From contig JAXHLS010000002.1 of the NCBI GenBank assembly GCA_034522055.1, positions 2,623,549-2,687,548 on the forward strand: a stretch of DNA of 64,000 nucleotides. Reading direction: 5' to 3'. This DNA comes from Gammaproteobacteria bacterium (GTDB taxonomy: Bacteria; Pseudomonadota; Gammaproteobacteria; JAABTG01). Shown here one piece after another: positions 1 to 64,000 of this stretch. Below the pieces are notes generated by a model, which saw only the letters and a list, made by a program, of their open reading frames with translations, was not told the DNA's origin and did no database searches. The position numbers and the translations under genes are program-made. Each line of letters starts with the position of its first letter. The stretch's first letter is position 1.

Positions 1-2
1 AT

Positions 3-572
3 TCCGACGCTATTGCGCAGCCGGATTGGGCGGCCACCCTGCGAGATGCATTGAGCGCGGACGACGTTGGCGTGGCAGGAACGAAAATCCTACCGAAATG
101 GCACGGGCGCCCGTTACTGATTGCCCGGTCGCGCCTGGTTCAGGATCAGTATTCCCTGTACGACTTGGGAGAGGAACAACGCGCGATTCACCGGGTGGTC
201 GGCGCCAGTTTTGGCATCCACCGCGCTAGGCTGGGTGAGCAGGCCTATTTCGACGAAAAGCTGGGTCGCCGGGAAGGCATCCTTTTCGGCGGAGAAGAAT
301 CCGACCTGTGCCGGCGGGCTGCAATCCTCGGCTTGAAGACCCTTTACGACGGGGGTACGCACGTCTATCACCAGATTTTGCCGGAACGTCTTCGGTACCG
401 TTGGCTGCTCAGGCGCTTTTTTTATGCAGGGGTGGGGAGGGCACAACTCGGTGGCGCACCCAATCCGTCCAACCCTCTGGGTTTCTGGGACTACGTCGCA
501 CTGCCGGTGGTACTGCCCTTTTACGCCGCCGGCTACCGTCATGGCAAGCGTATGAACACAAGGCAGACGTAG
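3..572 (+). CDS. Glycosyltransferase family 2, C-terminal part (5' end outside window)
   Basis: The reading frame is open from base 3, so the start lies upstream of the window and about 189 residues are visible. The block GGEESDLCRRAAILGLKTLYDGGTHVYH matches the GT-A fold of GT2 enzymes around the catalytic-base region (GEDxDLxxR, then a buried V-x-H strand). The tail (FWDYVALPVVLPFYAAGYRHGK) is hydrophobic and could be membrane-associated. It would add a sugar to a lipid-linked glycan on the cytoplasmic face; donor and acceptor cannot be deduced. The 279 bases that follow, up to the next gene, hold no convincing ORF on either strand. Confidence 0.8.
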   Translation, partial: SDAIAQPDWAATLRDALSADDVGVAGTKILPKWHGRPLLIARSRLVQDQYSLYDLGEEQRAIHRVVGASFGIHRARLGEQAYFDEKLGRREGILFGGEESDLCRRAAILGLKTLYDGGTHVYHQILPERLRYRWLLRRFFYAGVGRAQLGGAPNPSNPLGFWDYVALPVVLPFYAAGYRHGKRMNTRQT

Positions 573-851
573 TGCGCGGTTTCCGTGCCCGCCTGTTCTG
601 GGATTGTTTCAGCAGGGCGTCAAACAGGGAGGGGCCAAATACCTCGACGGGAGGGCCCCGGACCGTCGTCTTGCAAGGACGCATGGAGGATTTCGCAGTC
701 AGACGATTCAAGAAGTGCTCTGGCCGTGCCGCTATCGGCCAGCAGAACCCGGCCTTGGTGAAGTGGCGGCACAACGAAGACCGTCATCCCGCATCCGTAC
801 CGCAAGGGTTGCGGGCGCGGCTGCTCGTCCGGTTCGATTAACGCCACTCAA

Positions 852-1928
852 ATGGAAAACGCCACGGCTACAATGTCAGATCCCCCTCCCGTCAGCGTCG
901 TAATGGCGGTCCACAACGAGGAGCGATACGTTACCGGGGCGGTAGAGAGCATCCTCGGCCAGTCGTTCGCCGACTTCGAATTTCTTATCGTGGACGATGC
1001 CTCCACGGACGGGACCCCGGGTCTCCTTGAAGCCTTTGCCGTGCGAGACCCCAGGATCCGCATTCTGACCAATCCGACCAATCTGGGATTGACGAAATCC
1101 CTGAATGTTGCTTTGACGGCAGCGCGCGGCCACCTGGTCGCCCGGATGGACGCGGACGACTTATCGTTTCCACCGCGGTTGGAAAGACAGGTGGGGTTTC
1201 TTCAGGATAACGCCGACTATCTTTTGTGTGGGACCGGCTATCAAACCATCGACGAGAACGGCAGGGTCCAGAAGACGGACATCAGGGGTGCCACCCCTTC
1301 CTTGTTCGAATGGGACCTCTTCTTCGGACCGCCTCTGGCGCATCCGTCGGCGATGTTTCGTCGCCTCCTTCCCGATGGGCTCCCCGTTCTGTACGATGAA
1401 ACCCTGCTGACCGCCCAGGACTATGGTCTCTGGTGTACCCTCGCAAAGCGGGGCAAGGGGGTCGTCCTTCCCGAGGTCCTGGTGGGCTATCGCATGCATT
1501 CCACGAACATCTCCACCACGAAGCGCGGCAGCCAGGCCGAATTGTCGATCCGCATCGCCCGGGACTTCCTGGAATTCAAGCTTCCGGGAGTCCTCGAACG
1601 ACATCCCCAACTCCTCGCGTTTTATGCGCTGTACCACGGGCAGCTCCATACACGTCCGGAGCACGTCGCACCATCGTTCGAAGCTGTGCAGAGTCTGGCC
1701 GATGAGTTTATCCGGCGCGACTGCCTGAATGCGGCGGAGAAACGCATCGTCCGTCGCCTCGCCCTGCGCCGCCTGGTGCGCGCCTTGTTTGCGGAAGGGC
1801 AAGGCCGCCGCAGCTTCTCCGTGGTTGTCGCCACCCTGCGCGCCTTGGTCCCGCACCTGCCGGTGTTTCTTGAAGAGGGGCATGACTTTGTCCGGCGGCG
1901 GCTCGTTGGTGTACCGCGACCACGCTGA
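852..1928 (+). CDS. Glycosyltransferase family 2
   Basis: This is a 358-aa GT-A glycosyltransferase. The N-terminal half has the GT2 signature: PVSVVMAVHNEERYVTGAVES (residues about 13-33), the nucleotide-binding VDDASTDGT and the metal-binding ARMDADD (DxD). The latter half lacks strong motifs and is the acceptor part. ATG at 852 or 873 are both possible starts; the domain begins after both. It is the second GT2 in the window and probably belongs to the same polysaccharide assembly operon as the flippase downstream. The 263-bp gap that follows contains a 70-codon ORF (1938-2150) with no recognisable features. Substrate unknown. Confidence 0.88.
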   Translation: MENATATMSDPPPVSVVMAVHNEERYVTGAVESILGQSFADFEFLIVDDASTDGTPGLLEAFAVRDPRIRILTNPTNLGLTKSLNVALTAARGHLVARMDADDLSFPPRLERQVGFLQDNADYLLCGTGYQTIDENGRVQKTDIRGATPSLFEWDLFFGPPLAHPSAMFRRLLPDGLPVLYDETLLTAQDYGLWCTLAKRGKGVVLPEVLVGYRMHSTNISTTKRGSQAELSIRIARDFLEFKLPGVLERHPQLLAFYALYHGQLHTRPEHVAPSFEAVQSLADEFIRRDCLNAAEKRIVRRLALRRLVRALFAEGQGRRSFSVVVATLRALVPHLPVFLEEGHDFVRRRLVGVPRPR

Positions 1929-2191
1929 CATTGAATTATGAAAACGAAAGTTGAAAAGTTTAAGGAAGGCAAGCTAGCTCGCCTCGGCACCTTTGCACCT
2001 GGACGCGGTTACCCTGGAGAAGAGTTGCGCTACGACTTGCATACCCGCCGGTCGCTAAGTGCCGAGCAAATCGTCTTTAAGTCGACACATGCCGGTAGGC
2101 GCGCCCTCTACACCGTGCAGATGAGCAACATGCTCGTCGCGCCTTCTTGATGGCCCCCTCGGCCGTGTCCGTTACCCCCTGAGATATTGCT

Positions 2192-3622
2192 ATGGAGAAT
2201 GCCGGCGTCCGCTCGATTCTTCGGAATACGGCCTACTTGATGCTGGCCCGTGGAGTCACAATTACTGCTCGAGCCGTTTACATTCTCGTTATCGCGCGCC
2301 TGCTGGGCCCCGAACTCTACGGTCTCTTCAATTACGGCCTGTCTTGGTATCTGCTCTTCTTACCACTGACCATACTCGGCATCGACTTCGTTCTCCTAAG
2401 GGAGCTTGGACGGCGCGATGCGAATTCGCTGCACTTGTTGGGTATCAGCTTGCCTTTGCGGACAGCGAGCACCGTGTTAGTCGCAGCGTCCTGCCTAGCG
2501 CTCGGATGGTGGCTCGAAACCGAGCCTCTAGGCCGTACGCTTCTGTTTTTTTTCTCAGCCGCTCTGGTGGGTCGTGGCCTCGCGGCTTGGTCCGAGGCGA
2601 TATTCAAGGGCCGGGAGGCATCGGGATTCATTCTGGCCCAGGAGTTGGTCTTCAGGCTGCTGGAGGTTTCCATCGGTCTAATCCTGCTGGCGGCCGGGTT
2701 TGGGGTCGAGGCGCTGGCGGCGGTACACGCCGCGGCGTGGCTGCTTCAGGGCGCAACGGGTTTGTATCTGGTTCGACGCGTTGTCCAGCAGAAGCTGCGC
2801 GCCGAGTGGGACCTCGCGCCCATGGCGCGTCTGCTCCTGGCGGGCCTCCCCTTCCTGGCTGTGGCCGCCTTGCTGGCTTGGCTGATGCAAGGTCCTCTTG
2901 TGCTCTACCGGCACATCAACGGCGTCGGGGCAGGCCTGGGGCAACTCGCATTAGCGGTACAGTTCTTCACCATACTCGGAGGCATGGCTTCGTCCCTCGG
3001 CTTGGCTGCCGTTCCCGTGCTAACCCGTTCCTCGGAACGTCAAGACGGAAAGACGTCTCTATTCGTACGGAGTGTTCTACGGGCGGGTTGGTTGATGGCC
3101 GGTACGCTGGTGATCGGTGGGCTCACAGTGGGACCATATGTCATTAATGGAATTTTTGGTCCCGAATTTTCCCGCGTCCAAGCCCTACTCCCATGGGCGC
3201 TTCTGCTGGTGGGATTCCACTTTTGGGTGACCAGCCTGCGGAGTGTGCTCATCGCTCACGGGCAGTTTCTACAGCTGGCGATGGCGATGGCGGTCGGTGC
3301 GGGCATCTTTACGGCCACCTTCGTGCCTCTGGTAAGCTGTTGCGACCTGAAAGGTGCCCTATTCGCCACAGGTTTGGGCCTGTTGTCAATTTTCGGCGTA
3401 CAACTTTACCTACTATCCAAGACTGACTCCATGGATCTCGCCGGTAGCGTTACGGCACCAGGGGCCGTCGTCCTGGTTACCATAAGCGTCACGTATAGTC
3501 TGGACGATATACACCCGGTCCTCGGTTTAACCATCGGTCTTTCGCTACTGTGGGGATTGGCGCTGGCGATCGGGACGGTTCCAAAGCCAAATATGTTTCG
3601 CGCAATCCGTAATAGAAATTGA
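2192..3622 (+). CDS. Wzx-type polysaccharide flippase (MATE/MVF superfamily)
   Basis: A 476-aa, very hydrophobic protein with roughly 12-14 predicted membrane segments spread over its length. It starts with the amphipathic stretch RSILRNTAYLMLARGVTITARAVY, followed by ARLLGPELYGLFNYGLS, a pattern typical of Wzx/RfbX oligosaccharide flippases. Its role is to move undecaprenyl-linked repeat units across the inner membrane. It is one of three flippase-like genes in the window (also 8227-9675 and 41860-43305), so several export routes or merged gene clusters are likely. The assignment rests on the topology pattern and N-terminal motif; the glycan is unknown. Confidence 0.85.
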   Translation: MENAGVRSILRNTAYLMLARGVTITARAVYILVIARLLGPELYGLFNYGLSWYLLFLPLTILGIDFVLLRELGRRDANSLHLLGISLPLRTASTVLVAASCLALGWWLETEPLGRTLLFFFSAALVGRGLAAWSEAIFKGREASGFILAQELVFRLLEVSIGLILLAAGFGVEALAAVHAAAWLLQGATGLYLVRRVVQQKLRAEWDLAPMARLLLAGLPFLAVAALLAWLMQGPLVLYRHINGVGAGLGQLALAVQFFTILGGMASSLGLAAVPVLTRSSERQDGKTSLFVRSVLRAGWLMAGTLVIGGLTVGPYVINGIFGPEFSRVQALLPWALLLVGFHFWVTSLRSVLIAHGQFLQLAMAMAVGAGIFTATFVPLVSCCDLKGALFATGLGLLSIFGVQLYLLSKTDSMDLAGSVTAPGAVVLVTISVTYSLDDIHPVLGLTIGLSLLWGLALAIGTVPKPNMFRAIRNRN

Positions 3623-3668
3623 CGTGGCGGCCACGCCGCTATGAGCTTTTAACCCTCAGGAAACCACC

Positions 3669-4487
3669 ATGGCCTCGACACATTTTCCGAATGAATACGA
3701 ACACGCTGGCGCGAAAAAGCGACTTTCGCCGGAGTCGAGCGCGCAGGCTCAACTGCAAGAAGCCGAATACGTATTTCCCTATCACTATATCCCACAGCTC
3801 GGTTTGAGCCAGTTTAGCCAGACCCGCCACTACAGTTGGGGGTTTCGATATATGGGGGGGCTTGAAGTTGTTTCTGCAGCCGTTGCCCGCTACCAGCCTG
3901 CCACCCTCATCGATATCGGTTGTGGCGACGGCAGGTTTCTCGCTGAAGCAAGCAAGGGTTTTCCAGAAACCAGGATGTTGGGAGTCGACTACAGCGCCGC
4001 GGCTATCGCATATGCAAAGGCCTTCAATCCAAGTTTACGCTTCGAGGCAAGGGACATCATTACAAACCCTTTCGATGAAAGATTTGCTGTTGCCACCCTG
4101 GTGGAAGTGCTTGAGCACATTGAGCCTAACCTCGTGCCCGACTTTCTTGCCGCTATACGGCATCATCTTACCCCCGGTGGCAGGCTTATTCTAACGGTTC
4201 CCCACAAAAACAGCCCGCTTATACCCAAACACTTTCAGCACTTCGATGCAGAACAGCTACGCGCGATACTCAGTGAGCATTTCCATGTGGAACGAATAAG
4301 TTATTTCGACAGCCGGCGGGATTTTTCCATTCGCGTTGCGAAATTCTTGCTTGGTGGGGCCGGCAGACAGTTTGTGGTCACAAATCGACGACTCAATCAC
4401 CTATTCATGAAACGCTATCTGCAAAGGTTTTTGTACGTCGAGCAGGAACGGGATTGTCGGCGCTTACTCGCTGTCGCGCAGGCATGA
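3669..4487 (+). CDS. Class I SAM-dependent methyltransferase
   Basis: A 272-aa methyltransferase. Motif I LIDIGCGDGRFL (residues about 79-90) binds SAM, the acidic residue at the end of the next strand (GVDYSA) matches motif II, and ATLVEVLEHIEP is the usual post-motif block of the Methyltransf_11/23 type. It lies 46 bp after the flippase on the same strand and is followed by a sulfotransferase, so it most likely methylates a sugar of the exported glycan. A small-molecule target cannot be excluded. A gap of about 230 bp without a recognisable gene follows. Confidence 0.85.
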   Translation: MASTHFPNEYEHAGAKKRLSPESSAQAQLQEAEYVFPYHYIPQLGLSQFSQTRHYSWGFRYMGGLEVVSAAVARYQPATLIDIGCGDGRFLAEASKGFPETRMLGVDYSAAAIAYAKAFNPSLRFEARDIITNPFDERFAVATLVEVLEHIEPNLVPDFLAAIRHHLTPGGRLILTVPHKNSPLIPKHFQHFDAEQLRAILSEHFHVERISYFDSRRDFSIRVAKFLLGGAGRQFVVTNRRLNHLFMKRYLQRFLYVEQERDCRRLLAVAQA

Positions 4488-4723
4488 ACCCCTTATTGGG
4501 TGCGCCGATTGGACGTGACCAGATCCCGGAAGCATTGGAGCCCGTCTATTTTTTCCGCTGGCGTCGTAATTAGGCGGTGACCTGCTGCCAGCATACAGCG
4601 CTTCACCGGCCGTTAGCCAATGATTTAGCGGGATTCCGCCGATTCCTTGCGCGGAAGTTACGCAGGCGGGATTTTTCAGAACTAATTTAGAGCACACAAT
4701 TGTTTCGCTATATACATAAGGTC

Positions 4724-5635
4724 ATGCCGACTCCGTTGCTTGACTTGGGCCTGTCCACCGAAGCCACGGTACTTCTCGCGGGTACCGGGCGAAGCGGCAC
4801 CACTTGGGTCGGGGACGTAATCAATCACCACAACGACTTCCGCGTGCTCTTTGAGCCATTCCATAGCCGTTTGGTGAGGGTTTGGCAGCCTTTTCATTAC
4901 CGGCAATACTTACGTCCGGGAACGGTCTACCCGCAGCTTGAGGAGGCAGTAGAAAACATTCTATCTGGCCGCGTTCGAAGCCCCTGGAGCGACCGGTTCA
5001 ACCGGCGTATCCTGGCCCGTCGCCGGTTGGTCAAGGAGATCCGGATCAATCTCATGCTCGGCTGGATTCGGGAGAGATATCCCGACCTCCCAATCATCCT
5101 GCTGGTGCGTCATCCCGGCGCGGTTGCCATGTCGAAGCTTCAGCTTGGTTGGAAAACGATTTTGGATGAGTTACTGGCCCAGCCCGACCTGGTAGAGGAG
5201 CACCTTCTGCCCCAGAGGTCACTTCTGGAGTCCGTACAAAACGACTTTGGTCGTCACATCGCATTGTGGTGCGTAGAGACACTGGTGCCACTGCGTCAGC
5301 TCAAGCCCGGGGACTTTCATTTGGTCTTCTACGAGCATCTCGTTACCCAGCCGAAGAATACCGTTCCGCTTCTGCTCCGCTATGCGGGAATAGACGACCA
5401 AGGCTTCGATTATAGTAAGCTGGGGCATCCCTCTGCGATGGCACAGAAGTCAAGTGCAATTAAGACGGGCAGGGACGTCCTGGGCAGTTGGCACCGGAAC
5501 GTGGACGTGGCTGATCTGGAACAGATGCATGAAATCCTCTGTGCATTTGGTCTTCAGAATCTGTACGACCGTAATTACTATCCAGCGAGCGAACCTGGTA
5601 CGGCGGCCGTTCGCCCTTGTGTTGGCGTAAAATGA
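4724..5635 (+). CDS. Sulfotransferase family protein
   Basis: PAPS-dependent sulfotransferase fold. The 5'-phosphosulfate-binding loop is seen as LLAGTGRSGTTWVGDVIN near the N-terminus, and the 3'-phosphate region as ILLVRHPGAVAMSKLQLGW. The frame is open from a TTG at 4700; ATG 4724 is preferred because the conserved fold starts just after it, although no strong ribosome-binding site decides the point. It is likely to sulfate a sugar of the surface polysaccharide, as the neighbours are glycan genes. A second, distinct sulfotransferase lies at 11797-12687. Confidence 0.85.
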   Translation: MPTPLLDLGLSTEATVLLAGTGRSGTTWVGDVINHHNDFRVLFEPFHSRLVRVWQPFHYRQYLRPGTVYPQLEEAVENILSGRVRSPWSDRFNRRILARRRLVKEIRINLMLGWIRERYPDLPIILLVRHPGAVAMSKLQLGWKTILDELLAQPDLVEEHLLPQRSLLESVQNDFGRHIALWCVETLVPLRQLKPGDFHLVFYEHLVTQPKNTVPLLLRYAGIDDQGFDYSKLGHPSAMAQKSSAIKTGRDVLGSWHRNVDVADLEQMHEILCAFGLQNLYDRNYYPASEPGTAAVRPCVGVK

Positions 5636-5671
5636 AAGCCGCACCTGGATGTCAGGCCCATGCCCGTCACC

Positions 5672-5715
5672 CACGGATATCGGGCTCGGTTCTCACGGAT
5701 ATCGGGGTCGGTTCT
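5672..5715. repeat. Tandem 22-bp direct repeat
   Basis: Two adjacent 22-bp units beginning CACGGATATCGGG (5672-5693 and 5694-5715) differ at one base. They sit in the 269-bp convergent gap between the sulfotransferase and the lipoprotein gene. No clear terminator hairpin was recognised in this gap. Function unknown. Confidence 0.7.
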
Positions 5716-5904
5716 TGACTTACGCAAGCGAAATCCAGTCGGTACGTCAACCCCGGCGCGCGCATCGAAACAACCGACGTTGATCTGCCCAAGGGAACGG
5801 CGCGGGCTGGTGCCCAATACGGAAAGAGCTACTTTGCCTTCGTAGGCGGTAATGGGCGATTGAAAGGACAATGAATACAAAGGCCACAGCATAGACCTTT
5901 TATT

Positions 5905-7953
5905 TCAATCGTCTCGGTCGAGGTGCTTTCGGTCAAGCCTTTGCTTGAGTTGATATTCGTATAAAGAAGGAATCGTTGTAACCGGTGTGTTCAAACCTTC
6001 AATCCAGGCGTTGGGCCCATAGTCAATCTCGAACGGCGCACTTCCGTGCAGTCCGATTATTCGGGCGGAGGGGCCGTCCGCGAGCCGGGGGCGCCCAGGC
6101 TTGCTAAAGTCCACACGGGTGTTCCAGATGACGGTAAATGCAGCGGCGGCGGGGCCCCAACGTGACGATCCGCCGTGGTCGAATAGGCGGGAGACGTCAC
6201 GCAACCGAAACACCAGGTTGTCAAAAAGGTTTTGCTGGTTGGCCCCATGGTGCTGATCAATCGTCATTTCCCGGATCCGGCCATTCGTGAAAACAACGCG
6301 TTCGGCGCCGAAACCGGTACTGACCCCATGTACGCTCGGGGCCTTAAAGTCGAAATCTCTGACCAGCACATCCGTGGAATTCATGACTCCTGTTGCGTAA
6401 TGTCCACCGCGCCCTACGGTCCTCACATTCTCCAGGCTAATATTCTTGCTCCTGGCCACGATGAACGCACTGTCGGCATTCTCGACCACCACGTCCTTCA
6501 CCCAGGAGTGTGCCGCGTCGCGCACATAGACGGCGTTGAACCCATCCTCCAGCAAATGTCCTCCATACCGCCTATTGGGGAACTCGATATGCAGTTGCTC
6601 CAGAGCGATGCTGTGCAGAAAGGCGGTTCGTCTTAGGGCGATACCCCATTGGGGTAGGACGTCGTGCAGGAGCGGTTCCTTGATAATTAACCGCGTACCA
6701 TCCACTTTTTCGACCGTCACATACTGGCGAACAAGACCATTCCTGATGTTACGTTTTGTCAAATCGCCTAGCTTAACGGGTTGAGCGTCGAAGACATGGT
6801 CCGTAAATGCGACGGAATCACACCGCCTTGTACACCACACGACCTCGATGAGTTCCCCGTTTCGGATATTTGTTTGCTCCTCGAGTTCCAAGGTGTGTTT
6901 CCCTTGGCTGCCGCGGATGGCATGTGCGAGTGGCTCAGGGCGCTCGGGCGGCATAGGATGACCTATCCAGATCATCCCTCCCGTCCAGGATGCCGGCGAA
7001 AACAGTTCATCACCACGGCGATTGTTCTCTCGCTCCATACGCAATCGCTGTCGTTGGATCTCGGGTGGAATACGCGGTAGCTCCAGAATCGGCTGTGGAA
7101 AGAAGAGTCGGGTCCGGTGCTCCTCATCGCCACTGCCCCGCAGGCGGATGCCGCTGCGGCTGATCCTCAGGATGTCCGATATGATGAAACGTCCTGGCGG
7201 GAACTGAACCGTGACTGAACCTGCCTTCTCATGGGCACGTTTCAAGGCCTGCAGTACGGCCTCGGTATCGTCCCTGCCGTCGCTCGCTTCGGCGCCGAAG
7301 GTCTCGACATGGACAATCTCGTCCGCAGGCGCGCTGGGTATGGGTCGCTCCCCCCATTGGTATCCGGCATAGGAGAAGTCCGCAAGGAATAGGTCGGACT
7401 CCGGATCGAGGATGTGGGGTTTCCAGTCGTCCGGCAGGGTCCTGGCCCTTATTGGTGGCGAAGGTTCTGCTTGCCGTGGCCGTGACGGTCGAATCGTCTC
7501 GTCTCCTGACTCATCCCCACGCACTCCTTCACGGAGGGGGGCCTCGGGGGCGATGCGTAGCTGTTGCTCCAGCCGCTCAAGCTGTCTATCCACGAAAAGC
7601 ACATCGGGATGCTGGTCCGTGAACCTGAGCATCAGCTCATCGCGCTCGCGCTTAAGCTCCCGGATCTCCTGCTCCAACTCGGCCTTGTAGTAAGGCGCCT
7701 CATGAGGGCTGGAATCTGGAAAACCGGGTGGAGGCGCGGCTTCTGAGCCTTGTCGGTCTGCCGGACCTTCAGCTCTTAGAGGGGAGGCCTCTGGGGGCGG
7801 CGACTCTTCTTCAGAGGGGATCTCTTCCATGTCAGCCATGCCACCGCCGTTCGTCACAGGGGGTTGGCTGACACAGGCAGACAACAGGCAAGCCGTCGAA
7901 ACCATCACGTAACGGAGCCAGCGTTGTTGCGGAAGATGTGTCCGTTGAAACAT
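5905..7953 (-). CDS. Beta-helix lipoprotein with Wzz/GNVR-like coiled coil
   Basis: A 682-aa exported lipoprotein. The N-terminus has a type II signal peptide ending in LSAC, with lipidated Cys at residue 27, followed by a disordered Pro/Glu-rich linker (residues about 30-85). A charged coiled coil follows (about 88-135) and contains LRFTDQHPDV, the form seen just before the second membrane helix in Wzz/GumC-type chain-length proteins. The remainder (about 200-660) has the short-strand repeats of a right-handed parallel beta-helix, starting VETFGAEASDGRDDTEAVLQAL, a common opening of pectate-lyase-like proteins. It could be a polysaccharide-binding or lyase component in the periplasm or outer membrane; no catalytic residues are claimed. 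Confidence 0.72.
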   Translation of the reverse strand: MFQRTHLPQQRWLRYVMVSTACLLSACVSQPPVTNGGGMADMEEIPSEEESPPPEASPLRAEGPADRQGSEAAPPPGFPDSSPHEAPYYKAELEQEIRELKRERDELMLRFTDQHPDVLFVDRQLERLEQQLRIAPEAPLREGVRGDESGDETIRPSRPRQAEPSPPIRARTLPDDWKPHILDPESDLFLADFSYAGYQWGERPIPSAPADEIVHVETFGAEASDGRDDTEAVLQALKRAHEKAGSVTVQFPPGRFIISDILRISRSGIRLRGSGDEEHRTRLFFPQPILELPRIPPEIQRQRLRMERENNRRGDELFSPASWTGGMIWIGHPMPPERPEPLAHAIRGSQGKHTLELEEQTNIRNGELIEVVWCTRRCDSVAFTDHVFDAQPVKLGDLTKRNIRNGLVRQYVTVEKVDGTRLIIKEPLLHDVLPQWGIALRRTAFLHSIALEQLHIEFPNRRYGGHLLEDGFNAVYVRDAAHSWVKDVVVENADSAFIVARSKNISLENVRTVGRGGHYATGVMNSTDVLVRDFDFKAPSVHGVSTGFGAERVVFTNGRIREMTIDQHHGANQQNLFDNLVFRLRDVSRLFDHGGSSRWGPAAAAFTVIWNTRVDFSKPGRPRLADGPSARIIGLHGSAPFEIDYGPNAWIEGLNTPVTTIPSLYEYQLKQRLDRKHLDRDD

Positions 7954-8226
7954 GCTATAGGCTCTGATATTAACGCCGGGCGAAGGTTCCCGGAAGACAT
8001 GCCTGGAAGGGATCAGCCGACAGTGATGGAGCGGTCCTGCCAGGCTCGGCTTTCTTTGATATTGACCGATCTCTAGGTTAGTTTAACTGCTTCGATGCCT
8101 GGTAAATACGGCGCCAGGGATGAGCTTTTACTTCAGTAGGCCGGTAGCCCAGTCGGACACGGGGATTGATGGCGTGTTTGCCACCCTGGCACCCCTTCGA
8201 CCAGAGGCCGCCCCGCAGAGAAGATA

Positions 8227-9675
8227 GTGAGCTTAATAAGAAAATCTCTCGCATTCTCCTTCCTGGACCGCTACCTGGCGGTGCTGATACAGCTTGTCTC
8301 AACGATGGTGCTTGCGCGGCTGCTGACGCCAGGAGAGATAGGCATGTTCTCTCTGGCGTTCTCGCTGGTCGCAGTCGCCCAGGCCCTGCGTGATTTTGGT
8401 GCCAGCAGTTATCTGGTGCAGGAGAAGGAACTCACAAATGCGAAGATTCGCGCTGCCTTCGGTATTACCCTGATTCTGGCCTGGCTACTTGGCGCCTTGA
8501 TGATCGCGGTGAGCGGCCCTATAGGTCAGTTCTACCAGGAAGCCCGGATCGAGGCCTTGGTCACTGTTGTCGCGCTGACATTTTTTCTCCTTCCGTTCAG
8601 TTCCATCGTGCACGCGCTCCTTCGTCGCGAAATGCACTTTGCGCCCCTGATGGTCATCCATTTCGCCAGCGCCGTAGTTCAGGCAGGCGTTTCCATGGCT
8701 TTGGCCGTGCTGGGATACGGTGCAATGAGCCTGGCGTGGGGTAGCGTTGCCGCAAGCGTAGCTACGGTTCTTGTCAGCTACGCTTATCGGCCTGATCTGA
8801 TCGGTTTGGTTCCTTCCCTGCGCGAAGCCAGGACCGTACTTCGCTTCGCGAAGCCTATGACAGGGGCGACCCTCCTGTCGGAATTGGCCATTGCAGCGCC
8901 GGATATTATTATCGGGCGCCTATTGGGTTTTACTGCAAACGGTCTGTTCAGTCGCGCCCAATCCCTCGTAAAAATGTTCACCAAGCTTGTGAATCAGGCG
9001 ATCAGCCCGGTAGCCCTGCCGGCTTTCGCAAGCCTCTATCGGGAGGGTAAACCACTCGCTCCCGCCCATGAGCGGGCATTGGTCCTCCTTTCGGCAGCCG
9101 CATGGCCTTTTTTCGTTTTTACTTTTTTGTGGGCCGATATCATCATAGATCTATTACTCGGTGATCAGTGGACCGAGGCTGTCCCCATCGTGCGCATCCT
9201 CTGCATTGGCGGCGCCATTTCGACGTTGACGACTTTTGTTACGCCGGCGCTGCTCGCAGCCGGGTATGTCAGATTCGTTTTGAAGTACCAGCTTATAGTG
9301 CAACCAACGGCGATAACGCTCATCGCCATTGGCGCGCTCTTTTCATTACACGTCGTAGCATTCAGTTTCGTTGCAATATCAGTCATCAGCGTCGCCGTGT
9401 ACTATCACCTGGCGCGCAATGCCCTATCTTTCGAGCTGCTCTTTATCCTACAGGCGTGTCGCAAAAGCCTTTTCCTGGCGCTGGGCAGTGCTATCGCGCC
9501 GTTACTGATTGATATTGCCGCCCAGAGCTGGGAACCACCTGCTGTTGTGCGCTTTGCCCTGCTCGGAACAACTTTCTCAGCCGGTTGGCTTTTTCTTGTT
9601 TACATACTACGCCATCCACTGCAGCACGAACTACAACCGTTATGGCAACGTATTCGCGTGCGGTTTCCGATTTGA
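8227..9675 (+). CDS. Wzx/lipopolysaccharide biosynthesis flippase
   Basis: A 482-aa polytopic protein with about 12-14 hydrophobic segments. The N-terminus MSLIRKSLAFSFLDRYLAVL, then ARLLTPGEIGMFSLAFS, is typical of the Polysacc_synt / WzxC-type flippases, as is DIIIGRLLGFTANGLFSRA in the middle. The start is a GTG at 8227, 273 bp from the divergent lipoprotein gene; promoters for both may lie in that gap. It should export lipid-linked oligosaccharide. It converges with the acyltransferase, with 39 bp between the two stops. Confidence 0.87.
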   Translation: MSLIRKSLAFSFLDRYLAVLIQLVSTMVLARLLTPGEIGMFSLAFSLVAVAQALRDFGASSYLVQEKELTNAKIRAAFGITLILAWLLGALMIAVSGPIGQFYQEARIEALVTVVALTFFLLPFSSIVHALLRREMHFAPLMVIHFASAVVQAGVSMALAVLGYGAMSLAWGSVAASVATVLVSYAYRPDLIGLVPSLREARTVLRFAKPMTGATLLSELAIAAPDIIIGRLLGFTANGLFSRAQSLVKMFTKLVNQAISPVALPAFASLYREGKPLAPAHERALVLLSAAAWPFFVFTFLWADIIIDLLLGDQWTEAVPIVRILCIGGAISTLTTFVTPALLAAGYVRFVLKYQLIVQPTAITLIAIGALFSLHVVAFSFVAISVISVAVYYHLARNALSFELLFILQACRKSLFLALGSAIAPLLIDIAAQSWEPPAVVRFALLGTTFSAGWLFLVYILRHPLQHELQPLWQRIRVRFPI

Positions 9676-9714
9676 CATGACCTGTCAGATCAAAAACGGT
9701 TTATTGGCAAGCGC

Positions 9715-11727
9715 TCAAAAATTCAACGCCTGACGCGTTGGCTTTTTGGGGATATGTTCATTAATCGGCGCTTGTTGGAGTCTACGTCGTATTTCCTCGG
9801 CGACTTTTGAAGCGCCGACCACGGACATGTGGTCGTCATCAAAGTAATAGGCCTCCAGTCCCACTGCCGCATAACAATACTTTTCATCGCAGAAGAGGTC
9901 CGCCGGATCGATGACGCTTACCCCCCGGGGCAGTGAAGCGATTCTGTTCGACACATAGGAGGAACGCTGTTCCCACCACGCCCGCTCGACACTGACTATT
10001 TTCTTCACGTGATAACCATCTTTAAGTACTAGTCGTTCAATTGGTGCACGCAGTTCCGGCGCTTGGAGAACGAAGAACACATGCTTTCCACTATCGACAA
10101 ATCGTTGGAGCGTCTTCTCGAGCGCCGCCCATGTCCGTGCCCTATGCAGTTCGCTGTTATTATTCGGCAGCTTTGGGAATACCTTCTCATGTCTTCCAAA
10201 CAGCGCCGAATGAATTCGGTATCCAACGACCACAGCCTCAATCGTAGGATCAGAAGCAATATATTCTACAGTCTCGTTAGTCCAACGCGCGCAATGATCG
10301 TCTTTGCCGTCCTTTCCATAGGAAGGGATACAGTCACTGATCGTATAATGGCGGATCCCTATGCCGTCGGGTAAAAGTTCGTTCGCAAGTGCGTAAGCAA
10401 GCTCAACGTTATGGCTGTCTCCGAAAACCGCCCAGGAGGCTTTCGCACCAAAGTACGCGCAAGCGTCGCCAGGCTTGCGGTAGCCTGGTCCATCGGTATG
10501 ACACTCTTGCCTTTTCGGACTGGCCTGCGCAGATGCTAACAGGGTGCGCTGATGGTCGGTCGTCTTCTGCTTTAAGAATCCATTCGAGATATGACCCGCG
10601 GTGCCGCCTATCGCGAAGATGCAGGACCCTGCAACGGCGAACTGGAAAACGCGTTTTCTACCGATGCGGTTTTTTCCGCGAAAGGGCCGTTCGATGTAGT
10701 GCCAACTCAGATATGCAAGAAAAATAGTAATTACTATCAGCCCTGCGAATACTTCTGGCCTTGGTTCTACCGCGTTATAGTGTCTTGCGAAAACAAAAAG
10801 CGGCTGATGCCAGAGATACGCACTATAGCTTATCAACCCTAATCCCACTAAAAGCCCGGAGCCAAGGAGCCTGCCGCTGGTGGTTGCGGGGGACGAGAAT
10901 AAGATTATGAGGAGGGTGCCGAGGGTTGGAGCCAAGGTGTAGACACTTGGGAATGGCAGCTCTTCGTTGAATACCAGAACAGAGGCGAGGATCAAGACGA
11001 GACCCAACCAACTTAATGCGTCGTTTGCCAGGGGGTTCTTGCCGAGACGGTGAGTCTGGCCGACGCTACTGGTGAAGTAAATGGCAGCCAAGGCCCCTAA
11101 CATTAGTTCCCAGGCACGGGTCGGGAGAAGAAAAAAACCTGCTGATGGAAAGCTTGACGCCCACGCCTCCGCCAGCGCCAAGCTGGCCGCACCGATGACA
11201 GTGACCCCAATAAATATCGCTTTCCTGCCGAGCCTCCAAAACAGCATCAGTAACAGCGGGAAGACCAAATAGAACTGTTCTTCCACCGCGAGGCTCCAAG
11301 TATGAAGTAACGGCTTAAGTTCCGCCGCGGCGTCGAAATAACCGCTCTCGATCCAAAATAAGAAGTTGGACGCAAAGAAGACAACGGAAAAGAGGCTTTG
11401 CGAGAAATCCTTGAGTTCACTCGGGCCAAGAAGAGTCCATGCGAGCGGCAGACAGGCCACCATGACGAAAAATAAAGCGGGCAATATACGTCGGGCGCGG
11501 CGTTCATAAAATGTCAACAAGGAAAATCGGCCCTTCTCTTTGTCTGCCAAGATAATGCTCGTAATCAGATAGCCACTGATCACGAAGAATACGTCTACTC
11601 CTACGAACCCGCCTCCGAAGCCCTCGAATCCGCCGTGAAACAGCATTACCGGTAAAACCGCGACAGCGCGTAGCCCGTCTATTTCGGGACGATAAATCAT
11701 TCCCAAGTTACCTGAAGGTATAAACAA
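9715..11727 (-). CDS. OafA/YrhL-type O-acyltransferase with C-terminal SGNH domain
   Basis: A 670-aa two-domain protein. Residues about 10-360 form the acyltransferase-3 membrane domain (about 10 helices). It has the R/H motif EIDGLRAVAVLPVMLFHGG, then FVGVDVFFVISGYLI, YERRARRI and HTWSLAVEEQFYL. Residues about 440-655 form an SGNH/GDSL-like extracytoplasmic domain, with GDSH as the block containing the catalytic Ser and DDDHMS near the end as the catalytic Asp/His pair. Proteins of this build transfer acetyl groups from cytoplasmic acetyl-CoA to sugars on the periplasmic side. The context points to O-acetylation of the polysaccharide. Confidence 0.9.
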   Translation of the reverse strand: MFIPSGNLGMIYRPEIDGLRAVAVLPVMLFHGGFEGFGGGFVGVDVFFVISGYLITSIILADKEKGRFSLLTFYERRARRILPALFFVMVACLPLAWTLLGPSELKDFSQSLFSVVFFASNFLFWIESGYFDAAAELKPLLHTWSLAVEEQFYLVFPLLLMLFWRLGRKAIFIGVTVIGAASLALAEAWASSFPSAGFFLLPTRAWELMLGALAAIYFTSSVGQTHRLGKNPLANDALSWLGLVLILASVLVFNEELPFPSVYTLAPTLGTLLIILFSSPATTSGRLLGSGLLVGLGLISYSAYLWHQPLFVFARHYNAVEPRPEVFAGLIVITIFLAYLSWHYIERPFRGKNRIGRKRVFQFAVAGSCIFAIGGTAGHISNGFLKQKTTDHQRTLLASAQASPKRQECHTDGPGYRKPGDACAYFGAKASWAVFGDSHNVELAYALANELLPDGIGIRHYTISDCIPSYGKDGKDDHCARWTNETVEYIASDPTIEAVVVGYRIHSALFGRHEKVFPKLPNNNSELHRARTWAALEKTLQRFVDSGKHVFFVLQAPELRAPIERLVLKDGYHVKKIVSVERAWWEQRSSYVSNRIASLPRGVSVIDPADLFCDEKYCYAAVGLEAYYFDDDHMSVVGASKVAEEIRRRLQQAPINEHIPKKPTRQALNF

Positions 11728-11796
11728 GCGGGCAGGGGCGATGGCGAACGAAGCATCCTTTCTTGATAGACATGCAGGGAAGCCCTCAATAAACGT

Positions 11797-12687
11797 TTAA
11801 TCAAAGAAATGCCGCCAAGTTGTTCCAGAGAAGTGTTCCTTTAGCCGCTGAAAGTTGGCCACCTTATCGGCGCGGTTTTTTTTTGATTGGCGAATTGTAT
11901 TGGGATCGAGTTTTGCTTGTGGTAAATGAAGGAAATCTAGGCAGCGTTTAATTTCACGGTTCGGGTCTTCCCTCAGGTCTTCATAATAAAGATTTAAAAT
12001 GTCATGGTCGCAAAACCATTTCTCGGCCGACTTTTGCCAAATGGTTGTTTGCTCGAATACCTCCTGGCACCAGTCCGGGTCGATAGAGACCAGTGGCCCA
12101 GCTCGGTCGGACCCGGTATTTGGTGATGCTTTTGAAACCTTCCAACTACCCGAAGCCTGTGCCAGGCGCAAGGAGATCGCCGTGTCGAGAAGATTGCGGC
12201 GCATCATGTGGATCACTTTGATTTCGGAGTGGTGATGTAGCCAGTCCCAAATATGCTGCGTCGGAGCCTCGGCCGCATGATAATAGAAGATCTTGAATCC
12301 CACAGCCTGTATTCGTGATGGTACGGGACCATACACCTTGGTTTCGACGAACCGGTCGGGACGATTCTTCATCTGACGAGTGTGGTGTGAGACGTGATCA
12401 GGCAGATCGTCCATGCCCCATTTAACACTGTCTGGAGCGCCAAATACCTCGCTAAAACAGCGAATGGCGGGATGGGAGTTCAAGAGCCCGCGAAGAAAGT
12501 TTGTGCCGGACCGTGATCGAGACAGAATTATAAACCGCGTGTAGTTTCTGTGAGCTGGCGTAAGGCCGAGTTTGTAAGTGGCGTTACGCAAAGAACTAGC
12601 CAAGTAAAGTTCGATTTGCCTGGTGTGACTAGAGATGCGCCAGACGACGGGAAGCCTGGAGAAAATGGGTGCTATAACAGGGTGCAT
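11797..12687 (-). CDS. Sulfotransferase family protein (Stf0/Sulfotransfer_3-like)
   Basis: A 296-aa protein with the PAPS-binding loop FIILSRSRSGTNFLRGLLNSHP (residues about 50-71) and a later VIHMMRRNLLDTAISLRLAQASG block that matches the 3'-phosphate-binding helix. It differs clearly from the sulfotransferase at 4724-5635, so the two probably modify different positions. It lies in a run of minus-strand genes with the two glycosyltransferases upstream (12775-15265). Acceptor sugar unknown. Confidence 0.83.
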   Translation of the reverse strand: MHPVIAPIFSRLPVVWRISSHTRQIELYLASSLRNATYKLGLTPAHRNYTRFIILSRSRSGTNFLRGLLNSHPAIRCFSEVFGAPDSVKWGMDDLPDHVSHHTRQMKNRPDRFVETKVYGPVPSRIQAVGFKIFYYHAAEAPTQHIWDWLHHHSEIKVIHMMRRNLLDTAISLRLAQASGSWKVSKASPNTGSDRAGPLVSIDPDWCQEVFEQTTIWQKSAEKWFCDHDILNLYYEDLREDPNREIKRCLDFLHLPQAKLDPNTIRQSKKNRADKVANFQRLKEHFSGTTWRHFFD

Positions 12688-12774
12688 TTTGGTCTTCTCA
12701 ATGGCGAACAGCGATAGCCAGAATGTTGATGTGCAGTGCGGATCTGTGAGGACAATGATATCTCTAACTACACG

Positions 12775-14151
12775 CTAGCCTAGGCCCCGGGTTGGCGGAA
12801 TGAACTTGGCGCGCGCTCCTTGAAGGAGACCTTTGATTCCTAGCCAACGGACGATGGCCCAATATATGCGGAGGTTGCAGGCAATGCGGCGAAAATAACG
12901 AGCCATCTTCGATCCCGGGTCAGGTGAGCTTCGGCAAAGCCGCGGACGGACATATGCCAAGCCCTTTGATAATTCGAGAATGACTGCAGCCGCGCCTTCT
13001 TGCCGGCACAATAGTCTGATGCGGTGCACCGTGTGCCTGTTCTTTTCTAATAGATTCGTAGTCGAAAATACGTCGGACATCGCGTCATGACAGCACCATT
13101 TTTCCGCGGACGATAAGGGTGGGGCACCTGATTCGAGCAGATTATCGATTGCGGCGGATAAATCGTCTACGGCGTACTCCCACAGGCCGTGAACGGCCAT
13201 CACTCGCATTCGTTGAAATAGTGCTTCGCGTCGGCGTATGCCTGTGACCGTGGAGTGGCCTTCTCGGTTTACGGGCCGGCCCGGTAAGAAGTCGATAAGG
13301 CCGAAGTTGTCGCGGACCTTCTCGAATAGTATGCCTTCGTACTGCAGCGCGACGGCACCAAAATCTCGCATGCTGAAGGGCGAATTCTTGCCGCCGCGTA
13401 AGCCTTGGTCGTGATATCTCCTCTTGAACAGATAGCTGTCAACCCGAACGACGCGGTAACGGCGGGCGAGCCTGAGCTTCATATCGTAATCTTGGCAGCG
13501 CATCAGGGCCGTGTCGAAAAGACCAACGGAACGCATTGCGCTGGTTCTAAACAGCATCCCCGGTGTACCCAGAAAGTCTCCATACATGAGCCGTGACAGG
13601 AATTCGTCATCTGTCAACTCTAGCGGCGGCACTTCCTTGAGCTTTTCTAAAGCACCGTAGCCTTTGTCTTTCACTGCAATGTAACCGCCGTAGGCGAACG
13701 CCGCGTCTGCGTTTTCAGATAGCGCTCGGGAGAGAATTTCGAGGGCATAGGGGAAAGCGATGTCGTCGTCATCGAATATCCACAGGAAATCCCCGTCTAT
13801 CAAAGGCATCGCATTATTCAGTGCAGATGCCTTCCCGCCATTCTCTTGTTCTAGATAGGTGACTTGATCTAAGTACTTTTCAATGACCTCAACGGTTCGA
13901 TCGGTGGAGCCATCGTTGATTACGACGACTTGGTCGGGTGGTTTGCTTTGACCTAAGATGCTATCCAGAGCCACGCCGATGAAATCTGCGCGATTATAGG
14001 TGGACAGCAGTACGGAGACCCGGTTATTAGACACCACGATATACTCGCTCGGAGGGCTTGTTTGGGACGATGCCGTAGAGGCGGCCGGTGCAAATCTGGC
14101 CGAATGGGCTGGTGTCCGCGGCTCCTGGTTTGGCCTTGAGGGATTCTTCAT
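12775..14151 (-). CDS. Glycosyltransferase family 2 with long C-terminal extension
   Basis: A 458-aa protein. A Pro/Ala/Ser-rich leader (residues 1-40) precedes a GT-A domain with VSVLLSTYNRADFIGVALDS, VVINDGSTDRTVEV and LWIFDDDDIAFPYAL (the DDDD block is the metal-binding DxD). TPGMLFRTSAMRSVGLFD and QDYDMKLRLA follow, as in GT2 enzymes. The last 180 residues or so are helical and unassigned. It is on the same strand as the GT4 gene upstream and the sulfotransferase downstream. Substrate unknown. Confidence 0.85.
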   Translation of the reverse strand: MKNPSRPNQEPRTPAHSARFAPAASTASSQTSPPSEYIVVSNNRVSVLLSTYNRADFIGVALDSILGQSKPPDQVVVINDGSTDRTVEVIEKYLDQVTYLEQENGGKASALNNAMPLIDGDFLWIFDDDDIAFPYALEILSRALSENADAAFAYGGYIAVKDKGYGALEKLKEVPPLELTDDEFLSRLMYGDFLGTPGMLFRTSAMRSVGLFDTALMRCQDYDMKLRLARRYRVVRVDSYLFKRRYHDQGLRGGKNSPFSMRDFGAVALQYEGILFEKVRDNFGLIDFLPGRPVNREGHSTVTGIRRREALFQRMRVMAVHGLWEYAVDDLSAAIDNLLESGAPPLSSAEKWCCHDAMSDVFSTTNLLEKNRHTVHRIRLLCRQEGAAAVILELSKGLAYVRPRLCRSSPDPGSKMARYFRRIACNLRIYWAIVRWLGIKGLLQGARAKFIPPTRGLG

Positions 14152-14224
14152 TAACTAATCTAAGCTGGTTTTTCATACGCAGTATTCGTTTGTATTTATG
14201 TGGAACGTCGTGCCGGGGGCGGCT

Positions 14225-15265
14225 TCAAAGCAGTTCCTCGTACATTTCTCCGAGGCTTAACGCGACCTTTTTCCACTCAAGGTCTCGAACGGACGCAGAC
14301 AACAGGATTCTATCATTAGGGATGGCGAGGGCGGTACTTATAGCGTGAGCGATCTGAGCAGGGCTGGACGCGTCGACCAATGTTACGTGTTGCATTATCG
14401 CCTCTATATCCAGGGCGGTGTTTTTCGTTAATACGACTGGCGTTCCGGCGGCGAGGGCCTCCAGAACAACGAGAGGAAACACCTCGCTGACGCTCGGAAC
14501 GGCTAACACGCCGGCAGCGGCGTAGGCGGCGGCCAATAACGGGTCGTTGCTTGGTAACGTTCCAATGTGAGTGACGTTTTTGAATTTCAGGGTTTGGGCG
14601 AGGTAGCCGCTGCCGGGGTCAAACTCTCGTCCAATCAAGACTATTTGTTTTTTGGTACCCTTCAAGGCCTCGGCCAATCCGAGTTGATTCTTATATGGGT
14701 ATATGCTGCCGACGCACAATACGAATCCAGGTTCGAGGCCATAACGCTCGCTGAATAACTCGGGACGTGCATCGAAGAAGACGCTGTTTACGCCGTTCGG
14801 GATGATTCGAATCCGGGTCGGATCAGCATCGAAAGCAGAGAGTAGTACGGAGCGCTCGGCGGTGCTCAGCGCAACGAGGCGGTCAGCTGATTTTATTGTG
14901 TTCTTTTCCAGTTCGAAAGTCGTGTGAACGCGGTTGTTGGTAAACCACCGGGCAAAGCTTGATACGAGTTCTGCTTTCCTTGCCTTGCGGCCAGTCCATG
15001 TTGGTGCGATAACCGGTGATAAAACTACCGGCTTGCCGAGCCGTTTTGCCCACTTCATGGCATCATCGGTGCCTTCCGAGTCGAAGATGTGAATACAACT
15101 TATTTCGGCTAAATTATTATTTTCGGCTGTCAACTTGATAACCTGGATGTCGATGTCCCGGAGAGCGGCGATTGTTTCGATGACTTGGGTCTGTAAGCCA
15201 CCAGCCCGGTCAAGGAATAGGGGCTTTAGGACAACGCCTATTTTTAGTTGTGAGTTGCGTACCAT
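14225..15265 (-). CDS. Glycosyltransferase family 4 (GT-B fold)
   Basis: A 346-aa GT-B enzyme. The N-terminal domain is short; the C-terminal donor-binding domain has IPNGVN, LCVGSIYPYKN and the family signature VPSVSEVFPLVVLEALAAGTPVV (the E-x7-E region). It retains nucleotide-sugar chemistry typical of WecA/WcaI-like enzymes of polysaccharide loci. It is the first gene of the minus-strand run 15265-9715, divergent from the AAC(3)-like gene; the 277-bp gap between them is AT-richer and a likely promoter region. Confidence 0.86.
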   Translation of the reverse strand: MVRNSQLKIGVVLKPLFLDRAGGLQTQVIETIAALRDIDIQVIKLTAENNNLAEISCIHIFDSEGTDDAMKWAKRLGKPVVLSPVIAPTWTGRKARKAELVSSFARWFTNNRVHTTFELEKNTIKSADRLVALSTAERSVLLSAFDADPTRIRIIPNGVNSVFFDARPELFSERYGLEPGFVLCVGSIYPYKNQLGLAEALKGTKKQIVLIGREFDPGSGYLAQTLKFKNVTHIGTLPSNDPLLAAAYAAAGVLAVPSVSEVFPLVVLEALAAGTPVVLTKNTALDIEAIMQHVTLVDASSPAQIAHAISTALAIPNDRILLSASVRDLEWKKVALSLGEMYEELL

Positions 15266-15542
15266 ATTGTGTTCTCGGGCATGGTTGGCTAAGCTATATC
15301 GTCTTCGTTTACCATATCTTTAGCGGTCGGTCGAGTGCGTGCTCCTTAGATTGACGTTGAGTTGGGGGCGCGGTCACGCATTGAGGCGAAGATGGGTGCA
15401 CAGTGTGATTGGTGCCGCATTCCTCGGAGTATACGGGTGTTCAGTTCTGGGGTTCTCTCAGTGTTTCCTGCAGGTAGCTGGTTAATCTAATTGCGGTTCA
15501 TACGGTGCGCCATGGACGACGGCCCTTGCGTATAGCGAATGC

Positions 15543-16415
15543 ATGAGGACGAGCGGGATGCCTTTTGTAAGAAAAATAAAAGGGTTGGTAACCAAGGTCT
15601 TCTTTCGTTTTACGGTGGATGATTTCGTGGACAGCATTGCCAGTAGAGGTGTTAAAGAAGGGGACGTCCTCATGGTGCACTCTTCCTGGTTGCCGTTTAG
15701 CGGATTTGCTGGGACCCCGGCGGATATGGTTGAAGGCCTCAGGAGGGCAGTTACATCCGATGGACTTATCGTGATGCCGTCAATGACCTATCACAACCAG
15801 AGTTCCCGGGAATTTCTGGAAGGAGAGGGCGTGATGAAGGTGCGCCGCAGTCCCTCCCGCATGGGGTTGCTGACCGAAGTGTTCCGGCGCTCGGCCGGGG
15901 TGCGCCGCAGCCTGAGTCCTACCCACCCGCTGCTGGCCTGGGGAGACCGGGCCGAGTGGTTCCTGGCCGGCCATGAGGACGCCCTGGAGCCCTTTGGGGC
16001 CTCCTCGCCCTTCGCCAGGCTGCTGGAGCTGGATGCGAAGATCCTCTGCGTAGACGCCCCCTTTTCCACCATTACATACACCCATTTCCTGGAAGATCGG
16101 ATTGCGGAAACGCTCCCATTTCCGCTCTACGAGCCCGAACCTCTCGCGGGCACGGTGCTAGACTACGAAGGCCAGGAACGGGAGGTGCCCGTAAAGGTGC
16201 TGAACCGGGTGGCGAACCAGATGCGCCGGGAGGAACGGTTGGTGAAAGAGTTGGATGAGCGGGGGGTGATTCAGCGCGCCCGCGTTGGGAATACGCGCCT
16301 GCTTCTGGTGGGTGCCCGGGCCATGGCGGATGCGGTGGATGAGATGACGGCCCAGGGCCGCGGTTTCTTCGATGCGCCGGTAGGGCCGGCGCGGGAGGCT
16401 CGGGATGGACGCTAA
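15543..16415 (+). CDS. AAC(3)-family N-acetyltransferase
   Basis: A 290-aa member of the aminoglycoside 3-N-acetyltransferase (Antibiotic_NAT/YokD) family. It shows GDVLMVHSSW near residue 40, LIVMPSMTYH, RSPSRMGLLTEVFR and SPTHPLLAWG, the block with the conserved His, then PFGASSPF. The family uses acetyl-CoA to acetylate amino groups. In a polysaccharide locus an amino-sugar precursor is a likelier target than a drug. Its stop overlaps the next gene by 11 bp, so the two are probably translated together. ATG 15558 is an alternative start. Confidence 0.85.
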   Translation: MRTSGMPFVRKIKGLVTKVFFRFTVDDFVDSIASRGVKEGDVLMVHSSWLPFSGFAGTPADMVEGLRRAVTSDGLIVMPSMTYHNQSSREFLEGEGVMKVRRSPSRMGLLTEVFRRSAGVRRSLSPTHPLLAWGDRAEWFLAGHEDALEPFGASSPFARLLELDAKILCVDAPFSTITYTHFLEDRIAETLPFPLYEPEPLAGTVLDYEGQEREVPVKVLNRVANQMRREERLVKELDERGVIQRARVGNTRLLLVGARAMADAVDEMTAQGRGFFDAPVGPAREARDGR

Positions 16416-17595
16416 GAACAAGAGCGCTCCTCCAGTGATGAAGAACAGCCTCGCGGCCCGGGTAGGCCGCTGGGCGAGAGTGCGAACGGAGTCCATGGGG
16501 TGGGGTGCGACTGTTCCGGCGGATATCCGCACTCACCTGGATGCCGCCATCGCCTGGCTACAGCGGGCCCAGGATGTCACCGCGGATGACGGCGTGGCCC
16601 AGACCTACCTGGTGAAGTATGCCCACTGGGCCAACTCCTACCCGGAGACCACGGGCTACATCATCCCCACCTTCTACGATTATGCCGCGCTCACCGGCGA
16701 CCAGGAAGCTCGCGCGCGGGCGCGGCGCATGACGGACTGGGAGTGCGAGATCCAGTTGCCCGACGGCGGTGTACTCGCGGGCGCCATTGGGGATTCCGAC
16801 CAGCCCACTGTCTTCAACACCGGGCAGGTGTTGTTCGGCTGGGTGCGGGCCTTCCAGGAAGAGGGTGACGAGCGCTACCGGGAGGCGGCTGCGAGGGCGG
16901 CTCACTGGCTCTGCGAAGCCCAGGACGACGACGGCTGCTGGCGCCGCTTCGGCTCCCCCATGACCACCCGCAATGTCAATCTATACAACACCCGCTCGGC
17001 CTGGGGCATAGCCGCGGTCCACCGCATCACGGGCGAACAGCGCTTCCTGGACGGCGCGGTGAAGAACCTGGAATGGGCCCTGGCCCAGCAGCGGGACAAC
17101 GGCTGGTACGCCCACAACTGCCTGCAGGACGACACCCAGCCCTTCGTACACACCATCGCCTATGCCATGCGGGGCTTCCTGGAGGTGGGGGATTACACGG
17201 GGCGGGAGGATTTCCTGGCCTCGGCCGTCAAGGTGGGGGACGCCCTGGCTGCGGCCCTCCCCGCCAACGGGTTTTTGCCCGGGCGCTTCGACCGGGAGTG
17301 GCGGCCTACGGTGAAGTGGTCGTGCCTGACGGGCAACGCCCAGATCGCCATCAACTGGGGCCGGCTGTACCAAATCACCGGGGAGGAGCGTTTCCGGGAG
17401 GCGGTGACCCGCATCAACGGTTTCACGAAAACCACCCAGACACTGGATGGGCCCTTGGACGAGCGCGGTGGCATCAAGGGCTCCCACCCCATCAACGGCG
17501 GCTACCACCCGTGGCAGTATCCCAACTGGGCCGCCAAGTTCTTCGCCGATGCCCTGATGATGGAACACGCCATCGCCCCGGCCCACGGTAATTGA
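16405..17595 (+). CDS. (alpha/alpha) toroid protein, six-hairpin-glycosidase-like
   Basis: A 396-aa soluble protein built of helical-hairpin repeats. Blocks such as AIAWLQRAQD, DYAALTGDQEARARARRMTDW, GQVLFGWVRAFQEEGDERYREAAARAAHWL and SAWGIAAVHRITGEQRFLDGAVKNLEWAL recur about every 50-60 residues. This is the signature of an (alpha/alpha)5-6 barrel as in glycoside hydrolases, epimerases and prenyltransferase-like proteins. No signal peptide is seen. The overlap with the N-acetyltransferase suggests a joint role in making or trimming an acetylated sugar unit. Catalytic activity cannot be assigned from sequence alone. Confidence 0.7.
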   Translation: MDAKNKSAPPVMKNSLAARVGRWARVRTESMGWGATVPADIRTHLDAAIAWLQRAQDVTADDGVAQTYLVKYAHWANSYPETTGYIIPTFYDYAALTGDQEARARARRMTDWECEIQLPDGGVLAGAIGDSDQPTVFNTGQVLFGWVRAFQEEGDERYREAAARAAHWLCEAQDDDGCWRRFGSPMTTRNVNLYNTRSAWGIAAVHRITGEQRFLDGAVKNLEWALAQQRDNGWYAHNCLQDDTQPFVHTIAYAMRGFLEVGDYTGREDFLASAVKVGDALAAALPANGFLPGRFDREWRPTVKWSCLTGNAQIAINWGRLYQITGEERFREAVTRINGFTKTTQTLDGPLDERGGIKGSHPINGGYHPWQYPNWAAKFFADALMMEHAIAPAHGN

Positions 17596-17661
17596 GATCT
17601 TGATGCTTATCCGGCACTTTTTCCGAGGCACCCAAGAGCAGTTGCTGGGGACGCCACTCAG

Positions 17662-19290
17662 TCAGTCCTTATCCCAATCACATATCGTATGCGCGATTGC
17701 TTCGGATAAACGGCCCCTTTCGATTCTAAATACTCCACTGTAAGAAGGCGTCCCGTGGGCCGTCTCGTACATTGGTACGAAAAGGTCCGGAAAAGTCCGA
17801 ACCATCTCCCGAGCGAGATCGCCACGCATGCCGCCTGGAAAAATAACGAGGTAGGTGAGACCTTTTTCTTCAATAATTTTTAAGGAGGGTCTAATGCAAG
17901 AGGAGCGAAGTACTTGGTAGGATCGTCGTTGGGTCAGGAAAGGTGCCACGCCCCAGTCGGTTGTTGCGAGTCGGCTTTCGTCGGGGACGTTTTTCTTGGT
18001 GTAATCGACAACACCGTCTATTATTTTCCATCGCGCATGTAGATTTGAGTGCCGTTCCGCAGAAGCGAGTTGGGCGAGACCAAAAACTCCGCCGCCTACG
18101 GAAAACAAGATGAGCAATACAAAACTTCCGCCGAAGATCTTCCTAAATGGCTTTAAGGAAAGCGTATCCACAATCGTGGTTGCACCATATATTAAGAACG
18201 CAGCAAGCCAAGGCAAAATGGGCAGCCAGTAGCGCTGCAAAATGTAAAGGCTATTATTGCCAATAAATTTTTCACTCGTAAATGCAAAAACGATAAGAAT
18301 GAACGCCAGTGAAAAAACTTCATGCGGTGACGCCTTTCGTATCCAGGCTCCACCCCCAATAAGCAATAGTAGCAATGTACAGGCGGTTGCGGCCTCTAGA
18401 GGAATATGTTGTCCCAGGGAGCCGAAAAAGCTGCGTCCAATGCCTCCAAAGAGATACATGATCTGGTAAATGGGTATTTTCCACGCGGCATCTATCCAGT
18501 CGGCCATCCCGAATCCTGGGCCAGATATTGAGAGGCCGCTTAACCCGAAGAAAAATCTGTTCGCCATGTTATAGGTTTCGGGCGTGTGTAATACGTAATT
18601 ACGTATGGTCCACAGTGCGAATGGTATAAGAGTAACCGATGCAATAGCCAGTTGTTTAATGCCATAACGTGAAAAAAGACGATTCGTGTGGTAAAGATAT
18701 ACAAGTACGGCGATTCCAAAGGCTGCAATTAAGAAAAGGCCGTGAAAACGAAACATCGGTGCTAATGAAACGAGCGCGGCGCAAAGGAAGTACCATCGAG
18801 CGTTTTCTTCTTCAATGAATCGTCTCCATGTAATCATTGTAAGAAGAACTACGTTTAGAAATAGAATGTCTGATAGGAGGCTGTGCGCTTGGGCCAGCAA
18901 TATGGCGTTCAGAGAGACGTAGATCGGTGTCAGAAAAGCGACCCATCGATTATCTGACTTTCTAAAATACGCCCAAGTAAGCCATATTGCCGCTCCCGTA
19001 AAGAAAGCAAACAGTAATTGAAGGGCAAAAAAATTCTCTCCTACGATCGACATCAAGCTTGCGATGACTAAACTTGTTCCTGGATAGTATAAGAGGTTGG
19101 GCTCGCCGTTGAACCAATAGCGTTTTTCTTCAAGCAAGGAAGCGGCGGTTCCAACATAGACGCCGGCGTCCGGAGAAAAAGCCCAACGTTCGGGAACTGA
19201 GAATAGTATGGTTAGGGTAATGGTAATTAGGGCAATCAATTGTAAGCGTGATAGCGCAGTGGTCGTTGCTGCCGGAAATTGAGAAGACAT
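17662..19290 (-). CDS. GT-C membrane glycosyltransferase-like protein (ArnT/PMT type)
   Basis: A 542-aa polytopic protein with about 10-12 hydrophobic segments. The first extracytoplasmic loop carries RWAFSPDAGVYVGTAASLLE, where the acidic residue after the first helix fits the D/E of the GT39/ArnT-like catalytic loop, then NLLYYPGTSLVIASLM. It should use a polyprenyl-phosphate sugar on the periplasmic face. The base composition is more AT-rich than its neighbours, which hints at separate acquisition. Acceptor unknown. Confidence 0.75.
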   Translation of the reverse strand: MSSQFPAATTTALSRLQLIALITITLTILFSVPERWAFSPDAGVYVGTAASLLEEKRYWFNGEPNLLYYPGTSLVIASLMSIVGENFFALQLLFAFFTGAAIWLTWAYFRKSDNRWVAFLTPIYVSLNAILLAQAHSLLSDILFLNVVLLTMITWRRFIEEENARWYFLCAALVSLAPMFRFHGLFLIAAFGIAVLVYLYHTNRLFSRYGIKQLAIASVTLIPFALWTIRNYVLHTPETYNMANRFFFGLSGLSISGPGFGMADWIDAAWKIPIYQIMYLFGGIGRSFFGSLGQHIPLEAATACTLLLLLIGGGAWIRKASPHEVFSLAFILIVFAFTSEKFIGNNSLYILQRYWLPILPWLAAFLIYGATTIVDTLSLKPFRKIFGGSFVLLILFSVGGGVFGLAQLASAERHSNLHARWKIIDGVVDYTKKNVPDESRLATTDWGVAPFLTQRRSYQVLRSSCIRPSLKIIEEKGLTYLVIFPGGMRGDLAREMVRTFPDLFVPMYETAHGTPSYSGVFRIERGRLSEAIAHTICDWDKD

Positions 19291-19683
19291 TCTTCACATC
19301 CTTTTTCTTGAGTGAACGGCTGTTCATACGTAGGATCTTAAGTAAGCCCTTGATCCATCGAACTAAAAGCGCTCCATCCGATAAGATCAACGAGGCAAAC
19401 GCCAATTCACGTCGTGATCTGGAGGTATCGGATGGAGCATGGAAAATTTAGCACGGTGGCCAAGTCATTGGCACGCGTTTCGGGACGGCGAGCCGGGATG
19501 TCGTGGGACAAGCCTCCGCGCACGTCATCTGCTCGCTGTTACCGCATCCACCCAGCGACTGGCGAACTGTATGCCTCATGTTTTCCGAAACACCGTGATG
19601 GAGTCGCTCTATGCGTAAGCTTCTGCAAACGCGCGACAGGTCATTCGTAGAGCTTTTTGGCATCTTATGGCCAAGGGGGGCAC

Positions 19684-19815
19684 ATGCGAAAGCAACGAGT
19701 TGGCGAGTCACAAAGCATCGCCATCCTAAAGGAGGCGGACGCCGGAATGAAAGTCTGGGAGCTCTGCCGCAAGCACGGGATCTCGGATGCCACGTACTAC
19801 AAAGAGAGGGAGTAA
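19684..19815 (+). pseudogene. IS3-family orfA (Tnp_1 helix-turn-helix) remnant
   Basis: A 43-codon ORF from ATG 19684 to TAA 19815. It contains ILKEADAGMKVWELCRKHGI followed by SDATYY, the nearly invariant helix-turn-helix of IS3-family OrfA proteins. The normal protein is 85-100 aa, so this one is cut off right after the HTH. No orfB is present. The truncation point coincides with the start of a hairpin repeat. It is a dead remnant. The 390 bp upstream (19291-19683) hold nothing else I recognise. Confidence 0.8.
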
Positions 19816-19960
19816 CCTGAAACGTCGTCACCAATGGCACGGCCCGGATGCCTCCTCCGCCGTCTCCGATAAGGTCCCTTCTCCCCCGGGGAGAAGGACA
19901 GGATGAGGGGATACGGCGCAAGGTCGGAGCTGCCGGCCGGGCTCCGTGGGTTGGGCAATG
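19816..19960. repeat. Dispersed hairpin repeat (REP/BIME-like), single copy
   Basis: Contains CGTCACCAATGGCACGGCCC and the hairpin CCTTCTCCCCCGGGGAGAAGG followed by ACAGGATGAGGGGA. In reverse orientation it matches the ends of the repeats at 49905-50137 and 52049-52230 (GGCCGTGCCATTGG...GTTTC). It directly abuts the truncated IS3 orfA. Confidence 0.75.
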
Positions 19961-20145
19961 TCGGTGCCGAGTGGACGCTGGCCTGTCTCGCATGGAATTT
20001 GAAACGCATGGCTGTATTGCGCCTGCAAACCGTCCGATGGGCATAAAATGCGGAAGATTTTGCTCGATTTGGGATTATTTGGCGGTGAAGCCCCAAAAAA
20101 AATGCCCCGTTATGGTGAAAATCGCGTCAGGCAGGCAACAATTGA

Positions 20146-20603
20146 TTGCCTGCCGGTGTTAAGTCCGACAGGCTGCTTTCTCGCGCTGTCTTAGGAAATA
20201 TGGATGGGATATACATGTGGAGTCAATACGCAACTCGTTTGTTATGGAAAGCTCAACAAAGTTGGGGCTTGACCATTGCAGGATCAATTGTTGTAGTCGC
20301 AGCGCTCGTTCACCTGCCTCTCCTTGCGTTCGGGTACGCGACGGGTGCGGACCACGAGGTGTATAGATGGTGGTCCACATTGTTCACAAGCCAGTTACTA
20401 GACGGTGACCTCTATCCTCGATGGATCTTTGATGCAAACGGTGAATTCGGAAGCCCGGTCTTCGTTTTTTACGGCCCTGCCTCTTTCTATTATTTGTCAA
20501 TTTTTAATGTATTGTTTGGAGTCAGCCACCATGAGAATGTCTTTGGGGCCTACAGCGTAGGTTTGGCCCTCTTTACGGCTGCAGTGCTAGGTGGGGCTTT
20601 TGT
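20146..20603 (+). pseudogene. PTPS-related membrane protein, fragment 1 of 3 (interrupted gene)
   Basis: The first about 152 codons of a polytopic protein related to the 6-pyruvoyl-tetrahydropterin-synthase-related (PTPS_related) membrane family, which are GT-C-like. A first helix is followed by the loop ATGADHEVYRWWSTLF, then DLYPRWIFDANGEFGSPVFV, diagnostic of the family. The native frame runs to base 20603 (Ala-Phe-Val), where transposon copy 1 starts; the ORF then reads into the transposon and stops at 20649. ATG 20146, 20200 and 20215 are all possible starts. Joined to fragments 2 and 3 it forms 617 codons including the stop. Confidence 0.88.
20597..20603. repeat. Target duplication of transposon copy 1, left
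   Basis: CTTTTGT, identical to 24560-24566 on the other side of copy 1. The true duplication is probably 5-6 bp with one or two chance matches, because copy 2 shows only a 6-bp match. Confidence 0.85.
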
Positions 20604-20701
20604 TGAGTGTAAGCACAGTCTTCGAGGGTACCATTTTCACTTTTCGTGAGGGTTTCCCGCCCGCGTTCATTCCTCACTGATCCTGCACGCAGGTTTCTCG
20701 A

Positions 20702-20899
20702 TCAGAACTGTGCTACGTCAGCGAATGGCAGTTCCAGCTGCTGTTCTTCGCCGACGGCACGGGCCTCTTGCAGCATCTGCACGATCTCCTCGCCATATTC
20801 ATTGATGATCTGTTCGCGCAGCTCGTCGATGAAGGTGAGCACACTATAGGCGTCTTCCGCCTGCCAGTGCGTGTACAGCCGCAAGACTTTCATACTCAT
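20702..20899 (-). CDS. Small helical protein downstream of transposon ATPase (copy 1)
   Basis: 65 aa, encoded 90 bp after the ATPase stop. The core AYSVLTFIDELREQIINEYG, followed by EEIVQML, is predicted as one or two amphipathic helices, and the tail is acidic. It is identical to the protein of copy 2 (28738-28935). The same pattern recurs in the 58-aa protein after istB (56700-56876) and, more weakly, in the 55-aa protein of element E3 (53424-53591). The position suggests an accessory or regulatory factor of the ATPase; this is inference. No named family recognised. Confidence 0.75.
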   Translation of the reverse strand: MSMKVLRLYTHWQAEDAYSVLTFIDELREQIINEYGEEIVQMLQEARAVGEEQQLELPFADVAQF

Positions 20900-20988
20900 G
20901 ATGTGGTCTCCTGGGTCGTGAGGCTGGGTTGGCCTGCGTCAGGTGCGTAAGACTGTGGACGGCCAGCGGTCGGGTTCGGCGCCAGTGC

Positions 20989-21834
20989 TCAGGCAGCGCT
21001 GCGAGCGCGCCGCGGTGATGGCTTGCGCTCGGTGTGGAAGACATCGAAGAAGAGCTTTTCATCGAGCTGGGTGAGTTCGTGGCGGCTGGCATGGGCGAGG
21101 ATTTCGGCGGCCATATTGGTCAGCACACGGTAGTTGCCCATAGCGTGATCGGCCAGCGCCTGTGCCAGCTGTTCGCTGAACAGACCGGGGTTGCCGGCGC
21201 TTGTGCAAAGATGCGCCAGGCAGGCGAGGAGATCGTCGCGTGAGGCGTGTTCAAGCGCCAGGCGGGCCCGGATGCGCGAGCCGAGCGGGAGCAGATCGTC
21301 ACGCCGGAGCAGGTCGGTCAGGCGTTGATCGCCGGCGAGGACCACGCTCAGCAAGGTGCGGGAGTCGAACTGGGACGAGGCGAGCAAGCGCAACTCATTC
21401 AGTACCACAGGCGCGATCTCCTGGGCTTCATCGATCAGCAGCACGGGGCGCATGAGTGAGGCGTCGAGAGTCGCCAGCCAGCGGGTGCGCAGCCCCTTGA
21501 AGCCCATCCAGCGATTGTGCGGCTTGAGATCGACGCCGAACAGGTCTCCCAGCTCGCGGTAGAAGTCCGCGAGGTTGGCACTCGGATGGGTCAACGCGGC
21601 GATGGTCAGGTCGGGCAGGCGCCCGAGGCGGGCGGCGAGGATGCGCAATGCGACGCTCTTGCCGGTGCCGGGCGCGCCGGTAATGAGGGCAAAGCCGCCT
21701 TCGCGGACATGGGTGTGTTCGATACGCCAGGCGAAGTCCTCCAGCGCAGGCGTTGCCATCAATGCCTCGGTGGGCAGTTCCGGCGAGAATGGATTCCACT
21801 TGAGGCCGTAGAGTGCGAGCAGGGATTTGTTCAT
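20989..21834 (-). CDS. TniB/ExeA-type AAA+ ATPase of transposon E1 (copy 1)
   Basis: 281 aa. Walker A GAPGTGKS at residues 53-60, Walker B VLLIDEAQ at 131-138 and an arginine-rich sensor region after GSRIRARLALEHASRDDLLACL. It belongs to the ExeA/TniB/TnsC-like group of transposition regulators, which bind ATP and target DNA and recruit the transposase. Its ATG overlaps the transposase stop (ATGA), showing translational coupling. It appears identical or nearly identical to the copy 2 protein. Confidence 0.9.
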   Translation of the reverse strand: MNKSLLALYGLKWNPFSPELPTEALMATPALEDFAWRIEHTHVREGGFALITGAPGTGKSVALRILAARLGRLPDLTIAALTHPSANLADFYRELGDLFGVDLKPHNRWMGFKGLRTRWLATLDASLMRPVLLIDEAQEIAPVVLNELRLLASSQFDSRTLLSVVLAGDQRLTDLLRRDDLLPLGSRIRARLALEHASRDDLLACLAHLCTSAGNPGLFSEQLAQALADHAMGNYRVLTNMAAEILAHASRHELTQLDEKLFFDVFHTERKPSPRRARSAA

Positions 21835-23309
21835 GGGTCAGTATCCTCGGGATCGAAGGGCAGATAGGCCGGCGGTATGCCGGTGGCGGCATACTCGGCC
21901 AGGAGTTGGTCAAGCAACGGCGCCATACCGGCGCACGTGTTAGCGTTAACCGGCAGGGCATCGACCGACGTGCTGTCATCCACCGGCGCGAGGGCCCGTC
22001 GTCCATGCTCGGCATTACGCTGCTTGTCGAGTGGATAGAGCACGGCGACGGGTTGTTCGGTGTGGGGATCGAGTAGATCAATACTCGCAAGATCCCAGCG
22101 TGCGTAGCGCAGCTTTAGCCGGTGGAGGTGGCGGAACCGGGAGGGCACCTCGAAGCGGGTGCCCAGTACGGTGCAGGTGCCATCGGATCGACGCTGGACA
22201 CGCGTGGTCTGTGCGCGGAAGCTGCGGCGTAGCATCTCGGCATCGGGGCACTCGCGGGCAACGTCGGGGCCCTGCCGATAGCGCTCAATGGGCGCGCAGC
22301 CGAGCTCGTGGTGGCGGCGACGCTGATACTCGCCCTCGACCCAGGCGAGTGTTGCGCGGTTGAGACTCTCCAGTGTCAGCTGCTCGACGCCCTCGAGCAT
22401 GGCGAGCAGGCGACCCTCAACGACCGACCACCAGTTCTCCTGCTTGGCATTCTGGTAGGCCGAGTACGGTAATGTCGTCTCATGCACGATACCCAGGCGC
22501 GCCAGGCCCTCGGTGACTTCGGTCGCGGTCTCGGCACTGCCGTTGTCGGTCAGCAGGGCACGGGGCAGGCCGCGCTTCTGCAGCGCCTGCGACAGGCCGT
22601 GCACGAAGCGTTCGGCGTCCTCGGTGAGGTACCACTGGGCGTGACAACAGATCCTTGAGCAGTCATCGAGAATGCCGAGCATCTGTACCGTCTGCCAGCG
22701 CCCGCGCGCATCGACGACGCGGCGCGAGCCGACGTGGAAGTCGGCGTGCCATAACGCATTGACGTGGGCGAGTTCATAGCTGCGCACCTCGCGCGTGGCC
22801 AGGTGGCGCTCGGCGGCTTCAGCACCGGGGGTATCGCGCCGCACGCGCCCGGTGCGCTTGCGCATGCCGTTCGCCTGTAGATACCGCCGAACGGTGGCGT
22901 ACGAGGGCATCGCGCCAAGAGACGGATCCTTGGCAGCCAGAACCGCAAGGTTATCGACATGCAGCTGCACGCTCCAGCCCGAATGCGCTTGGTAGAGCGC
23001 ATGCAGCTCGGTGCGCAGCAGGTCACTCAGGCGGCGGTGACGTCCCGCATCGGCGCGTCGGCGTGAACGCAGCGCACGGACTGGGTCAGCGCCGGCACGA
23101 AGCGCCAGGTAGTACCAGCGCTCTATGGTGGAGAACCCGAAGCGTACCGCCTCGCCAGTGACCGGATGACGCCAGGTCCTGGCGGCCAGCGCCGTAATGG
23201 CTGTGTGCAGCTCACCGCTCTCTGGCGGTGCCGCCAATAGCGAACCGATCACGGCGAAGCGCAGCCGTGCCCAGCGTTCGTGCACGCTCAATCTGTTGTC
23301 GTCGCCCAT
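21831..23309 (-). CDS. DDE transposase (rve/TniA-like) of transposon E1 (copy 1)
   Basis: 492 aa. An N-terminal winged-HTH DNA-binding region (residues about 10-165) precedes an RNase-H-fold catalytic domain with Asp190 (WHADFHVG), Asp255 (LLTDNGS) and Glu291 (QENWW), i.e. a D-D(35)-E arrangement. A beta-barrel-like C-terminal region follows. The length and the partner ATPase fit TniA/TnsB/MuA-type enzymes that leave short 5-6 bp target duplications, as seen here. Only a few residues differ from copy 2 (for example near the C-terminus, DDSTSVDALPVNANT versus NDDAPVDALPASANT). Confidence 0.92.
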   Translation of the reverse strand: MGDDNRLSVHERWARLRFAVIGSLLAAPPESGELHTAITALAARTWRHPVTGEAVRFGFSTIERWYYLALRAGADPVRALRSRRRADAGRHRRLSDLLRTELHALYQAHSGWSVQLHVDNLAVLAAKDPSLGAMPSYATVRRYLQANGMRKRTGRVRRDTPGAEAAERHLATREVRSYELAHVNALWHADFHVGSRRVVDARGRWQTVQMLGILDDCSRICCHAQWYLTEDAERFVHGLSQALQKRGLPRALLTDNGSAETATEVTEGLARLGIVHETTLPYSAYQNAKQENWWSVVEGRLLAMLEGVEQLTLESLNRATLAWVEGEYQRRRHHELGCAPIERYRQGPDVARECPDAEMLRRSFRAQTTRVQRRSDGTCTVLGTRFEVPSRFRHLHRLKLRYARWDLASIDLLDPHTEQPVAVLYPLDKQRNAEHGRRALAPVDDSTSVDALPVNANTCAGMAPLLDQLLAEYAATGIPPAYLPFDPEDTDP

Positions 23310-23401
23310 CGGTGCATCGCCTCGTCATCGGTCCGTCTTGTGAGGCTAAGCGCCTTGGCACAGGTTGTGGAAGGTGCAACTTCTGCGGGTGCGCGATCCC
23401 C

Positions 23402-23964
23402 TCAGCCAACGTGCCCGGCGGCGACGGACAGCGGCGCGAGAAATGCCAACACCTCGGCCATCCTGCGCAGCGGATCCGGTTCCTCGAAGCGTGCAAGCAG
23501 GGCACCCGGCAGTTGCTGGTCCTCAAGCGGCGGCAGGAAGCGCGCCCGCGCTGCATGCCACCAGGGCGAGCGCACCAGGGACTCACGCCACCAGCGGCAC
23601 CAGCGCCGCAGCGTACGCCGGTCTACCCCAACAGCGCCTGCAGCTCGCGAATCCGCGCAGCGGTGAGTGTGCGTACGCAGGCCAGTACCAGCACAGCGCC
23701 GGTGTATACCCGGCGTCCGAGGAAACGCACCGAAGGCGGTGTCACCCGCTGGCGGCAACGGGCGCAGCACAAGCTCAGGCGACGGGTGTGCAATGCATCG
23801 GTAAGGCCCGGTGGAATCCCGCGTGGCTTGCGCTGATAGGTGGCACTGTGCAGGACGCCGGCACACTGAGGGCAGCCTGCGCGTCGTGCCCGCTCACACA
23901 AATCGCGGTCAAGCAGAAGCAAGTGGTCGTACAATCGTGGATCGGCAAACAGTTCATCGCCCAT
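23402..23964 (-). pseudogene. Zinc-ribbon/HTH protein of transposon E1, frameshifted (copy 1)
   Basis: Same gene as 25670-26233 in copy 2. In copy 1 a run of five G is reduced to four after the codons for ELQALLG, which creates an immediate TAG stop at 23623. The remaining codons (VDRRTLRRWCRWW...) continue in another frame to 23402. The product would lose the HTH (RTLRRWCRWWRESL) but keep the CPQC...CCARC zinc ribbon. If the protein is needed for transposition, copy 1 would depend on copy 2. A programmed slip at the G run is possible but not supported by copy 2. Confidence 0.85.
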
Positions 23965-24014
23965 GGCGCGCTCTCCGAGATTGGGGCCAGACCATTGTCG
24001 ATGAGGAGACAGCG

Positions 24015-24470
24015 ATGGCAAAGATAGGAAGAAATCAGCCCTGCCCTTGCGGCAGTGGCAAGAAATACAAGCGCTGCTGCTGGGAGCAGGACCGCAGCAT
24101 CCCACCCACCACCACACCGGCGACATCAGATCACAGTGACCTGCTCACCCTGCAACACGATGACCTCTTCGACGACATGGAACTCGACCGGTTATCCAAC
24201 AGCGTTATCACCCTTGTCAATGCGGGAAGGCTCGATGAGGCGGATGCCGTGTGCGAGCAATTGCGCACCGAATACCCTGAAGTGCACGACTGGCTCATGC
24301 GAAAAGCCATGGTCTGCGAGGCACGCGGCGAGACCGATCTGGCCATCGAGTATTGCCAGCGCACCATCGACTGGATGGATGCGCATCCAGAGGACTTCGA
24401 CCCTGAGAGCCGAGAGCCGTTCTATGCGGACATTGAGCGTCTGAAAAACGCTAGCAAGGATACGAACTGA
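24015..24470 (+). CDS. SEC-C motif protein, transposon cargo (copy 1)
   Basis: 151 aa from ATG 24015. The N-terminus [20 protein letters not shown] followed by CCW is a SEC-C zinc motif (C-x-C...C-C). The rest is helical with TPR-like features ([40 protein letters not shown]). It is divergent from the zinc-ribbon/HTH gene with 50 bp between the starts. SEC-C motifs occur in SecA tails and in many small accessory proteins; a role in transposition or as a passenger cannot be told apart. It is preserved intact in both copies. Confidence 0.82.
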
Positions 24471-24559
24471 GCGGTTTACATGAGGGGCTGAGAACCTGAA
24501 CCCTCAGCGAATGTGATTAAAGTACGCGGCAAAAACATCATGCAGTATGTTTAGACTCA

Positions 24560-24566
24560 CTTTTGT
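24560..24566. repeat. Target duplication of transposon copy 1, right
   Basis: CTTTTGT, matching 20597-20603. The native gene frame resumes at 24567. Confidence 0.85.
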
Positions 24567-25074
24567 CTACTGGTGGTTGATCCAACTGACGAGCCGCCTC
24601 GCAGCCTTGTTGGGCGTCATTTTGTGGTTCTTGCTGCCGTACAAGTTGCTCTTGCTTCTATACGGTCTGTATGCGTTTCCGCCGCTAATGGCACTCACGG
24701 TTTTTCCATTGGCGATGATGTTCATTACGAGCCAAAATAAGCCAGACCGGCTATTCGTCGCAGGTCTAGGTTTATGTCTCAGTCTTATTATTCTGACTCA
24801 CATTCTCTCTTTCCTGTCGTTCGGATTTGTTTTGGGAGTTTTCTTTGTCCTTCGCGCGGCGATAGAGCGTGAGGCGCGCCCGTTAATTGCGTTTAGCCTG
24901 GCTCTGATTGTGGCCCTGTCGATCTCCAGCTTTTACTGGGTGCCTGCCGTGTTGCAGAAGGCTTTCGTAGAGTCCTCGGCATTTACCGATACTGAGAGTT
25001 TCCAGTATGCGCAGAATTTTCTGGGGGTTAATCGCGTGCACCACGAAACAGTATTCTCTACGGGGGGGACACTG
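24567..25074 (+). pseudogene. PTPS-related membrane protein, fragment 2 of 3
   Basis: About 169 codons between the two transposon copies. After removing copy 1, GCT TTT GT + C TAC TGG reads Ala-Phe-Val-Tyr-Trp in frame. The segment encodes several hydrophobic helices (ALLGVILWFLLPYKLLLLLY, MALTVFPLAMMF, SLIILTHILSFLSFGFVLGV) and the WVPAVLQKAFVESS element typical of the family. It ends at ...GGT-Leu (codon 322 of the rebuilt gene), exactly at a codon boundary, where copy 2 begins. Without a start of its own it is unlikely to be expressed. Confidence 0.88.
25069..25074. repeat. Target duplication of transposon copy 2, left
   Basis: ACACTG, identical to 29034-29039 on the other side of copy 2. 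Confidence 0.85.
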
Positions 25075-25163
25075 TGAGTCTAAACATACTGCATGATGTT
25101 TTTGCCGCGTACTTTAATCACATTCGCTGAGGGTTCAGGTTCTCAGCCCCTCATGTAAACCGC

Positions 25164-25619
25164 TCAGTTCGTATCCTTGCTAGCGTTTTTCAGACGCTCA
25201 ATGTCCGCATAGAACGGCTCTCGGCTCTCAGGGTCGAAGTCCTCTGGATGCGCATCCATCCAGTCGATGGTGCGCTGGCAATACTCGATGGCCAGATCGG
25301 TCTCGCCGCGTGCCTCGCAGACCATGGCTTTTCGCATGAGCCAGTCGTGCACTTCAGGGTATTCGGTGCGCAATTGCTCGCACACGGCATCCGCCTCATC
25401 GAGCCTTCCCGCATTGACAAGGGTGATAACGCTGTTGGATAACCGGTCGAGTTCCATGTCGTCGAAGAGGTCATCGTGTTGCAGGGTGAGCAGGTCACTG
25501 TGATCTGATGTCGCCGGTGTGGTGGTGGGTGGGATGCTGCAGTCCTGCTCCCAGCAGCAGCGCTTGTATTTCTTGCCACTGCCGCAAGGGCAGGGCTGAT
25601 TTCTTCCTATCTTTGCCAT
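25164..25619 (-). CDS. SEC-C motif protein, transposon cargo (copy 2)
   Basis: 151 aa, same as the copy 1 protein apart from an Arg-to-Cys type change after WEQD. The SEC-C cysteine cluster ([15 protein letters not shown]) lies at the N-terminus and a TPR-like helical region follows. The true start is ATG 25619; the open frame runs further upstream but overlaps the divergent zinc-ribbon gene. About 90 bp separate its stop from the transposon end, room for a transposase-binding site. Confidence 0.82.
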   Translation of the reverse strand: MAKIGRNQPCPCGSGKKYKRCCWEQDCSIPPTTTPATSDHSDLLTLQHDDLFDDMELDRLSNSVITLVNAGRLDEADAVCEQLRTEYPEVHDWLMRKAMVCEARGETDLAIEYCQRTIDWMDAHPEDFDPESREPFYADIERLKNASKDTN

Positions 25620-25669
25620 CGCTGTCTCCTCATCGACAATGGTCTGGCCCCAATCTCGGAGAGCGCGCC

Positions 25670-26233
25670 ATGGGCGATGAACTGTTTGCCGATCCACGAT
25701 TGTACGACTACTTGCTTCTGCTTGACCGCGATTTGTGTGAGCGGGCACGAGGCGCGGGCTGCCCTCAGTGTGCCGGCGTCCTGCACAGTGCCACCTATCA
25801 GCGCAAGCCACGCGGGATTCCACCGGGCCTTACCGATGCATTGCACACCCGTCGCCTGAGCTTGTGCTGCGCCCGTTGCCGCCAGCGGGTGACACCACCT
25901 TCGGTGCGTTTCCTCGGACGCCGGGTATACACCGGCGCTGTGCTGGTACTGGCCTGCGTACGCACACTCACCGCTGCGCGGATTCGCGAGCTGCAGGCGC
26001 TGTTGGGGGTAGACCGGCGTACGCTGCGGCGCTGGTGCCGTTGGTGGCGTGAGTCCCTGGTGCGCTCGCCCTGGTGGCGTGCAGCGCGGGCGCGCTTCCT
26101 GCCGCTGCTTGAGGACCAGCAACTGCCGGGTGCTTTGCTTGCGCGCTTCGAGGAACCGGATCCGCTGCGCAGGATGGCCGAGGTGTTGGCATTTCTCGCG
26201 CCGCTGTCCGTCGCCGCCGGGCACGTTGGCTGA
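25670..26233 (+). CDS. Zinc-ribbon/HTH protein of transposon E1 (copy 2, intact)
   Basis: 187 aa. The first half has a zinc ribbon with CPQC (about residues 26-29) and CCARCRQRV (about 61-69). The second half carries an HTH: LTAARIRELQALLGVDRRTL then RRWCRWWRESL, as in transposase N-termini and insertion-element regulators. An aromatic/Arg-rich linker and an acidic C-terminus follow. It is the first gene of the four-gene transposition operon, 93 bp before the transposase. A similar zinc-ribbon protein occupies the same place in element E3 (55799-56371). Its role could be target or end recognition, comparable in position to the TnsD/TniQ function; this is inference and no sequence match to TniQ is claimed. 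Confidence 0.78.
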   Translation: MGDELFADPRLYDYLLLLDRDLCERARGAGCPQCAGVLHSATYQRKPRGIPPGLTDALHTRRLSLCCARCRQRVTPPSVRFLGRRVYTGAVLVLACVRTLTAARIRELQALLGVDRRTLRRWCRWWRESLVRSPWWRAARARFLPLLEDQQLPGALLARFEEPDPLRRMAEVLAFLAPLSVAAGHVG

Positions 26234-26326
26234 GGGGGGTCGCGCACCCGCAGAAGTTGCACCTTCCACAACCTGTGCCAAGGCGCTTAGCCTCACAAGA
26301 CGGACCGATGACGAGGCGATGCACCG

Positions 26327-27805
26327 ATGGGCGACGACAACAGATTGAGCGCGCACGAACGCTGGGCACGGCTGCGCTTCGCCGTGATCGGTTCGCTATT
26401 GGCGGCACCGCCAGAGAGCGGTGAGCTGCACACAGCCATTACGGCGCTGGCCGCCAGGACCTGGCGTCATCCGGTCACTGGCGAGGCGGTACGCTTCGGG
26501 TTCTCCACCATAGAGCGCTGGTACTACCTGGCGCTTCGTGCCGGCGCTGACCCAGTCCGTGCGCTGCGTTCACGCCGACGCGCCGATGCGGGACGTCACC
26601 GCCGCCTGAGTGACCTGCTGCGCACCGAGCTGCATGCGCTCTACCAAGCGCATTCGGGCTGGAGCGTGCAGCTGCATGTCGATAACCTTGCAGTTCTGGC
26701 TGCCAAGGATCCGTCTCTTGGCGCGATGCCCTCGTATGCCACCGTGCGGCGGTATCTACAGGCGAACGGCATGCGCAAGCGCACCGGGCGCGTGCGGCGC
26801 GATACCCCCGGTGCTGAAGCCGCCGAGCGCCACCTGGCCACGCGCGAGGTGCGCAGCTATGAACTCGCCCACGTCAATGCGTTATGGCACGCCGACTTCC
26901 ACGTCGGCTCGCGCCGCGTCGTCGATGCGCGCGGGCGCTGGCAGACGGTACAGATGCTCGGCATTCTCGATGACTGCTCAAGGATCTGTTGTCACGCCCA
27001 GTGGTACCTCACCGAGGACGCCGAGCGCTTCGTGCACGGCCTGTCGCAGGCGCTGCAGAAGCGCGGCCTGCCCCGTGCCCTGCTGACCGACAACGGCAGT
27101 GCCGAGACCGCGACCGAGGTCACCGAGGGCCTGGCGCGCCTGGGTATCGTGCATGAGACGACATTACCGTACTCGGCCTACCAGAATGCCAAGCAGGAGA
27201 ACTGGTGGTCGGTCGTTGAGGGTCGCCTGCTCGCCATGCTCGAGGGTGTCGAGCAGCTGACACTGGAGAGTCTCAACCGCGCAACACTCGCCTGGGTCGA
27301 GGGCGAGTATCAGCATCGCCGCCACCACGAGCTCGGCTGCGCGCCCATTGAGCGCTATCGGCAGGGCCCTGACGTTGCCCGCGAGTGCCCCGATGCCGAG
27401 ATGCTGCGCCGCAGCTTCCGCGCACAGACCACGCGTGTCCAGCGTCGCTCCGATGGCACCTGCACCGTACTGGGCACCCGCTTCGAGGTGCCCTCCCGGT
27501 TCCGTCACCTCCACCGGTTGCAGCTGCGCTACGCACGCTGGGATCTTGCGAGTATTGATCTGCTCGATCCCCACACCGAACAGCCCGTCGCCGTGCTCTA
27601 TCCACTCGACAAGCAGCGCAATGCCGAGCGCGGACGGCGTGCACTAGCACCGGTGAACGACGACGCGCCCGTCGATGCCCTGCCGGCCAGCGCCAACACG
27701 CGCGCCGGCATGGCCCCGTTACTCGACAAACTCATGGCCGAGTATGCCGCCACCGGCATACCGCCGGCCTATCTGCCCTTTGATCCCGAGGATACTGACC
27801 CATGA
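26327..27805 (+). CDS. DDE transposase (rve/TniA-like) of transposon E1 (copy 2)
   Basis: 492 aa with the catalytic triad Asp190, Asp255 and Glu291, an N-terminal DNA-binding region and a beta-barrel-like C-terminal region, as in copy 1. Its stop overlaps the ATPase start (ATGA). The C-terminal tail (TGIPPAYLPFDPEDTDP) is a good candidate for the ATPase-contact peptide by analogy with TnsB/MuB-type systems; that is inference. Confidence 0.92.
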   Translation: MGDDNRLSAHERWARLRFAVIGSLLAAPPESGELHTAITALAARTWRHPVTGEAVRFGFSTIERWYYLALRAGADPVRALRSRRRADAGRHRRLSDLLRTELHALYQAHSGWSVQLHVDNLAVLAAKDPSLGAMPSYATVRRYLQANGMRKRTGRVRRDTPGAEAAERHLATREVRSYELAHVNALWHADFHVGSRRVVDARGRWQTVQMLGILDDCSRICCHAQWYLTEDAERFVHGLSQALQKRGLPRALLTDNGSAETATEVTEGLARLGIVHETTLPYSAYQNAKQENWWSVVEGRLLAMLEGVEQLTLESLNRATLAWVEGEYQHRRHHELGCAPIERYRQGPDVARECPDAEMLRRSFRAQTTRVQRRSDGTCTVLGTRFEVPSRFRHLHRLQLRYARWDLASIDLLDPHTEQPVAVLYPLDKQRNAERGRRALAPVNDDAPVDALPASANTRAGMAPLLDKLMAEYAATGIPPAYLPFDPEDTDP

Positions 27806-28647
27806 ACAAATCCCTGCTCGCACTCTACGGCCTCAAATGGAATCCGTTCTCGCCGGAACTGCCCACCGAGGCATTGATGGCAACGCCTGCGCTGGAAGAC
27901 TTCGCCTGGCGTATTGAGCACACCCATGTCCGCGAAGGCGGCTTTGCCCTCATTACCGGCGCGCCCGGCACCGGCAAGAGCGTCGCATTGCGCATCCTCG
28001 CCGCCCGCCTCGGGCGCCTGCCCGACCTGACCATCGCCGCGTTGACCCATCCGAGTGCCAACCTCGCGGACTTCTACCGCGAGCTGGGAGACCTGTTCGG
28101 CGTCGATCTCAAGCCGCACAATCGCTGGATGGGCTTCAAGGGGCTGCGCACCCGCTGGCTGGCGACTCTCGACGCCTCACTCATGCGCCCCGTGCTGCTG
28201 ATCGATGAAGCCCAGGAGATCGCGCCTGTGGTACTGAATGAGTTGCGCTTGCTCGCCTCGTCCCAGTTCGACTCACGCACCTTGCTGAGCGTGGTCCTCG
28301 CCGGCGATCAACGCCTGACCGACCTGCTCCGGCGTGACGATCTGCTCCCGCTCGGCTCGCGCATCCGGGCCCGCCTGGCGCTTGAACACGCCTCACGCGA
28401 CGATCTCCTCGCCTGCCTGGCGCATCTTTGCACAAGCGCCGGCAACCCCGGTCTGTTCAGCGAACAGCTGGCACAGGCGCTGGCCGATCATGCCATGGGC
28501 AACTACCGTGTGCTGACCAATATGGCCGCCGAAATCCTCGCCCATGCCAGCCGCCACGAACTCACCCAGCTCGATGAAAAGCTCTTCTTCGATGTCTTCC
28601 ACACCGAGCGCAAGCCATCACCGCGGCGCGCTCGCAGCGCTGCCTGA
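27802..28647 (+). CDS. TniB/ExeA-type AAA+ ATPase of transposon E1 (copy 2)
   Basis: 281 aa with Walker A GAPGTGKS (53-60) and Walker B LLIDEAQ. The sequence opens MNKSLLALYGLKWNPFSPEL, the aromatic N-terminal patch typical of ExeA/TniB-like ATPases. It is coupled to the transposase by a 4-bp overlap and followed 90 bp later by the 65-aa gene. Confidence 0.9.
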   Translation: MNKSLLALYGLKWNPFSPELPTEALMATPALEDFAWRIEHTHVREGGFALITGAPGTGKSVALRILAARLGRLPDLTIAALTHPSANLADFYRELGDLFGVDLKPHNRWMGFKGLRTRWLATLDASLMRPVLLIDEAQEIAPVVLNELRLLASSQFDSRTLLSVVLAGDQRLTDLLRRDDLLPLGSRIRARLALEHASRDDLLACLAHLCTSAGNPGLFSEQLAQALADHAMGNYRVLTNMAAEILAHASRHELTQLDEKLFFDVFHTERKPSPRRARSAA

Positions 28648-28737
28648 GCACTGGCGCCGAACCCGACCGCTGGCCGTCCACAAATCCTACGCACCTGACG
28701 CAGGCCAACCCAGCCTCACGACCCAGGAGACCACATC

Positions 28738-28935
28738 ATGAGCATGAAAGTCTTGCGGCTGTACACGCACTGGCAGGCGGAAGACGCCTACAGTGTGCTC
28801 ACCTTCATCGACGAGCTGCGCGAGCAGATCATCAATGAATATGGCGAGGAGATCGTGCAGATGCTGCAAGAGGCCCGTGCCGTTGGCGAAGAACAGCAGC
28901 TGGAACTGCCATTCGCTGACGTAGCACAGTTCTGA
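28738..28935 (+). CDS. Small helical protein downstream of transposon ATPase (copy 2)
   Basis: 65 aa, identical to the copy 1 protein (20702-20899). ATG 28738 is preceded by CAGGAGACC, a good ribosome-binding site (CAGGAG). The core is HWQAEDAYSVLTFIDELREQ. Its conservation in both copies, and of the pattern in unrelated ATPase-carrying elements of this window, argues that it is a real gene and not a chance ORF. Confidence 0.78.
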   Translation: MSMKVLRLYTHWQAEDAYSVLTFIDELREQIINEYGEEIVQMLQEARAVGEEQQLELPFADVAQF

Positions 28936-29033
28936 TCGAGAAACCTGCGTGCAGGATCAGTGAGGAATGAACGCGGGCAGGAAACCCTCACGAAAAGTGA
29001 AAATGGTACCCTCGAAGACTGTGCTTACACTCA

Positions 29034-29039
29034 ACACTG
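29034..29039. repeat. Target duplication of transposon copy 2, right
   Basis: ACACTG, matching 25069-25074. The native frame resumes at CCA AGC (29040). Confidence 0.85.
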
Positions 29040-29924
29040 CCAAGCATTTTCTTGTTGATGTGGAGTGCTGTGGTATTGTCGTCACAGTTTCGATTTTGCC
29101 CGTTGAACCCAAAAGCAGCCTTGTTTGTGATTGGCCTAATAGCGTTCATCATGACGACTCAGCTCAGTAGCGGCATATGGGCTGTTGTTGAGGTTCTTCA
29201 TGTCTTGCAAACCCCGTTCAGGTTCAACACGGTTCTGATTTTTCCCGTCATCGCGTTGGCGGCGATGGCGGCTCAAAGGGTGCTGTCTGCTCCTATGGGG
29301 CGAACATATGCCGGCGAAGTGGTTTTGGTGGTTGTGTTGTTGGCGCTGGTGAGTGCGCCGTTAAAGAATGCCGTTTGGAATGTGCAATCGGCGCTTGCTG
29401 ATTACTCCGAGGCCGAAAGTGTTTCCCTAGAGAGATTACCGCTGGATGGTAAAGAAATAGTGCGAAAGGAGCAGGACGAGTACATCGTGGCAGGTTTGGA
29501 TGAGTCTTTGCTTCGGCTGCCGTATTTACAGGAGAATGCATTAAAGGAAACCCGAGCCTTTCTAGCGGACGGTACTACGGTCGAACTGCATAGCAGGGCG
29601 GGCGTACTCGAATTCGATGCGAAGCTTCCGGAGGCGCAGTGTTTGGAGATCTCTCAGTTCTGGTACCCGATGTGGCGTGGTGCGCTCGTGCAAGACGGGA
29701 TTAGGGAGAAATCTCTTACGATGTCGCGTTCTTCGTCAGGATTGTTGAGAACCTGTTTGCCCGGTGGGCAGGTGCGGGCGAAGTTCTGGGTTTCGATGGG
29801 GTTGCCGGGCCGAGTGGCAACCGCGGTGTCCGCAATCGCCATGACGACCACACTCATCATGCTGGGTAGTGGTCTGCGAAATCGCCGCCGCGCTCGTGAG
29901 AGACTTGCCTCAGGAGTCATATGA
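29040..29924 (+). pseudogene. PTPS-related membrane protein, fragment 3 of 3
   Basis: The last 294 codons of the interrupted gene: further hydrophobic helices (AALFVIGLIAFIMTTQLSSG, FNTVLIFPVIALAAMAAQ), then an extracytoplasmic domain and a final helix near the C-terminus. The TTG/ATG around 29052-29060 could start translation of this part, but that would yield only the C-terminal half. Together the three fragments give a 616-aa protein, a normal size for the family. The 3' end overlaps the convergent gene 29910-31367 by 15 bp. Confidence 0.87.
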
Positions 29925-31367
29925 TGCAGTGCTCTTGGATATCGAAGCACGGTCTTTAGAACAGGTGATCGCGCCTTGCGCGGTGTTAGGTGGGGCGCTG
30001 CTACCGTATCGGCCTGCAAAGAGATCGCTGATGCCGAGCAGCATCAAGAGCAGGCCGGGCACGTAGAAGTATCGATGCAGGAAGGCGCTAAATGCGATGA
30101 TAAATATATAACTGACACCCGTTAGAACTAAAAGTTTTCCACGGTCGAGGTTTTTCGAGAACATGAATAGCCCGAATATGACGCAGGCGACCCCCGCCTG
30201 AATCAGCAACAGGTGGTCCCTCAGGCCAGCATGGACGAAGGGCCCTGCCAGGGAAACCTGGTCCATGGGGTTGATTGTGTCTCCATGGGTTTCGTTGCTG
30301 GCCGTCTTTATTCCACCGTAGAAGAAATCAGTCAATGCCACTTCCGTGAAGAGCAGAATCGGCATCATACCCGCCAGAAAGATGCCGATTGCCAGTATGA
30401 AGTGAAGGACTGACCTGGCGAGCCCGGAGCGTGCGAAGAGAATCACGCTGAACATCCCGATTAGGAAAAGCCCCATCTGGCGAGTCAGCAGGGCGATGCC
30501 GAGTAACAGAAAAACAAGGTGATTGCGGCCTTTGAGCCAGGCGAGCCCGAGGAGCACGATGGCAAGCCAGTACATCCAGACGTGCCCGTAGTATCCCATC
30601 TGAAAAGACATCGAGGAAAACAATAGCGGTAATGTAGTCAGGGCGGCCACCCCCGGATTGCGGAAGAAACGCTGATATGACAGGAGAATACCCAGCATGA
30701 CGAGAAATATCAGGACGTTGAGCCAGCGGATGTCCTGACCGAGCCAGACCATAGGGCAGTAGGGGATTACGGTGCCCGGCAGGTAGTAGAGGGGGGCGGT
30801 AGCGATGTCGGGGTAAAGCGCGAGGAAGGGATTACTACCCTCTGCGAGGTCTGCGCACCCGGCTTGGATAATTGGCAGCATGTTTGCGGCTTTTACATCC
30901 AAATTCGTGTCAAGGGTGGCATAGCAGAACAGAGCGGTGCCGGTGGCTGTCAGGAAGAAGATGCTGCTTTTAGCTCCTGTACGCCAAAGAAGACCCAGGA
31001 AAACTATGGTGACGAGGGGGATGGCAATCTTGTCGGGAATGTAGGCATCACCATTATAGAAATAGACGGTTGTGCTCAATACCGCCCAAACCGCAAACGC
31101 GCCCATGCGATTGAGAATATCCGGGCGCAAGTGCGGTTTTTCCCGTCGTGATCTCAAGATTGAAAGGACGACGATAAGGCAAATCCCGAAAAAGGCAGCG
31201 GAGGCGATGAGGAAATAGGAGAACAGAAAGTTCCCGCTGATCCGGTAGGAAAACCCGTAAAAGAAGGCGAATAGTAGAACGATCACTGTCGGTGACGACG
31301 CCAGTAATACCGCGGGCCACTTGTCTGTCGACAAGTGGCCATTTACCGCGTCCAGGTTCGTCGTCAT
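29910..31367 (-). CDS. Polytopic membrane protein, GT-C glycosyltransferase-like
   Basis: A 485-aa protein with about 11 hydrophobic segments (for example SSPTVIVLLFAFFYGFSY, FLIASAAFFGICLIVVLS and LRDHLLLIQAGVACVIFGLF). It contains a periplasmic loop EGSNPFLALYPDIATAPLYY typical of mannosyltransferase-like GT-C proteins of polysaccharide loci. Its start overlaps the stop of the upstream gtrA-like gene (ATGA), so it is in an operon with genes 31364-34251. It probably uses the polyprenyl-phosphate sugar made by the GtrB-like enzyme. Function is inferred from topology and neighbours. Confidence 0.7.
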   Translation of the reverse strand: MTTNLDAVNGHLSTDKWPAVLLASSPTVIVLLFAFFYGFSYRISGNFLFSYFLIASAAFFGICLIVVLSILRSRREKPHLRPDILNRMGAFAVWAVLSTTVYFYNGDAYIPDKIAIPLVTIVFLGLLWRTGAKSSIFFLTATGTALFCYATLDTNLDVKAANMLPIIQAGCADLAEGSNPFLALYPDIATAPLYYLPGTVIPYCPMVWLGQDIRWLNVLIFLVMLGILLSYQRFFRNPGVAALTTLPLLFSSMSFQMGYYGHVWMYWLAIVLLGLAWLKGRNHLVFLLLGIALLTRQMGLFLIGMFSVILFARSGLARSVLHFILAIGIFLAGMMPILLFTEVALTDFFYGGIKTASNETHGDTINPMDQVSLAGPFVHAGLRDHLLLIQAGVACVIFGLFMFSKNLDRGKLLVLTGVSYIFIIAFSAFLHRYFYVPGLLLMLLGISDLFAGRYGSSAPPNTAQGAITCSKDRASISKSTASYDS

Positions 31368-31774
31368 TTTAGATCCTTGAATAGCAGGCGGCTAGTAAGA
31401 AGGTAATTCCAGACGAACGTGGCGAATACGGCCAGAAGTTTGGTCGCCAGCCAGTGCAGGGTACCGATCAGCGCATACACTATGGTGTTGGATATCACCA
31501 GGCCGCCTAGGCTGATGGCGACGTAAAATAGAAATGCCTTGCGCTCCGGGTGGCTGGCGACACTCGAACTGAAAGTCCACAGCCTGTTCATTACATAGCT
31601 GTTAGTGACGGCCACTGAGAATGCCAGGGTATTGGCCACCAGGACGTGTGTCTCCAGAAGGCGATACAAGACCGCGAAGACCGCGATATCGATGGCGGTG
31701 TTGACGGCACCGACCAGGGCGAATTTAAGGGGCCTTGCGTAGGAGTTGTGAAACGTTAAGCGAAGCGGAGGCAT
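31364..31774 (-). CDS. GtrA-family membrane protein
   Basis: 136 aa with four transmembrane helices and the GtrA hallmarks FALVGAVNTAIDIAVFAVLY at the start and SYVMNRLWTF in the middle. GtrA-like proteins are proposed to flip polyprenyl-phosphate-linked glucose or related sugars. It is sandwiched between a GtrB-like glycosyltransferase (26 bp away) and a GT-C-like protein (4-bp overlap), the classic three-gene gtrA-gtrB-gtr(type) module for side-chain glycosylation. Confidence 0.9.
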   Translation of the reverse strand: MPPLRLTFHNSYARPLKFALVGAVNTAIDIAVFAVLYRLLETHVLVANTLAFSVAVTNSYVMNRLWTFSSSVASHPERKAFLFYVAISLGGLVISNTIVYALIGTLHWLATKLLAVFATFVWNYLLTSRLLFKDLK

Positions 31775-31800
31775 CGGCTGGCTAGGGGCTCGCGGGCTGA

Positions 31801-32793
31801 TTATTCAGAGCGGGGTTGTACTGCTTCAGCGATATAGTCCCCGGCAAGCAGATACAACGGTCGGTGTTTGACCTCGTTGAACATGCGACCCAGGTATTCG
31901 CCTAGTACGCCGATGGTGAGGAGTTGCACGCCACCCAGGAAGGTGATCAACGCGATCAGCGACGGAAAGCCCGGGACCGGTTCGCCGAGTAAAAGGGTCT
32001 TTGCGATTATGAAGAGGCCGTATGCGAAGGATAAGGAGGCGGTAGCAAATCCGAAATAAGTGGCTAAGCGCAGTGGCGCGGTGGAGAAAGAGGTGATCCC
32101 TTCCAGGGAGAAGTTCCACAATTTCCAGTAGTTCCACTTGGTGGTGCCGGCGTATCTGGGGTCGCGGCGGTAGCGCACGGACTTCTGGGGAAAACCGACC
32201 CATGCGAACAGCCCCTTCATGAACCGATGCTGCTCACGTAGCTGGGTGACGGCCTCGGTGGCCCGCCGGCTCATCAATCGAAAGTCGCCGGTGTCTTCCG
32301 GGATGTGCACCTTGCCGGCCAGTTTCTGGATGGTGCGGTAAAAGAGTTTCGCGGTGGCCTTTTTCAAGGCGGTTTCACCATCTCTGGAGGCGCGGGTGGC
32401 GTAGACCACGTCGTAGCCCTGTTGCCACCCGTCGACGAGTTCCGGGATGAGTTCAGGGGGGTCCTGGAGGTCGGCGTCGATCACCACCACGGCATCACCG
32501 CCGGTGTGGTCGAGCCCCGCCGTCATGGCGATCTCCTTGCCGAAGTTTCTGCTCAGGTCCAGGACTCGCACCGTGCCGGTCGGGGAAGTCAAACCGCGCA
32601 GCATGGTCAGGGTGTCATCGGTGCTGCCGTCATTGACGTACACGATTTCGGAACGGATCGACATGCCGGCAAGCACATCTTGCAGGCGTTGGTGAAAGGC
32701 CTCGATGACCTCCATCTCGTTATAGGCGGGGACGACTATCGACAGGAGGGGGGGGGCAGTCTGCTGAGGGCTTTGTTCGTCCATGGTTTTCAT
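31801..32793 (-). CDS. GtrB-like polyprenyl-phosphate glycosyltransferase (GT2, DPM1 type)
   Basis: 330 aa. The N-terminal GT-A domain has LSIVVPAYNEMEVIEAFHQR, VYVNDGSTDDTL, DLSRNFGKEIAMTAGLDH and VVIDADLQDPPELIPELV. Two C-terminal helices around YFGFATASLSFAYGLFIIAK and LIALITFLGGVQLLTIGVLG are as in GtrB/DPM-like enzymes, followed by GEYLGRMFNEVKHRPLYLL. It transfers a sugar from a nucleotide donor to undecaprenyl phosphate. The enzyme pairs with the GtrA-like flippase next to it. Confidence 0.92.
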   Translation of the reverse strand: MKTMDEQSPQQTAPPLLSIVVPAYNEMEVIEAFHQRLQDVLAGMSIRSEIVYVNDGSTDDTLTMLRGLTSPTGTVRVLDLSRNFGKEIAMTAGLDHTGGDAVVVIDADLQDPPELIPELVDGWQQGYDVVYATRASRDGETALKKATAKLFYRTIQKLAGKVHIPEDTGDFRLMSRRATEAVTQLREQHRFMKGLFAWVGFPQKSVRYRRDPRYAGTTKWNYWKLWNFSLEGITSFSTAPLRLATYFGFATASLSFAYGLFIIAKTLLLGEPVPGFPSLIALITFLGGVQLLTIGVLGEYLGRMFNEVKHRPLYLLAGDYIAEAVQPRSE

Positions 32794-32868
32794 CTCCGGA
32801 AAGCGTTGAATTTCAGGCTGCCGTGGTCGTGTGCTGATCGTAGGGATACTCCTCTGGCCTCTCGCTGC

Positions 32869-34251
32869 TTAGCTGGTTGCGCCGGGGCTCAACTCATCGA
32901 GAAGCCCCGCCAGCCGGGACGTGAGGTTTCTGCGTTCGAACCGGGCCAGGTAGTCGGCGTCGGCCTCGGGGGTTTCCGGCACGGGCTGGGCCAGGACCTC
33001 GGCCAGGGCCTTCTTGCACGCCCCCACGTCGGTGGCGGGTACGACGGTGCCGATGCCGGCCCGCTCGATGATCTCCTGGGTAGCGCCGGGATCGGTGAGG
33101 GCGAAGATGGGGCGCTTGGCAGCCACGTATTCAAACAGCTTCCCCGGAATTACACCGGAAGACGTCTCGCCGGTATCGACGATGAGTAGCAGATAGTCGG
33201 TCTGTACCTGGGCGCGCATGGCGTCTTGGTAGCTGACGTCGCCGGGGAATTCGTACAGGTCCGCGATGCCATAGCGGTCGAGGATGGCGTCGTAGCGGGC
33301 GCGGATCTCCGGGGCGACGCCTCCCAGGATGTGTACCTTGACCTTGCTGCGCAGTTCGGGCTGCTCCTGCACCAGTTGTCCGAGGGCCTCGGCGAAGGTG
33401 TGGCCTTGGCGGTTCTTGAACAGGCGCCCGGTGAAGGTGAAGTCGATCACGTCGTTCACCTGTCGGGGCTCGGCGAGCAGGGGCTCGTAGACTTCGGTGT
33501 CGTAGCCGTTGGTGAGGGTGGCGAAACGCGCCTTCGTCTTTGGGATGAGCTGGCGCACGAACTCGGTCTTGGGTTCGGAGACGGTGATGATGAGGTCGGC
33601 CGCCGCCATCCAGCGCCGCTCGATGGCCAGTTCCAGGCGCTGGCGCAGGGGCGGGACCCACTCCCGCAGTACGTCGCCGTACCACAGGTCCCGGTAGTCC
33701 ACCACCCAGGGGATGCCCAGCTCTTTGCGCAGGGCGTAGCCGATGCGGGCCGCGCTGAAGGGGGGCAGGCTGGTATAGACCACGTCGATTTGATGCTTGT
33801 GGCAGATCTCCCGGGCCAGGGGCAGGGCGTTACGGGCCCAGCCGGTGTAGCCGTCGGGGATCAGCAGCCAGTTGCGGATGAAAGCCTTGGCCAGGCGGGA
33901 GCCCTTGTCCACCAGGCCCTGGGGCGCAGCCGCCTCGGCGGCGGGAGGCGGAGCGCTCGGACCGTTAGCGGTGCCGGCCTGCCTCGGCGTGGGGCCGCCG
34001 CGGCCCGCCAGGCGCTTCAGGCGGGTGATGTACTGTTCCTCGATGTCGGGGTAGGGGGCGCGGTAGACGGTGGTGCCTTTCGGTATCTCCGCCTCCAGGG
34101 CGGGATCGTAGAGGTCCGGGCGTTCGACAGTGAGGACGATGGGGTTCCAGCCGTGCTTGGGCAGGTGCTCGGTGAACTTGGCGCTACGGATCCGCCCGAT
34201 GGTCTTGATGGGTGGGTATTCGCCGGCGATGAAGAGGACGTTCTGGGTCAT
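32869..34251 (-). CDS. Glycosyltransferase family 4
   Basis: A 460-aa GT-B enzyme. The N-terminal domain opens with VLFIAGEYPPIKTIGRIRSA, and a Pro/Ala-rich insertion lies at about residues 85-115. The C-terminal domain includes TLTNGYD and GKLFEYVAAKRPIFALTDPG, the donor-binding helix of WbuB/WcaI-like enzymes. It is the upstream-most gene of the minus-strand set ending at 29910. A similar but distinct GT4 with the same IPAKLYEYARTGRPVLALTDP pattern lies at 39054-40343. Confidence 0.88.
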   Translation of the reverse strand: MTQNVLFIAGEYPPIKTIGRIRSAKFTEHLPKHGWNPIVLTVERPDLYDPALEAEIPKGTTVYRAPYPDIEEQYITRLKRLAGRGGPTPRQAGTANGPSAPPPAAEAAAPQGLVDKGSRLAKAFIRNWLLIPDGYTGWARNALPLAREICHKHQIDVVYTSLPPFSAARIGYALRKELGIPWVVDYRDLWYGDVLREWVPPLRQRLELAIERRWMAAADLIITVSEPKTEFVRQLIPKTKARFATLTNGYDTEVYEPLLAEPRQVNDVIDFTFTGRLFKNRQGHTFAEALGQLVQEQPELRSKVKVHILGGVAPEIRARYDAILDRYGIADLYEFPGDVSYQDAMRAQVQTDYLLLIVDTGETSSGVIPGKLFEYVAAKRPIFALTDPGATQEIIERAGIGTVVPATDVGACKKALAEVLAQPVPETPEADADYLARFERRNLTSRLAGLLDELSPGATS

Positions 34252-34303
34252 GACAAGGGGGGCGGTTCAAGGGTTGCGTGCCCCTGAGGTGGAGGGTTGG
34301 GTT

Positions 34304-34535
34304 GTTTTTGACCCCTCACCCCGGCCCTCACCCCGGCCCTCTCCCGGGGGGAGAGGGGGAGTAATGGGCGCCGGGGGGAGAGGGGGTAATCGGTCCCCTC
34401 CCCCTGTGGGGGAGGGACAGGAGTAGGGGTTATTTGATTTATTTCCCTCACCCCGGCCCTCACCCCGGCCCTCTCCCGGGGGGAGAGGGAGAGTAACGGG
34501 CGCCGGGGGGAGAGGGGGAGTAATGGGTCCTGGAA
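34304..34535. repeat. Hairpin repeat cluster (CCGGCCCTCTCCC...GGGAGAGGG)
   Basis: The gap 34252-34555 has no gene. It is filled by at least two units of CCCTCACCCCGGCCCTCTCC followed by CGGGGGGAGAGGG, each preceded by a short extra copy CCCTCACCCCGGC and followed by GGGAGTAA(T/C)GGGCGCCG. The stems can form strong hairpins at the ends of the flanking genes and may act as bidirectional terminators or mRNA stabilisers. Confidence 0.8.
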
Positions 34536-34555
34536 GGGGGAAGGCCTGGCGGAAC

Positions 34556-35776
34556 TCACGGGGTCTCTCCCACCAGGCGCTGGCAGAGCTGGTGGAACTG
34601 CCGGGCCTTTTCCTTGGAGCTGGCGGCGCGGGCGATCTCGAGGCCCGTGGTCTCTATCTGTTCGCGCAGCGCCGTGTCGGTCAGCAGGCGGATGACCGCC
34701 ACGGCAATCTCCGGGGGTTTATCGCCATTGACCAGCAGGCCGTTGCGGCCTTCCTGGACGGCCTCCACCGCGCCGCCGGCCCGTCCGCCCACCACCGCTT
34801 TTCCGCAGGCATTGGCCTCCAGGAACACCAGGCCGAAGCCTTCGGTGTCGTGGTCGGACAGCTCGCGGTTCGGCATGAGGAAAAGGTCACAGAAGCGGTA
34901 GTGGTCCACCAGTTCCTCTTCCGGTACCCGGCCGGCGAAGGTCACGTGTTCACTCATGCCCTGGTCGGCGACGAGGCGTTCCAGGTGGGTGCGGTATTCG
35001 CCTTCGCCCACGATGAGGTAATGGGCGTCAGGAACGGCCGCGACGATCTCCGGCATCGCCTCGATGGTGCGGTCGATACCCTTGCGCTCCACCAGGCGCC
35101 CGACGGTCATCAGGACGCGCTTTCCGGCCAGGCCGTAACGCTCCATCAGGTATTGCGGGGGCGGTCCGGGGGTGAAGCGTTCGGCGTCCACGCCGTTCTG
35201 GATCAGGGCGATCTTGGCGGGATCCACGCCCATCAGATCCTGTAGGGCCTGTTTGGTGAAGCCGCTCACCGCCACCACCGCATCGGCGTGGGCCAGGTAG
35301 CGCTCCCGGTTGCGCCCGTAGAAACGGTAGTTGGTCTGGGTGGTGATCTCCTCGCCGTGGATGTAGTTGATCATCCGGCAACCGAGCCAGCGCTGGGCGA
35401 ACAGACCGATCCAGCTTCCGGAGTTCAGCTCACCGATGCACAGGACATCTATCTTGTCGCGCCTGACCAGGCGGGTGACGGTCCAGGCCAGGCGGATCTT
35501 GAGGGGGACATCGATGGTAAGCTGCAGCCAGACGGAGTGGAGAATGTTGTGGGATTTGCGGACGGTGGGGCGCAGTAAATCCACACGGTGGATGGGAAAG
35601 GGCGCCTGGCTGTCGAACTCCTCGGTGCCTGGGATCATTTCGCCTGTCAGGTAATGACGCCGCGGGGCCAGCACCACCATGGAGCCCTCGGGGCTGAAGC
35701 GACAGAGGCTGTCATAGACCACGGCCGAGCCACCATTGATGGGCGGGAAGATGCTGGCGACGAGGAGACACTTCAC
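34556..35776 (-). CDS. Glycosyltransferase family 4
   Basis: A 406-aa GT-B enzyme. N-terminal ASIFPPINGGSAVVYDSLCR, then HGEEITTQ (acceptor side), ALIQNGVD, LMTVGRLVERKGIDRTIEAM and the donor-site block HDTEGFGLVFLEANACGKAV, a full GT4 signature. It is a PimB/WcaL-like mannosyl- or related transferase by fold; the specific sugar is not deducible. It is divergent from the GNAT-like gene that follows, with a shared upstream gap of about 140 bp. Confidence 0.9.
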   Translation of the reverse strand: MKCLLVASIFPPINGGSAVVYDSLCRFSPEGSMVVLAPRRHYLTGEMIPGTEEFDSQAPFPIHRVDLLRPTVRKSHNILHSVWLQLTIDVPLKIRLAWTVTRLVRRDKIDVLCIGELNSGSWIGLFAQRWLGCRMINYIHGEEITTQTNYRFYGRNRERYLAHADAVVAVSGFTKQALQDLMGVDPAKIALIQNGVDAERFTPGPPPQYLMERYGLAGKRVLMTVGRLVERKGIDRTIEAMPEIVAAVPDAHYLIVGEGEYRTHLERLVADQGMSEHVTFAGRVPEEELVDHYRFCDLFLMPNRELSDHDTEGFGLVFLEANACGKAVVGGRAGGAVEAVQEGRNGLLVNGDKPPEIAVAVIRLLTDTALREQIETTGLEIARAASSKEKARQFHQLCQRLVGETP

Positions 35777-35915
35777 GGGCAGGGGGCTTGGGGACCGTTT
35801 CTTAGGATTCCGGCTTTGGCGCCGCCAGAGTTTCCATGGTGATAAGAATCATCGAATTATAACTGACTTCGGTTACTCGCGATGGGGCAAGTTATGCATA
35901 TGCAGGTTATTCGGC

Positions 35916-36989
35916 GTGTGGCGGGTAGACTTTAGTTCTTGCCTGGAAGACGACGGTCAGGCCGCGGAGCGCTCTGCCGACGCAAATCCGTTCCTGTCGC
36001 CGCCGTGGTTCCGGCTGCTGGCAGGGACGACCATCCCGGAGCCGGCACAGGCGGTCTGGTACCGCGCCCGGGCGGGTGCCGGCCAATCCGTGACGCTGCC
36101 CCTCGTGCGACATGCCCGGCCATACCCGTGGGCACCCCGCAGGATCACCTCTCTCAGCAACTACTACACCCCTATATATGCCCCGCTGGCAGCGGCAACG
36201 GCTGTCGACGGCGCCGTCGCCGCCATTGCCCGGCATATCGCGTCGGAGCGCCCCGCCTGGGATATCGTCGACCTCGAGCCGCTGGATAAGCAGGGGAGTG
36301 GTTTCCAGGTGCTTCGTGGCGGTCTGGAGGAGGCGGGGTTCTGGGTGCGTCCCTATTTTCGCTTCGGCAACTGGTATCTAAAGCTGGCGGGGCGCGGCTA
36401 TGAGGAATACCGGGACGGGCTGCCGGGGCGGCTGAAGAGCACCCTGTCGCGTAAAGGCCGGGCCCTGGAGCGGAGTGCCCGTCATGAGTTCCAGGTGGCG
36501 ACCTCCCTCGATGACCTGCCATGGGCGCTACCGGCCTACGAGGCGGTGTATCGGGTGAGCTGGAAGCGCCCCGAGCCGCTGGCGTCGTTTATGCCGGGGC
36601 TCATCGAGCTGGCGGCCGCCGAGGGCTGGTTGCGGCTTGGTGTGCTGTATATCGAAGGGCGGCCGGCCGCCGCCCAGATCTGGCTTGTGGCGGGCGGCGT
36701 GGCGTCTATTTACAAACTCGCCTATGATCCCGCGTTTAAGCAATTCTCGCCCGGGACTTTGCTCACGGCCCACCTGTTGCGGCGGGCCATCGACACGGAC
36801 GGTGTGGATGAAGTGGATTACCTGGTGGGGGACGACAGCTACAAGCAGGATTGGATGTCGGGGCGCCGGGAGCGCTGGGGCCTCTTCGCCCTGAATCGCG
36901 CGACCTGGCGGGGCAGGGCCCTGATGCTGAAAGAGGGGCTTGCGGTGCGCTTGCGGCACCGCAGGGCGGATAATTTTGGGGAAGATTGA
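35916..36989 (+). CDS. FemAB/GNAT (BioF2-like) acyltransferase
   Basis: About 357 aa if started at GTG 35916. The open frame extends upstream to 35736, but that part overlaps the divergent GT4 gene and lacks recognisable features. Late blocks such as LGVLYIEGRPAAAQIWLVAG, VASIYKLAYDPAFKQFSPGT and YLVGDDSYKQDWMSGRRERW match the Acetyltransf_6/FemAB-like GNAT fold found in exosortase A gene clusters. It is followed immediately by an acyl carrier protein (TGATG overlap), so it may move an aminoacyl or acyl group from that carrier to a glycan or lipid. Confidence 0.78.
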   Translation: MWRVDFSSCLEDDGQAAERSADANPFLSPPWFRLLAGTTIPEPAQAVWYRARAGAGQSVTLPLVRHARPYPWAPRRITSLSNYYTPIYAPLAAATAVDGAVAAIARHIASERPAWDIVDLEPLDKQGSGFQVLRGGLEEAGFWVRPYFRFGNWYLKLAGRGYEEYRDGLPGRLKSTLSRKGRALERSARHEFQVATSLDDLPWALPAYEAVYRVSWKRPEPLASFMPGLIELAAAEGWLRLGVLYIEGRPAAAQIWLVAGGVASIYKLAYDPAFKQFSPGTLLTAHLLRRAIDTDGVDEVDYLVGDDSYKQDWMSGRRERWGLFALNRATWRGRALMLKEGLAVRLRHRRADNFGED

Positions 36990-37252
36990 TGATGAGCGTC
37001 GTTGACGAGGTGAAAGTCGTCCTGGGGGAGGCCCTGCAGATCGAGGACCGGGTGGATTCCATGTCCGCTGGCACCGGTCTTCTTGGTAGTGTGCCGGAGT
37101 TTGACTCCATGGCCGTGGTGACGGTGATCGCCGCCCTGGAGGAGCGCTTCGATTTCGAGGTTGCCGACGACGAGATCGATGCGGCCTCTTTCGAGACCGT
37201 GGGCAGCCTGGCCGCGTTCGTGCAGCAGAAGCTCGATAATCCCCCTCGGTGA
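36989..37252 (+). CDS. Acyl carrier protein
   Basis: About 87 aa. The phosphopantetheine attachment site is the Ser of GSVPEFDSMAVVTVIAALEE (Asp-Ser-Met), followed by RFDFEVADDEIDAASFETVG, as in ACP/PCP domains. ATG 36989 or 36992 overlaps or abuts the stop of the previous gene, with GGGGAAG as ribosome-binding site. Exosortase A loci regularly encode such a carrier next to the ligase, decarboxylase and hydrolases seen in this window. It should be loaded by the acyl-CoA ligase at 44626-46236. Confidence 0.92.
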   Translation: MMSVVDEVKVVLGEALQIEDRVDSMSAGTGLLGSVPEFDSMAVVTVIAALEERFDFEVADDEIDAASFETVGSLAAFVQQKLDNPPR

Positions 37253-39105
37253 GCCCCGTGCCGGCACCGTTCGGCGGCTACCTCCCCAGTCCTTCCGGCA
37301 AGCAGTTCTTCCTTTACTTTCCTCCCGCCCCGGCGGTTGCCCGGGGGCATCATATCGTTCACGTTCCCGCCTTTGCAGATGAGATGAACAAGGCGCGGCG
37401 GACGGTGGCGGTGCAGGCAAGGGCCTTCGCCGCGGCCGGCATCGGTGTACTGATCCCCGACCTCAAGGGCTGCGGAGACAGTAGCGGGGACTTCTCGGCG
37501 GCCGACTGGCAGGGCTGGCAGGAGGATATCCACCGGGCCGTCGAGTGGGTGGAGCGGGAGTGCAGGCCCTCGCGGCTGGGGTTATGGGGATTGCGCCTCG
37601 GTGGTCTGTTGGCCGTGGACTATCTCCGTAGCCGGCCCGCGGCGGGCGTGGACGACCTGTTGCTGTGGCAGCCGGTCCTGCGGGGCCACTCGGCGCTGAC
37701 ACAGTTCCTGCGCTTGCGGGTGGTCATGACGGCGTTCTCGGAGGGTGCGACGGAGACGGCGGCGTCGATGCGGGCCCGCCTGGCTGCCGGCGAGACCCTG
37801 GAGGTGGCTGGCTATGGCCTCAATCCTGCCTTGGCCGGGGCCATGGACGCCGCCGGGTTGGACCCGTCCACGCCACCGCCGGTGCGCCGGGTCATGTGGC
37901 TGGAGCTGGCGGGGAGTGGTCGGGAGACGGGGGCCGGCAGCACGCCGCCTGGACGTAGCGCCGAGGTCATAGCCGGATGGCGGGCAGCCGCGGTCGCGGT
38001 GGATGCGGAGGTGGTCAGGGACGAGCCGTTCTGGGCCACCCAGGAGATTGCCACGGCTGTGAACCTGGTTCAGGCCACTATGAGCCTCTGCGCCGCCGAC
38101 GCGCCTGGCCATGCCGGCGGCGATGGCGGGGTGACCGGGCTGGCCCCGGGTTCGGTGCCGGCGCCTACACCTGCCCCGTCAGCGTCCCGTAGCCCCCGGG
38201 AGGAGAAGGCCGGGCTCCGGGGGGCCGATGCCACAGGCCCCGAGACGCCCGCCACCGAAGAGGCCCCCCTCTTTTTTCCCTGTGAAGGCGACGCCCTGTG
38301 CGGCATCCTCCACCGGCCGGCCCGGCCCCTTGGCCGCGGGGTGCTGGTGGTGGTGGGCGGACCCCAGTATCGGGTGGGCAGCCACCGCCAGTTCGTGTTG
38401 CTGGCCCGTACCCTGGCGGCTGCGGGAGTGCCGGTGCTGCGTTTCGACTATCGGGGCATGGGTGACAGCGAGGGTGGCCCGCGGGGCTTCGAGCATATCG
38501 AGCAGGACATCCGGGCCGCGGTCGATGGCTTCTTCCATGCCGTCGACGGGCTGGAGCAGGTGGCCATCTGGGGGTTGTGTGACGCCGCCACCGCGGGCGC
38601 CTTCTACGGGCCCGCGGATGCGCGGGTAACGGGCATGGTCCTGGTGAATCCGTGGGTCCGTAGTGCGGGCGGCGAGGCCCGGGCCTATTTGCGTCACTAC
38701 TATCTCAGACGGCTGGCAAGCCGGGATTTCTGGGCCGGTCTTTTCAAGGGACGCGTGCGGTTATGGCGTTCCATGGTGGCCCTTGGCCGGCAGGTAAAGA
38801 CGGCGCGGGGCGCGGGTGACGATGTTACGGGAGGACAACCGGACGGTGAGGAGGACGCGTTGGCCGTGCGCATGGCCTCGAGTCTGGAGCGCTTCGACGG
38901 CAGGATTCTGCTGATCATGAGCGGCAACGACCTCACCGCCGCCGAGTTTCAGGACACCGTTACGCGGGGCCGGCGCTGGCAGGCCTTGCTCACGGACGCC
39001 CGTTTCCAGCGCCACGATCTGCCCCCGGCGGACCATACATTTTCCCGTCGGGAATGGGCCGATCAAGTCTCACAATGGACGCTGGAGTGGATGCAGGAGG
39101 CCTGA
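37249..39105 (+). CDS. Fused exosortase A-associated hydrolase 2 - hydrolase 1
   Basis: A 618-aa protein with two alpha/beta-hydrolase domains. Domain 1 (about 5-275) has HVPAFADEMNKARRTVAVQA and DLKGCGDSSGDF, typical of exosortase A system hydrolase 2. Domain 2 (about 340-615) has FPCEGDALCGILHRPARP, VVVGGPQYRVGSHRQFVLLA and FDYRGMGDSEG, typical of hydrolase 1. A Pro/Ala-rich linker (about 280-335) separates them. The expected nucleophile positions read GLRLG (residues 114-118, no Ser) and GLCDA (Cys at 444). GTG start overlaps the ACP stop (GTGA). In most loci the two are separate genes. Confidence 0.87.
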   Translation: MSPVPAPFGGYLPSPSGKQFFLYFPPAPAVARGHHIVHVPAFADEMNKARRTVAVQARAFAAAGIGVLIPDLKGCGDSSGDFSAADWQGWQEDIHRAVEWVERECRPSRLGLWGLRLGGLLAVDYLRSRPAAGVDDLLLWQPVLRGHSALTQFLRLRVVMTAFSEGATETAASMRARLAAGETLEVAGYGLNPALAGAMDAAGLDPSTPPPVRRVMWLELAGSGRETGAGSTPPGRSAEVIAGWRAAAVAVDAEVVRDEPFWATQEIATAVNLVQATMSLCAADAPGHAGGDGGVTGLAPGSVPAPTPAPSASRSPREEKAGLRGADATGPETPATEEAPLFFPCEGDALCGILHRPARPLGRGVLVVVGGPQYRVGSHRQFVLLARTLAAAGVPVLRFDYRGMGDSEGGPRGFEHIEQDIRAAVDGFFHAVDGLEQVAIWGLCDAATAGAFYGPADARVTGMVLVNPWVRSAGGEARAYLRHYYLRRLASRDFWAGLFKGRVRLWRSMVALGRQVKTARGAGDDVTGGQPDGEEDALAVRMASSLERFDGRILLIMSGNDLTAAEFQDTVTRGRRWQALLTDARFQRHDLPPADHTFSRREWADQVSQWTLEWMQEA

Positions 39106-40343
39106 AGCCGATACTGCTGATCGCCTACCATTTCCCTCCGGTGGCGGGTAGCAGTGGTGTCCAGCGCACCCTGAATTTCGCGCGTTACCTGCCGGAATTC
39201 GGTTGGCGGCCCGCCGTGCTGACGGTGCACCCCCGGGCCTATCCGCTGACTGCCGTGGAGACCCTCGGGCAAGTGCCGGCCGGGACCAGGGTGGTTCGGG
39301 GCTTTGCCATGGATACCGCCCGCCACCTTGCCGTGTTCGGCCGTTATCCCCGTTGGCTGGCCCTGCCCGACCGCTGGTGGACCTGGTTGATCGGGGCCTT
39401 GCCGGCAGGCCTCGAGATGGTGCGACGTGATCGGCCGCGGCTGCTGTGGGCCACCTACCCCGTGCCGTCGGCCCTGCTGGTGGGCCTCGCGCTGCACCGG
39501 TTGACGGGGATCCCCCTGGTGGCAGATCTCCGGGACAGCATGGTGGACGACTCCTTTCCCTACAACCCGGCCCAGCGGCGGGCCCACCGCTGGATAGAGG
39601 AACGAGTGGTGCGCGGGGCATGTCGCATAACATTCACCGCGCCGGGCACCCGGGAACTCTATGCGCGCCGCTATCCGGCACAACCTGCCAACCGCTGGGG
39701 TGTCATCCCCAACGGATACGACGAGCAGGACTTCATGCGGGTGGAAACGGAGATCCTCGCTCCGCCACGTGACGGAACGCGTATCACCCTCGTGCATGCG
39801 GGCCTGGTGGATCCGGTGGATCGGGACCCGGACGCACTGCTGCAGGCCCTGTCGACCATGAAGGGGGAACGGTCCCCGGGGGTGGAAAGGCTGGAGATCA
39901 GGTTCCGGGGCGCGGATGGGAACGACGCGTTGCGCCGTCGGGTGTCGGAGTATGGCCTGGACGATATGGTGACCCTGGCGCCGCCCTTGCCCTATGACGC
40001 CGCATTGGCGGAGATGATGGCTGTCGATGCCCTGTTGTTGCTCCAGGGTACCACCTGCAATCACCAGATTCCGGCGAAGCTCTATGAGTACGCCCGCACG
40101 GGCCGGCCGGTTCTGGCCCTGACGGACCCCGCCGGGGATACCGCGGAGGAACTGCAGAGAATGGGATTCGGAACATGCGCGCCCCTGGATGATCCGTCTG
40201 CCATCGCCGCCACCCTGAAAGGTTTCTTTGCGCGACTGGAGCAGGGCAGCGAGTCGGGCTGTGAGCTGCACGTTGCCCGTCAACATACCCGCCGCGAGCG
40301 CACCCGGGAATTTGCGGCGATGTTGAACGAGGTCGATGGCTGA
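39054..40343 (+). CDS. Glycosyltransferase family 4
   Basis: A 429-aa GT-B enzyme beginning PILLIAYHFPPVAGSSGVQR after a short leader, then IPNGYDEQDF and QIPAKLYEYARTGRPVLALT as donor-site block. The frame is open from ATG 39054, inside the end of the hydrolase gene; ATG 39075 is an equally possible start and still overlaps the upstream gene, so co-translation is likely. It is followed by a 709-bp array of hairpin repeats. Confidence 0.87.
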   Translation: MGRSSLTMDAGVDAGGLKPILLIAYHFPPVAGSSGVQRTLNFARYLPEFGWRPAVLTVHPRAYPLTAVETLGQVPAGTRVVRGFAMDTARHLAVFGRYPRWLALPDRWWTWLIGALPAGLEMVRRDRPRLLWATYPVPSALLVGLALHRLTGIPLVADLRDSMVDDSFPYNPAQRRAHRWIEERVVRGACRITFTAPGTRELYARRYPAQPANRWGVIPNGYDEQDFMRVETEILAPPRDGTRITLVHAGLVDPVDRDPDALLQALSTMKGERSPGVERLEIRFRGADGNDALRRRVSEYGLDDMVTLAPPLPYDAALAEMMAVDALLLLQGTTCNHQIPAKLYEYARTGRPVLALTDPAGDTAEELQRMGFGTCAPLDDPSAIAATLKGFFARLEQGSESGCELHVARQHTRRERTREFAAMLNEVDG

Positions 40344-40349
40344 ACCGGA

Positions 40350-41035
40350 AAACGCCCCGCCCCGGCCGCCCCCACCGCCATCGCAGAAAAGGTCCCTTCT
40401 CCCGGGGGAGAAGGACAGGATGAGGGGATGGTGGGCCGGGGCAGAGCTGCAATTCCCCGCCTCGGCCGCCCCCACCGCCATCGCAGAAAAGGTCCCTTCT
40501 CCCTGGGGAGAAGGACAGGATGAGGGGATAGTGGGCCGGGGCAGAGCCGCCAGCCCGGCATCACCTTCCCTCACCCCGGCCCTCTCCCAAAGGGAGAGGG
40601 GGAGTAGTCTGAAAGAGGTCCTTAATGGCACGGCCCCGATGACTTTGCCGCCGTCGCAGATAAGGTCCCTTCTCCCCTGGGGAGAAGGACAGGATGAGGG
40701 GATACCGGGCCGGGGCAGAGCCACCATCCTGGCTTCGCATCCCCTCACCCCGGCCCTCTCCCCCGGGGAGAGGGGGAGTAATCTGCCGGCCCTCTCCCCC
40801 GGGGAGAGGGGGAGTAGTCTGAAAGAGGTCCTTAATGGCACGGCCCAGATGACTTTGCGGCCATCGCAGAAAAAATCCCTTCTCCCCGGGGAGAAGGACA
40901 GGATGAGGGGATGGTGGGCCGGGGCAGAGCCACCATCCTGGCTTCGCATCCCCTCACCCCGGCCCTCTCCCCCGGGGAGAGGGGGAGTAATCTGCCGGCC
41001 CTCTCCCCCGGGGAGAGGGGGAGTAATCTGAAGAT
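40350..41035. repeat. Array of hairpin repeats with a 210-bp tandem duplication
   Basis: No gene lies in 40344-41052. Two hairpin types alternate: CCCTTCTCCC-GGGGGAGAAGG followed by ACAGGATGAGGGGA, and CCCTCACCCCGGCCCTCTCC-CGGGGAGAGGGGGAGTA. The block starting GGAGTAGTCTGAAAGAGGTC at 40601 is repeated at 40811, a tandem unit of 210 bp with a few substitutions. At least four copies of the GAAGG-type hairpin and five of the GAGGG-type are present. Confidence 0.85.
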
Positions 41036-41052
41036 ACCCAGATATTCATGCC

Positions 41053-41823
41053 TTAGCCCTCGCTCAGTCGATACCACACCTGCCCCACCAACTCGTAGAG
41101 TGCGTACCACGTCTGGCTGACGCTGTCCTCCTGGGGGATCCACGAGTAGATGGTATATGGGGCGGGCGCTGTGTAATAACGGGTCGGTGCCGGAATCACC
41201 TCGATACCCGCCCTGAGGAACGCGTCGACGGCGCGACGGCTATGCATGGCATCCGTCACCAACAGGATCCGCTCCGTACCTGCGGGAAGCAGTCCGTCGA
41301 CTCGCCGCGCGCTGTCCCGGGTGCTGTAAGAATCGCTGTCGGTGAGTACGTCGTCGATGCCCATTTCCTTACTCAGGAGGCTGGTCATCGCTTCGGCTTC
41401 GGTGCGTGTGCCTTCCCAGCGATGTTCCTTGTCCCGGAAGCCGCCGGAGGCGATGACAGGGACCCCGAGCCGGCGGGCAAGGAAGGCGGCATATCGCACC
41501 CGGGCCAGGGTACGTTGACTGGCGGTGTCCTCGCCGTATTCCGGTGCGCGCAGATAAAGCCCTCCCGCAAGGACCACCACGACATCGGCGTCGAGGGCAT
41601 CCAAACCTGTTTCGTCGAGTGGGGAGTGGGGCCTTGCTGCGATGGTCAGCAGGCTCGCAGTGAGGGGGATGCTAAATACGTAGGCCGCCACGATGGAGAA
41701 CACCATCACCCATACCCCGGCCCGCCTTCGCCATGGGGAGAGGATGGCGCCGATCAGACCCAGCAGGATGGGGCCGCTCGGGGGCAGTACCAGCTTGACC
41801 AGGAGGTGGGGGTCAAAGTTCAT
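41053..41823 (-). CDS. ElyC/SanA/YdcF family (DUF218) membrane protein
   Basis: 256 aa. Two N-terminal hydrophobic segments (PSGPILLGLIGAILS, VWVMVFSIVAAYVFSIPL) are followed by the DUF218 domain with VVVVLAGGLYLRAPEY, VPVIASGGFRDKE, EAEAMTSLLSKEMGI, DVLTDSDSYSTRDSARRV and RILLVTDAMHSRRA. Members such as ElyC affect envelope and undecaprenyl-linked glycan metabolism. Its place beside a flippase gene fits an accessory role in envelope polysaccharide assembly. Catalytic function not assigned. Confidence 0.9.
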   Translation of the reverse strand: MNFDPHLLVKLVLPPSGPILLGLIGAILSPWRRRAGVWVMVFSIVAAYVFSIPLTASLLTIAARPHSPLDETGLDALDADVVVVLAGGLYLRAPEYGEDTASQRTLARVRYAAFLARRLGVPVIASGGFRDKEHRWEGTRTEAEAMTSLLSKEMGIDDVLTDSDSYSTRDSARRVDGLLPAGTERILLVTDAMHSRRAVDAFLRAGIEVIPAPTRYYTAPAPYTIYSWIPQEDSVSQTWYALYELVGQVWYRLSEG

Positions 41824-41859
41824 GGGAGAAATCGCCGGGCCCGGGGCACGGTTCGGTTG

Positions 41860-43305
41860 CTAGACATTTCTTCGGGGCTTGAACATGGCGACCACTTCTC
41901 GGGCCTCGGGCCGGCAGAGGGCCCATGATGCCAGGGGATAGGCGAAGAAACCCGCCGCTATCATGAAAGCCAGCCGCGCCACGGACGCCTCGTCGCTCAA
42001 TGCCGATGCGGCGAACACCGCCAAGAGCATCACCAGAGCCGGGAGAGCGACGCGGGCCAGTTGCATCAGCAGGATGAGTGGAGCCACGCCCGCTATGGGA
42101 CGGGTCCGCCACAGCACCACCAGCAGAATGAGGACCGCGGCGACCGCCCAGCCCAGGCTGACTCCCGGGAGCCCCCACCGCGATCCGATGAGCACCGCGG
42201 TTGTCATGAGCACCAGCCCGATCACCATGTTGCCGGTGGCCCGTCTGGCCTCGCCAACCGCTTGCAGATAGGGCGAAACGGCGGCCTGGGCGACCCTTGC
42301 CGGCATGGCGAATGCGATGATTTGCATGGGCAGTATGGCCGCTTCCCATGGGTCTCCCAGCAGCAGTGGCACGAATACGGGCGCGGTGGCGCCGATGCCC
42401 CAGAAGACGGGAAAGGCGACCATCGCGCTGAGGCGGATATATTTCTGCAGGTAGCGGGCCGCCGCGCCCTCGGTTCGCTGGGCCTCGGCATAGGCCGGGA
42501 AGGCAACTGCGTTGATGGTGCCCTGGATCTTGGTCTGGGGGATCTGGGCGATTTCCTTGGCCACGGCATAGCTGCCGAGGCGCACCTCCCCCAACACCTT
42601 GCCGATGATCAACGCGTCCGCCTGGGACCACAGCATCCACATGAGCCGGTCCAGGGTCACCCACACGCCGAAGGTCAGGCTCTGGCCTACGCCCCGCAGG
42701 TCAAAGCTGGGCAGCTTCGGTGTGCCGGCCACCGCGAGCAACACGGTTGCTGCGAGGGCCAGGGTGAGCAGGTGGCCCCATACCAGGGACCATACCCCGT
42801 AGCCGCTATGGGCGAGATAGAGGGTCAACAGGCCCCCGCCGATGGCGCCGCCCACCTCTGTCAGGGACGTCAGGCGCAGATTCAGGTCCCGTAGCAGTAT
42901 AGCTTTCGGACAGATGGAGACGGCCGTCAGGACGAGGCCGAAGGCGAGTACCGGCAGCACCGAGGCCAGGCCCGGGGAATCAAAAAAGGCGGCCACGGGG
43001 CCCGCGGCCGCGGTAATCGCCAGGAAAAAGCCGACGGAGACCAATAAAGCGAATCCGTACACCTGGCGGATGAGCCGGGTTTCCAGCGTCGGTGTCTGGA
43101 TCAGGGCCGCTCCCAGCCCCAGTTCCGATAAGGGGACGGTGATACCGATGAACACCATGGCCAGGGCCATGATGCCGTAATCTTGGGGGGTGAGAAGCCG
43201 GATGACGTAGAGGGTGATGCCCCAACTGATGATCTGGCCCAGGGCCTTGGCACCAGCGGCCCATGAGAGGGCACCGAGGACCCGGGAGCGCAGGCTTCTG
43301 CTCAT
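41860..43305 (-). CDS. Wzx-type flippase (lipopolysaccharide biosynthesis protein)
   Basis: A 481-aa polytopic protein. The N-terminus SRVLGALSWAAGAKALGQII, followed by VIRLLTPQDYGIMALAMVFI, is typical of the WzxC/RfbX-like branch, as is QADALIIGKVLGEVRLGSYA. About 12-14 hydrophobic segments. It is the third flippase in the window and sits 70 bp from the PLP decarboxylase on the same strand, so it may export the product that the exosortase A-associated genes help to make. Confidence 0.88.
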   Translation of the reverse strand: MSRSLRSRVLGALSWAAGAKALGQIISWGITLYVIRLLTPQDYGIMALAMVFIGITVPLSELGLGAALIQTPTLETRLIRQVYGFALLVSVGFFLAITAAAGPVAAFFDSPGLASVLPVLAFGLVLTAVSICPKAILLRDLNLRLTSLTEVGGAIGGGLLTLYLAHSGYGVWSLVWGHLLTLALAATVLLAVAGTPKLPSFDLRGVGQSLTFGVWVTLDRLMWMLWSQADALIIGKVLGEVRLGSYAVAKEIAQIPQTKIQGTINAVAFPAYAEAQRTEGAAARYLQKYIRLSAMVAFPVFWGIGATAPVFVPLLLGDPWEAAILPMQIIAFAMPARVAQAAVSPYLQAVGEARRATGNMVIGLVLMTTAVLIGSRWGLPGVSLGWAVAAVLILLVVLWRTRPIAGVAPLILLMQLARVALPALVMLLAVFAASALSDEASVARLAFMIAAGFFAYPLASWALCRPEAREVVAMFKPRRNV

Positions 43306-43375
43306 TATCTAAATTGTGAGAAGGGTCAGGCCCGTTGGACAGGATGCCCGGAGCGTAAGGCCGGGGTGAGGGGGA

Positions 43376-44617
43376 CTAAACAAGAACCTCCACCGGGGCC
43401 GCATGACCGAGGAAGCCGTGGGGGCTGGCGGTGAAGCCGTAAGCCCCGGACTGGAATACGGCGATGAGGTCGCCGGGCCCCGCCACGGGGAGTTCCATCT
43501 TGTCGGCGAGGATGTCGAGGGGCGTACACAGGGGGCCCACCACGTTCGCGGTCTCGGCAGGCCCGGCGGTCATGCGGTTGGCCACGGCCACGGGATAGTT
43601 CTTGCGTATCACCTGGCCGAAGTTACCCGAGGCGGCCAGGTGATGGTGGAGGCCGCCGTTGGTGATCAGGAAGGCCTGCCCTTTGGAGAGTTTGCGGTCG
43701 ACGACCTTTGCTACGTAGACGCCCGCCTCGCCCACCAGGTAGCGCCCCAGCTCGATGACTATCTCGGCCCGGGGCATGGCCTCCTTGACGGGGGGCAGCC
43801 GCTCGGCCAGGTTCTCGCCGATGGGGGCCAGGTCCAGGGGCTGCTCGCCGGCGAAATAGGGGATGCCGAAGCCGCCGCCGATGTTGAGCAGGCGCACCGG
43901 GCCGGGGGCGTCCGCGGCGAGGCGCAACGCCAGGTCCAGGGTCTGGTTCTGGGCCTCGATGATGGACTCGGGTTTGAGGTTCTGGGAGCCACTGTAGATA
44001 TGAAAACCCTGGAAATCGAGGTCCAGATCACCGATGCGGCGCAGCATGGCGGGCACCCGCTCGGCATCCACGCCGAAGGCCTTGGGGCCGCCGGTCATTT
44101 TCATGCCGGAGCTTTTGAGTTCGAAGTCCGGATTGACCCGCACGGCCACCCTGGGCCTCATGCCGGCGGCGCTGCCGATGCGCGCGGCGCGTTCCATCTC
44201 GCCCTCGGATTCCAGGTTGATGGTGATGCCTGACGCGATGGCGGCGGCGAGTTCATTGTCATTCTTGCCCGGGCCGGCAAAGCTGATTACCGCCGGGTCG
44301 GTGCCTGTATCGAGGGCGACCCGCAGCTCCCCCAGGGAGGCCACGTCCAGGCCGTCCACCAGGCTCGCCATGTGTTGCACTACCGCGGGCATGGGGTTGG
44401 CCTTGATGGCGTAGTGGAAGTGGATGTCCGCGGGTAGCAGTGCCCGCAGGTCTGTGACGCGCTGGGTCAGGAGGCGCCGGTCATAGGCATAGAAGGGTGT
44501 CTGGCCCACCCGTCTGGCGAGGCGGGTGACGGGGATGCCGCCGATGAGCAGTTCGCCGTCGGCCACCGGGAATTGGGCCATGGGGGCATGCCGGGGTTTG
44601 TCGATCTTCTTATCCAT
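43376..44617 (-). CDS. PLP-dependent decarboxylase, exosortase A-associated
   Basis: 413 aa from ATG 44617. The frame is open much further upstream, but that part overlaps the ligase gene and is not conserved-looking. Fold type III (alanine racemase/diaminopimelate decarboxylase-like): PLP lysine in HYAIKANPMP (Lys72), GLDVASLGELRVAL, GFHIYSGSQ, LNIGGGFGIPY (phosphate-binding), and C-terminal GPLCTPLDILADKMELP and FQSGAYGFTASPHGFLGH. It decarboxylates an amino acid, possibly to an amine or diamine used by the neighbouring ligase/carrier system. The ligase stop is 8 bp upstream. Confidence 0.9.
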   Translation of the reverse strand: MDKKIDKPRHAPMAQFPVADGELLIGGIPVTRLARRVGQTPFYAYDRRLLTQRVTDLRALLPADIHFHYAIKANPMPAVVQHMASLVDGLDVASLGELRVALDTGTDPAVISFAGPGKNDNELAAAIASGITINLESEGEMERAARIGSAAGMRPRVAVRVNPDFELKSSGMKMTGGPKAFGVDAERVPAMLRRIGDLDLDFQGFHIYSGSQNLKPESIIEAQNQTLDLALRLAADAPGPVRLLNIGGGFGIPYFAGEQPLDLAPIGENLAERLPPVKEAMPRAEIVIELGRYLVGEAGVYVAKVVDRKLSKGQAFLITNGGLHHHLAASGNFGQVIRKNYPVAVANRMTAGPAETANVVGPLCTPLDILADKMELPVAGPGDLIAVFQSGAYGFTASPHGFLGHAAPVEVLV

Positions 44618-44625
44618 CTTTCTAG

Positions 44626-46236
44626 CTATTGCTGGCGGGCCTCGTTCCCGGGGCCAGTGGTGGGCTCGAAAACGCTCCGGTACCTTTCCGTCAGGCCTTT
44701 GCGGTCGACCTTGCCGTTGGGGTTCCGTGGCAGGGCGGTGATTACCTCCACCCTCAAGGGTACCATGAAGCCCGGCAGGTCCCGTTTGCACGTCGCCAGT
44801 AGGGTATCGACGTCCAGAGGCGTACGGGCCGGTTTGATCACCGCCAGGATCCCCTGACCCAGGGACGGGTGGGGGAGGCCGAGGGCCGCGCACTCGTCCA
44901 CCATGCCCGATCCGTAAAGCACCTCTTCCACCTCCGTGGGGCTGACCCGGTAGCCTGAGGTCTTGATCATCTCGTCGCGCCGGCCGATGAAGTAGAGGAA
45001 CCCGTCCTCGTCCTTGCGCACGGTATCGCCGGACCACACGGCGATTTCCGGGCCGGGGATCCCCTGGGGAGTGCCGGGCGACGGACGGAAGCGCTCGGCG
45101 GTACGTTCGGGATCGTTCCAGTAGCCCAGGGACACCAGGGCGCCACGGTGCACGAGTTCTCCCGGCTCCGCGGGTTCGCAAGGGGTGCCATCCTCGCGCA
45201 CCACCAGGATATCGGCATTGGGAATGGCCTTCCCCATGGAGTCCGGGCGGCGATCGATCTCCGCGGGTGGCAGATAGGTGGAGCGAAAGGCCTCGGTGAG
45301 ACCGTACATCAGGTAGGGTGTCGTGTTGGGAAGCTTATTCCTCAATGCGTCGAGGACGGAACGGGGCATGGCACCACCGGAGTTGGTGATGTAACGGAGG
45401 TGCTCCACCGCCTCATGGGGCCAATCGAGGCCCGCCAGTTGGACCCACAGGGGGGGGACGGCGGCCAGGCCCGTTATCCGTTCCCGTGCCACTGCCCGTA
45501 TGACGTCCCGGGGCAGCAGGTAGTCCATGAGCACTACACTGGCGCCCACCGCGAAGGCGGTGGAGAGCTGGCTGAAGCCATAATCGAAGCTGAACGGCAG
45601 CACCGCCAACAGCCGGTCCTCCGGGGTATTCTTCAGGTATTGGGCCACGCTGCGGGCGCCCGCCACCATGTTGCGGTGGGACAGCACCACCCCCTTGGGC
45701 CGCCCGGTACTGCCCGAGGTGTAGAGGATGGCGGCCAGATCGCTGTCGATGCGACGGTGGGTTGGCTTGCTCCCCGTTCGGGTGGCCGTTGACCACGGCA
45801 GTACTTGCACGTGACCGTAACTCGCGGGCAGTTCGTTTGCCTCGGCGGTGGCCACCAGAGTGTGCAGATCGGGGCAATCGTGGATGGCCTCCGCGAGAAG
45901 CGGGGCACGGTCCCGGGAAGTGACAAGGACCCGCGCCCCGGAATCCTTGAGGATATGTGCCACCTGGGGCGGTTTCAGTAACGGGTTGATGGGGACGAAC
46001 GCACCGCCGGCCATTGCGGTGCCGAACAGGGCGGTGACTGCCTCGAAGCATTTGGGCAGGTAGACCGCGACCCGTTCGGCCGGTTGCAGGTCCAGGGCGA
46101 TTAGTCCGCTGGCGAAGGTCTCGATATCGGCGGCGATGGTGGCGTAGTCACGAGACTCGCCCTTGAAGGCAAGGCACGGGCCATTGGCTCGGTGCTCGGC
46201 GCTTTCCTCAAGCAACTCGTGCAATAGGTCCGACAT
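44626..46236 (-). CDS. AMP-forming acyl-CoA ligase, exosortase A-associated
   Basis: A 536-aa ANL-superfamily enzyme. Signature AAILYTSGSTGRPKGVVLSH, YLMYGLTEAFRSTYL (A5-like), GDTVRKDEDGFLYFIGRRDE, MIKTSGYRVSP and C-terminal PRNPNGKVDRKGL with the catalytic Lys. Together with the decarboxylase 8 bp downstream, the acyl carrier protein and the fused hydrolase it forms the set found in exosortase A (PEP-CTERM) loci. It activates an acid (acyl or amino acid) as adenylate for the carrier or CoA. Substrate unknown. Confidence 0.92.
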   Translation of the reverse strand: MSDLLHELLEESAEHRANGPCLAFKGESRDYATIAADIETFASGLIALDLQPAERVAVYLPKCFEAVTALFGTAMAGGAFVPINPLLKPPQVAHILKDSGARVLVTSRDRAPLLAEAIHDCPDLHTLVATAEANELPASYGHVQVLPWSTATRTGSKPTHRRIDSDLAAILYTSGSTGRPKGVVLSHRNMVAGARSVAQYLKNTPEDRLLAVLPFSFDYGFSQLSTAFAVGASVVLMDYLLPRDVIRAVARERITGLAAVPPLWVQLAGLDWPHEAVEHLRYITNSGGAMPRSVLDALRNKLPNTTPYLMYGLTEAFRSTYLPPAEIDRRPDSMGKAIPNADILVVREDGTPCEPAEPGELVHRGALVSLGYWNDPERTAERFRPSPGTPQGIPGPEIAVWSGDTVRKDEDGFLYFIGRRDEMIKTSGYRVSPTEVEEVLYGSGMVDECAALGLPHPSLGQGILAVIKPARTPLDVDTLLATCKRDLPGFMVPLRVEVITALPRNPNGKVDRKGLTERYRSVFEPTTGPGNEARQQ

Positions 46237-46431
46237 GGCGGGTCCTGTTGTCTGGCCAACACAAAAATGGGCTGGCGAATGGATAACGGGCTGTAGATCG
46301 TGCCAGACTCATCCACCCCGCAACCTTCCGCTCAAACCGCCCGCCGGTGGCGGCGGCGCTGGCCTGGCTGCGGAAACTGAAACAATCTGCCGGCCAGTTC
46401 TGTAGCGGCATTCATCGACATTCCCAAAGCT

Positions 46432-47769
46432 ATGAAATCAAAAAATAACATGTCTGGACAGGAATCGGAGAGGAGTCGGCGCAAAGTGCTCCAGGCCATG
46501 CTGCTGTTACCGGCATACGCGTTGTTTCCACCTCTTGTTCGCGGGACGGAGCGGCGGGTCATCCATGCGGGACCCCGCGATTACCGCAGCCGACTTCGTG
46601 ACCTCGCGCCTGGCGATCATCTCGTGCTGCGCGCGGGGGTCTACGAACGCGGGCTGCCCCTGCATCGCCTGCAGGGCACCGCGACCCGCCCCATCACGGT
46701 TTCCGGCCCGGTCTCCGGTGAGCCGGCGGTCTTCAGGGCGCGGCGCGGCGCGAACACGGTGAGCCTTCTGGACGTGTCTCACCTGGAGGTGAGTAATCTC
46801 GAGCTCACCGGCGATGGCGTGCCAGTAGATGCCGTAAAGGCGGAAGGCCACGCCGCCTACGCCCACTACGTGACGCTCTCGAACCTGCACATCACGGGCC
46901 ATGGCGCGAGCCGGCAGAATGTGGGTATATCCACCAAGTGTCCGGCCTATGGCTGGCGGATCCTGGACAACCGGATTGAAGGCGCGGGTACGGGCATGTA
47001 TCTCGGGGATTCCGATGGCAGCGCGCCCTTCGTGGGCGGGCTTATCGAAGGCAACCGTATGGAGGATACCGTTGGCTATAATCTGCAAATAAAGCACCAA
47101 AATGCCCGCCCTGCCGACGGGGCCTTACCCAGCGGACCGTCCCGCACGATTATCAGGAAAAATCGTTTTCGCAAGTCCAGCCCCACGGGGGCGAGCGGGG
47201 GCGCGCGGCCCAACCTGCTGGTGGGCCACTGGCCCCCCGAAGGCCCCGGCGCGGACGATATCTATCTGATTTATGGAAATGTATTCTACAGCAATCCCGT
47301 GGAACGGCTGTTCCAGGGCGAAGGCAACCTCGCCTTTTACAACAACCTTCTCGTCAACCCCGCCGGGGATGGCCTGGCCATCCAGCCGCATAACGATATT
47401 CCCCGGCGCGTGTGGATTTTCCACAATACCATCATCGCCACGGGGACCGGTCTGACGATCCATGCGGTGCCGGGTACGGAGGTGTTGGCCATAACCGGTA
47501 ATGCCGTGTTTGCGGAAACGCCCTTTAGGGGCGTGGAACCCACCGGTGATAATCTCTTTGTCCCAGTCGCTAGGGCAGAGGCCTATTTGAAACAGCCCCT
47601 TGCCTCATACCCCCGACTCGATGCCCGCGCTCTGCCAGGCAGGCTGCGGGCTGAACAACCCTTCGACGTCCCGCCGTTTCCGGATGCGAACCGGGATTTG
47701 AATGGCGCCTTGCGTTCCGTAGCCGGTTACGGCGCTTATACCCTGTCCCCCGCTGTGAAGGAGCAATGA
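46432..47769 (+). CDS. Tat-exported right-handed beta-helix protein
   Basis: 445 aa. The N-terminus has a twin-arginine motif SRRKVLQ followed by AMLLLPAYALFPPLV, suggesting export of a folded protein. The body shows parallel beta-helix repeats: LRDLAPGDHLVLRAGVYERG, RPITVSGPV, VSLLDVSHLEVSNLELTG, YVTLSNLHITGHG and WRILDNRIEGAGTGMYLGDS, resembling polysaccharide lyases and depolymerases. ATG 46450 is an alternative start. It could bind, cut or epimerise the polysaccharide in the periplasm. It diverges from the ligase gene; the 195-bp gap is a likely promoter region. Confidence 0.8.
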   Translation: MKSKNNMSGQESERSRRKVLQAMLLLPAYALFPPLVRGTERRVIHAGPRDYRSRLRDLAPGDHLVLRAGVYERGLPLHRLQGTATRPITVSGPVSGEPAVFRARRGANTVSLLDVSHLEVSNLELTGDGVPVDAVKAEGHAAYAHYVTLSNLHITGHGASRQNVGISTKCPAYGWRILDNRIEGAGTGMYLGDSDGSAPFVGGLIEGNRMEDTVGYNLQIKHQNARPADGALPSGPSRTIIRKNRFRKSSPTGASGGARPNLLVGHWPPEGPGADDIYLIYGNVFYSNPVERLFQGEGNLAFYNNLLVNPAGDGLAIQPHNDIPRRVWIFHNTIIATGTGLTIHAVPGTEVLAITGNAVFAETPFRGVEPTGDNLFVPVARAEAYLKQPLASYPRLDARALPGRLRAEQPFDVPPFPDANRDLNGALRSVAGYGAYTLSPAVKEQ

Positions 47770-47779
47770 AGCCGATTGT

Positions 47780-47890
47780 TCCCCCTCTCCCTCACGGGCA
47801 CACCCGCGGGGTGCGGGTGGGAACGCGCGTAGTGCGGCCCCGCAGGGCAAAGGGCAGGATGCCCGGAGTACAGGGCCGGGGTGAGGGGAT
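47780..47890. repeat. Hairpin repeat, degenerate copy
   Basis: CCCCTCTCCCTCACGGGCAC, then ACCCGCGGGGTGCGGGTGGG, then AAAGGGCAGGATGCCCGGAG and TACAGGGCCGGGGTGAGGGGA. It resembles the repeat family of 48835-49085 and the tail of 43320-43375. It lies in the gap 47770-48009, which holds no gene. Confidence 0.65.
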
Positions 47891-48009
47891 TGGGAGCCAC
47901 AACCAAGAGGTGACATGCTATTTCCATTACCGATGACAGCGCTCACCCGCGCAATTCATGCGTCGGGTTCAACGCTGTGCTGTGCACGCATGGTGGTGCC
48001 CAGCGCGCA

Positions 48010-48426
48010 TTACGCCGCGGTCACGTATGACGCCGCATCTGTGGCATTGAGGATCTGGATCTCTCGCCAGGAATGCAGTGTCAGCAAATCCTGGTCACCG
48101 GTTACGATCAGGTCGGCGTGGGCCGCCAGGGCCGTGGCGAGGACGGCGTCATCGTCCGGATCGCGCGCGGTGCGAGGGATCTGTGCGGGACCGACCGGTG
48201 CTGCGAGTAGGGTGTAGCGCTCGGCCAGCTCTTCGACGGTGAAGCCGGAGGCGGCGATCTTCGCAGCAAACTTGCGCCGACTGAGAATGTCGGCGAGTTC
48301 AACCAGCAGCGGGGTGCTGGTGTAGAGTTCGATTCACCGCTCCCGGGCGGCGTGCAAGAGTTCACCTGGTACGCCGCCCCACAGCAGTGCCGAGGCAACG
48401 ACGTTGGTGTCGAGCACCAGGCGCAT
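48010..48426 (-). pseudogene. PIN-domain (VapC-like) toxin with in-frame stop
   Basis: A 138-codon frame starting MRLVLDTNVVASALLWGGVP (PIN motif with Asp6) and later RDPDDDAVLATALAAHADLI and VTGDQDLLTL, the acidic residues of the PIN active site. Codon 31 (48334-48336) is TGA where the family has a coding residue, as in ARER-x-IELYTS. A CGA-to-TGA change would explain it. The rest of the frame is intact, so the mutation looks recent. The start overlaps the antitoxin stop by ATGA. Unless readthrough occurs the toxin is dead. Confidence 0.87.
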
Positions 48427-48671
48427 CAACGCGCATTCTGTGAGCGGCTCTCGGCGCGCATTCTGCGGAGCTCCTCGGTAATCTCCTCCGGCGACATGAC
48501 CGGAGGCGTGTCCACGGTCCCCATACGGTCCATTGCCTGGAACAATTCATCGACGCCCTGCCGGCGCAGGTTTTCGCGCAGCATGGCCGCGATGGAATCG
48601 CGGTCGAGCAGTCCGGCGTCCTGAGCTGCCTTGGCTAGCTCGTCTGGCAAATCAATGGTCAGCGTCGTCAT
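48426..48671 (-). CDS. VapB-like antitoxin
   Basis: 81 aa: MTTLTIDLPDELAKAAQDAG opens as a ribbon-helix-helix DNA-binding domain (short beta-strand then helix). The C-terminal half (MSPEEITEELRRMRAESRSQ) is charged and would wrap the toxin. Its stop overlaps the PIN start, the usual antitoxin-toxin order and coupling. It is intact even though the toxin is interrupted. Confidence 0.85.
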   Translation of the reverse strand: MTTLTIDLPDELAKAAQDAGLLDRDSIAAMLRENLRRQGVDELFQAMDRMGTVDTPPVMSPEEITEELRRMRAESRSQNAR

Positions 48672-48834
48672 AGCTTGTCCTCAACGCGCGGGGGGTTGCC
48701 GCGCACCGGGTCAGGAAGACATGGAACAGCGTTTTGTCCCTTGTCATGTAAAGGCAGTATAAACCTTCAGCGGCAGTCGGTCTCTCGCACACACAAAGGG
48801 ACGCGCTGAACAATTCAGTGCGCCCCGTTGGGTG

Positions 48835-49085
48835 CGGGGCAGGCTGCCCGGAGTACAGGGCCTTACAGCTTACTCCCCCTCTCCCTTAGCCAGAGGACCC
48901 ATCAAGTTACTCTCCCTCTCCCTTGGGGAGAGGGCCGGGGTGAGGGGATGCGCAGCCTGGTCGGCAGCTCAGCCCCTGGGCCGTACCCCTCATCCTGTCC
49001 TTCTCCCCGGGGGAGAAGGGACCTTGCTGGAAACGGTGGAGGGTCAACCGGGTCCCGGGGTCACCAACGGGTTCCGGGGTCTGGT
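48835..49085. repeat. Hairpin repeat copy between two toxin-antitoxin loci
   Basis: The gap 48672-49271 has no gene. It contains AGTTACTCTCCCTCTCCCTTGG and GGAGAGGGCCGGGGTGAGGGGA, then CCCTCATCCTGTCCTTCTCC and CCGGGGGAGAAGGGACCTTGCTGG, the same order as in the copies at 49905-50137 and 52049-52230. The distal part (GGTCAACCGGGTCCCGGGGTCACCAACGG) has diverged from them. Confidence 0.78.
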
Positions 49086-49271
49086 CCATCAATGTTGCAT
49101 CGGCAGGCCTTGGTGCTGGATGCGGTCGGTGGGTCCGGCGCTTCGCGCCTTCGCCGAGCAGCGGCCAAGTCTAGCAATGTGCTAGCAGCGGTTGCCGCCT
49201 TGCGTTCGGGTCGTAGGAACGCGGCAATCGGGTCAGCAGTTTCACTGACCGGCCTTCCTGGATTCACCGGG

Positions 49272-49580
49272 TCAACTTCTTCCCTCGAGTGAACTCTTGA
49301 TCCACTCAGGCGCACGACGCATCGGCAGAACGGCGATGACGTATGCTGTGTGGGCATTTAGTTCGTAGTAGACCGCATATGGAAAGCGTTTCGAGAGCAT
49401 TCGATAAAGGCCAAACTCCTTCTGGTGCACACCGCCATAGACGACCAGCGACTCCAGGTCGGATAGCAGACTATCCCGGAAGTACTCGCCCAAGCCACGT
49501 TGCCGGCGTTCGTAGAACCGCTTGCCGTTCTCGATATCGGCGGCGGCCTCCTCGAGGAGGAGAACCTCCGTTGGTGCCAT
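49272..49580 (-). CDS. RelE/ParE-family toxin
   Basis: 102 aa: VLLLEEAAADIENGKRFYER then GLGEYFRDSLLSDLESL, and the late YRMLSKRFPYAVYYELNAHT with AYVIAVLPMRRAPEW are typical of the ParE branch of the ParE/RelE fold. It lies 3 bp after the antitoxin gene. Likely a gyrase inhibitor by family; not testable here. Confidence 0.88.
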   Translation of the reverse strand: MAPTEVLLLEEAAADIENGKRFYERRQRGLGEYFRDSLLSDLESLVVYGGVHQKEFGLYRMLSKRFPYAVYYELNAHTAYVIAVLPMRRAPEWIKSSLEGRS

Positions 49581-49583
49581 CGC

Positions 49584-49787
49584 CTAGTCTCCGCGCGACT
49601 TGAACTCCCTGATGGAAAGAAACGTCGCGGTTCCTTCCTCAATCTTCTTCCTCCTTTCTGTGAGGACATCTCCATGCCAGTCCGGAGATGCAATCTCCGC
49701 GTCCTCGTGTAGGAGCGAGTCCCATATCTCCTCCATCGTCCGAAGTCGCTCTGGAATGCTCATCTTTCGAATGTCCGCTAAGATCAT
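49584..49787 (-). CDS. Addiction-module antitoxin (ParE partner)
   Basis: 67 aa: KMSIPERLRTMEEIWDSLLH then WHGDVLTERRKKIEEGTATF, the common pattern of addiction-module antitoxins (ER-L..ME-IWDSL) paired with ParE-type toxins. ATG 49787 precedes the toxin on the same strand, 3 bp apart. Expected to bind its own promoter region upstream of 49787. Confidence 0.87.
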   Translation of the reverse strand: MILADIRKMSIPERLRTMEEIWDSLLHEDAEIASPDWHGDVLTERRKKIEEGTATFLSIREFKSRGD

Positions 49788-49904
49788 CTCGAGATCACCT
49801 CTCTACTCGCGTAGGAATGCAGGTTAGCTCTGGCAATGTACTACCGCCGGGGCATGCTATGGAAGGAGCAAAGGGGTCGTTTGTTGACTCGGAAGGTAGC
49901 TCCA

Positions 49905-50137
49905 TGCCTGCGCCATATCCCCTCATCCTGTCCTTCTCCCCGGGGGAGAGGGCCCATGAAGTTACTCTGCCTCTCCCTCTGGGAGAGGGCCGGGGTGAGG
50001 GGATGCGGCGCCCGGCCGGCAGCTCCGCCCCTGCGCCATATCCCCTCATCCTGTCCTTCTCCCCGGGGGAGAAGGGACCTTGCTGGAGGCGTTGGAGGGG
50101 GCGTCCGGGCCGTGCCATTGGGGACACCGTTTCTAGT
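49905..50137. repeat. Hairpin repeat copy, split by the ISNCY-like element
   Basis: Two hairpin types in series (CCTCATCCTGTCCTTCTCCC-CGGGGGAGAGGG; CTCTCCCTCTGGGAGAGGGCCGG; CCTTCTCCCC-GGGGGAGAAGGGACCTTGCTGG), then GGCCGTGCCATTGGGGACAC-CGTTTCTAGTTA. The insertion sequence starts right there. The adjacent repeat 52049-52230 on its other side begins GTTACTCTCCCTCTCCCCCG. Confidence 0.82.
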
Positions 50138-52048
50138 TAGTGCCTGCACGAGAAACTCAAAAGAGTTTATTGATCAACGGCATAAGCTAATAATCGCGAC
50201 GCGAAGAATGCGGTGGTTCCGTTTGCTGGATTGCAAGATAAATCTGTAACGCATTGATCTGCATTGATATAATGGCGGCGTAACCGGTGAGGGCCGGACG
50301 GTACAGGCGCACAAGGCCCTTGAGAGACGCAATCTTCGCCAGGATGAAATTCGTATGCGCAAGGTGATCGAGCCGCAAATGCAGATCGGCGAGCAGGACA
50401 TCGGCGCGATTTGGCTCGATCCCAAATCGCGCGATGACATCCCGCAGCTCCTGCGGGGACTGCAGCACATCTACACCACGCCCGCGTTGCGCGAGCGGGT
50501 TTTCGCGATCCTTGAAGAGGTGCGCCCGGTACGTGATAGCGAGGCAGAAAATGTCCTGGTGGCCCCTAACGCCGGTCGGCCGGGGATGTCGCAGTGGAAG
50601 ATCCTGGTGCTTGGCATACTGCGCCTGGGGCTCAATGCCGACTACGACAGGGTCCGGGAACTGGCCAACGAGCACAACACGATCCGCCAGTTCCTCGGGC
50701 ACAGCGACTGGACCGACACCTATCTCTACCCGATGCAGACGCTACGGGATAATCTGCGCCTGTTCACCCCGGAGCTCCTGGACCGGATCAATCAAGAGGT
50801 GGTGCGTGCGGGGCACAAGGCGCTAAAAAAACCTAGAAGAAGGGCTCGTCGGGCGCTGTGACTCGTTCGTGGTGGAGACCGATGTGCATTTCCCCACCGA
50901 CATCAACTTGCTGCTCGACGCCATCCGTAAGGTCATCGATTTGAGCACCGAACTGGCCGAACTCCACGCGCTGCCCGGTTGGCGTCAGCATGCCCACCAT
51001 CAGCGCCAGTTTAAGCGCCAGTACCGAATCGTCCAGCGGCTCAAACACTCCACCTCCAAGGACGAAGACAAGCGTCAAGCCAAACTGCAGGATATCGCCG
51101 AGGCCCACGGCACCTACCTGGAACTGGCCGAGGACCACCTGACCCGTGCCGAGCAGATCCGCCAGAAAGTGCCGGCCTCCTGTGCGCTGAGCGAGGGGCT
51201 GCTGCGCGAGCTTGATGAATTCATGACCCACGCCAATCGGCAGATTCGATCAGATCCGCCGCCGCGTGCTCCAGGGCGAGCGCATCCCCCACAATGAGAA
51301 GGTCTTCTCGTTGTTCGAGCCCCACACCGAGTGGATCAGCAAGGGCAAGGCCGGGGTGCCGGTGGAGTTGGGGTTGCGGGTGTGCGTGATGGAGGACAGC
51401 GACCGTTTCATCCTGCACCACCAGGTGATGCAGATGTGCACCGATGATCAGGTGGCCGTACCGATGGTTGAGGAGACGAAGGAGCGATTTGCGCCACTGC
51501 GCGCTGTTAGCATGGACAAGGGCTTCCACAGTCCAGCCAACCAGGCGGCCTTGGCTGAGCGTCTGGAGCGGGTGGTCCTGCCGAAGAAGGGTCGTCTCTC
51601 TCAGGCCGACAAGGTGCGCGAGAGTGATGAGGAATTTCTGCGCCTGCGCCATCGCCATTCGGCGGTGGAGTCGGCCATCAATGCCCTGGAGGTTCATGGT
51701 CTGGACAAGTGTCCGGACCACGGCATCGAGGGCTTCAAGCGCTATGTGGCGCTGGCCGTGCTCGCACGCAACATTCACCGCCTTGGCGCGCTGCTGCGTC
51801 AGCAAGAACAAGAGCGGGAGCGGCGAAGGCGCGGCCCCTACCGAAAGGCTGCCTGAGCAGCGCTCCGAAGCCGATACCGCGCCACGCGGACAGGAGAGGA
51901 GCGTCTGCACATCACCATCAATGCGAAGCATTCGCATTGGATGACGCCACGCATCTCAAAACAGTCGCCAAGGTGGAACACCGGCCATCAGTACCTGAAT
52001 GTCACGCTGGGAATTTGCCGGGAAATACGGGTTTTCGTGCAGGCACTA
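50138..52048 (+). mobile_element. ISNCY-like insertion sequence with matching terminal repeats
   Basis: The terminal inverted repeats read TAGTGCCTGCACGAGAAACTC at the left and, complemented, TAGTGCCTGCACGAAAACCCG at the right; the first 14 bases are identical. TAGTTA is found on both sides (50134-50139 and 52047-52052), partly overlapping the repeat ends, so the duplication is 4-6 bp. The single transposase gene inside is frameshifted twice. The element is inserted at the end of a hairpin repeat. Confidence 0.82.
50355..51856 (+). pseudogene. ISNCY-family-like transposase, two frameshifts
   Basis: Three overlapping frames rebuild one protein of about 500 aa: 50355-50861 (MRKVIEPQMQIGEQDIGAIW..., N-terminal HTH), 50869-51297 (VVETDVHFPTDINLLLDAIR, catalytic domain start with Asp) and 51266-51856 (VSMDKGFHSPANQAALAERL, ...RHSAVESAINALEVHGLDKC, catalytic Asp and Glu). 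The first shift lies in or near AGAAGAAGG at about 50835-50850, the second at ATTCGATCAGATC (about 51245-51255), where one extra C breaks the expected Q-I-D-Q-I-R-R-R-V-L. Not functional unless slippage corrects it. Confidence 0.82.
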
Positions 52049-52230
52049 GTTACTCTCCCTCTCCCCCGGGGAGAGGGCCGGGGTGAGGGGGTGCGCAGCC
52101 CGGCCGGCGGCTCCGCCCTTGGGCCATATCCCCTCATCCTGTCCTTCTCCCCGGGGGAGAAGGGACCTTGCTGGAGGCGTTGGAGGGGGCGTCAAGGCCG
52201 TGCCATTGGAGACGCCGTTTCAAGTTAGGC
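52049..52230. repeat. Hairpin repeat copy (nearly full unit)
   Basis: GTTACTCTCCCTCTCCCCCG, GGGAGAGGGCCGGGGTGAGG, then CCCTCATCCTGTCCTTCTCC-CCGGGGGAGAAGGGACCTTG, then GGAGGCGTTGGAGGGGGCGT and GGCCGTGCCATTGGAGACGC-CGTTTCAAGTTAG. This gives the clearest view of the about 180-bp unit. It fills most of the gap 51857-52282. Confidence 0.83.
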
Positions 52231-52282
52231 CTCTGTCGCAAATTAACTTGCCAAATGGTGGGATCTGTGATCTCCTACGGGG

Positions 52283-53161
52283 ATGAAACGAAACCTCTTG
52301 CTGGAAGCCGCAATCGTTGAGAAATACGTCGCCGTTTCGCCGGAACTCAACGAACGTGGCCGGCGGTTGTGGGCGGCGGCGGAATCGCGCAGCATCGGTT
52401 GGGGAGGCGATGCGCTGGTGTCGTCGGCCACCGGGCTTGCCCGCGAAACCATTCGCAAGGGACGGCGTGAGATCGAGTCCGGCGTGCAGCCGAGTGCGCG
52501 GGTACGCCGCCCGGGTGCCGGTCGCCCCGGAATTGAGGCGAGCCAACCGGGGCTCCTGGAGGCGCTGGAGCGATTGGTGGACCCGCTGACGCGCGGCGAC
52601 CCGGAGTCGCCACTGCGCTGGACCTGCAAGAGCCGCGCGAAACTCGCGGCCGCGCTGACGGCGCAAGGCTGGAAGGTGAGTTCGACCACGGTCGGACGGT
52701 TGCTCAACGAAGCGGGCTACCGGTTGCAGTCGGTGCGCAAGAGTCGCGAAGGGGTCTCGCATCCCGAGCGCCACGCGCAGTTCGAGTACATCAACGCGAC
52801 GGCCGAGGGCCTGCTCGGCGCGGGCCAGCCGGTCATCTCGGTGGACACGAAGAAGAAGGAGTTGGTGGGCGATTTTCGCAATGGGGGGCGGGAATGGCAG
52901 CCCAAGGGCGCCCCGGAGAAGGCACTGGTGCACGACTTCCCCAGCGATGGGCTCGGCAAGGCGATCCCCTACGGGATTTACGACATGGGGCGCAACGAAG
53001 CCTGGGTCAACGTCGGGCGTGACCACGACACCCCTGCCTTTGCGGTGGCCTCCATTCGTCAGTGGTGGCAGGAGATGGGCCGCGCGGCCTATCCAAAGGC
53101 CGAGGAGCTGTTCATCACGGCTGATGCTGGGGGATCGAACGGCTACCGTTCGAGGTGTTAG
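52283..53161 (+). pseudogene. ISAzo13-family transposase, C-terminally truncated
   Basis: 292 codons: ...ALERLVDPLTRGDPESPLRW, TCKSRAKLAAALTAQGWKVS, HAQFEYINATAEGLLGAGQP then VISVDTKKKELVGDF (catalytic Asp in VDTKKKE), and LFITADAGGSNGYRSR, where the second Asp lies. The family normally continues about 120 residues with the catalytic Glu; here the frame ends with Cys-stop right after GYRSR. The rest is absent downstream, and transposon E3 starts 82 bp later. Confidence 0.83.
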
Positions 53162-53237
53162 CGGCTGAGTAAATCCGCGCATAAATGGCGAAGGTCGCAG
53201 TCGCAGGTTCAGGCGGCGTGACTCGGCCTCAGCGCGG

Positions 53238-53242
53238 ATAGG
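53238..53242. repeat. Target duplication of transposon E3, left
   Basis: ATAGG, identical to 56644-56648. Confidence 0.88.
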
Positions 53243-53423
53243 TGTTGTATCTCAAATTATTCCACCAGTAATTTCCCGGTTTATTCCGAGCGAGTAGGCT
53301 GCAGTTTTCTCGGTTTGAGCGCTCCGGTGGAAGAGCGCGGGCAGGATAGGATGAGAAGAAGCTGGAGGTCTGGCGAGATGGGCGCCGCTTGTGGCGGCGG
53401 TTGCGGTTGGGAAAGACTGGGAT

Positions 53424-53591
53424 TCAGTCCCAGAGGTCGGGCTGTCTGGGATTGGTGTTCTGGTAGTAGCGCGTGATCTCGGCGAAGTAGCGGTTTTCGA
53501 GGGTCTGGGCGATGGCGTAGAGGAGGTCAACCATCTGAGCGGCGGCCTCGTCGGAGAGGTGGTCGGGCAGGGTCTGATCGTCGTCGTTCAT
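53424..53591 (-). CDS. Small helical protein downstream of E3 ATPase
   Basis: 55 aa from ATG 53591; a GTG at 53609 overlapping the ATPase stop (GTGA) would give 61 aa. Sequence core LSDEAAAQMVDLLYAIAQTL then ENRYFAEITRYYQ. It aligns in pattern with the 65-aa E1 protein and the 58-aa IS21-linked protein: an Ala-rich helix start, a hydrophobic helix of about 10 residues, then a conserved Tyr and a second short helix. Function unknown. Confidence 0.7.
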   Translation of the reverse strand: MNDDDQTLPDHLSDEAAAQMVDLLYAIAQTLENRYFAEITRYYQNTNPRQPDLWD

Positions 53592-53605
53592 GGTGGTGTG
53601 GTGTC

Positions 53606-54406
53606 TCACGGTTGCAGCTCGTCGAGCGCTGTCTGGAGGTGGGTCTCGGTGACGTGGTGTTGGTTGTCCAGCGCGGCGGCAGTGAGGGCGTAGTGGGCGA
53701 TGCGGTTGACCTTGCGCGGAAGCCCGCGCGAGGCCTGGAACAGGGCCTCGGTTGCGGGTGGGGTGAAGATGGGGGCCTCGGCGCCGGCGAGGCGCAGGCG
53801 GTGAATGAGATAGTCATCGAGTTCGTCGCGCGAGAGGCCGGGGAGGTGGTGGCGCACCACCAGTCGCTGGCTCAACGACTCGTGCACGGCCATGGCGAGG
53901 CGTCGGCGCAGCTCGGTGAGCCCGACCAGCAGCAGGCACAGGCGGTTGTCGGCATCCATGGCGTAGCTGGTCAAGAGGCGCAGATCCTCGAGCACGTCAT
54001 TGCGTAGGTGCTGCGCCTCGTCGACGATCAACACGGGCAGCTGCTTGGCCTCCTGCACCAGGCGGGTGATCTCGACGCGGATGGCGCGGTAGGCGGTAGC
54101 GCGGGACCGCTCCGTGGGCAGGCCGAGTTCCCAGGCGATGGACTTGTACATATCGAGCACGTTGCCGGTGGACAGGGAGACGTAATAGACGCGGTACAGG
54201 CCGGGATGGAGTCCGGCGGTGACGTGCCGGCAGACGGTGGTTTTGCCGGAGCCGACCTCGCCGGTCAGCAGGCCGATGCCGCGCAGATCGATGAGGTGCG
54301 TGAGCCGGGCCTCGGCCTCGCGGCGGGCGGTGGAGGCATAGAGTTCATCGGCCTCGAGGGTATTCTCGAAGGGGAAGCGAGTGAACGCGAAGTGGCGCAG
54401 ATACAT
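53606..54406 (-). CDS. TniB/ExeA-type AAA+ ATPase of transposon E3
   Basis: 266 aa, starting MYLRHFAFTRFPFENTLEAD, with Walker A GEVGSGKT at residues 49-56, Walker B VLIVDEAQ at 125-132 and SQRLVVRHHLPGLSRDELDD downstream, close to ExeA/GspA-like transposition ATPases. The start overlaps the transposase stop by one base (TAATG). Expected to choose target DNA and activate the transposase. Confidence 0.91.
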   Translation of the reverse strand: MYLRHFAFTRFPFENTLEADELYASTARREAEARLTHLIDLRGIGLLTGEVGSGKTTVCRHVTAGLHPGLYRVYYVSLSTGNVLDMYKSIAWELGLPTERSRATAYRAIRVEITRLVQEAKQLPVLIVDEAQHLRNDVLEDLRLLTSYAMDADNRLCLLLVGLTELRRRLAMAVHESLSQRLVVRHHLPGLSRDELDDYLIHRLRLAGAEAPIFTPPATEALFQASRGLPRKVNRIAHYALTAAALDNQHHVTETHLQTALDELQP

Positions 54407-55752
54407 TAGTCGTTCTCCTCATTGTGCGGGTTGTCGAAGGCCCCGAGGGTGAGACGCGACGGGGGCGGTTCGGAGGCTGGGGTATCGGTGTCGAGGCGCC
54501 AGGAGGGCCGGTCGCGGCGCACGGTGGTGTTGGCATAGGCATCGAGCGGCGTGGCCTGTCCTGCCGGCTGGCCTTTATGGACCACGGTCAGGGGCCGGGT
54601 GGGCGGCACGGCGGGGTCGTACTGTAAGGTCACGGTCTCGCCGACGAGCACGGCGTCGACCTCATAGACGTGGCCGTTCAGGCTCACGGTGCGGTCGTTC
54701 ATGACCCGGCGCTTGGTCTCGCAGAGGAACAGCGCATCGAGGCCGGGATCGGGGAAGCGGATCTGATCGCCGACCAGGGCCCACTGTTCGAGGGGCGTTT
54801 TGCCGTCGAGGCCGCGGTGCGGGGTGTGGTGATACTCGCCCTCGATGAAGGCCCACAGGCGTCGGTTGAGGGCCTCGAGGCTCACCGTATCCTCAGCGGT
54901 GAGCTGGGTGAGCAGCTGTGCTCGGACGGTGCGGAACCAGCGTTCGATTTTGCCCTTCCCCTGAGGTTGATGGGGTCGGGCGTGGATCAGCGCCGTGCCG
55001 AGCCTGGCGCAGACGAGGGCGAGTTGGCGGGAGCGGTAGTTGGCGCCGTTGTCGACGTAAAGGCGCTGGGGGATCCCGCGGCGGATGAGAGCCTGCTTGA
55101 ACACCGGCAGGAAGGCGCCGGTGTTTTCGGCGAAGGCGAAGGCCGCATAGGGGATGACGCGGGTGGCGTCATCGATGAAGGCGATGAGATAGGTCTTTCT
55201 GCGCCGGCCCCGCCCATCAGCGGCGGTGATGCCATGCATCACATCGCTCATCCACAGCTCGTCGGCGTACTGGAAGGCGAAGCGCCGCCGATCGGTGCCG
55301 ATGGGTGCATCGGTCTTCTTGACCATGAGCCCTTCGCGGGTGAACAGACGGTGCACGGTGGAGGCGGGCAACGGCTGCTCGGCCGGGACCAGGCCCTGCT
55401 CGCGTGCGTGTTTGATCACTGCGCGCACTGACAGCTTCGGATGCCCCTCTTTGATGGCGCACAGCGCTTCGGCCACGGAGTCGGGCAGTCGCCGGGGCTG
55501 CCCCCGATCGGCCCGTGGCTTGGGCAACAGCGCGTCGAAGCCGCCGCGCCGATAGTGCTTGAGCCAGTCGCGGATCGTCTCGGCGGCCACGCGGGAGCGA
55601 CGGCTGCCGGGGATCACATAGTCCTTGTCTGCCTTGGCGCGCAGCCGCTCGGTGATGCCGGCACTGCCCGGGGGCCAGTGTACGAGGTCGGCGATCAGGC
55701 CGTAGCGGAACAGGGCCACCGCCTGGCGGTGGTCATCATCAGGATCAGTCAT
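54406..55752 (-). CDS. DDE transposase (rve) of transposon E3
   Basis: 448 aa. The N-terminal part has two HTH-like regions (SRVAAETIRDWLKHYRRGGF; ASTVHRLFTREGLMVKK). The RNase-H-fold domain has Asp170 (LWMSDVMHG), Asp234 (LYVDNGANYR) and Glu270 (GKGKIERWF). A C-terminal region with VSLNGHVYEVDAVLVGETVT resembles the beta-barrel of Mu/Tn552-type enzymes. Overlaps the ATPase start by one base. Confidence 0.92.
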   Translation of the reverse strand: MTDPDDDHRQAVALFRYGLIADLVHWPPGSAGITERLRAKADKDYVIPGSRRSRVAAETIRDWLKHYRRGGFDALLPKPRADRGQPRRLPDSVAEALCAIKEGHPKLSVRAVIKHAREQGLVPAEQPLPASTVHRLFTREGLMVKKTDAPIGTDRRRFAFQYADELWMSDVMHGITAADGRGRRRKTYLIAFIDDATRVIPYAAFAFAENTGAFLPVFKQALIRRGIPQRLYVDNGANYRSRQLALVCARLGTALIHARPHQPQGKGKIERWFRTVRAQLLTQLTAEDTVSLEALNRRLWAFIEGEYHHTPHRGLDGKTPLEQWALVGDQIRFPDPGLDALFLCETKRRVMNDRTVSLNGHVYEVDAVLVGETVTLQYDPAVPPTRPLTVVHKGQPAGQATPLDAYANTTVRRDRPSWRLDTDTPASEPPPSRLTLGAFDNPHNEEND

Positions 55753-55798
55753 CGGATCTTCTCTCGGTTATGAGCCCTTGGGCCCGGGAGAGGAGACG

Positions 55799-56371
55799 TT
55801 ACGGCGGAGAACGCGGCGGATCAGGCCCCAGGGGTTGTTGGGTGGCCAAATTGGGATCACCGTGGGCGGTTGCCCGGGGACAAAACCCCACCGGCGTCGG
55901 CAGTTGAGGCAGCTGCCGGGCCGCCGAAGCACGCAGCGCCATCAGCACGGTCTCATGGCCGAGATGGCCACGAAGGTGAGTGACGGTCGCGAGGCAGCCG
56001 GCCAGTTGGTCAGGCAGAAGAGCGATGACGATGAGCAAGAAACGGTGCACCAAGACAATGCGCCGGCGTATCCAGCGCAGCGCCCCCGGCAGCTCGATAT
56101 CCAGGCGCAAGGTGCTTGCCGCCGCTTCCATGCTCGGCGCCTGCTCGGCGACGGCCACCACGTGTTCCAGCTCGTTGAGCGTACCGGGCAGCCGTGCCGC
56201 CAGATGGTCCGGCAACAGACTGAAGGTGGTGTGACTCTCAGGGCAGTACCAGCGGGCGATTCGTGTCCCCGCCGGCGTCTTGCGCTCGTAGGTGCCGTGG
56301 CGGGCCAACGAGCAACCACCACGAGGATGGTTTGGGCAGCGAGAGGACTTGCCTCCCGCCAGGCTTGGCGG
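55799..56371 (-). CDS. Zinc-ribbon protein of transposon E3 (start uncertain)
   Basis: The frame is open from about 56371 to the stop at 55799. It has CPNHPRGGC then HGTYERKTPAGTRIARWYCP (a four-Cys zinc ribbon in which a His follows the first pair) and a long hydrophobic/helical middle (RWIRRRIVLVHRFLLIVIAL). A TTG at 56308 would cut off the first two cysteines, and no ATG/GTG exists further up before a stop, so the start codon may be CTG 56362 or the 5' end may be damaged. It holds the same place as the E1 zinc-ribbon/HTH gene, just upstream of the transposase (46 bp). Confidence 0.55.
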   Translation of the reverse strand, partial: PPSLAGGKSSRCPNHPRGGCSLARHGTYERKTPAGTRIARWYCPESHTTFSLLPDHLAARLPGTLNELEHVVAVAEQAPSMEAAASTLRLDIELPGALRWIRRRIVLVHRFLLIVIALLPDQLAGCLATVTHLRGHLGHETVLMALRASAARQLPQLPTPVGFCPRATAHGDPNLATQQPLGPDPPRSPP

Positions 56372-56643
56372 TTAACGTAATCCTCGCTGGTGTGCCCCGT
56401 TTGGAATCGAAGCTGCACCGGCCACGGCCCGGCGGCTGTCACCGCGCGGGCCTTTTCCTTTCTTCTCACTTATCGGTAAGTAGAGATTACCGGCTCTGCC
56501 CCGATCAGCGAAAGCCTCAACATCCACCGGCGACACCCCTGCCCGACGACTTCCCGGAATACTCTCTCTGACCAGAGGCTTCACCAGCGGGACAAACCGA
56601 GAAGATCCGACTGGTATCCAACGCTTTAATCTGCGAAACAACA

Positions 56644-56648
56644 ATAGG
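56644..56648. repeat. Target duplication of transposon E3, right
   Basis: ATAGG, matching 53238-53242. Confidence 0.88.
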
Positions 56649-56699
56649 TCGCCTCGACTCAAGCCAGGTCACGCCGCCGGGGTGGGCTTAAGAGTCGGC

Positions 56700-56876
56700 T
56701 CAGAAGATCAAGTCATCGTCGTCGACTTCAAAGGTCGTTATGCGGTCTTGTTGCATGAGTTCGACCAGCTGCCGATCGTATCGGCTCCAGATGGCATCGC
56801 GGAGTTCGTCGATAAAGTCATAGATCGCCAATGCCTGCTCTGGTGTCCAGTCGTCCGGTATCGGGGGATGGGTCAT
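56700..56876 (-). CDS. Small helical protein coupled to istB
   Basis: 58 aa: [20 protein letters not shown], then FIDELRDAIWSRYDRQLVEL, then an acidic tail ending DDDDLIF. The ATG overlaps the istB stop (ATGA). The stretch FIDELR(D/E)..I...Y....(V)..(M) is shared with the 65-aa E1 protein (20702-20899, 28738-28935), including an exact FIDELR. It is shorter than usual gene-calling limits and easily missed. Its presence in unrelated transposons, always after the ATPase, suggests a conserved partner of IstB/TniB-type ATPases. Confidence 0.8.
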   Translation of the reverse strand: MTHPPIPDDWTPEQALAIYDFIDELRDAIWSRYDRQLVELMQQDRITTFEVDDDDLIF

Positions 56877-57646
56877 GGTTGGGCTCCTTTGTTGGATTTG
56901 GCTGCGGATTGGCGCCGCTGCGCCTGTTGCTGCTGTCGCTCCTTGGCCTCCTTGAGCCGGTAGGATTCACCTTCGATAGTGAGGATCTCGGAGCGGTGTA
57001 CCAGCCGGTCCACGAGGGAGACCACGCAGGAGGCGTTGGGAAAGACTTCACCCCATTCGGCGAAGGGTCGGTTGGTGGTGACCAGGGTGGATTTCTCCTC
57101 GTAGCGGCGGGAGACGATCTCGAACAGCAGATCGGCATGGCGATTGGAGTAGGCGAGATACCCCACCTCGTCGACCGCTAGCAGTTGAGGGCGGGCGTAG
57201 CGGGCGAGGCGCCGCTTGAGGGCGCTGTCGCCATCCTGGGCGGCCAAGTCATTGAGCATCTGGCCGGCGCTGGTAAAGAGGACGCTGTGGCCGGCCAGCA
57301 CCGCTTGATGGGCGATGTTGCGGGCCAGGGTGGATTTGCCGACCCCGTTGGGTCCCACCAGGATGATATTGACCGCCTCGGTAAGGAAGTCGAGGCGCAT
57401 CAGCTCACTGACCAGTTCCCGGTCGCAACGGCTGGGCCAGCCCCAGTCGAAGTCGGCCAGGGGTTTGAAGCGGCCCAGCCGCGCCCCTTTCATGCGCCGC
57501 TCGAGGCTGCGGTCGGCACGTTCTTCCTCTTCCCACTGGATCAGGGACTCGACCCAGCCAGCGTCGGCGTGCTCCTCCCAATGGCTCAGCAGGCCATGGA
57601 GCTTGAGGGCCGTGGCCCGTTCTTTCAGGGATGGGTTAGGGATCAT
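56873..57646 (-). CDS. istB: IS21-family helper ATPase IstB
   Basis: 257 aa: Walker A GPNGVGKS at residues 98-105, Walker [11 protein letters not shown] at about 156-165, and [20 protein letters not shown] late in the protein, all typical of IstB. It is coupled to the istA stop by an overlap (57643-57646). Intact, so it could still serve another IS21 copy in trans. Confidence 0.93.
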
Positions 57647-58782
57647 TGGGGCTCCTCCTGGGCGTCGTCTTCGGCTTCGGGCGGGGTGGACTGCAAGGCG
57701 TCGTAGCCGCCCAGATCATGGGTGCGTACCACCAGCCCCCTGGCGCGCGCGTGGTCGATGCGCACTCCCACCCGGGGCGGCTGGTTTCTCGCCTCGCGCC
57801 TCCGCTGCAGGGCGATGCGCACGCCGTTGGGGTGAGCGACCCCGTGGGCCAGGCTCTCCTGGATGGCCGCTTCCAGCTCGGGGGCGCCGTAGGCATCGAG
57901 GAGGCGCAGCAGGGCGGCGGTGATGGCGCCGAGGTTGTCGCCACGCTCAGCGGCCTGTATGAGTAACTGCCGGCTGGCCGGTGCGGCCTGGGCCAGGTGG
58001 TCCTGGCCGCGATGATGCCGGGCCTGGCGTTTGATCTGGACCAGTGCCTCGATGTGTTCCGGCTGTTCGATCTGCCGGCCCTTGTCGTAGCTGCGCGGGT
58101 GGCGGGCGATGACGTCTCCGCCGTCGAGGATCCGCACCTCGGTGGGTGAGGCCGAGACGGTGAGGGTGCGGCGCACATGGGTGTGGGGCACGCTGTAGTC
58201 GTTGCCCTCGAAGCGCGCGTAAGGGGTCTTGCCGATGTGGACCTCGACCCGCTCGTCGGTGGGATAGGGGTTATCGGGCAGCGCCAGCAGGGGCTCCTGC
58301 TCGAAGGCCTGGCGCACCGAGAGGGCACGGTCCTCCGGGCAGGGCCGGTCCATGGCCCAGCCGTTGCACCAGGCCTCGGCCTGGGCGTTGAGATCATCGA
58401 TGTCGGTCCATTGGCGGGCCGGCCAGAAATTATCGCGTATCGTGCGGATGGCGCGCTCCACCCGCCCCTTCTCGTTGCCCCGGGCCACCGCCACCGGACG
58501 GGGCTCAAAGCGGTAGTGGGCGGCGAACTCGAGCAAGGTGGGATGGAAGCGGATGGCCTCACCCTGGCGCTCCAGCACGGCGCTTTTCAGGTTGTCGTAG
58601 AGCAGGACCCTGGGCAGGCCGTTCGAGGCAGTGAAGGCCGCCTCGTGGCCCCGCAGGAAGTTGGCCATCTTGGCACCGAGGAAGAAGCGTACAAAGATCC
58701 GCCGGGAGTAGCTGAGCACCATGACAAAGGCCATCAGGGCATGGGTTGCGCGGCCGATGGTGAGCTTGCCGAAATGGCCCCA
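57643..58782 (-). pseudogene. istA: IS21-family transposase IstA, N-terminally truncated
   Basis: About 379 codons remain, starting with TGG GGC CAT TTC (Trp-Gly-His-Phe), the residues that follow the first catalytic Asp in IstA (VDWGHF). The Asp codon is replaced by TAG, formed by the end of the outer RIT element. The later parts are intact: second Asp in [14 protein letters not shown], Glu in [10 protein letters not shown]. The missing N-terminal part, with the HTH, may lie beyond the right end of the window if the RIT insertion is simple. The first ATG left is at 58734, so no functional transposase is made. Confidence 0.88.
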
Positions 58783-58885
58783 CTATGCCGAGTTTCAGAC
58801 TATGCCGAGTTTTTCCTCTTGTCCCTCGTGGTGACCCTCAACTTAAGGTCTCGGGTAAGCCATGCGAGTCGATAACTCGGCATAG
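58783..58885. repeat. Terminal repeat region of the outer RIT element
   Basis: Direct pair CTATGCCGAGTTT (58783-58795, 58800-58812) and an inverted copy AACTCGGCATAG (58874-58885). The spacing of the inverted pair (86 bp overall) is like the pairs in the inner RIT ends (98 and 72 bp), which have TTATGCCG/CGGCATAA as core. Confidence 0.82.
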
Positions 58886-58896
58886 TCGCTATTGCG

Positions 58897-59895
58897 TCAA
58901 AGCGCCTTGAGGAAGGCGACCAAGGCATCATCGGGTTTGTAGATCCCGTGGGAGCCCTCGTGCGGTGTGGTCTTGGCAAGGACTCTTTCCTTCATCGCCA
59001 AGTCGGCCTCCAGATAAATGTGCGTGGTCTGCACCGACTCATGGCCCAGCCACAGGGCGATCACGGTTGTGTCGACGCCCGCCTGCAACAGTTCCATGGC
59101 GGCGGTATGTCGCAGAAGGTGTGGAGACACTCGTTTGCCACGAAGTGACGGACAGGTTTTACGGGCGGTTGCAACATGCTTGGCCAGCAGATACTGGAGT
59201 CCGTCGTTACTCAGGCGAGTACCGCGGCGGTTGGGAAAGAGGATCCGCCCTTCGCCCACTGCCGGTTCTGCCAACCAGGCCTGGAGTACCGCCACCGTCT
59301 GACGGGCGAGTGGAACGGCGCGTTCCTTTCGGCCCTTGCCCAGCACATGCACATAGGCACCGCTGCCGAGGTGGGTATCCTCGCGCGCCAGTGCGGTCAG
59401 TTCGGACAACCGCAACCCGGTTTGTACCGCCAGCAAGATCCAAGCGTGATCACGCCGGCCAGACCAGGTGGATGGGTCCGGGGCGGCGAGTAGAGCGTCG
59501 ATTTCCGGCCGGGGCAGGTAATGGACCTGCTCGTGCGTACAGCGTTGGGCCGGAATCGCCAAGACCCGCTGGATCTGCTCGGCATGCTCCGGCAGTTCGA
59601 AGGCAGCGTAACCGAACAGAGAACGGATAGCTGTCAGGCGCAAATTGCGGGTGCGCGCCCCAATCCCACGCTGCGCCTGAAGATCGTCGAGAAAAATGCC
59701 AACAAGCGGCGCGTCGATCTCCTCCCAGGCCAGTTGGGACGGCTCTTTGCCAAGACGCGTCTTGGCGAACCGCAGCAGCAAGCGAAAGGTATCGCGGTAA
59801 GAGTGGATGGTGTGGGGACTGACTTGTCGTTGTTGCATCAGCCGTTGGGTGAAAAAGCGGGTCAACATGCTGGCGAAAGATGTTTGCGGCTTCAC
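58897..59895 (-). CDS. Tyrosine recombinase, third gene of outer RIT (RitC type)
   Basis: 332 aa from GTG 59895, which overlaps the second gene (GTGA). The frame is open upstream but that part belongs to ritB. SAM-like N-terminal domain (RFFTQRLMQQRQVSPHTIHS) and catalytic domain with TGLRLSELTALA (Arg), HLLRHTAAMELL (HxxR) and LGHESVQTTHIYLEA (His, nucleophile Tyr). It is homologous to the third gene of the inner element (62446-63441) over the full length, yet clearly diverged. Confidence 0.92.
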   Translation of the reverse strand: MKPQTSFASMLTRFFTQRLMQQRQVSPHTIHSYRDTFRLLLRFAKTRLGKEPSQLAWEEIDAPLVGIFLDDLQAQRGIGARTRNLRLTAIRSLFGYAAFELPEHAEQIQRVLAIPAQRCTHEQVHYLPRPEIDALLAAPDPSTWSGRRDHAWILLAVQTGLRLSELTALAREDTHLGSGAYVHVLGKGRKERAVPLARQTVAVLQAWLAEPAVGEGRILFPNRRGTRLSNDGLQYLLAKHVATARKTCPSLRGKRVSPHLLRHTAAMELLQAGVDTTVIALWLGHESVQTTHIYLEADLAMKERVLAKTTPHEGSHGIYKPDDALVAFLKAL

Positions 59896-60087
59896 GATAC
59901 GTCCTCCCAGCGATTTTCCAGCCGGTCCTTGGCCGCCTCCATTAGCTCGGGACAAGCTGACAGATACCAATAGGTATCCCGGACTTCGACATGACCAAGG
60001 AAGGCCGACAGTACGGGTAGCCGCCGCTCCACGTCTTGCTTTTCCCGATACCATCGCACCACCGTCGAGATGGCAAAATGATGACGC
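59892..60087 (-). pseudogene. Outer RIT second recombinase (RitB type), C-terminal fragment
   Basis: Encodes ...HHFAISTVVRWYREKQDVER, RLPVLSAFLGHVEVRDTYWY (catalytic His and Tyr region) and the end ELMEAAKDRLENRWEDVS-stop. The N-terminal part is at 63520-64000 on the other side of the inner RIT element. Joining at the repeated ATGATGACGC restores ...HDLRHHFAISTVV. Confidence 0.88.
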
Positions 60088-60117
60088 TTATGCCGCGCGC
60101 GGCATAAGCGTCATCAT
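60078..60117. repeat. Perfect 40-bp palindrome at the left end of the inner RIT element
   Basis: The left arm ATGATGACGCTTATGCCGCG (60078-60097) is followed directly by its exact complement (60098-60117). The outer 10 bases are the target sequence also found at 63520-63529; the inner 20 bases, TTATGCCGCGCGCGGCATAA, are a palindrome made of the RIT end core. Confidence 0.92.
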
Positions 60118-60139
60118 GCCGACAACCGGATTATGCCGA
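60108..60139 (+). repeat. Left 32-bp inverted repeat of inner RIT
   Basis: GCGTCATCATGCCGACAACC then GGATTATGCCGA, complementary to 63498-63529. A further inverted copy of the core (CGGCATAATCCGG) lies at 60211-60223. Confidence 0.9.
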
Positions 60140-60266
60140 GTGATCGGCAATCCTTTGCTTTTTTCTCTCCTAGTTTTGCCTAGTTACGGCCATAGCACGG
60201 TTTTCAGACGCGGCATAATCCGGTCATCTCTCCGGACTGACAATAGGGTCAGGAAGGAGAAGAGAC

Positions 60267-61511
60267 ATGCTCAAAGAGTTCTTAAAACAGGGCGATTTCC
60301 TCGAGCGCTTACACAGTAACCCGCTGCGGGAACACCTCGATTCGTTCTCGACCTCACTGGTCGAGGAAGCCTACGCTTCGTCGACAGTCCGATTGAAGCT
60401 TCTCTGGGTCGTCGAATTTGGTTGGTGGCTGCAAGAGGAGCAGCTCACAGCTGAGCAGCTCAGCGAGCACATTGTCGATCGGTTCCTGAAGGAGTTGCAG
60501 CGCCTGGGACAGCTGCAGCGAGGTCAAAGGCCGACCACCCTAAGGTTTGTTGCGTATCTGCAGAGTCAGGGGGTCATTCCGTTTCCTGAGCCGGTTTGTG
60601 ACACCTCGCCGCTGGCCGAGCTCGAGCGCCGGTACGAGCGCTATCTGCGAACCGAACGCGGCCTGACCACGGCGACGGTGTTGAACTACCGGCCCGCTGC
60701 CCATGGTTTTCTGGTCCATCATTTCGGCGACGGCCCCTTGCGTATCGAGGAGCTGACGGGATCGGACATCTCCACCTACGTCCTTACCCACGCTCGCTGC
60801 CAAGGCGCAAAAAGAGCGCAGCTTCTAGTCACGGCACTGCGCTCGTTCTTTCGATTCTTGTTGCGCGAGGCGAAGACCCAGATCGATCTGGCCGCTTGTG
60901 TGCCGGCCGTCGCGGATTGGCGCTTGTCGTCCGTTCCCAAATTCCTGACCGCGGAGGAGATCCAACGCCTGTTGGATGGCTGCGATCGCACGACAGCGAC
61001 AGGGAGACGCGACTATGCGGTCCTGGTCCTCCTCGCCCGCCTTGGACTACGTGCCGGCGAGGTCGTCGCCCTCGAAATCGATGACATCAATTGGCGAGCC
61101 GGCGAAGTGATGATTCGCGGGAAAGGCTTCGTGCATGAGCGCTTACCGTTGCTCACCGAACCGGGAGAGGCGATGGCTGCCTACTTGCGTCGGGATCGTC
61201 CCGAGACCCGCTCGCGCCGGGTCTTCGTTCGCATGAAGGCACCCCATTCGGGCTTCGCCGGGCCATCAACCGTCTCGACCATTGTTCGGCGCGCTCTGGA
61301 ACGCGCCAGTCTCCAACCGCCTGCCAAGGGCGCCCACCTACTCCGCCACACCCTGGCGACGGAGATGCTCCGAGGGGGTGCATCCATGAGCGAGATCGGC
61401 CAAGTGCTCCGACATCGCTCCCCGAACACCACGGAGATTTACGCCAAAGTCGACCTCTCCGGTCTCCGCTCCCTTGCCCCACCGTGGCCGGACATAGGGG
61501 GTGGGCAATGA
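60267..61511 (+). CDS. Tyrosine recombinase, first gene of inner RIT (RitA type)
   Basis: 414 aa, the longest of the three. The ATG is preceded by AGGAAGGAGAAGAGAC, a good ribosome-binding site. N-terminal SAM-like core-binding domain (RYERYLRTERGLTTATVLNY). Catalytic domain with LGLRAGEVVALEI (Arg), HLLRHTLATEML (HxxR), LRHRSPNTTEIYAK (His and nucleophile Tyr). The stop overlaps the next start (ATGA). In RIT elements the three enzymes presumably act together in element movement. Confidence 0.92.
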   Translation: MLKEFLKQGDFLERLHSNPLREHLDSFSTSLVEEAYASSTVRLKLLWVVEFGWWLQEEQLTAEQLSEHIVDRFLKELQRLGQLQRGQRPTTLRFVAYLQSQGVIPFPEPVCDTSPLAELERRYERYLRTERGLTTATVLNYRPAAHGFLVHHFGDGPLRIEELTGSDISTYVLTHARCQGAKRAQLLVTALRSFFRFLLREAKTQIDLAACVPAVADWRLSSVPKFLTAEEIQRLLDGCDRTTATGRRDYAVLVLLARLGLRAGEVVALEIDDINWRAGEVMIRGKGFVHERLPLLTEPGEAMAAYLRRDRPETRSRRVFVRMKAPHSGFAGPSTVSTIVRRALERASLQPPAKGAHLLRHTLATEMLRGGASMSEIGQVLRHRSPNTTEIYAKVDLSGLRSLAPPWPDIGGGQ

Positions 61512-62449
61512 ACCAGCTACGTGACGCTTTGGAGGAGTATCTTGCCGTGCGCCGGAGCCTGGGATTTGGCCTGCGGATACCGGCGAGCTTGCTACATAAC
61601 TTTGTCTCCTTTCTGGAAGCCAACGAGGCGACCTATATTACCCGAGCGTTGGCGATTCGCTGGGCCGAACAACCCCGCGACGCGCAGCTAGCCACATGGG
61701 CGGGGCGCCTGGGAGTGGTGCGTCGCTTCGCCCGCTGGCGCAGCGTGACCGATCCGCGCACCGAGATCCCACCGGATGGCCTCTTGCCTTACCGCTACCA
61801 CCGTAACCCTCCTTACATTTACACCGATGAGGAGATCGAGCGGCTCCTTGGCGCCGCCGCAGGGCTGCCTTCCGCCAATGGCCTGAAAGCCCGCAGCTAC
61901 TTGACGCTGTTCGGCCTGCTTTCCGTCACGGGCATGCGCGTAAGCGAAGCACTCATGCTCGATCGTGTGGATGTCGATTTGGAGCAAGGAATCCTTACCA
62001 TACGACGCACGAAGTTCGGCAAGTCACGGTTGGTGCCAGTCCATCGCTCAACCCGCGATGCGCTGGAAAGCTACGACACGCAAAGAACGCGTGTGTTTCC
62101 CCGCCCGGAAACACCGGCATTCTTTCTCTCCGAGCGTGGTCGACGCATCACGGAGTGGAGCGCGCGTTACACCTTCGCGAAACTCTCCCAACGGATCGGC
62201 CTGCGCGGCGCCGCGAAGGGTCACGGGCGCGGACCGCGGATTCATGACATGCGCCACCGATTTGCGGCCCGCACGTTACTGCAATGGTACCGCGCGGGGG
62301 TCGATGTCGAGCACGAGTTACCCAAGCTTGCCACCTATCTTGGCCACGTTCACGTGAATGAGACCTACTGGTATCTCGAGGCCGTCCCGGAACTCCTCCA
62401 GTTGGCCACCAAGCGCCTGATGGAGAAGGCCGAGGAGGTCCGCTCATGA
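61508..62449 (+). CDS. Tyrosine recombinase, second gene of inner RIT (RitB type)
   Basis: 313 aa from ATG 61508, which overlaps the previous stop; the frame is open from a GTG at 61484. Catalytic residues: TGMRVSEALMLD (Arg), HDMRHRFAARTLL (HxxR), LGHVHVNETYWYLE (His, Tyr). The homologous gene of the outer element (63520-64000 plus 59892-60087) shows the same FGKSRLVP block. The stop overlaps the third gene (ATGA). Confidence 0.92.
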   Translation: MNQLRDALEEYLAVRRSLGFGLRIPASLLHNFVSFLEANEATYITRALAIRWAEQPRDAQLATWAGRLGVVRRFARWRSVTDPRTEIPPDGLLPYRYHRNPPYIYTDEEIERLLGAAAGLPSANGLKARSYLTLFGLLSVTGMRVSEALMLDRVDVDLEQGILTIRRTKFGKSRLVPVHRSTRDALESYDTQRTRVFPRPETPAFFLSERGRRITEWSARYTFAKLSQRIGLRGAAKGHGRGPRIHDMRHRFAARTLLQWYRAGVDVEHELPKLATYLGHVHVNETYWYLEAVPELLQLATKRLMEKAEEVRS

Positions 62450-63441
62450 TCGCCAACAGCTTTCCCGCCATGCTTCAATCCTTTTTCACGGAGCGCCTAT
62501 TTCGGCAACGCTGCGCCAGCGGACACACCATCGCTGGATACCGTGATGCCTTCCGTCTTCTTCTGCGTTACGCAGCAGAACGCCTCGGCACAGCGCCCTC
62601 GAAACTGCGGCTCGAGGATCTCGATGCGTCCTTCATCGGGCAGTTCCTCGATCATCTCGAACAGGAGCGGGGAAACAGCGCGCGCACCCGCAACGCCCGC
62701 CTGGCTGCAATCCATTCGTTCTTTCAATATGTCGCTTTGGAGGAGCCCGCCCATGCGCTGCTTTGCCAGCGCGTCCTGGCCATGCCGAACAAACGCCATG
62801 AGCGCCGGCTGATCGAGTTTCTCCACCGCGATGAGATCGATGCATTGATCGCCGCTCCAGACCCCTCCACGTGGATCGGCCGCCGGGATCGAACCTTCCT
62901 GACCGTGGCCGTTCAGACAGGACTGCGGGTTTCTGAACTGATCGGACTTCGCTGTCAGGACGTCGTTCTGGAAACCGGGGCCCATGTGACATGCCTAGGA
63001 AAAGGCAGAAAACAACGCGCAACACCACTGAGTGAGGAAGTTGCGGCCATGTTGGGCAGTTGGCTGCAAGAGCGTAACGGCTTGCCTCAAGAGCCAGTCT
63101 TTCCCAGCAGCCGCGGCGGGCCACTCAGCCGGGATGCGATCGAACGCCTGGTCGCAAAACATGCCAAGATAGCCGAGCAAAGCTGTCCCTCCCTGCGCCG
63201 CAAAAAAGTGACCGCCCATGTCCTGAGGCACAGCGCCGCGATGGACCTTTTGCAGCACGGTATCGATCGATCGGTGATTGCCCTCTGGCTGGGACATGAG
63301 TCCGTGGAAACGACACAGATGTATCTCCATGCAGACCTCCGCCTGAAGGAGCAGGCGCTGTCTCGCACCACGCCCCGAGGGATCGAACCGGCTCGCTACC
63401 GCCCCGACGACCAGCTGCTGGCATTCCTCGAGAGCCTGTGA
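62446..63441 (+). CDS. Tyrosine recombinase, third gene of inner RIT (RitC type)
   Basis: 331 aa. N-terminal domain with TERLFRQRCASGHTIAGYRD, catalytic domain with TGLRVSELIGLR (Arg), HVLRHSAAMDLL (HxxR) and LGHESVETTQMYLHA (His, Tyr). It ends with the RYRPDDQLLAFLESL tail shared with the outer RitC (YKPDDALVAFLKAL). The stop is at the edge of the right terminal repeats (GATTATGCCGA from 63440). Confidence 0.93.
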   Translation: MIANSFPAMLQSFFTERLFRQRCASGHTIAGYRDAFRLLLRYAAERLGTAPSKLRLEDLDASFIGQFLDHLEQERGNSARTRNARLAAIHSFFQYVALEEPAHALLCQRVLAMPNKRHERRLIEFLHRDEIDALIAAPDPSTWIGRRDRTFLTVAVQTGLRVSELIGLRCQDVVLETGAHVTCLGKGRKQRATPLSEEVAAMLGSWLQERNGLPQEPVFPSSRGGPLSRDAIERLVAKHAKIAEQSCPSLRRKKVTAHVLRHSAAMDLLQHGIDRSVIALWLGHESVETTQMYLHADLRLKEQALSRTTPRGIEPARYRPDDQLLAFLESL

Positions 63442-63497
63442 TTATGCCGACTCGAGGCACCGCCCGAGCGCCGCCAGCCGCTTTCCAGCAGCGCGAT

Positions 63498-63529
63498 TCG
63501 GCATAATCCGGTTGTCGGCATGATGACGC
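63498..63529 (-). repeat. Right 32-bp inverted repeat of inner RIT
   Basis: TCGGCATAATCCGGTTGTCG then GCATGATGACGC, the exact complement of 60108-60139. The inner partner GATTATGCCGA lies at 63440-63450. Confidence 0.9.
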
Positions 63530-64000
63530 AAGTCGTGTAGCCGGGGTCGCCGCCGTCCGTTTTGGTCGGGCAGAGTGGCGGTCAGGCGACGGAAAACGGC
63601 CCTGACGTTGTCGTAACCCAGCGGGTTGCCTTGAGTGTTGACGAACCAGTGGCAAGCCGCACGGCCGGCCAAAAAGTGGTCGCGTCGGCGCCGATAATCG
63701 GCCAATACCGCCACACTCGTAGCGTGGAGTGGCACCAGCCGGGACTTGCCAAACTTGGTGGAGCGCAACGTCAAGACCCCCTCATCGAGATCGACGTCAT
63801 CGATTGTCAACGCCAGGGCTTCGCCGATGCGCAGACCCGCGACGCTGAGTAGGCCAAATAGACAATGGTAGGTGTGATTGGCCAGTTCATCCTGGGCTGG
63901 CAGCCGCGACGCGCCCAGCAGCAAGGTTTCGATGTCCCCGTTGGTAAAGAAGTAGGGTCTTGGCGAGCGGCGGGGAAATGGCAGCAACTGTGAGGGTGGG
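63520..64000 (-). pseudogene. Outer RIT second recombinase (RitB type), central fragment
   Basis: The frame runs in from the right edge of the window and reads ...QLLPFPRRSPRPYFFTNGDI, GLLSVAGLRIGEALALTIDD (catalytic Arg), FGKSRLVPLHATSVAVLADY and PRLHDLRHH, where the inner RIT element cuts it. Reading on into the RIT end gives 27 foreign residues and a stop at 63442. The C-terminal part is at 59892-60087. Confidence 0.87.

Follow-up and report, generated by a model that had tools for sequence, protein, structure and literature searches.

The window analysed here, a 64,000-nucleotide stretch of a Gammaproteobacteria genome, contains a tightly packed run of genes in which a GNAT-type acyltransferase and an acyl carrier protein (ACP) are followed, in third place, by a fused hydrolase and then by a family 4-like glycosyltransferase (Table 1). 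The first ATG of the ACP gene overlaps the GNAT stop codon by one base, and the ACP stop codon overlaps the GTG start of the fusion as GTGA; the GNAT gene itself probably begins downstream of its listed TTG. An adenylate-forming ligase and a PLP decarboxylase lie farther along. The TIGR03099 model spans only residues 204-601 of the listed decarboxylase frame, whose first 200 residues run into the ligase ORF; translation therefore probably begins within the frame, near 44572.

Table 1. Positions within the window of the fused hydrolase, its predicted catalytic and elbow residues, and the linked genes
Feature	Position	Strand	Remarks
GNAT-type acyltransferase, PF13480	35736..36989	+	
Acyl carrier protein, FDSM phosphopantetheine site	36989..37252	+	Directly upstream of fusion
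Fused hydrolase 2-hydrolase 1 protein, 618 aa	37249..39105	+	Open frame; TIGR03101 and TIGR03100 above curated cut-offs
Half 1, TIGR03101 domain, residues 11-280; alpha/beta hydrolase fold without nucleophile or His	37279..38088	+	
Arg116 codon, nucleophile elbow GLRLG	37594..37596	+	Arg in 117/117; aligns with catalytic Ser of solved esterases
Disordered linker core, residues 296-329	38134..38235	+	pLDDT < 50
Half 2, TIGR03100 domain, residues 338-616	38260..39096	+	
Cys444 codon, predicted nucleophile, GLCDA	38578..38580	+	Cys in 131/131
Asp561 codon, predicted acid	38929..38931	+	Asp in 128/131, 3 gaps
His596 codon, predicted general base	39034..39036	+	His in 124/131, 7 gaps; aligns with catalytic His
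Glycosyltransferase family 4-like gene	39054..40343	+	Overlaps fusion 3' end; relative fused to the pair in L052
PLP decarboxylase, TIGR03099, BtrK-like	43376..45181	-	Model covers 43376-44572
Adenylate-forming ligase, TIGR03098	44626..46236	-	

Between the glycosyltransferase and a DUF218 gene, positions 40355-41032 hold a long direct repeat array, with families of 149, 96 and 106 nt, packed with palindromes of the CCTTCTCCC..GGGGAGAAGG type. An antisense ORF of 628 aa (39063-40949), which lies opposite the glycosyltransferase and the repeat array, gave no Pfam or NCBIfam match and was rejected as a gene. The window also carries two IS481-like transposase ORFs in opposite orientation (21831-23309, minus strand, and 26327-27805, plus strand), both of 492 aa and with near-equal scores, each of which adjoins a 281-aa ORF; the one 281-aa ORF that was scanned shows a likeness, well short of the cut-off, to the XrtA-associated ATPase, which would suit an ATPase of transposition.

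The fused frame starts with GTG and contains zero internal stops. When each half was compared with NCBIfam domain models, as the initial annotation had proposed, residues 11-280 matched TIGR03101 (hydrolase 2, exosortase A system-associated) at 287.7 bits against a cut-off of 202.75, and residues 338-616 matched TIGR03100 (hydrolase 1, exosortase A system-associated) at 370.7 bits against a cut-off of 168.45; with both scores above cut-off, membership of the halves in other families was ruled out. Elsewhere in the same genome, matches to either model fall far below the cut-offs, which are exceeded at the fusion only. Hydrolase 2 and hydrolase 1 are commonly encoded by separate genes, whereas in the window they form the N-terminal and C-terminal halves, respectively, of one protein. 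The original description of two hydrolases united in a single 618-aa protein by a flexible linker is borne out by the intact ORF, the two model scores and the low pLDDT of the linker. Inspection of the fusion sequence by eye revealed no secretion signal.

GLRLG and GLCDA had been placed at the nucleophile elbows, and both motifs are read where expected, the first at residues 114-118 (with Arg116) and the second at residues 442-446 (with Cys444). In profile alignments Arg116 and Cys444 both fall on the catalytic Ser of solved serine esterases and His596 of half 2 falls on their catalytic His, so that a Ser nucleophile is absent from both halves. Across 131 distinct hydrolase 1 domains Cys444 is invariant, and Asp561 and His596 are interrupted by gaps alone (Table 1), which come from two incomplete rows (L079 and L094) and from distant rows with a shortened match. 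Arg116 is likewise invariant across 117 distinct hydrolase 2 domains, in which the place of the His is taken by Phe261-Trp262 (Phe in 110 and Trp in 111, with 6 gaps each). At three more distant loci (L009, L039 and L040), half 1 keeps GLR and half 2 keeps G[LI]C together with the Asp and the His, and among 16 distant hydrolase 1 partners (L128-L143) an Arg aligned at the elbow in 15, L143 being unaligned there. The window protein resembles its families in both halves, with Arg at the elbow and Phe-Trp in the His place of half 1, and the GLC elbow, Asp and His in half 2; the Cys-Asp-His criterion for TIGR03100 was derived from the family alignment rather than from the model documentation. The elbow residues are family-wide, in fused and split proteins alike, which rules out a peculiarity of the window protein and removes the supposition that non-serine elbows are unusual in themselves. 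An invariant Cys with Asp and His in one partner, and an invariant Arg with Phe-Trp in the other, lead us to conclude that the pair, judged by its aligned residues, is an intact Cys-Asp-His alpha/beta hydrolase joined to a conserved pseudo-hydrolase.

AlphaFold2 predicted a well-ordered two-domain body both for the window protein (mean pLDDT 88.9, pTM 0.89, residues 296-329 disordered) and for a Massilia fusion, L075 (mean pLDDT 93.8, pTM 0.92), and the high pTM for two domains of such size suggests a fixed mutual arrangement in these models. The fold matches were alpha/beta hydrolases, mostly on half 2, and comprised feruloyl and cinnamoyl esterases, a lipase, PET46, DcsB, GrgF and a dienelactone hydrolase. 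The feruloyl/cinnamoyl esterase and PETase group (7wwh, 7q4h and 8b4u) shares the fold of half 2 at Z scores of ~24 to 25, and its catalytic positions align with those of the window protein, but its nucleophile is Ser where that of half 2 is Cys. Half 2 was also matched by GrgF (Z 23.9, rmsd 2.3 over 204 residues) and DcsB (Z 24.5, rmsd 5.2 over 228 residues), both of which we take to be alpha/beta hydrolases of fungal polyketide pathways; the literature matches listed held nothing on the nucleophile of GrgF.

XrtA (exosortase A, TIGR03109) is encoded in the same genome, ~17 kb before the first base of the window, with a score of 354.4 bits (cut-off 208), and TIGR03108, also upstream of the window, is matched at 1073 bits (cut-off 816.9). 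The companions TIGR03098 (777 bits) and TIGR03099 (629.1 bits) are both above cut-off, and TIGR03101 stands beside TIGR03100, to which it is fused in the window. Taken as a whole, together with the mechanism set out below, we lean towards the explanation that the fusion is a covalently joined hydrolase 2/hydrolase 1 pair of the XrtA exopolysaccharide system. A second exosortase-like gene (G000:C6:1132940-1133707) scores 200.7 bits, just below the XrtA cut-off.

Relatives of the whole protein were sought in genome contigs, and the best 80 of 489 were kept. Both domains lie in one frame at 26 of these 80 loci, a proportion that is no frequency because the ranking favours in-frame fusions. The fused loci come from Neptunomonas, Sedimenticola, Massilia, Halieaceae, Aestuariicella, Chromatium, Dechloromonas and others, and all 8 of the 26 fusions that were scanned with NCBIfam pass both curated cut-offs. 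Evenly drawn samples were surveyed as well. Among 369 genomes of the class, 28 exceed the TIGR03100 cut-off: the pair is fused in the window's own genome and split in 26 others, and the remaining locus (L025) runs off the end of its contig. Among 398 genomes of the phylum, 27 match at 1e-45 (3 of which are also in the class sample), with 25 split and 2 fused, namely the window's own and G479, whose fusion (L144) passes the TIGR03100 cut-off and misses that of TIGR03101. The fusion is rare in evenly drawn samples. At all examined loci uncut by a contig end, a hydrolase 2-like partner adjoins hydrolase 1.

Two trees were built. The first used joined domain alignments of 104 rows, with the linker excluded, after 12 duplicate, truncated or distant loci had been left out; the second was inferred under a mixture model from the 89 rows that remained once 15 with long branches or near-identical sequences had been removed. 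Either tree requires 8 changes between the fused and the split state, with 7 of the changes forced by starred branches on the first and 5 on the second; fusion or splitting has therefore been repeated. The window's nearest rows, L042 and L062, have the same gene order as the window, but in both of them in-frame stop codons separate the two hydrolases. They are grouped with 16 fused rows on starred branches of the first tree, and the mixture-model tree has no starred set that contains the window. The fusion may have been gained in the window lineage or lost in L042 and L062. L042 and L062 are close in sequence as well as in gene order, yet they belong to MAGs labelled Sedimenticola and Acidobacteriota, a likeness that points to lateral transfer or mis-binning.

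The survey for the fusion elsewhere that the initial annotation had called for thus finds it at many loci and repeated on the trees, and the belief that fusion is unusual in itself is not supported. The same data bear on the concern that a sequencing or assembly error had joined two frames. Many relatives are split, including the two nearest rows with their in-frame stop codons, as an artefact in the window would lead one to expect; against this, one frame spans both domains, and one-frame fusions recur across several genera among the best 80 of 489 relatives, with every scanned example passing both cut-offs. An artefact is already refuted as a general explanation, and we give it a negligible chance at this locus.

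Two of the fused loci differ in construction. In Neptunomonas marina (L052:7956-10949), hydrolase 2, hydrolase 1 and a glycosyltransferase form a triple fusion in one 998-residue frame. The linker of the Chromatium fusion (L067:7992-9782) contains SLSFIPSPQSLSPLGRGAFL, which looks like a translated palindromic repeat of the CTCTCCC-GGGAGAG type, and a repeat insertion may have joined the hydrolase genes there. The recurrence of the fusion speaks for the two hydrolases working as a single unit. With moderate confidence, as part of the explanation favoured above, we propose that the fusion fixes a one-to-one pairing, which split homologues would reach by gene adjacency.

Neighbouring genes were sought with profiles built on the proteins of the window itself. 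At 73 of 78 loci the hydrolase 2 domain was preceded by an ACP-like ORF that ended no more than 400 nt before it; the other 3 of the 81 loci lacked hydrolase 2 or met a contig end and were not counted. Within flanks of up to ~8 kb, the 81 loci contain relatives of the ligase (40), the decarboxylase (40), the GNAT protein (28) and the glycosyltransferase (36).

The linked ligase and decarboxylase give an indication of what the ACP may carry. Among solved structures, the decarboxylase matches BtrK best, at 266.7 bits, followed by a diaminopimelate decarboxylase at 162.7 bits. The window enzyme and BtrK share motifs such as GG[LM]HHH and GPLCTP, where the best diaminopimelate decarboxylase aligns poorly, and of 45 TIGR03099-like rows the 44 that align in these stretches show almost no variation. 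The best solved match of the ligase is the nonribosomal peptide synthetase (NRPS) LgrA, whose FSFDGS aligns with SFDYG of the ligase. The Asp of this site, which is kept in 38 of 40 ligases, presumably contacts the amino group in adenylation domains. A BtrK-like decarboxylase together with an NRPS-like ligase that has the conserved Asp suggests a route by way of a carrier-bound amino acid, in which, as read from the sequences, an amino acid would be adenylated, placed on the ACP and decarboxylated there.

The closest parallel that we considered is the side-chain pathway of butirosin, in which the ligase BtrJ is an ATP-grasp enzyme. BtrK decarboxylates BtrI-bound glutamate to give gamma-aminobutyryl-BtrI, according to PMC7857480. 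The cluster in the window shares with this pathway a carrier protein and a BtrK-like decarboxylase; unlike in butirosin, its ligase is adenylate-forming and NRPS-like, and its setting is that of an exopolysaccharide. Decarboxylation on the carrier requires that the amino acid be loaded through its side-chain carboxyl or through one end of a symmetric amino acid. This weighs against our explanation, as alpha-decarboxylation of the BtrK type wants side-chain loading, whereas an NRPS-like ligase normally activates the alpha-carboxyl.

In the mechanism that we propose, the ligase would activate an amino acid and load it on the ACP, and the BtrK-like decarboxylase would trim the carrier-bound product. 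Cys444, activated by His596 and Asp561, would take over the acyl group from the phosphopantetheine of the ACP, forming a thioester, and pass it to a sugar, to a glycolipid or lipid-linked sugar, or to water. The Arg half would have no hydrolase chemistry of its own and may bind the carrier, the acceptor or a charged group of the cargo. That Cys444 acts in this manner on a carrier-bound aminoacyl group during exopolysaccharide modification is a reading of conserved residues and gene order that we judge somewhat probable. We slightly favour acyl transfer over plain hydrolysis, since polysaccharide is what the cluster builds and since in Neptunomonas marina the pair occurs in one frame with a glycosyltransferase. 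The aminoacyl chain is claimed for part of the loci only, because the ligase and the decarboxylase were each detected at about half of them. The initial annotation had offered a scaffold or a thiol-based enzyme acting on ACP cargo. Given the conserved Cys-Asp-His of half 2, the absence of nucleophile and His from half 1 and the frequent upstream ACP gene, this is a fair reading, in which the choice between the two falls away: the protein is probably both, one per half.

More tentatively, and by analogy with the butirosin route, the XrtA/PEP-CTERM exopolysaccharide clusters might contain an unrecognised pathway of carrier-tethered aminoacylation. An amino acid would be adenylated, loaded on a dedicated ACP and decarboxylated to an omega-amino acyl group, which a two-part cysteine acyltransferase, composed of the active Cys hydrolase and its obligate Arg pseudo-hydrolase and fused in some lineages, would move onto the polysaccharide.

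Other functions were weighed against acyl transfer by the Cys half. It may instead be an editing enzyme, a type II thioesterase that clears misloaded or stalled carrier, with sugar transfer left to the GNAT-type protein encoded upstream. The adjacency of the ACP gene and the intact Cys triad would fit this role, as would the GNAT gene in the window and the presence of the thioesterase DcsB among the fold neighbours; however, a GNAT relative is found at just 28 of the 81 loci, and we know of no editing thioesterase that needs a strictly conserved pseudo-hydrolase partner, so that we regard editing as unlikely. Adjacency does not by itself make the ACP the substrate, which tells against our own explanation. 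Nor need the cargo be an amino acid: NCBIfam names the linked ligase an acyl-CoA ligase, and N-acyl amino acid synthase genes often adjoin PEP-CTERM/exosortase genes, as stated in PMC7293339. The ACP might accordingly carry a fatty acyl group, with the pair taking part in PEP-CTERM-linked chemistry of N-acyl amino acids or lipids, but the BtrK-like decarboxylase and the match of the ligase to an amino acid-adenylating NRPS make this distinctly unlikely.

The structural neighbours invite a further alternative, in which the substrate of the Cys half would be an ester, borne by the finished polysaccharide or by a lipid-linked intermediate, that it cleaves without involvement of the ACP. Its closest solved relatives are feruloyl/cinnamoyl esterases, lipases and PETases, and the predominance of esterases and lipases among the fold neighbours, which would suit free-ester hydrolysis equally well, is a point against acyl transfer. 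In PMC3584217, a protein labelled TIGR03100 is listed as a predicted hydrolase and a quality-control role is suggested for it. We consider such an esterase very unlikely, in view of the lack of a secretion signal discernible by eye and of a gene that is tied to an ACP gene at 73 of 78 loci.

In the open-licence literature, no description of the fusion, of the Cys triad or of the link to BtrK was found among the matches listed, and none of those matches brought butirosin or BtrK together with exosortase, PEP-CTERM or exopolysaccharide; PMC1569441 makes no mention of hydrolase, ligase, acyl-CoA, acyl carrier or decarboxylase. The families themselves are already known and the fusion is a minor recurrent variant of them; what is new is the mechanistic reading of the cluster. 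The exosortase A-linked families bear the label 'hydrolase' without an assigned reaction, and the Cys triad, the partner Arg, the near-constant ACP and the BtrK-like decarboxylase together turn that label into a testable pathway. If the proposed pathway is correct, the exopolysaccharides of many environmental proteobacteria would bear amine-bearing acyl groups, which would alter the charge of these polymers and could influence how flocs and biofilms form.
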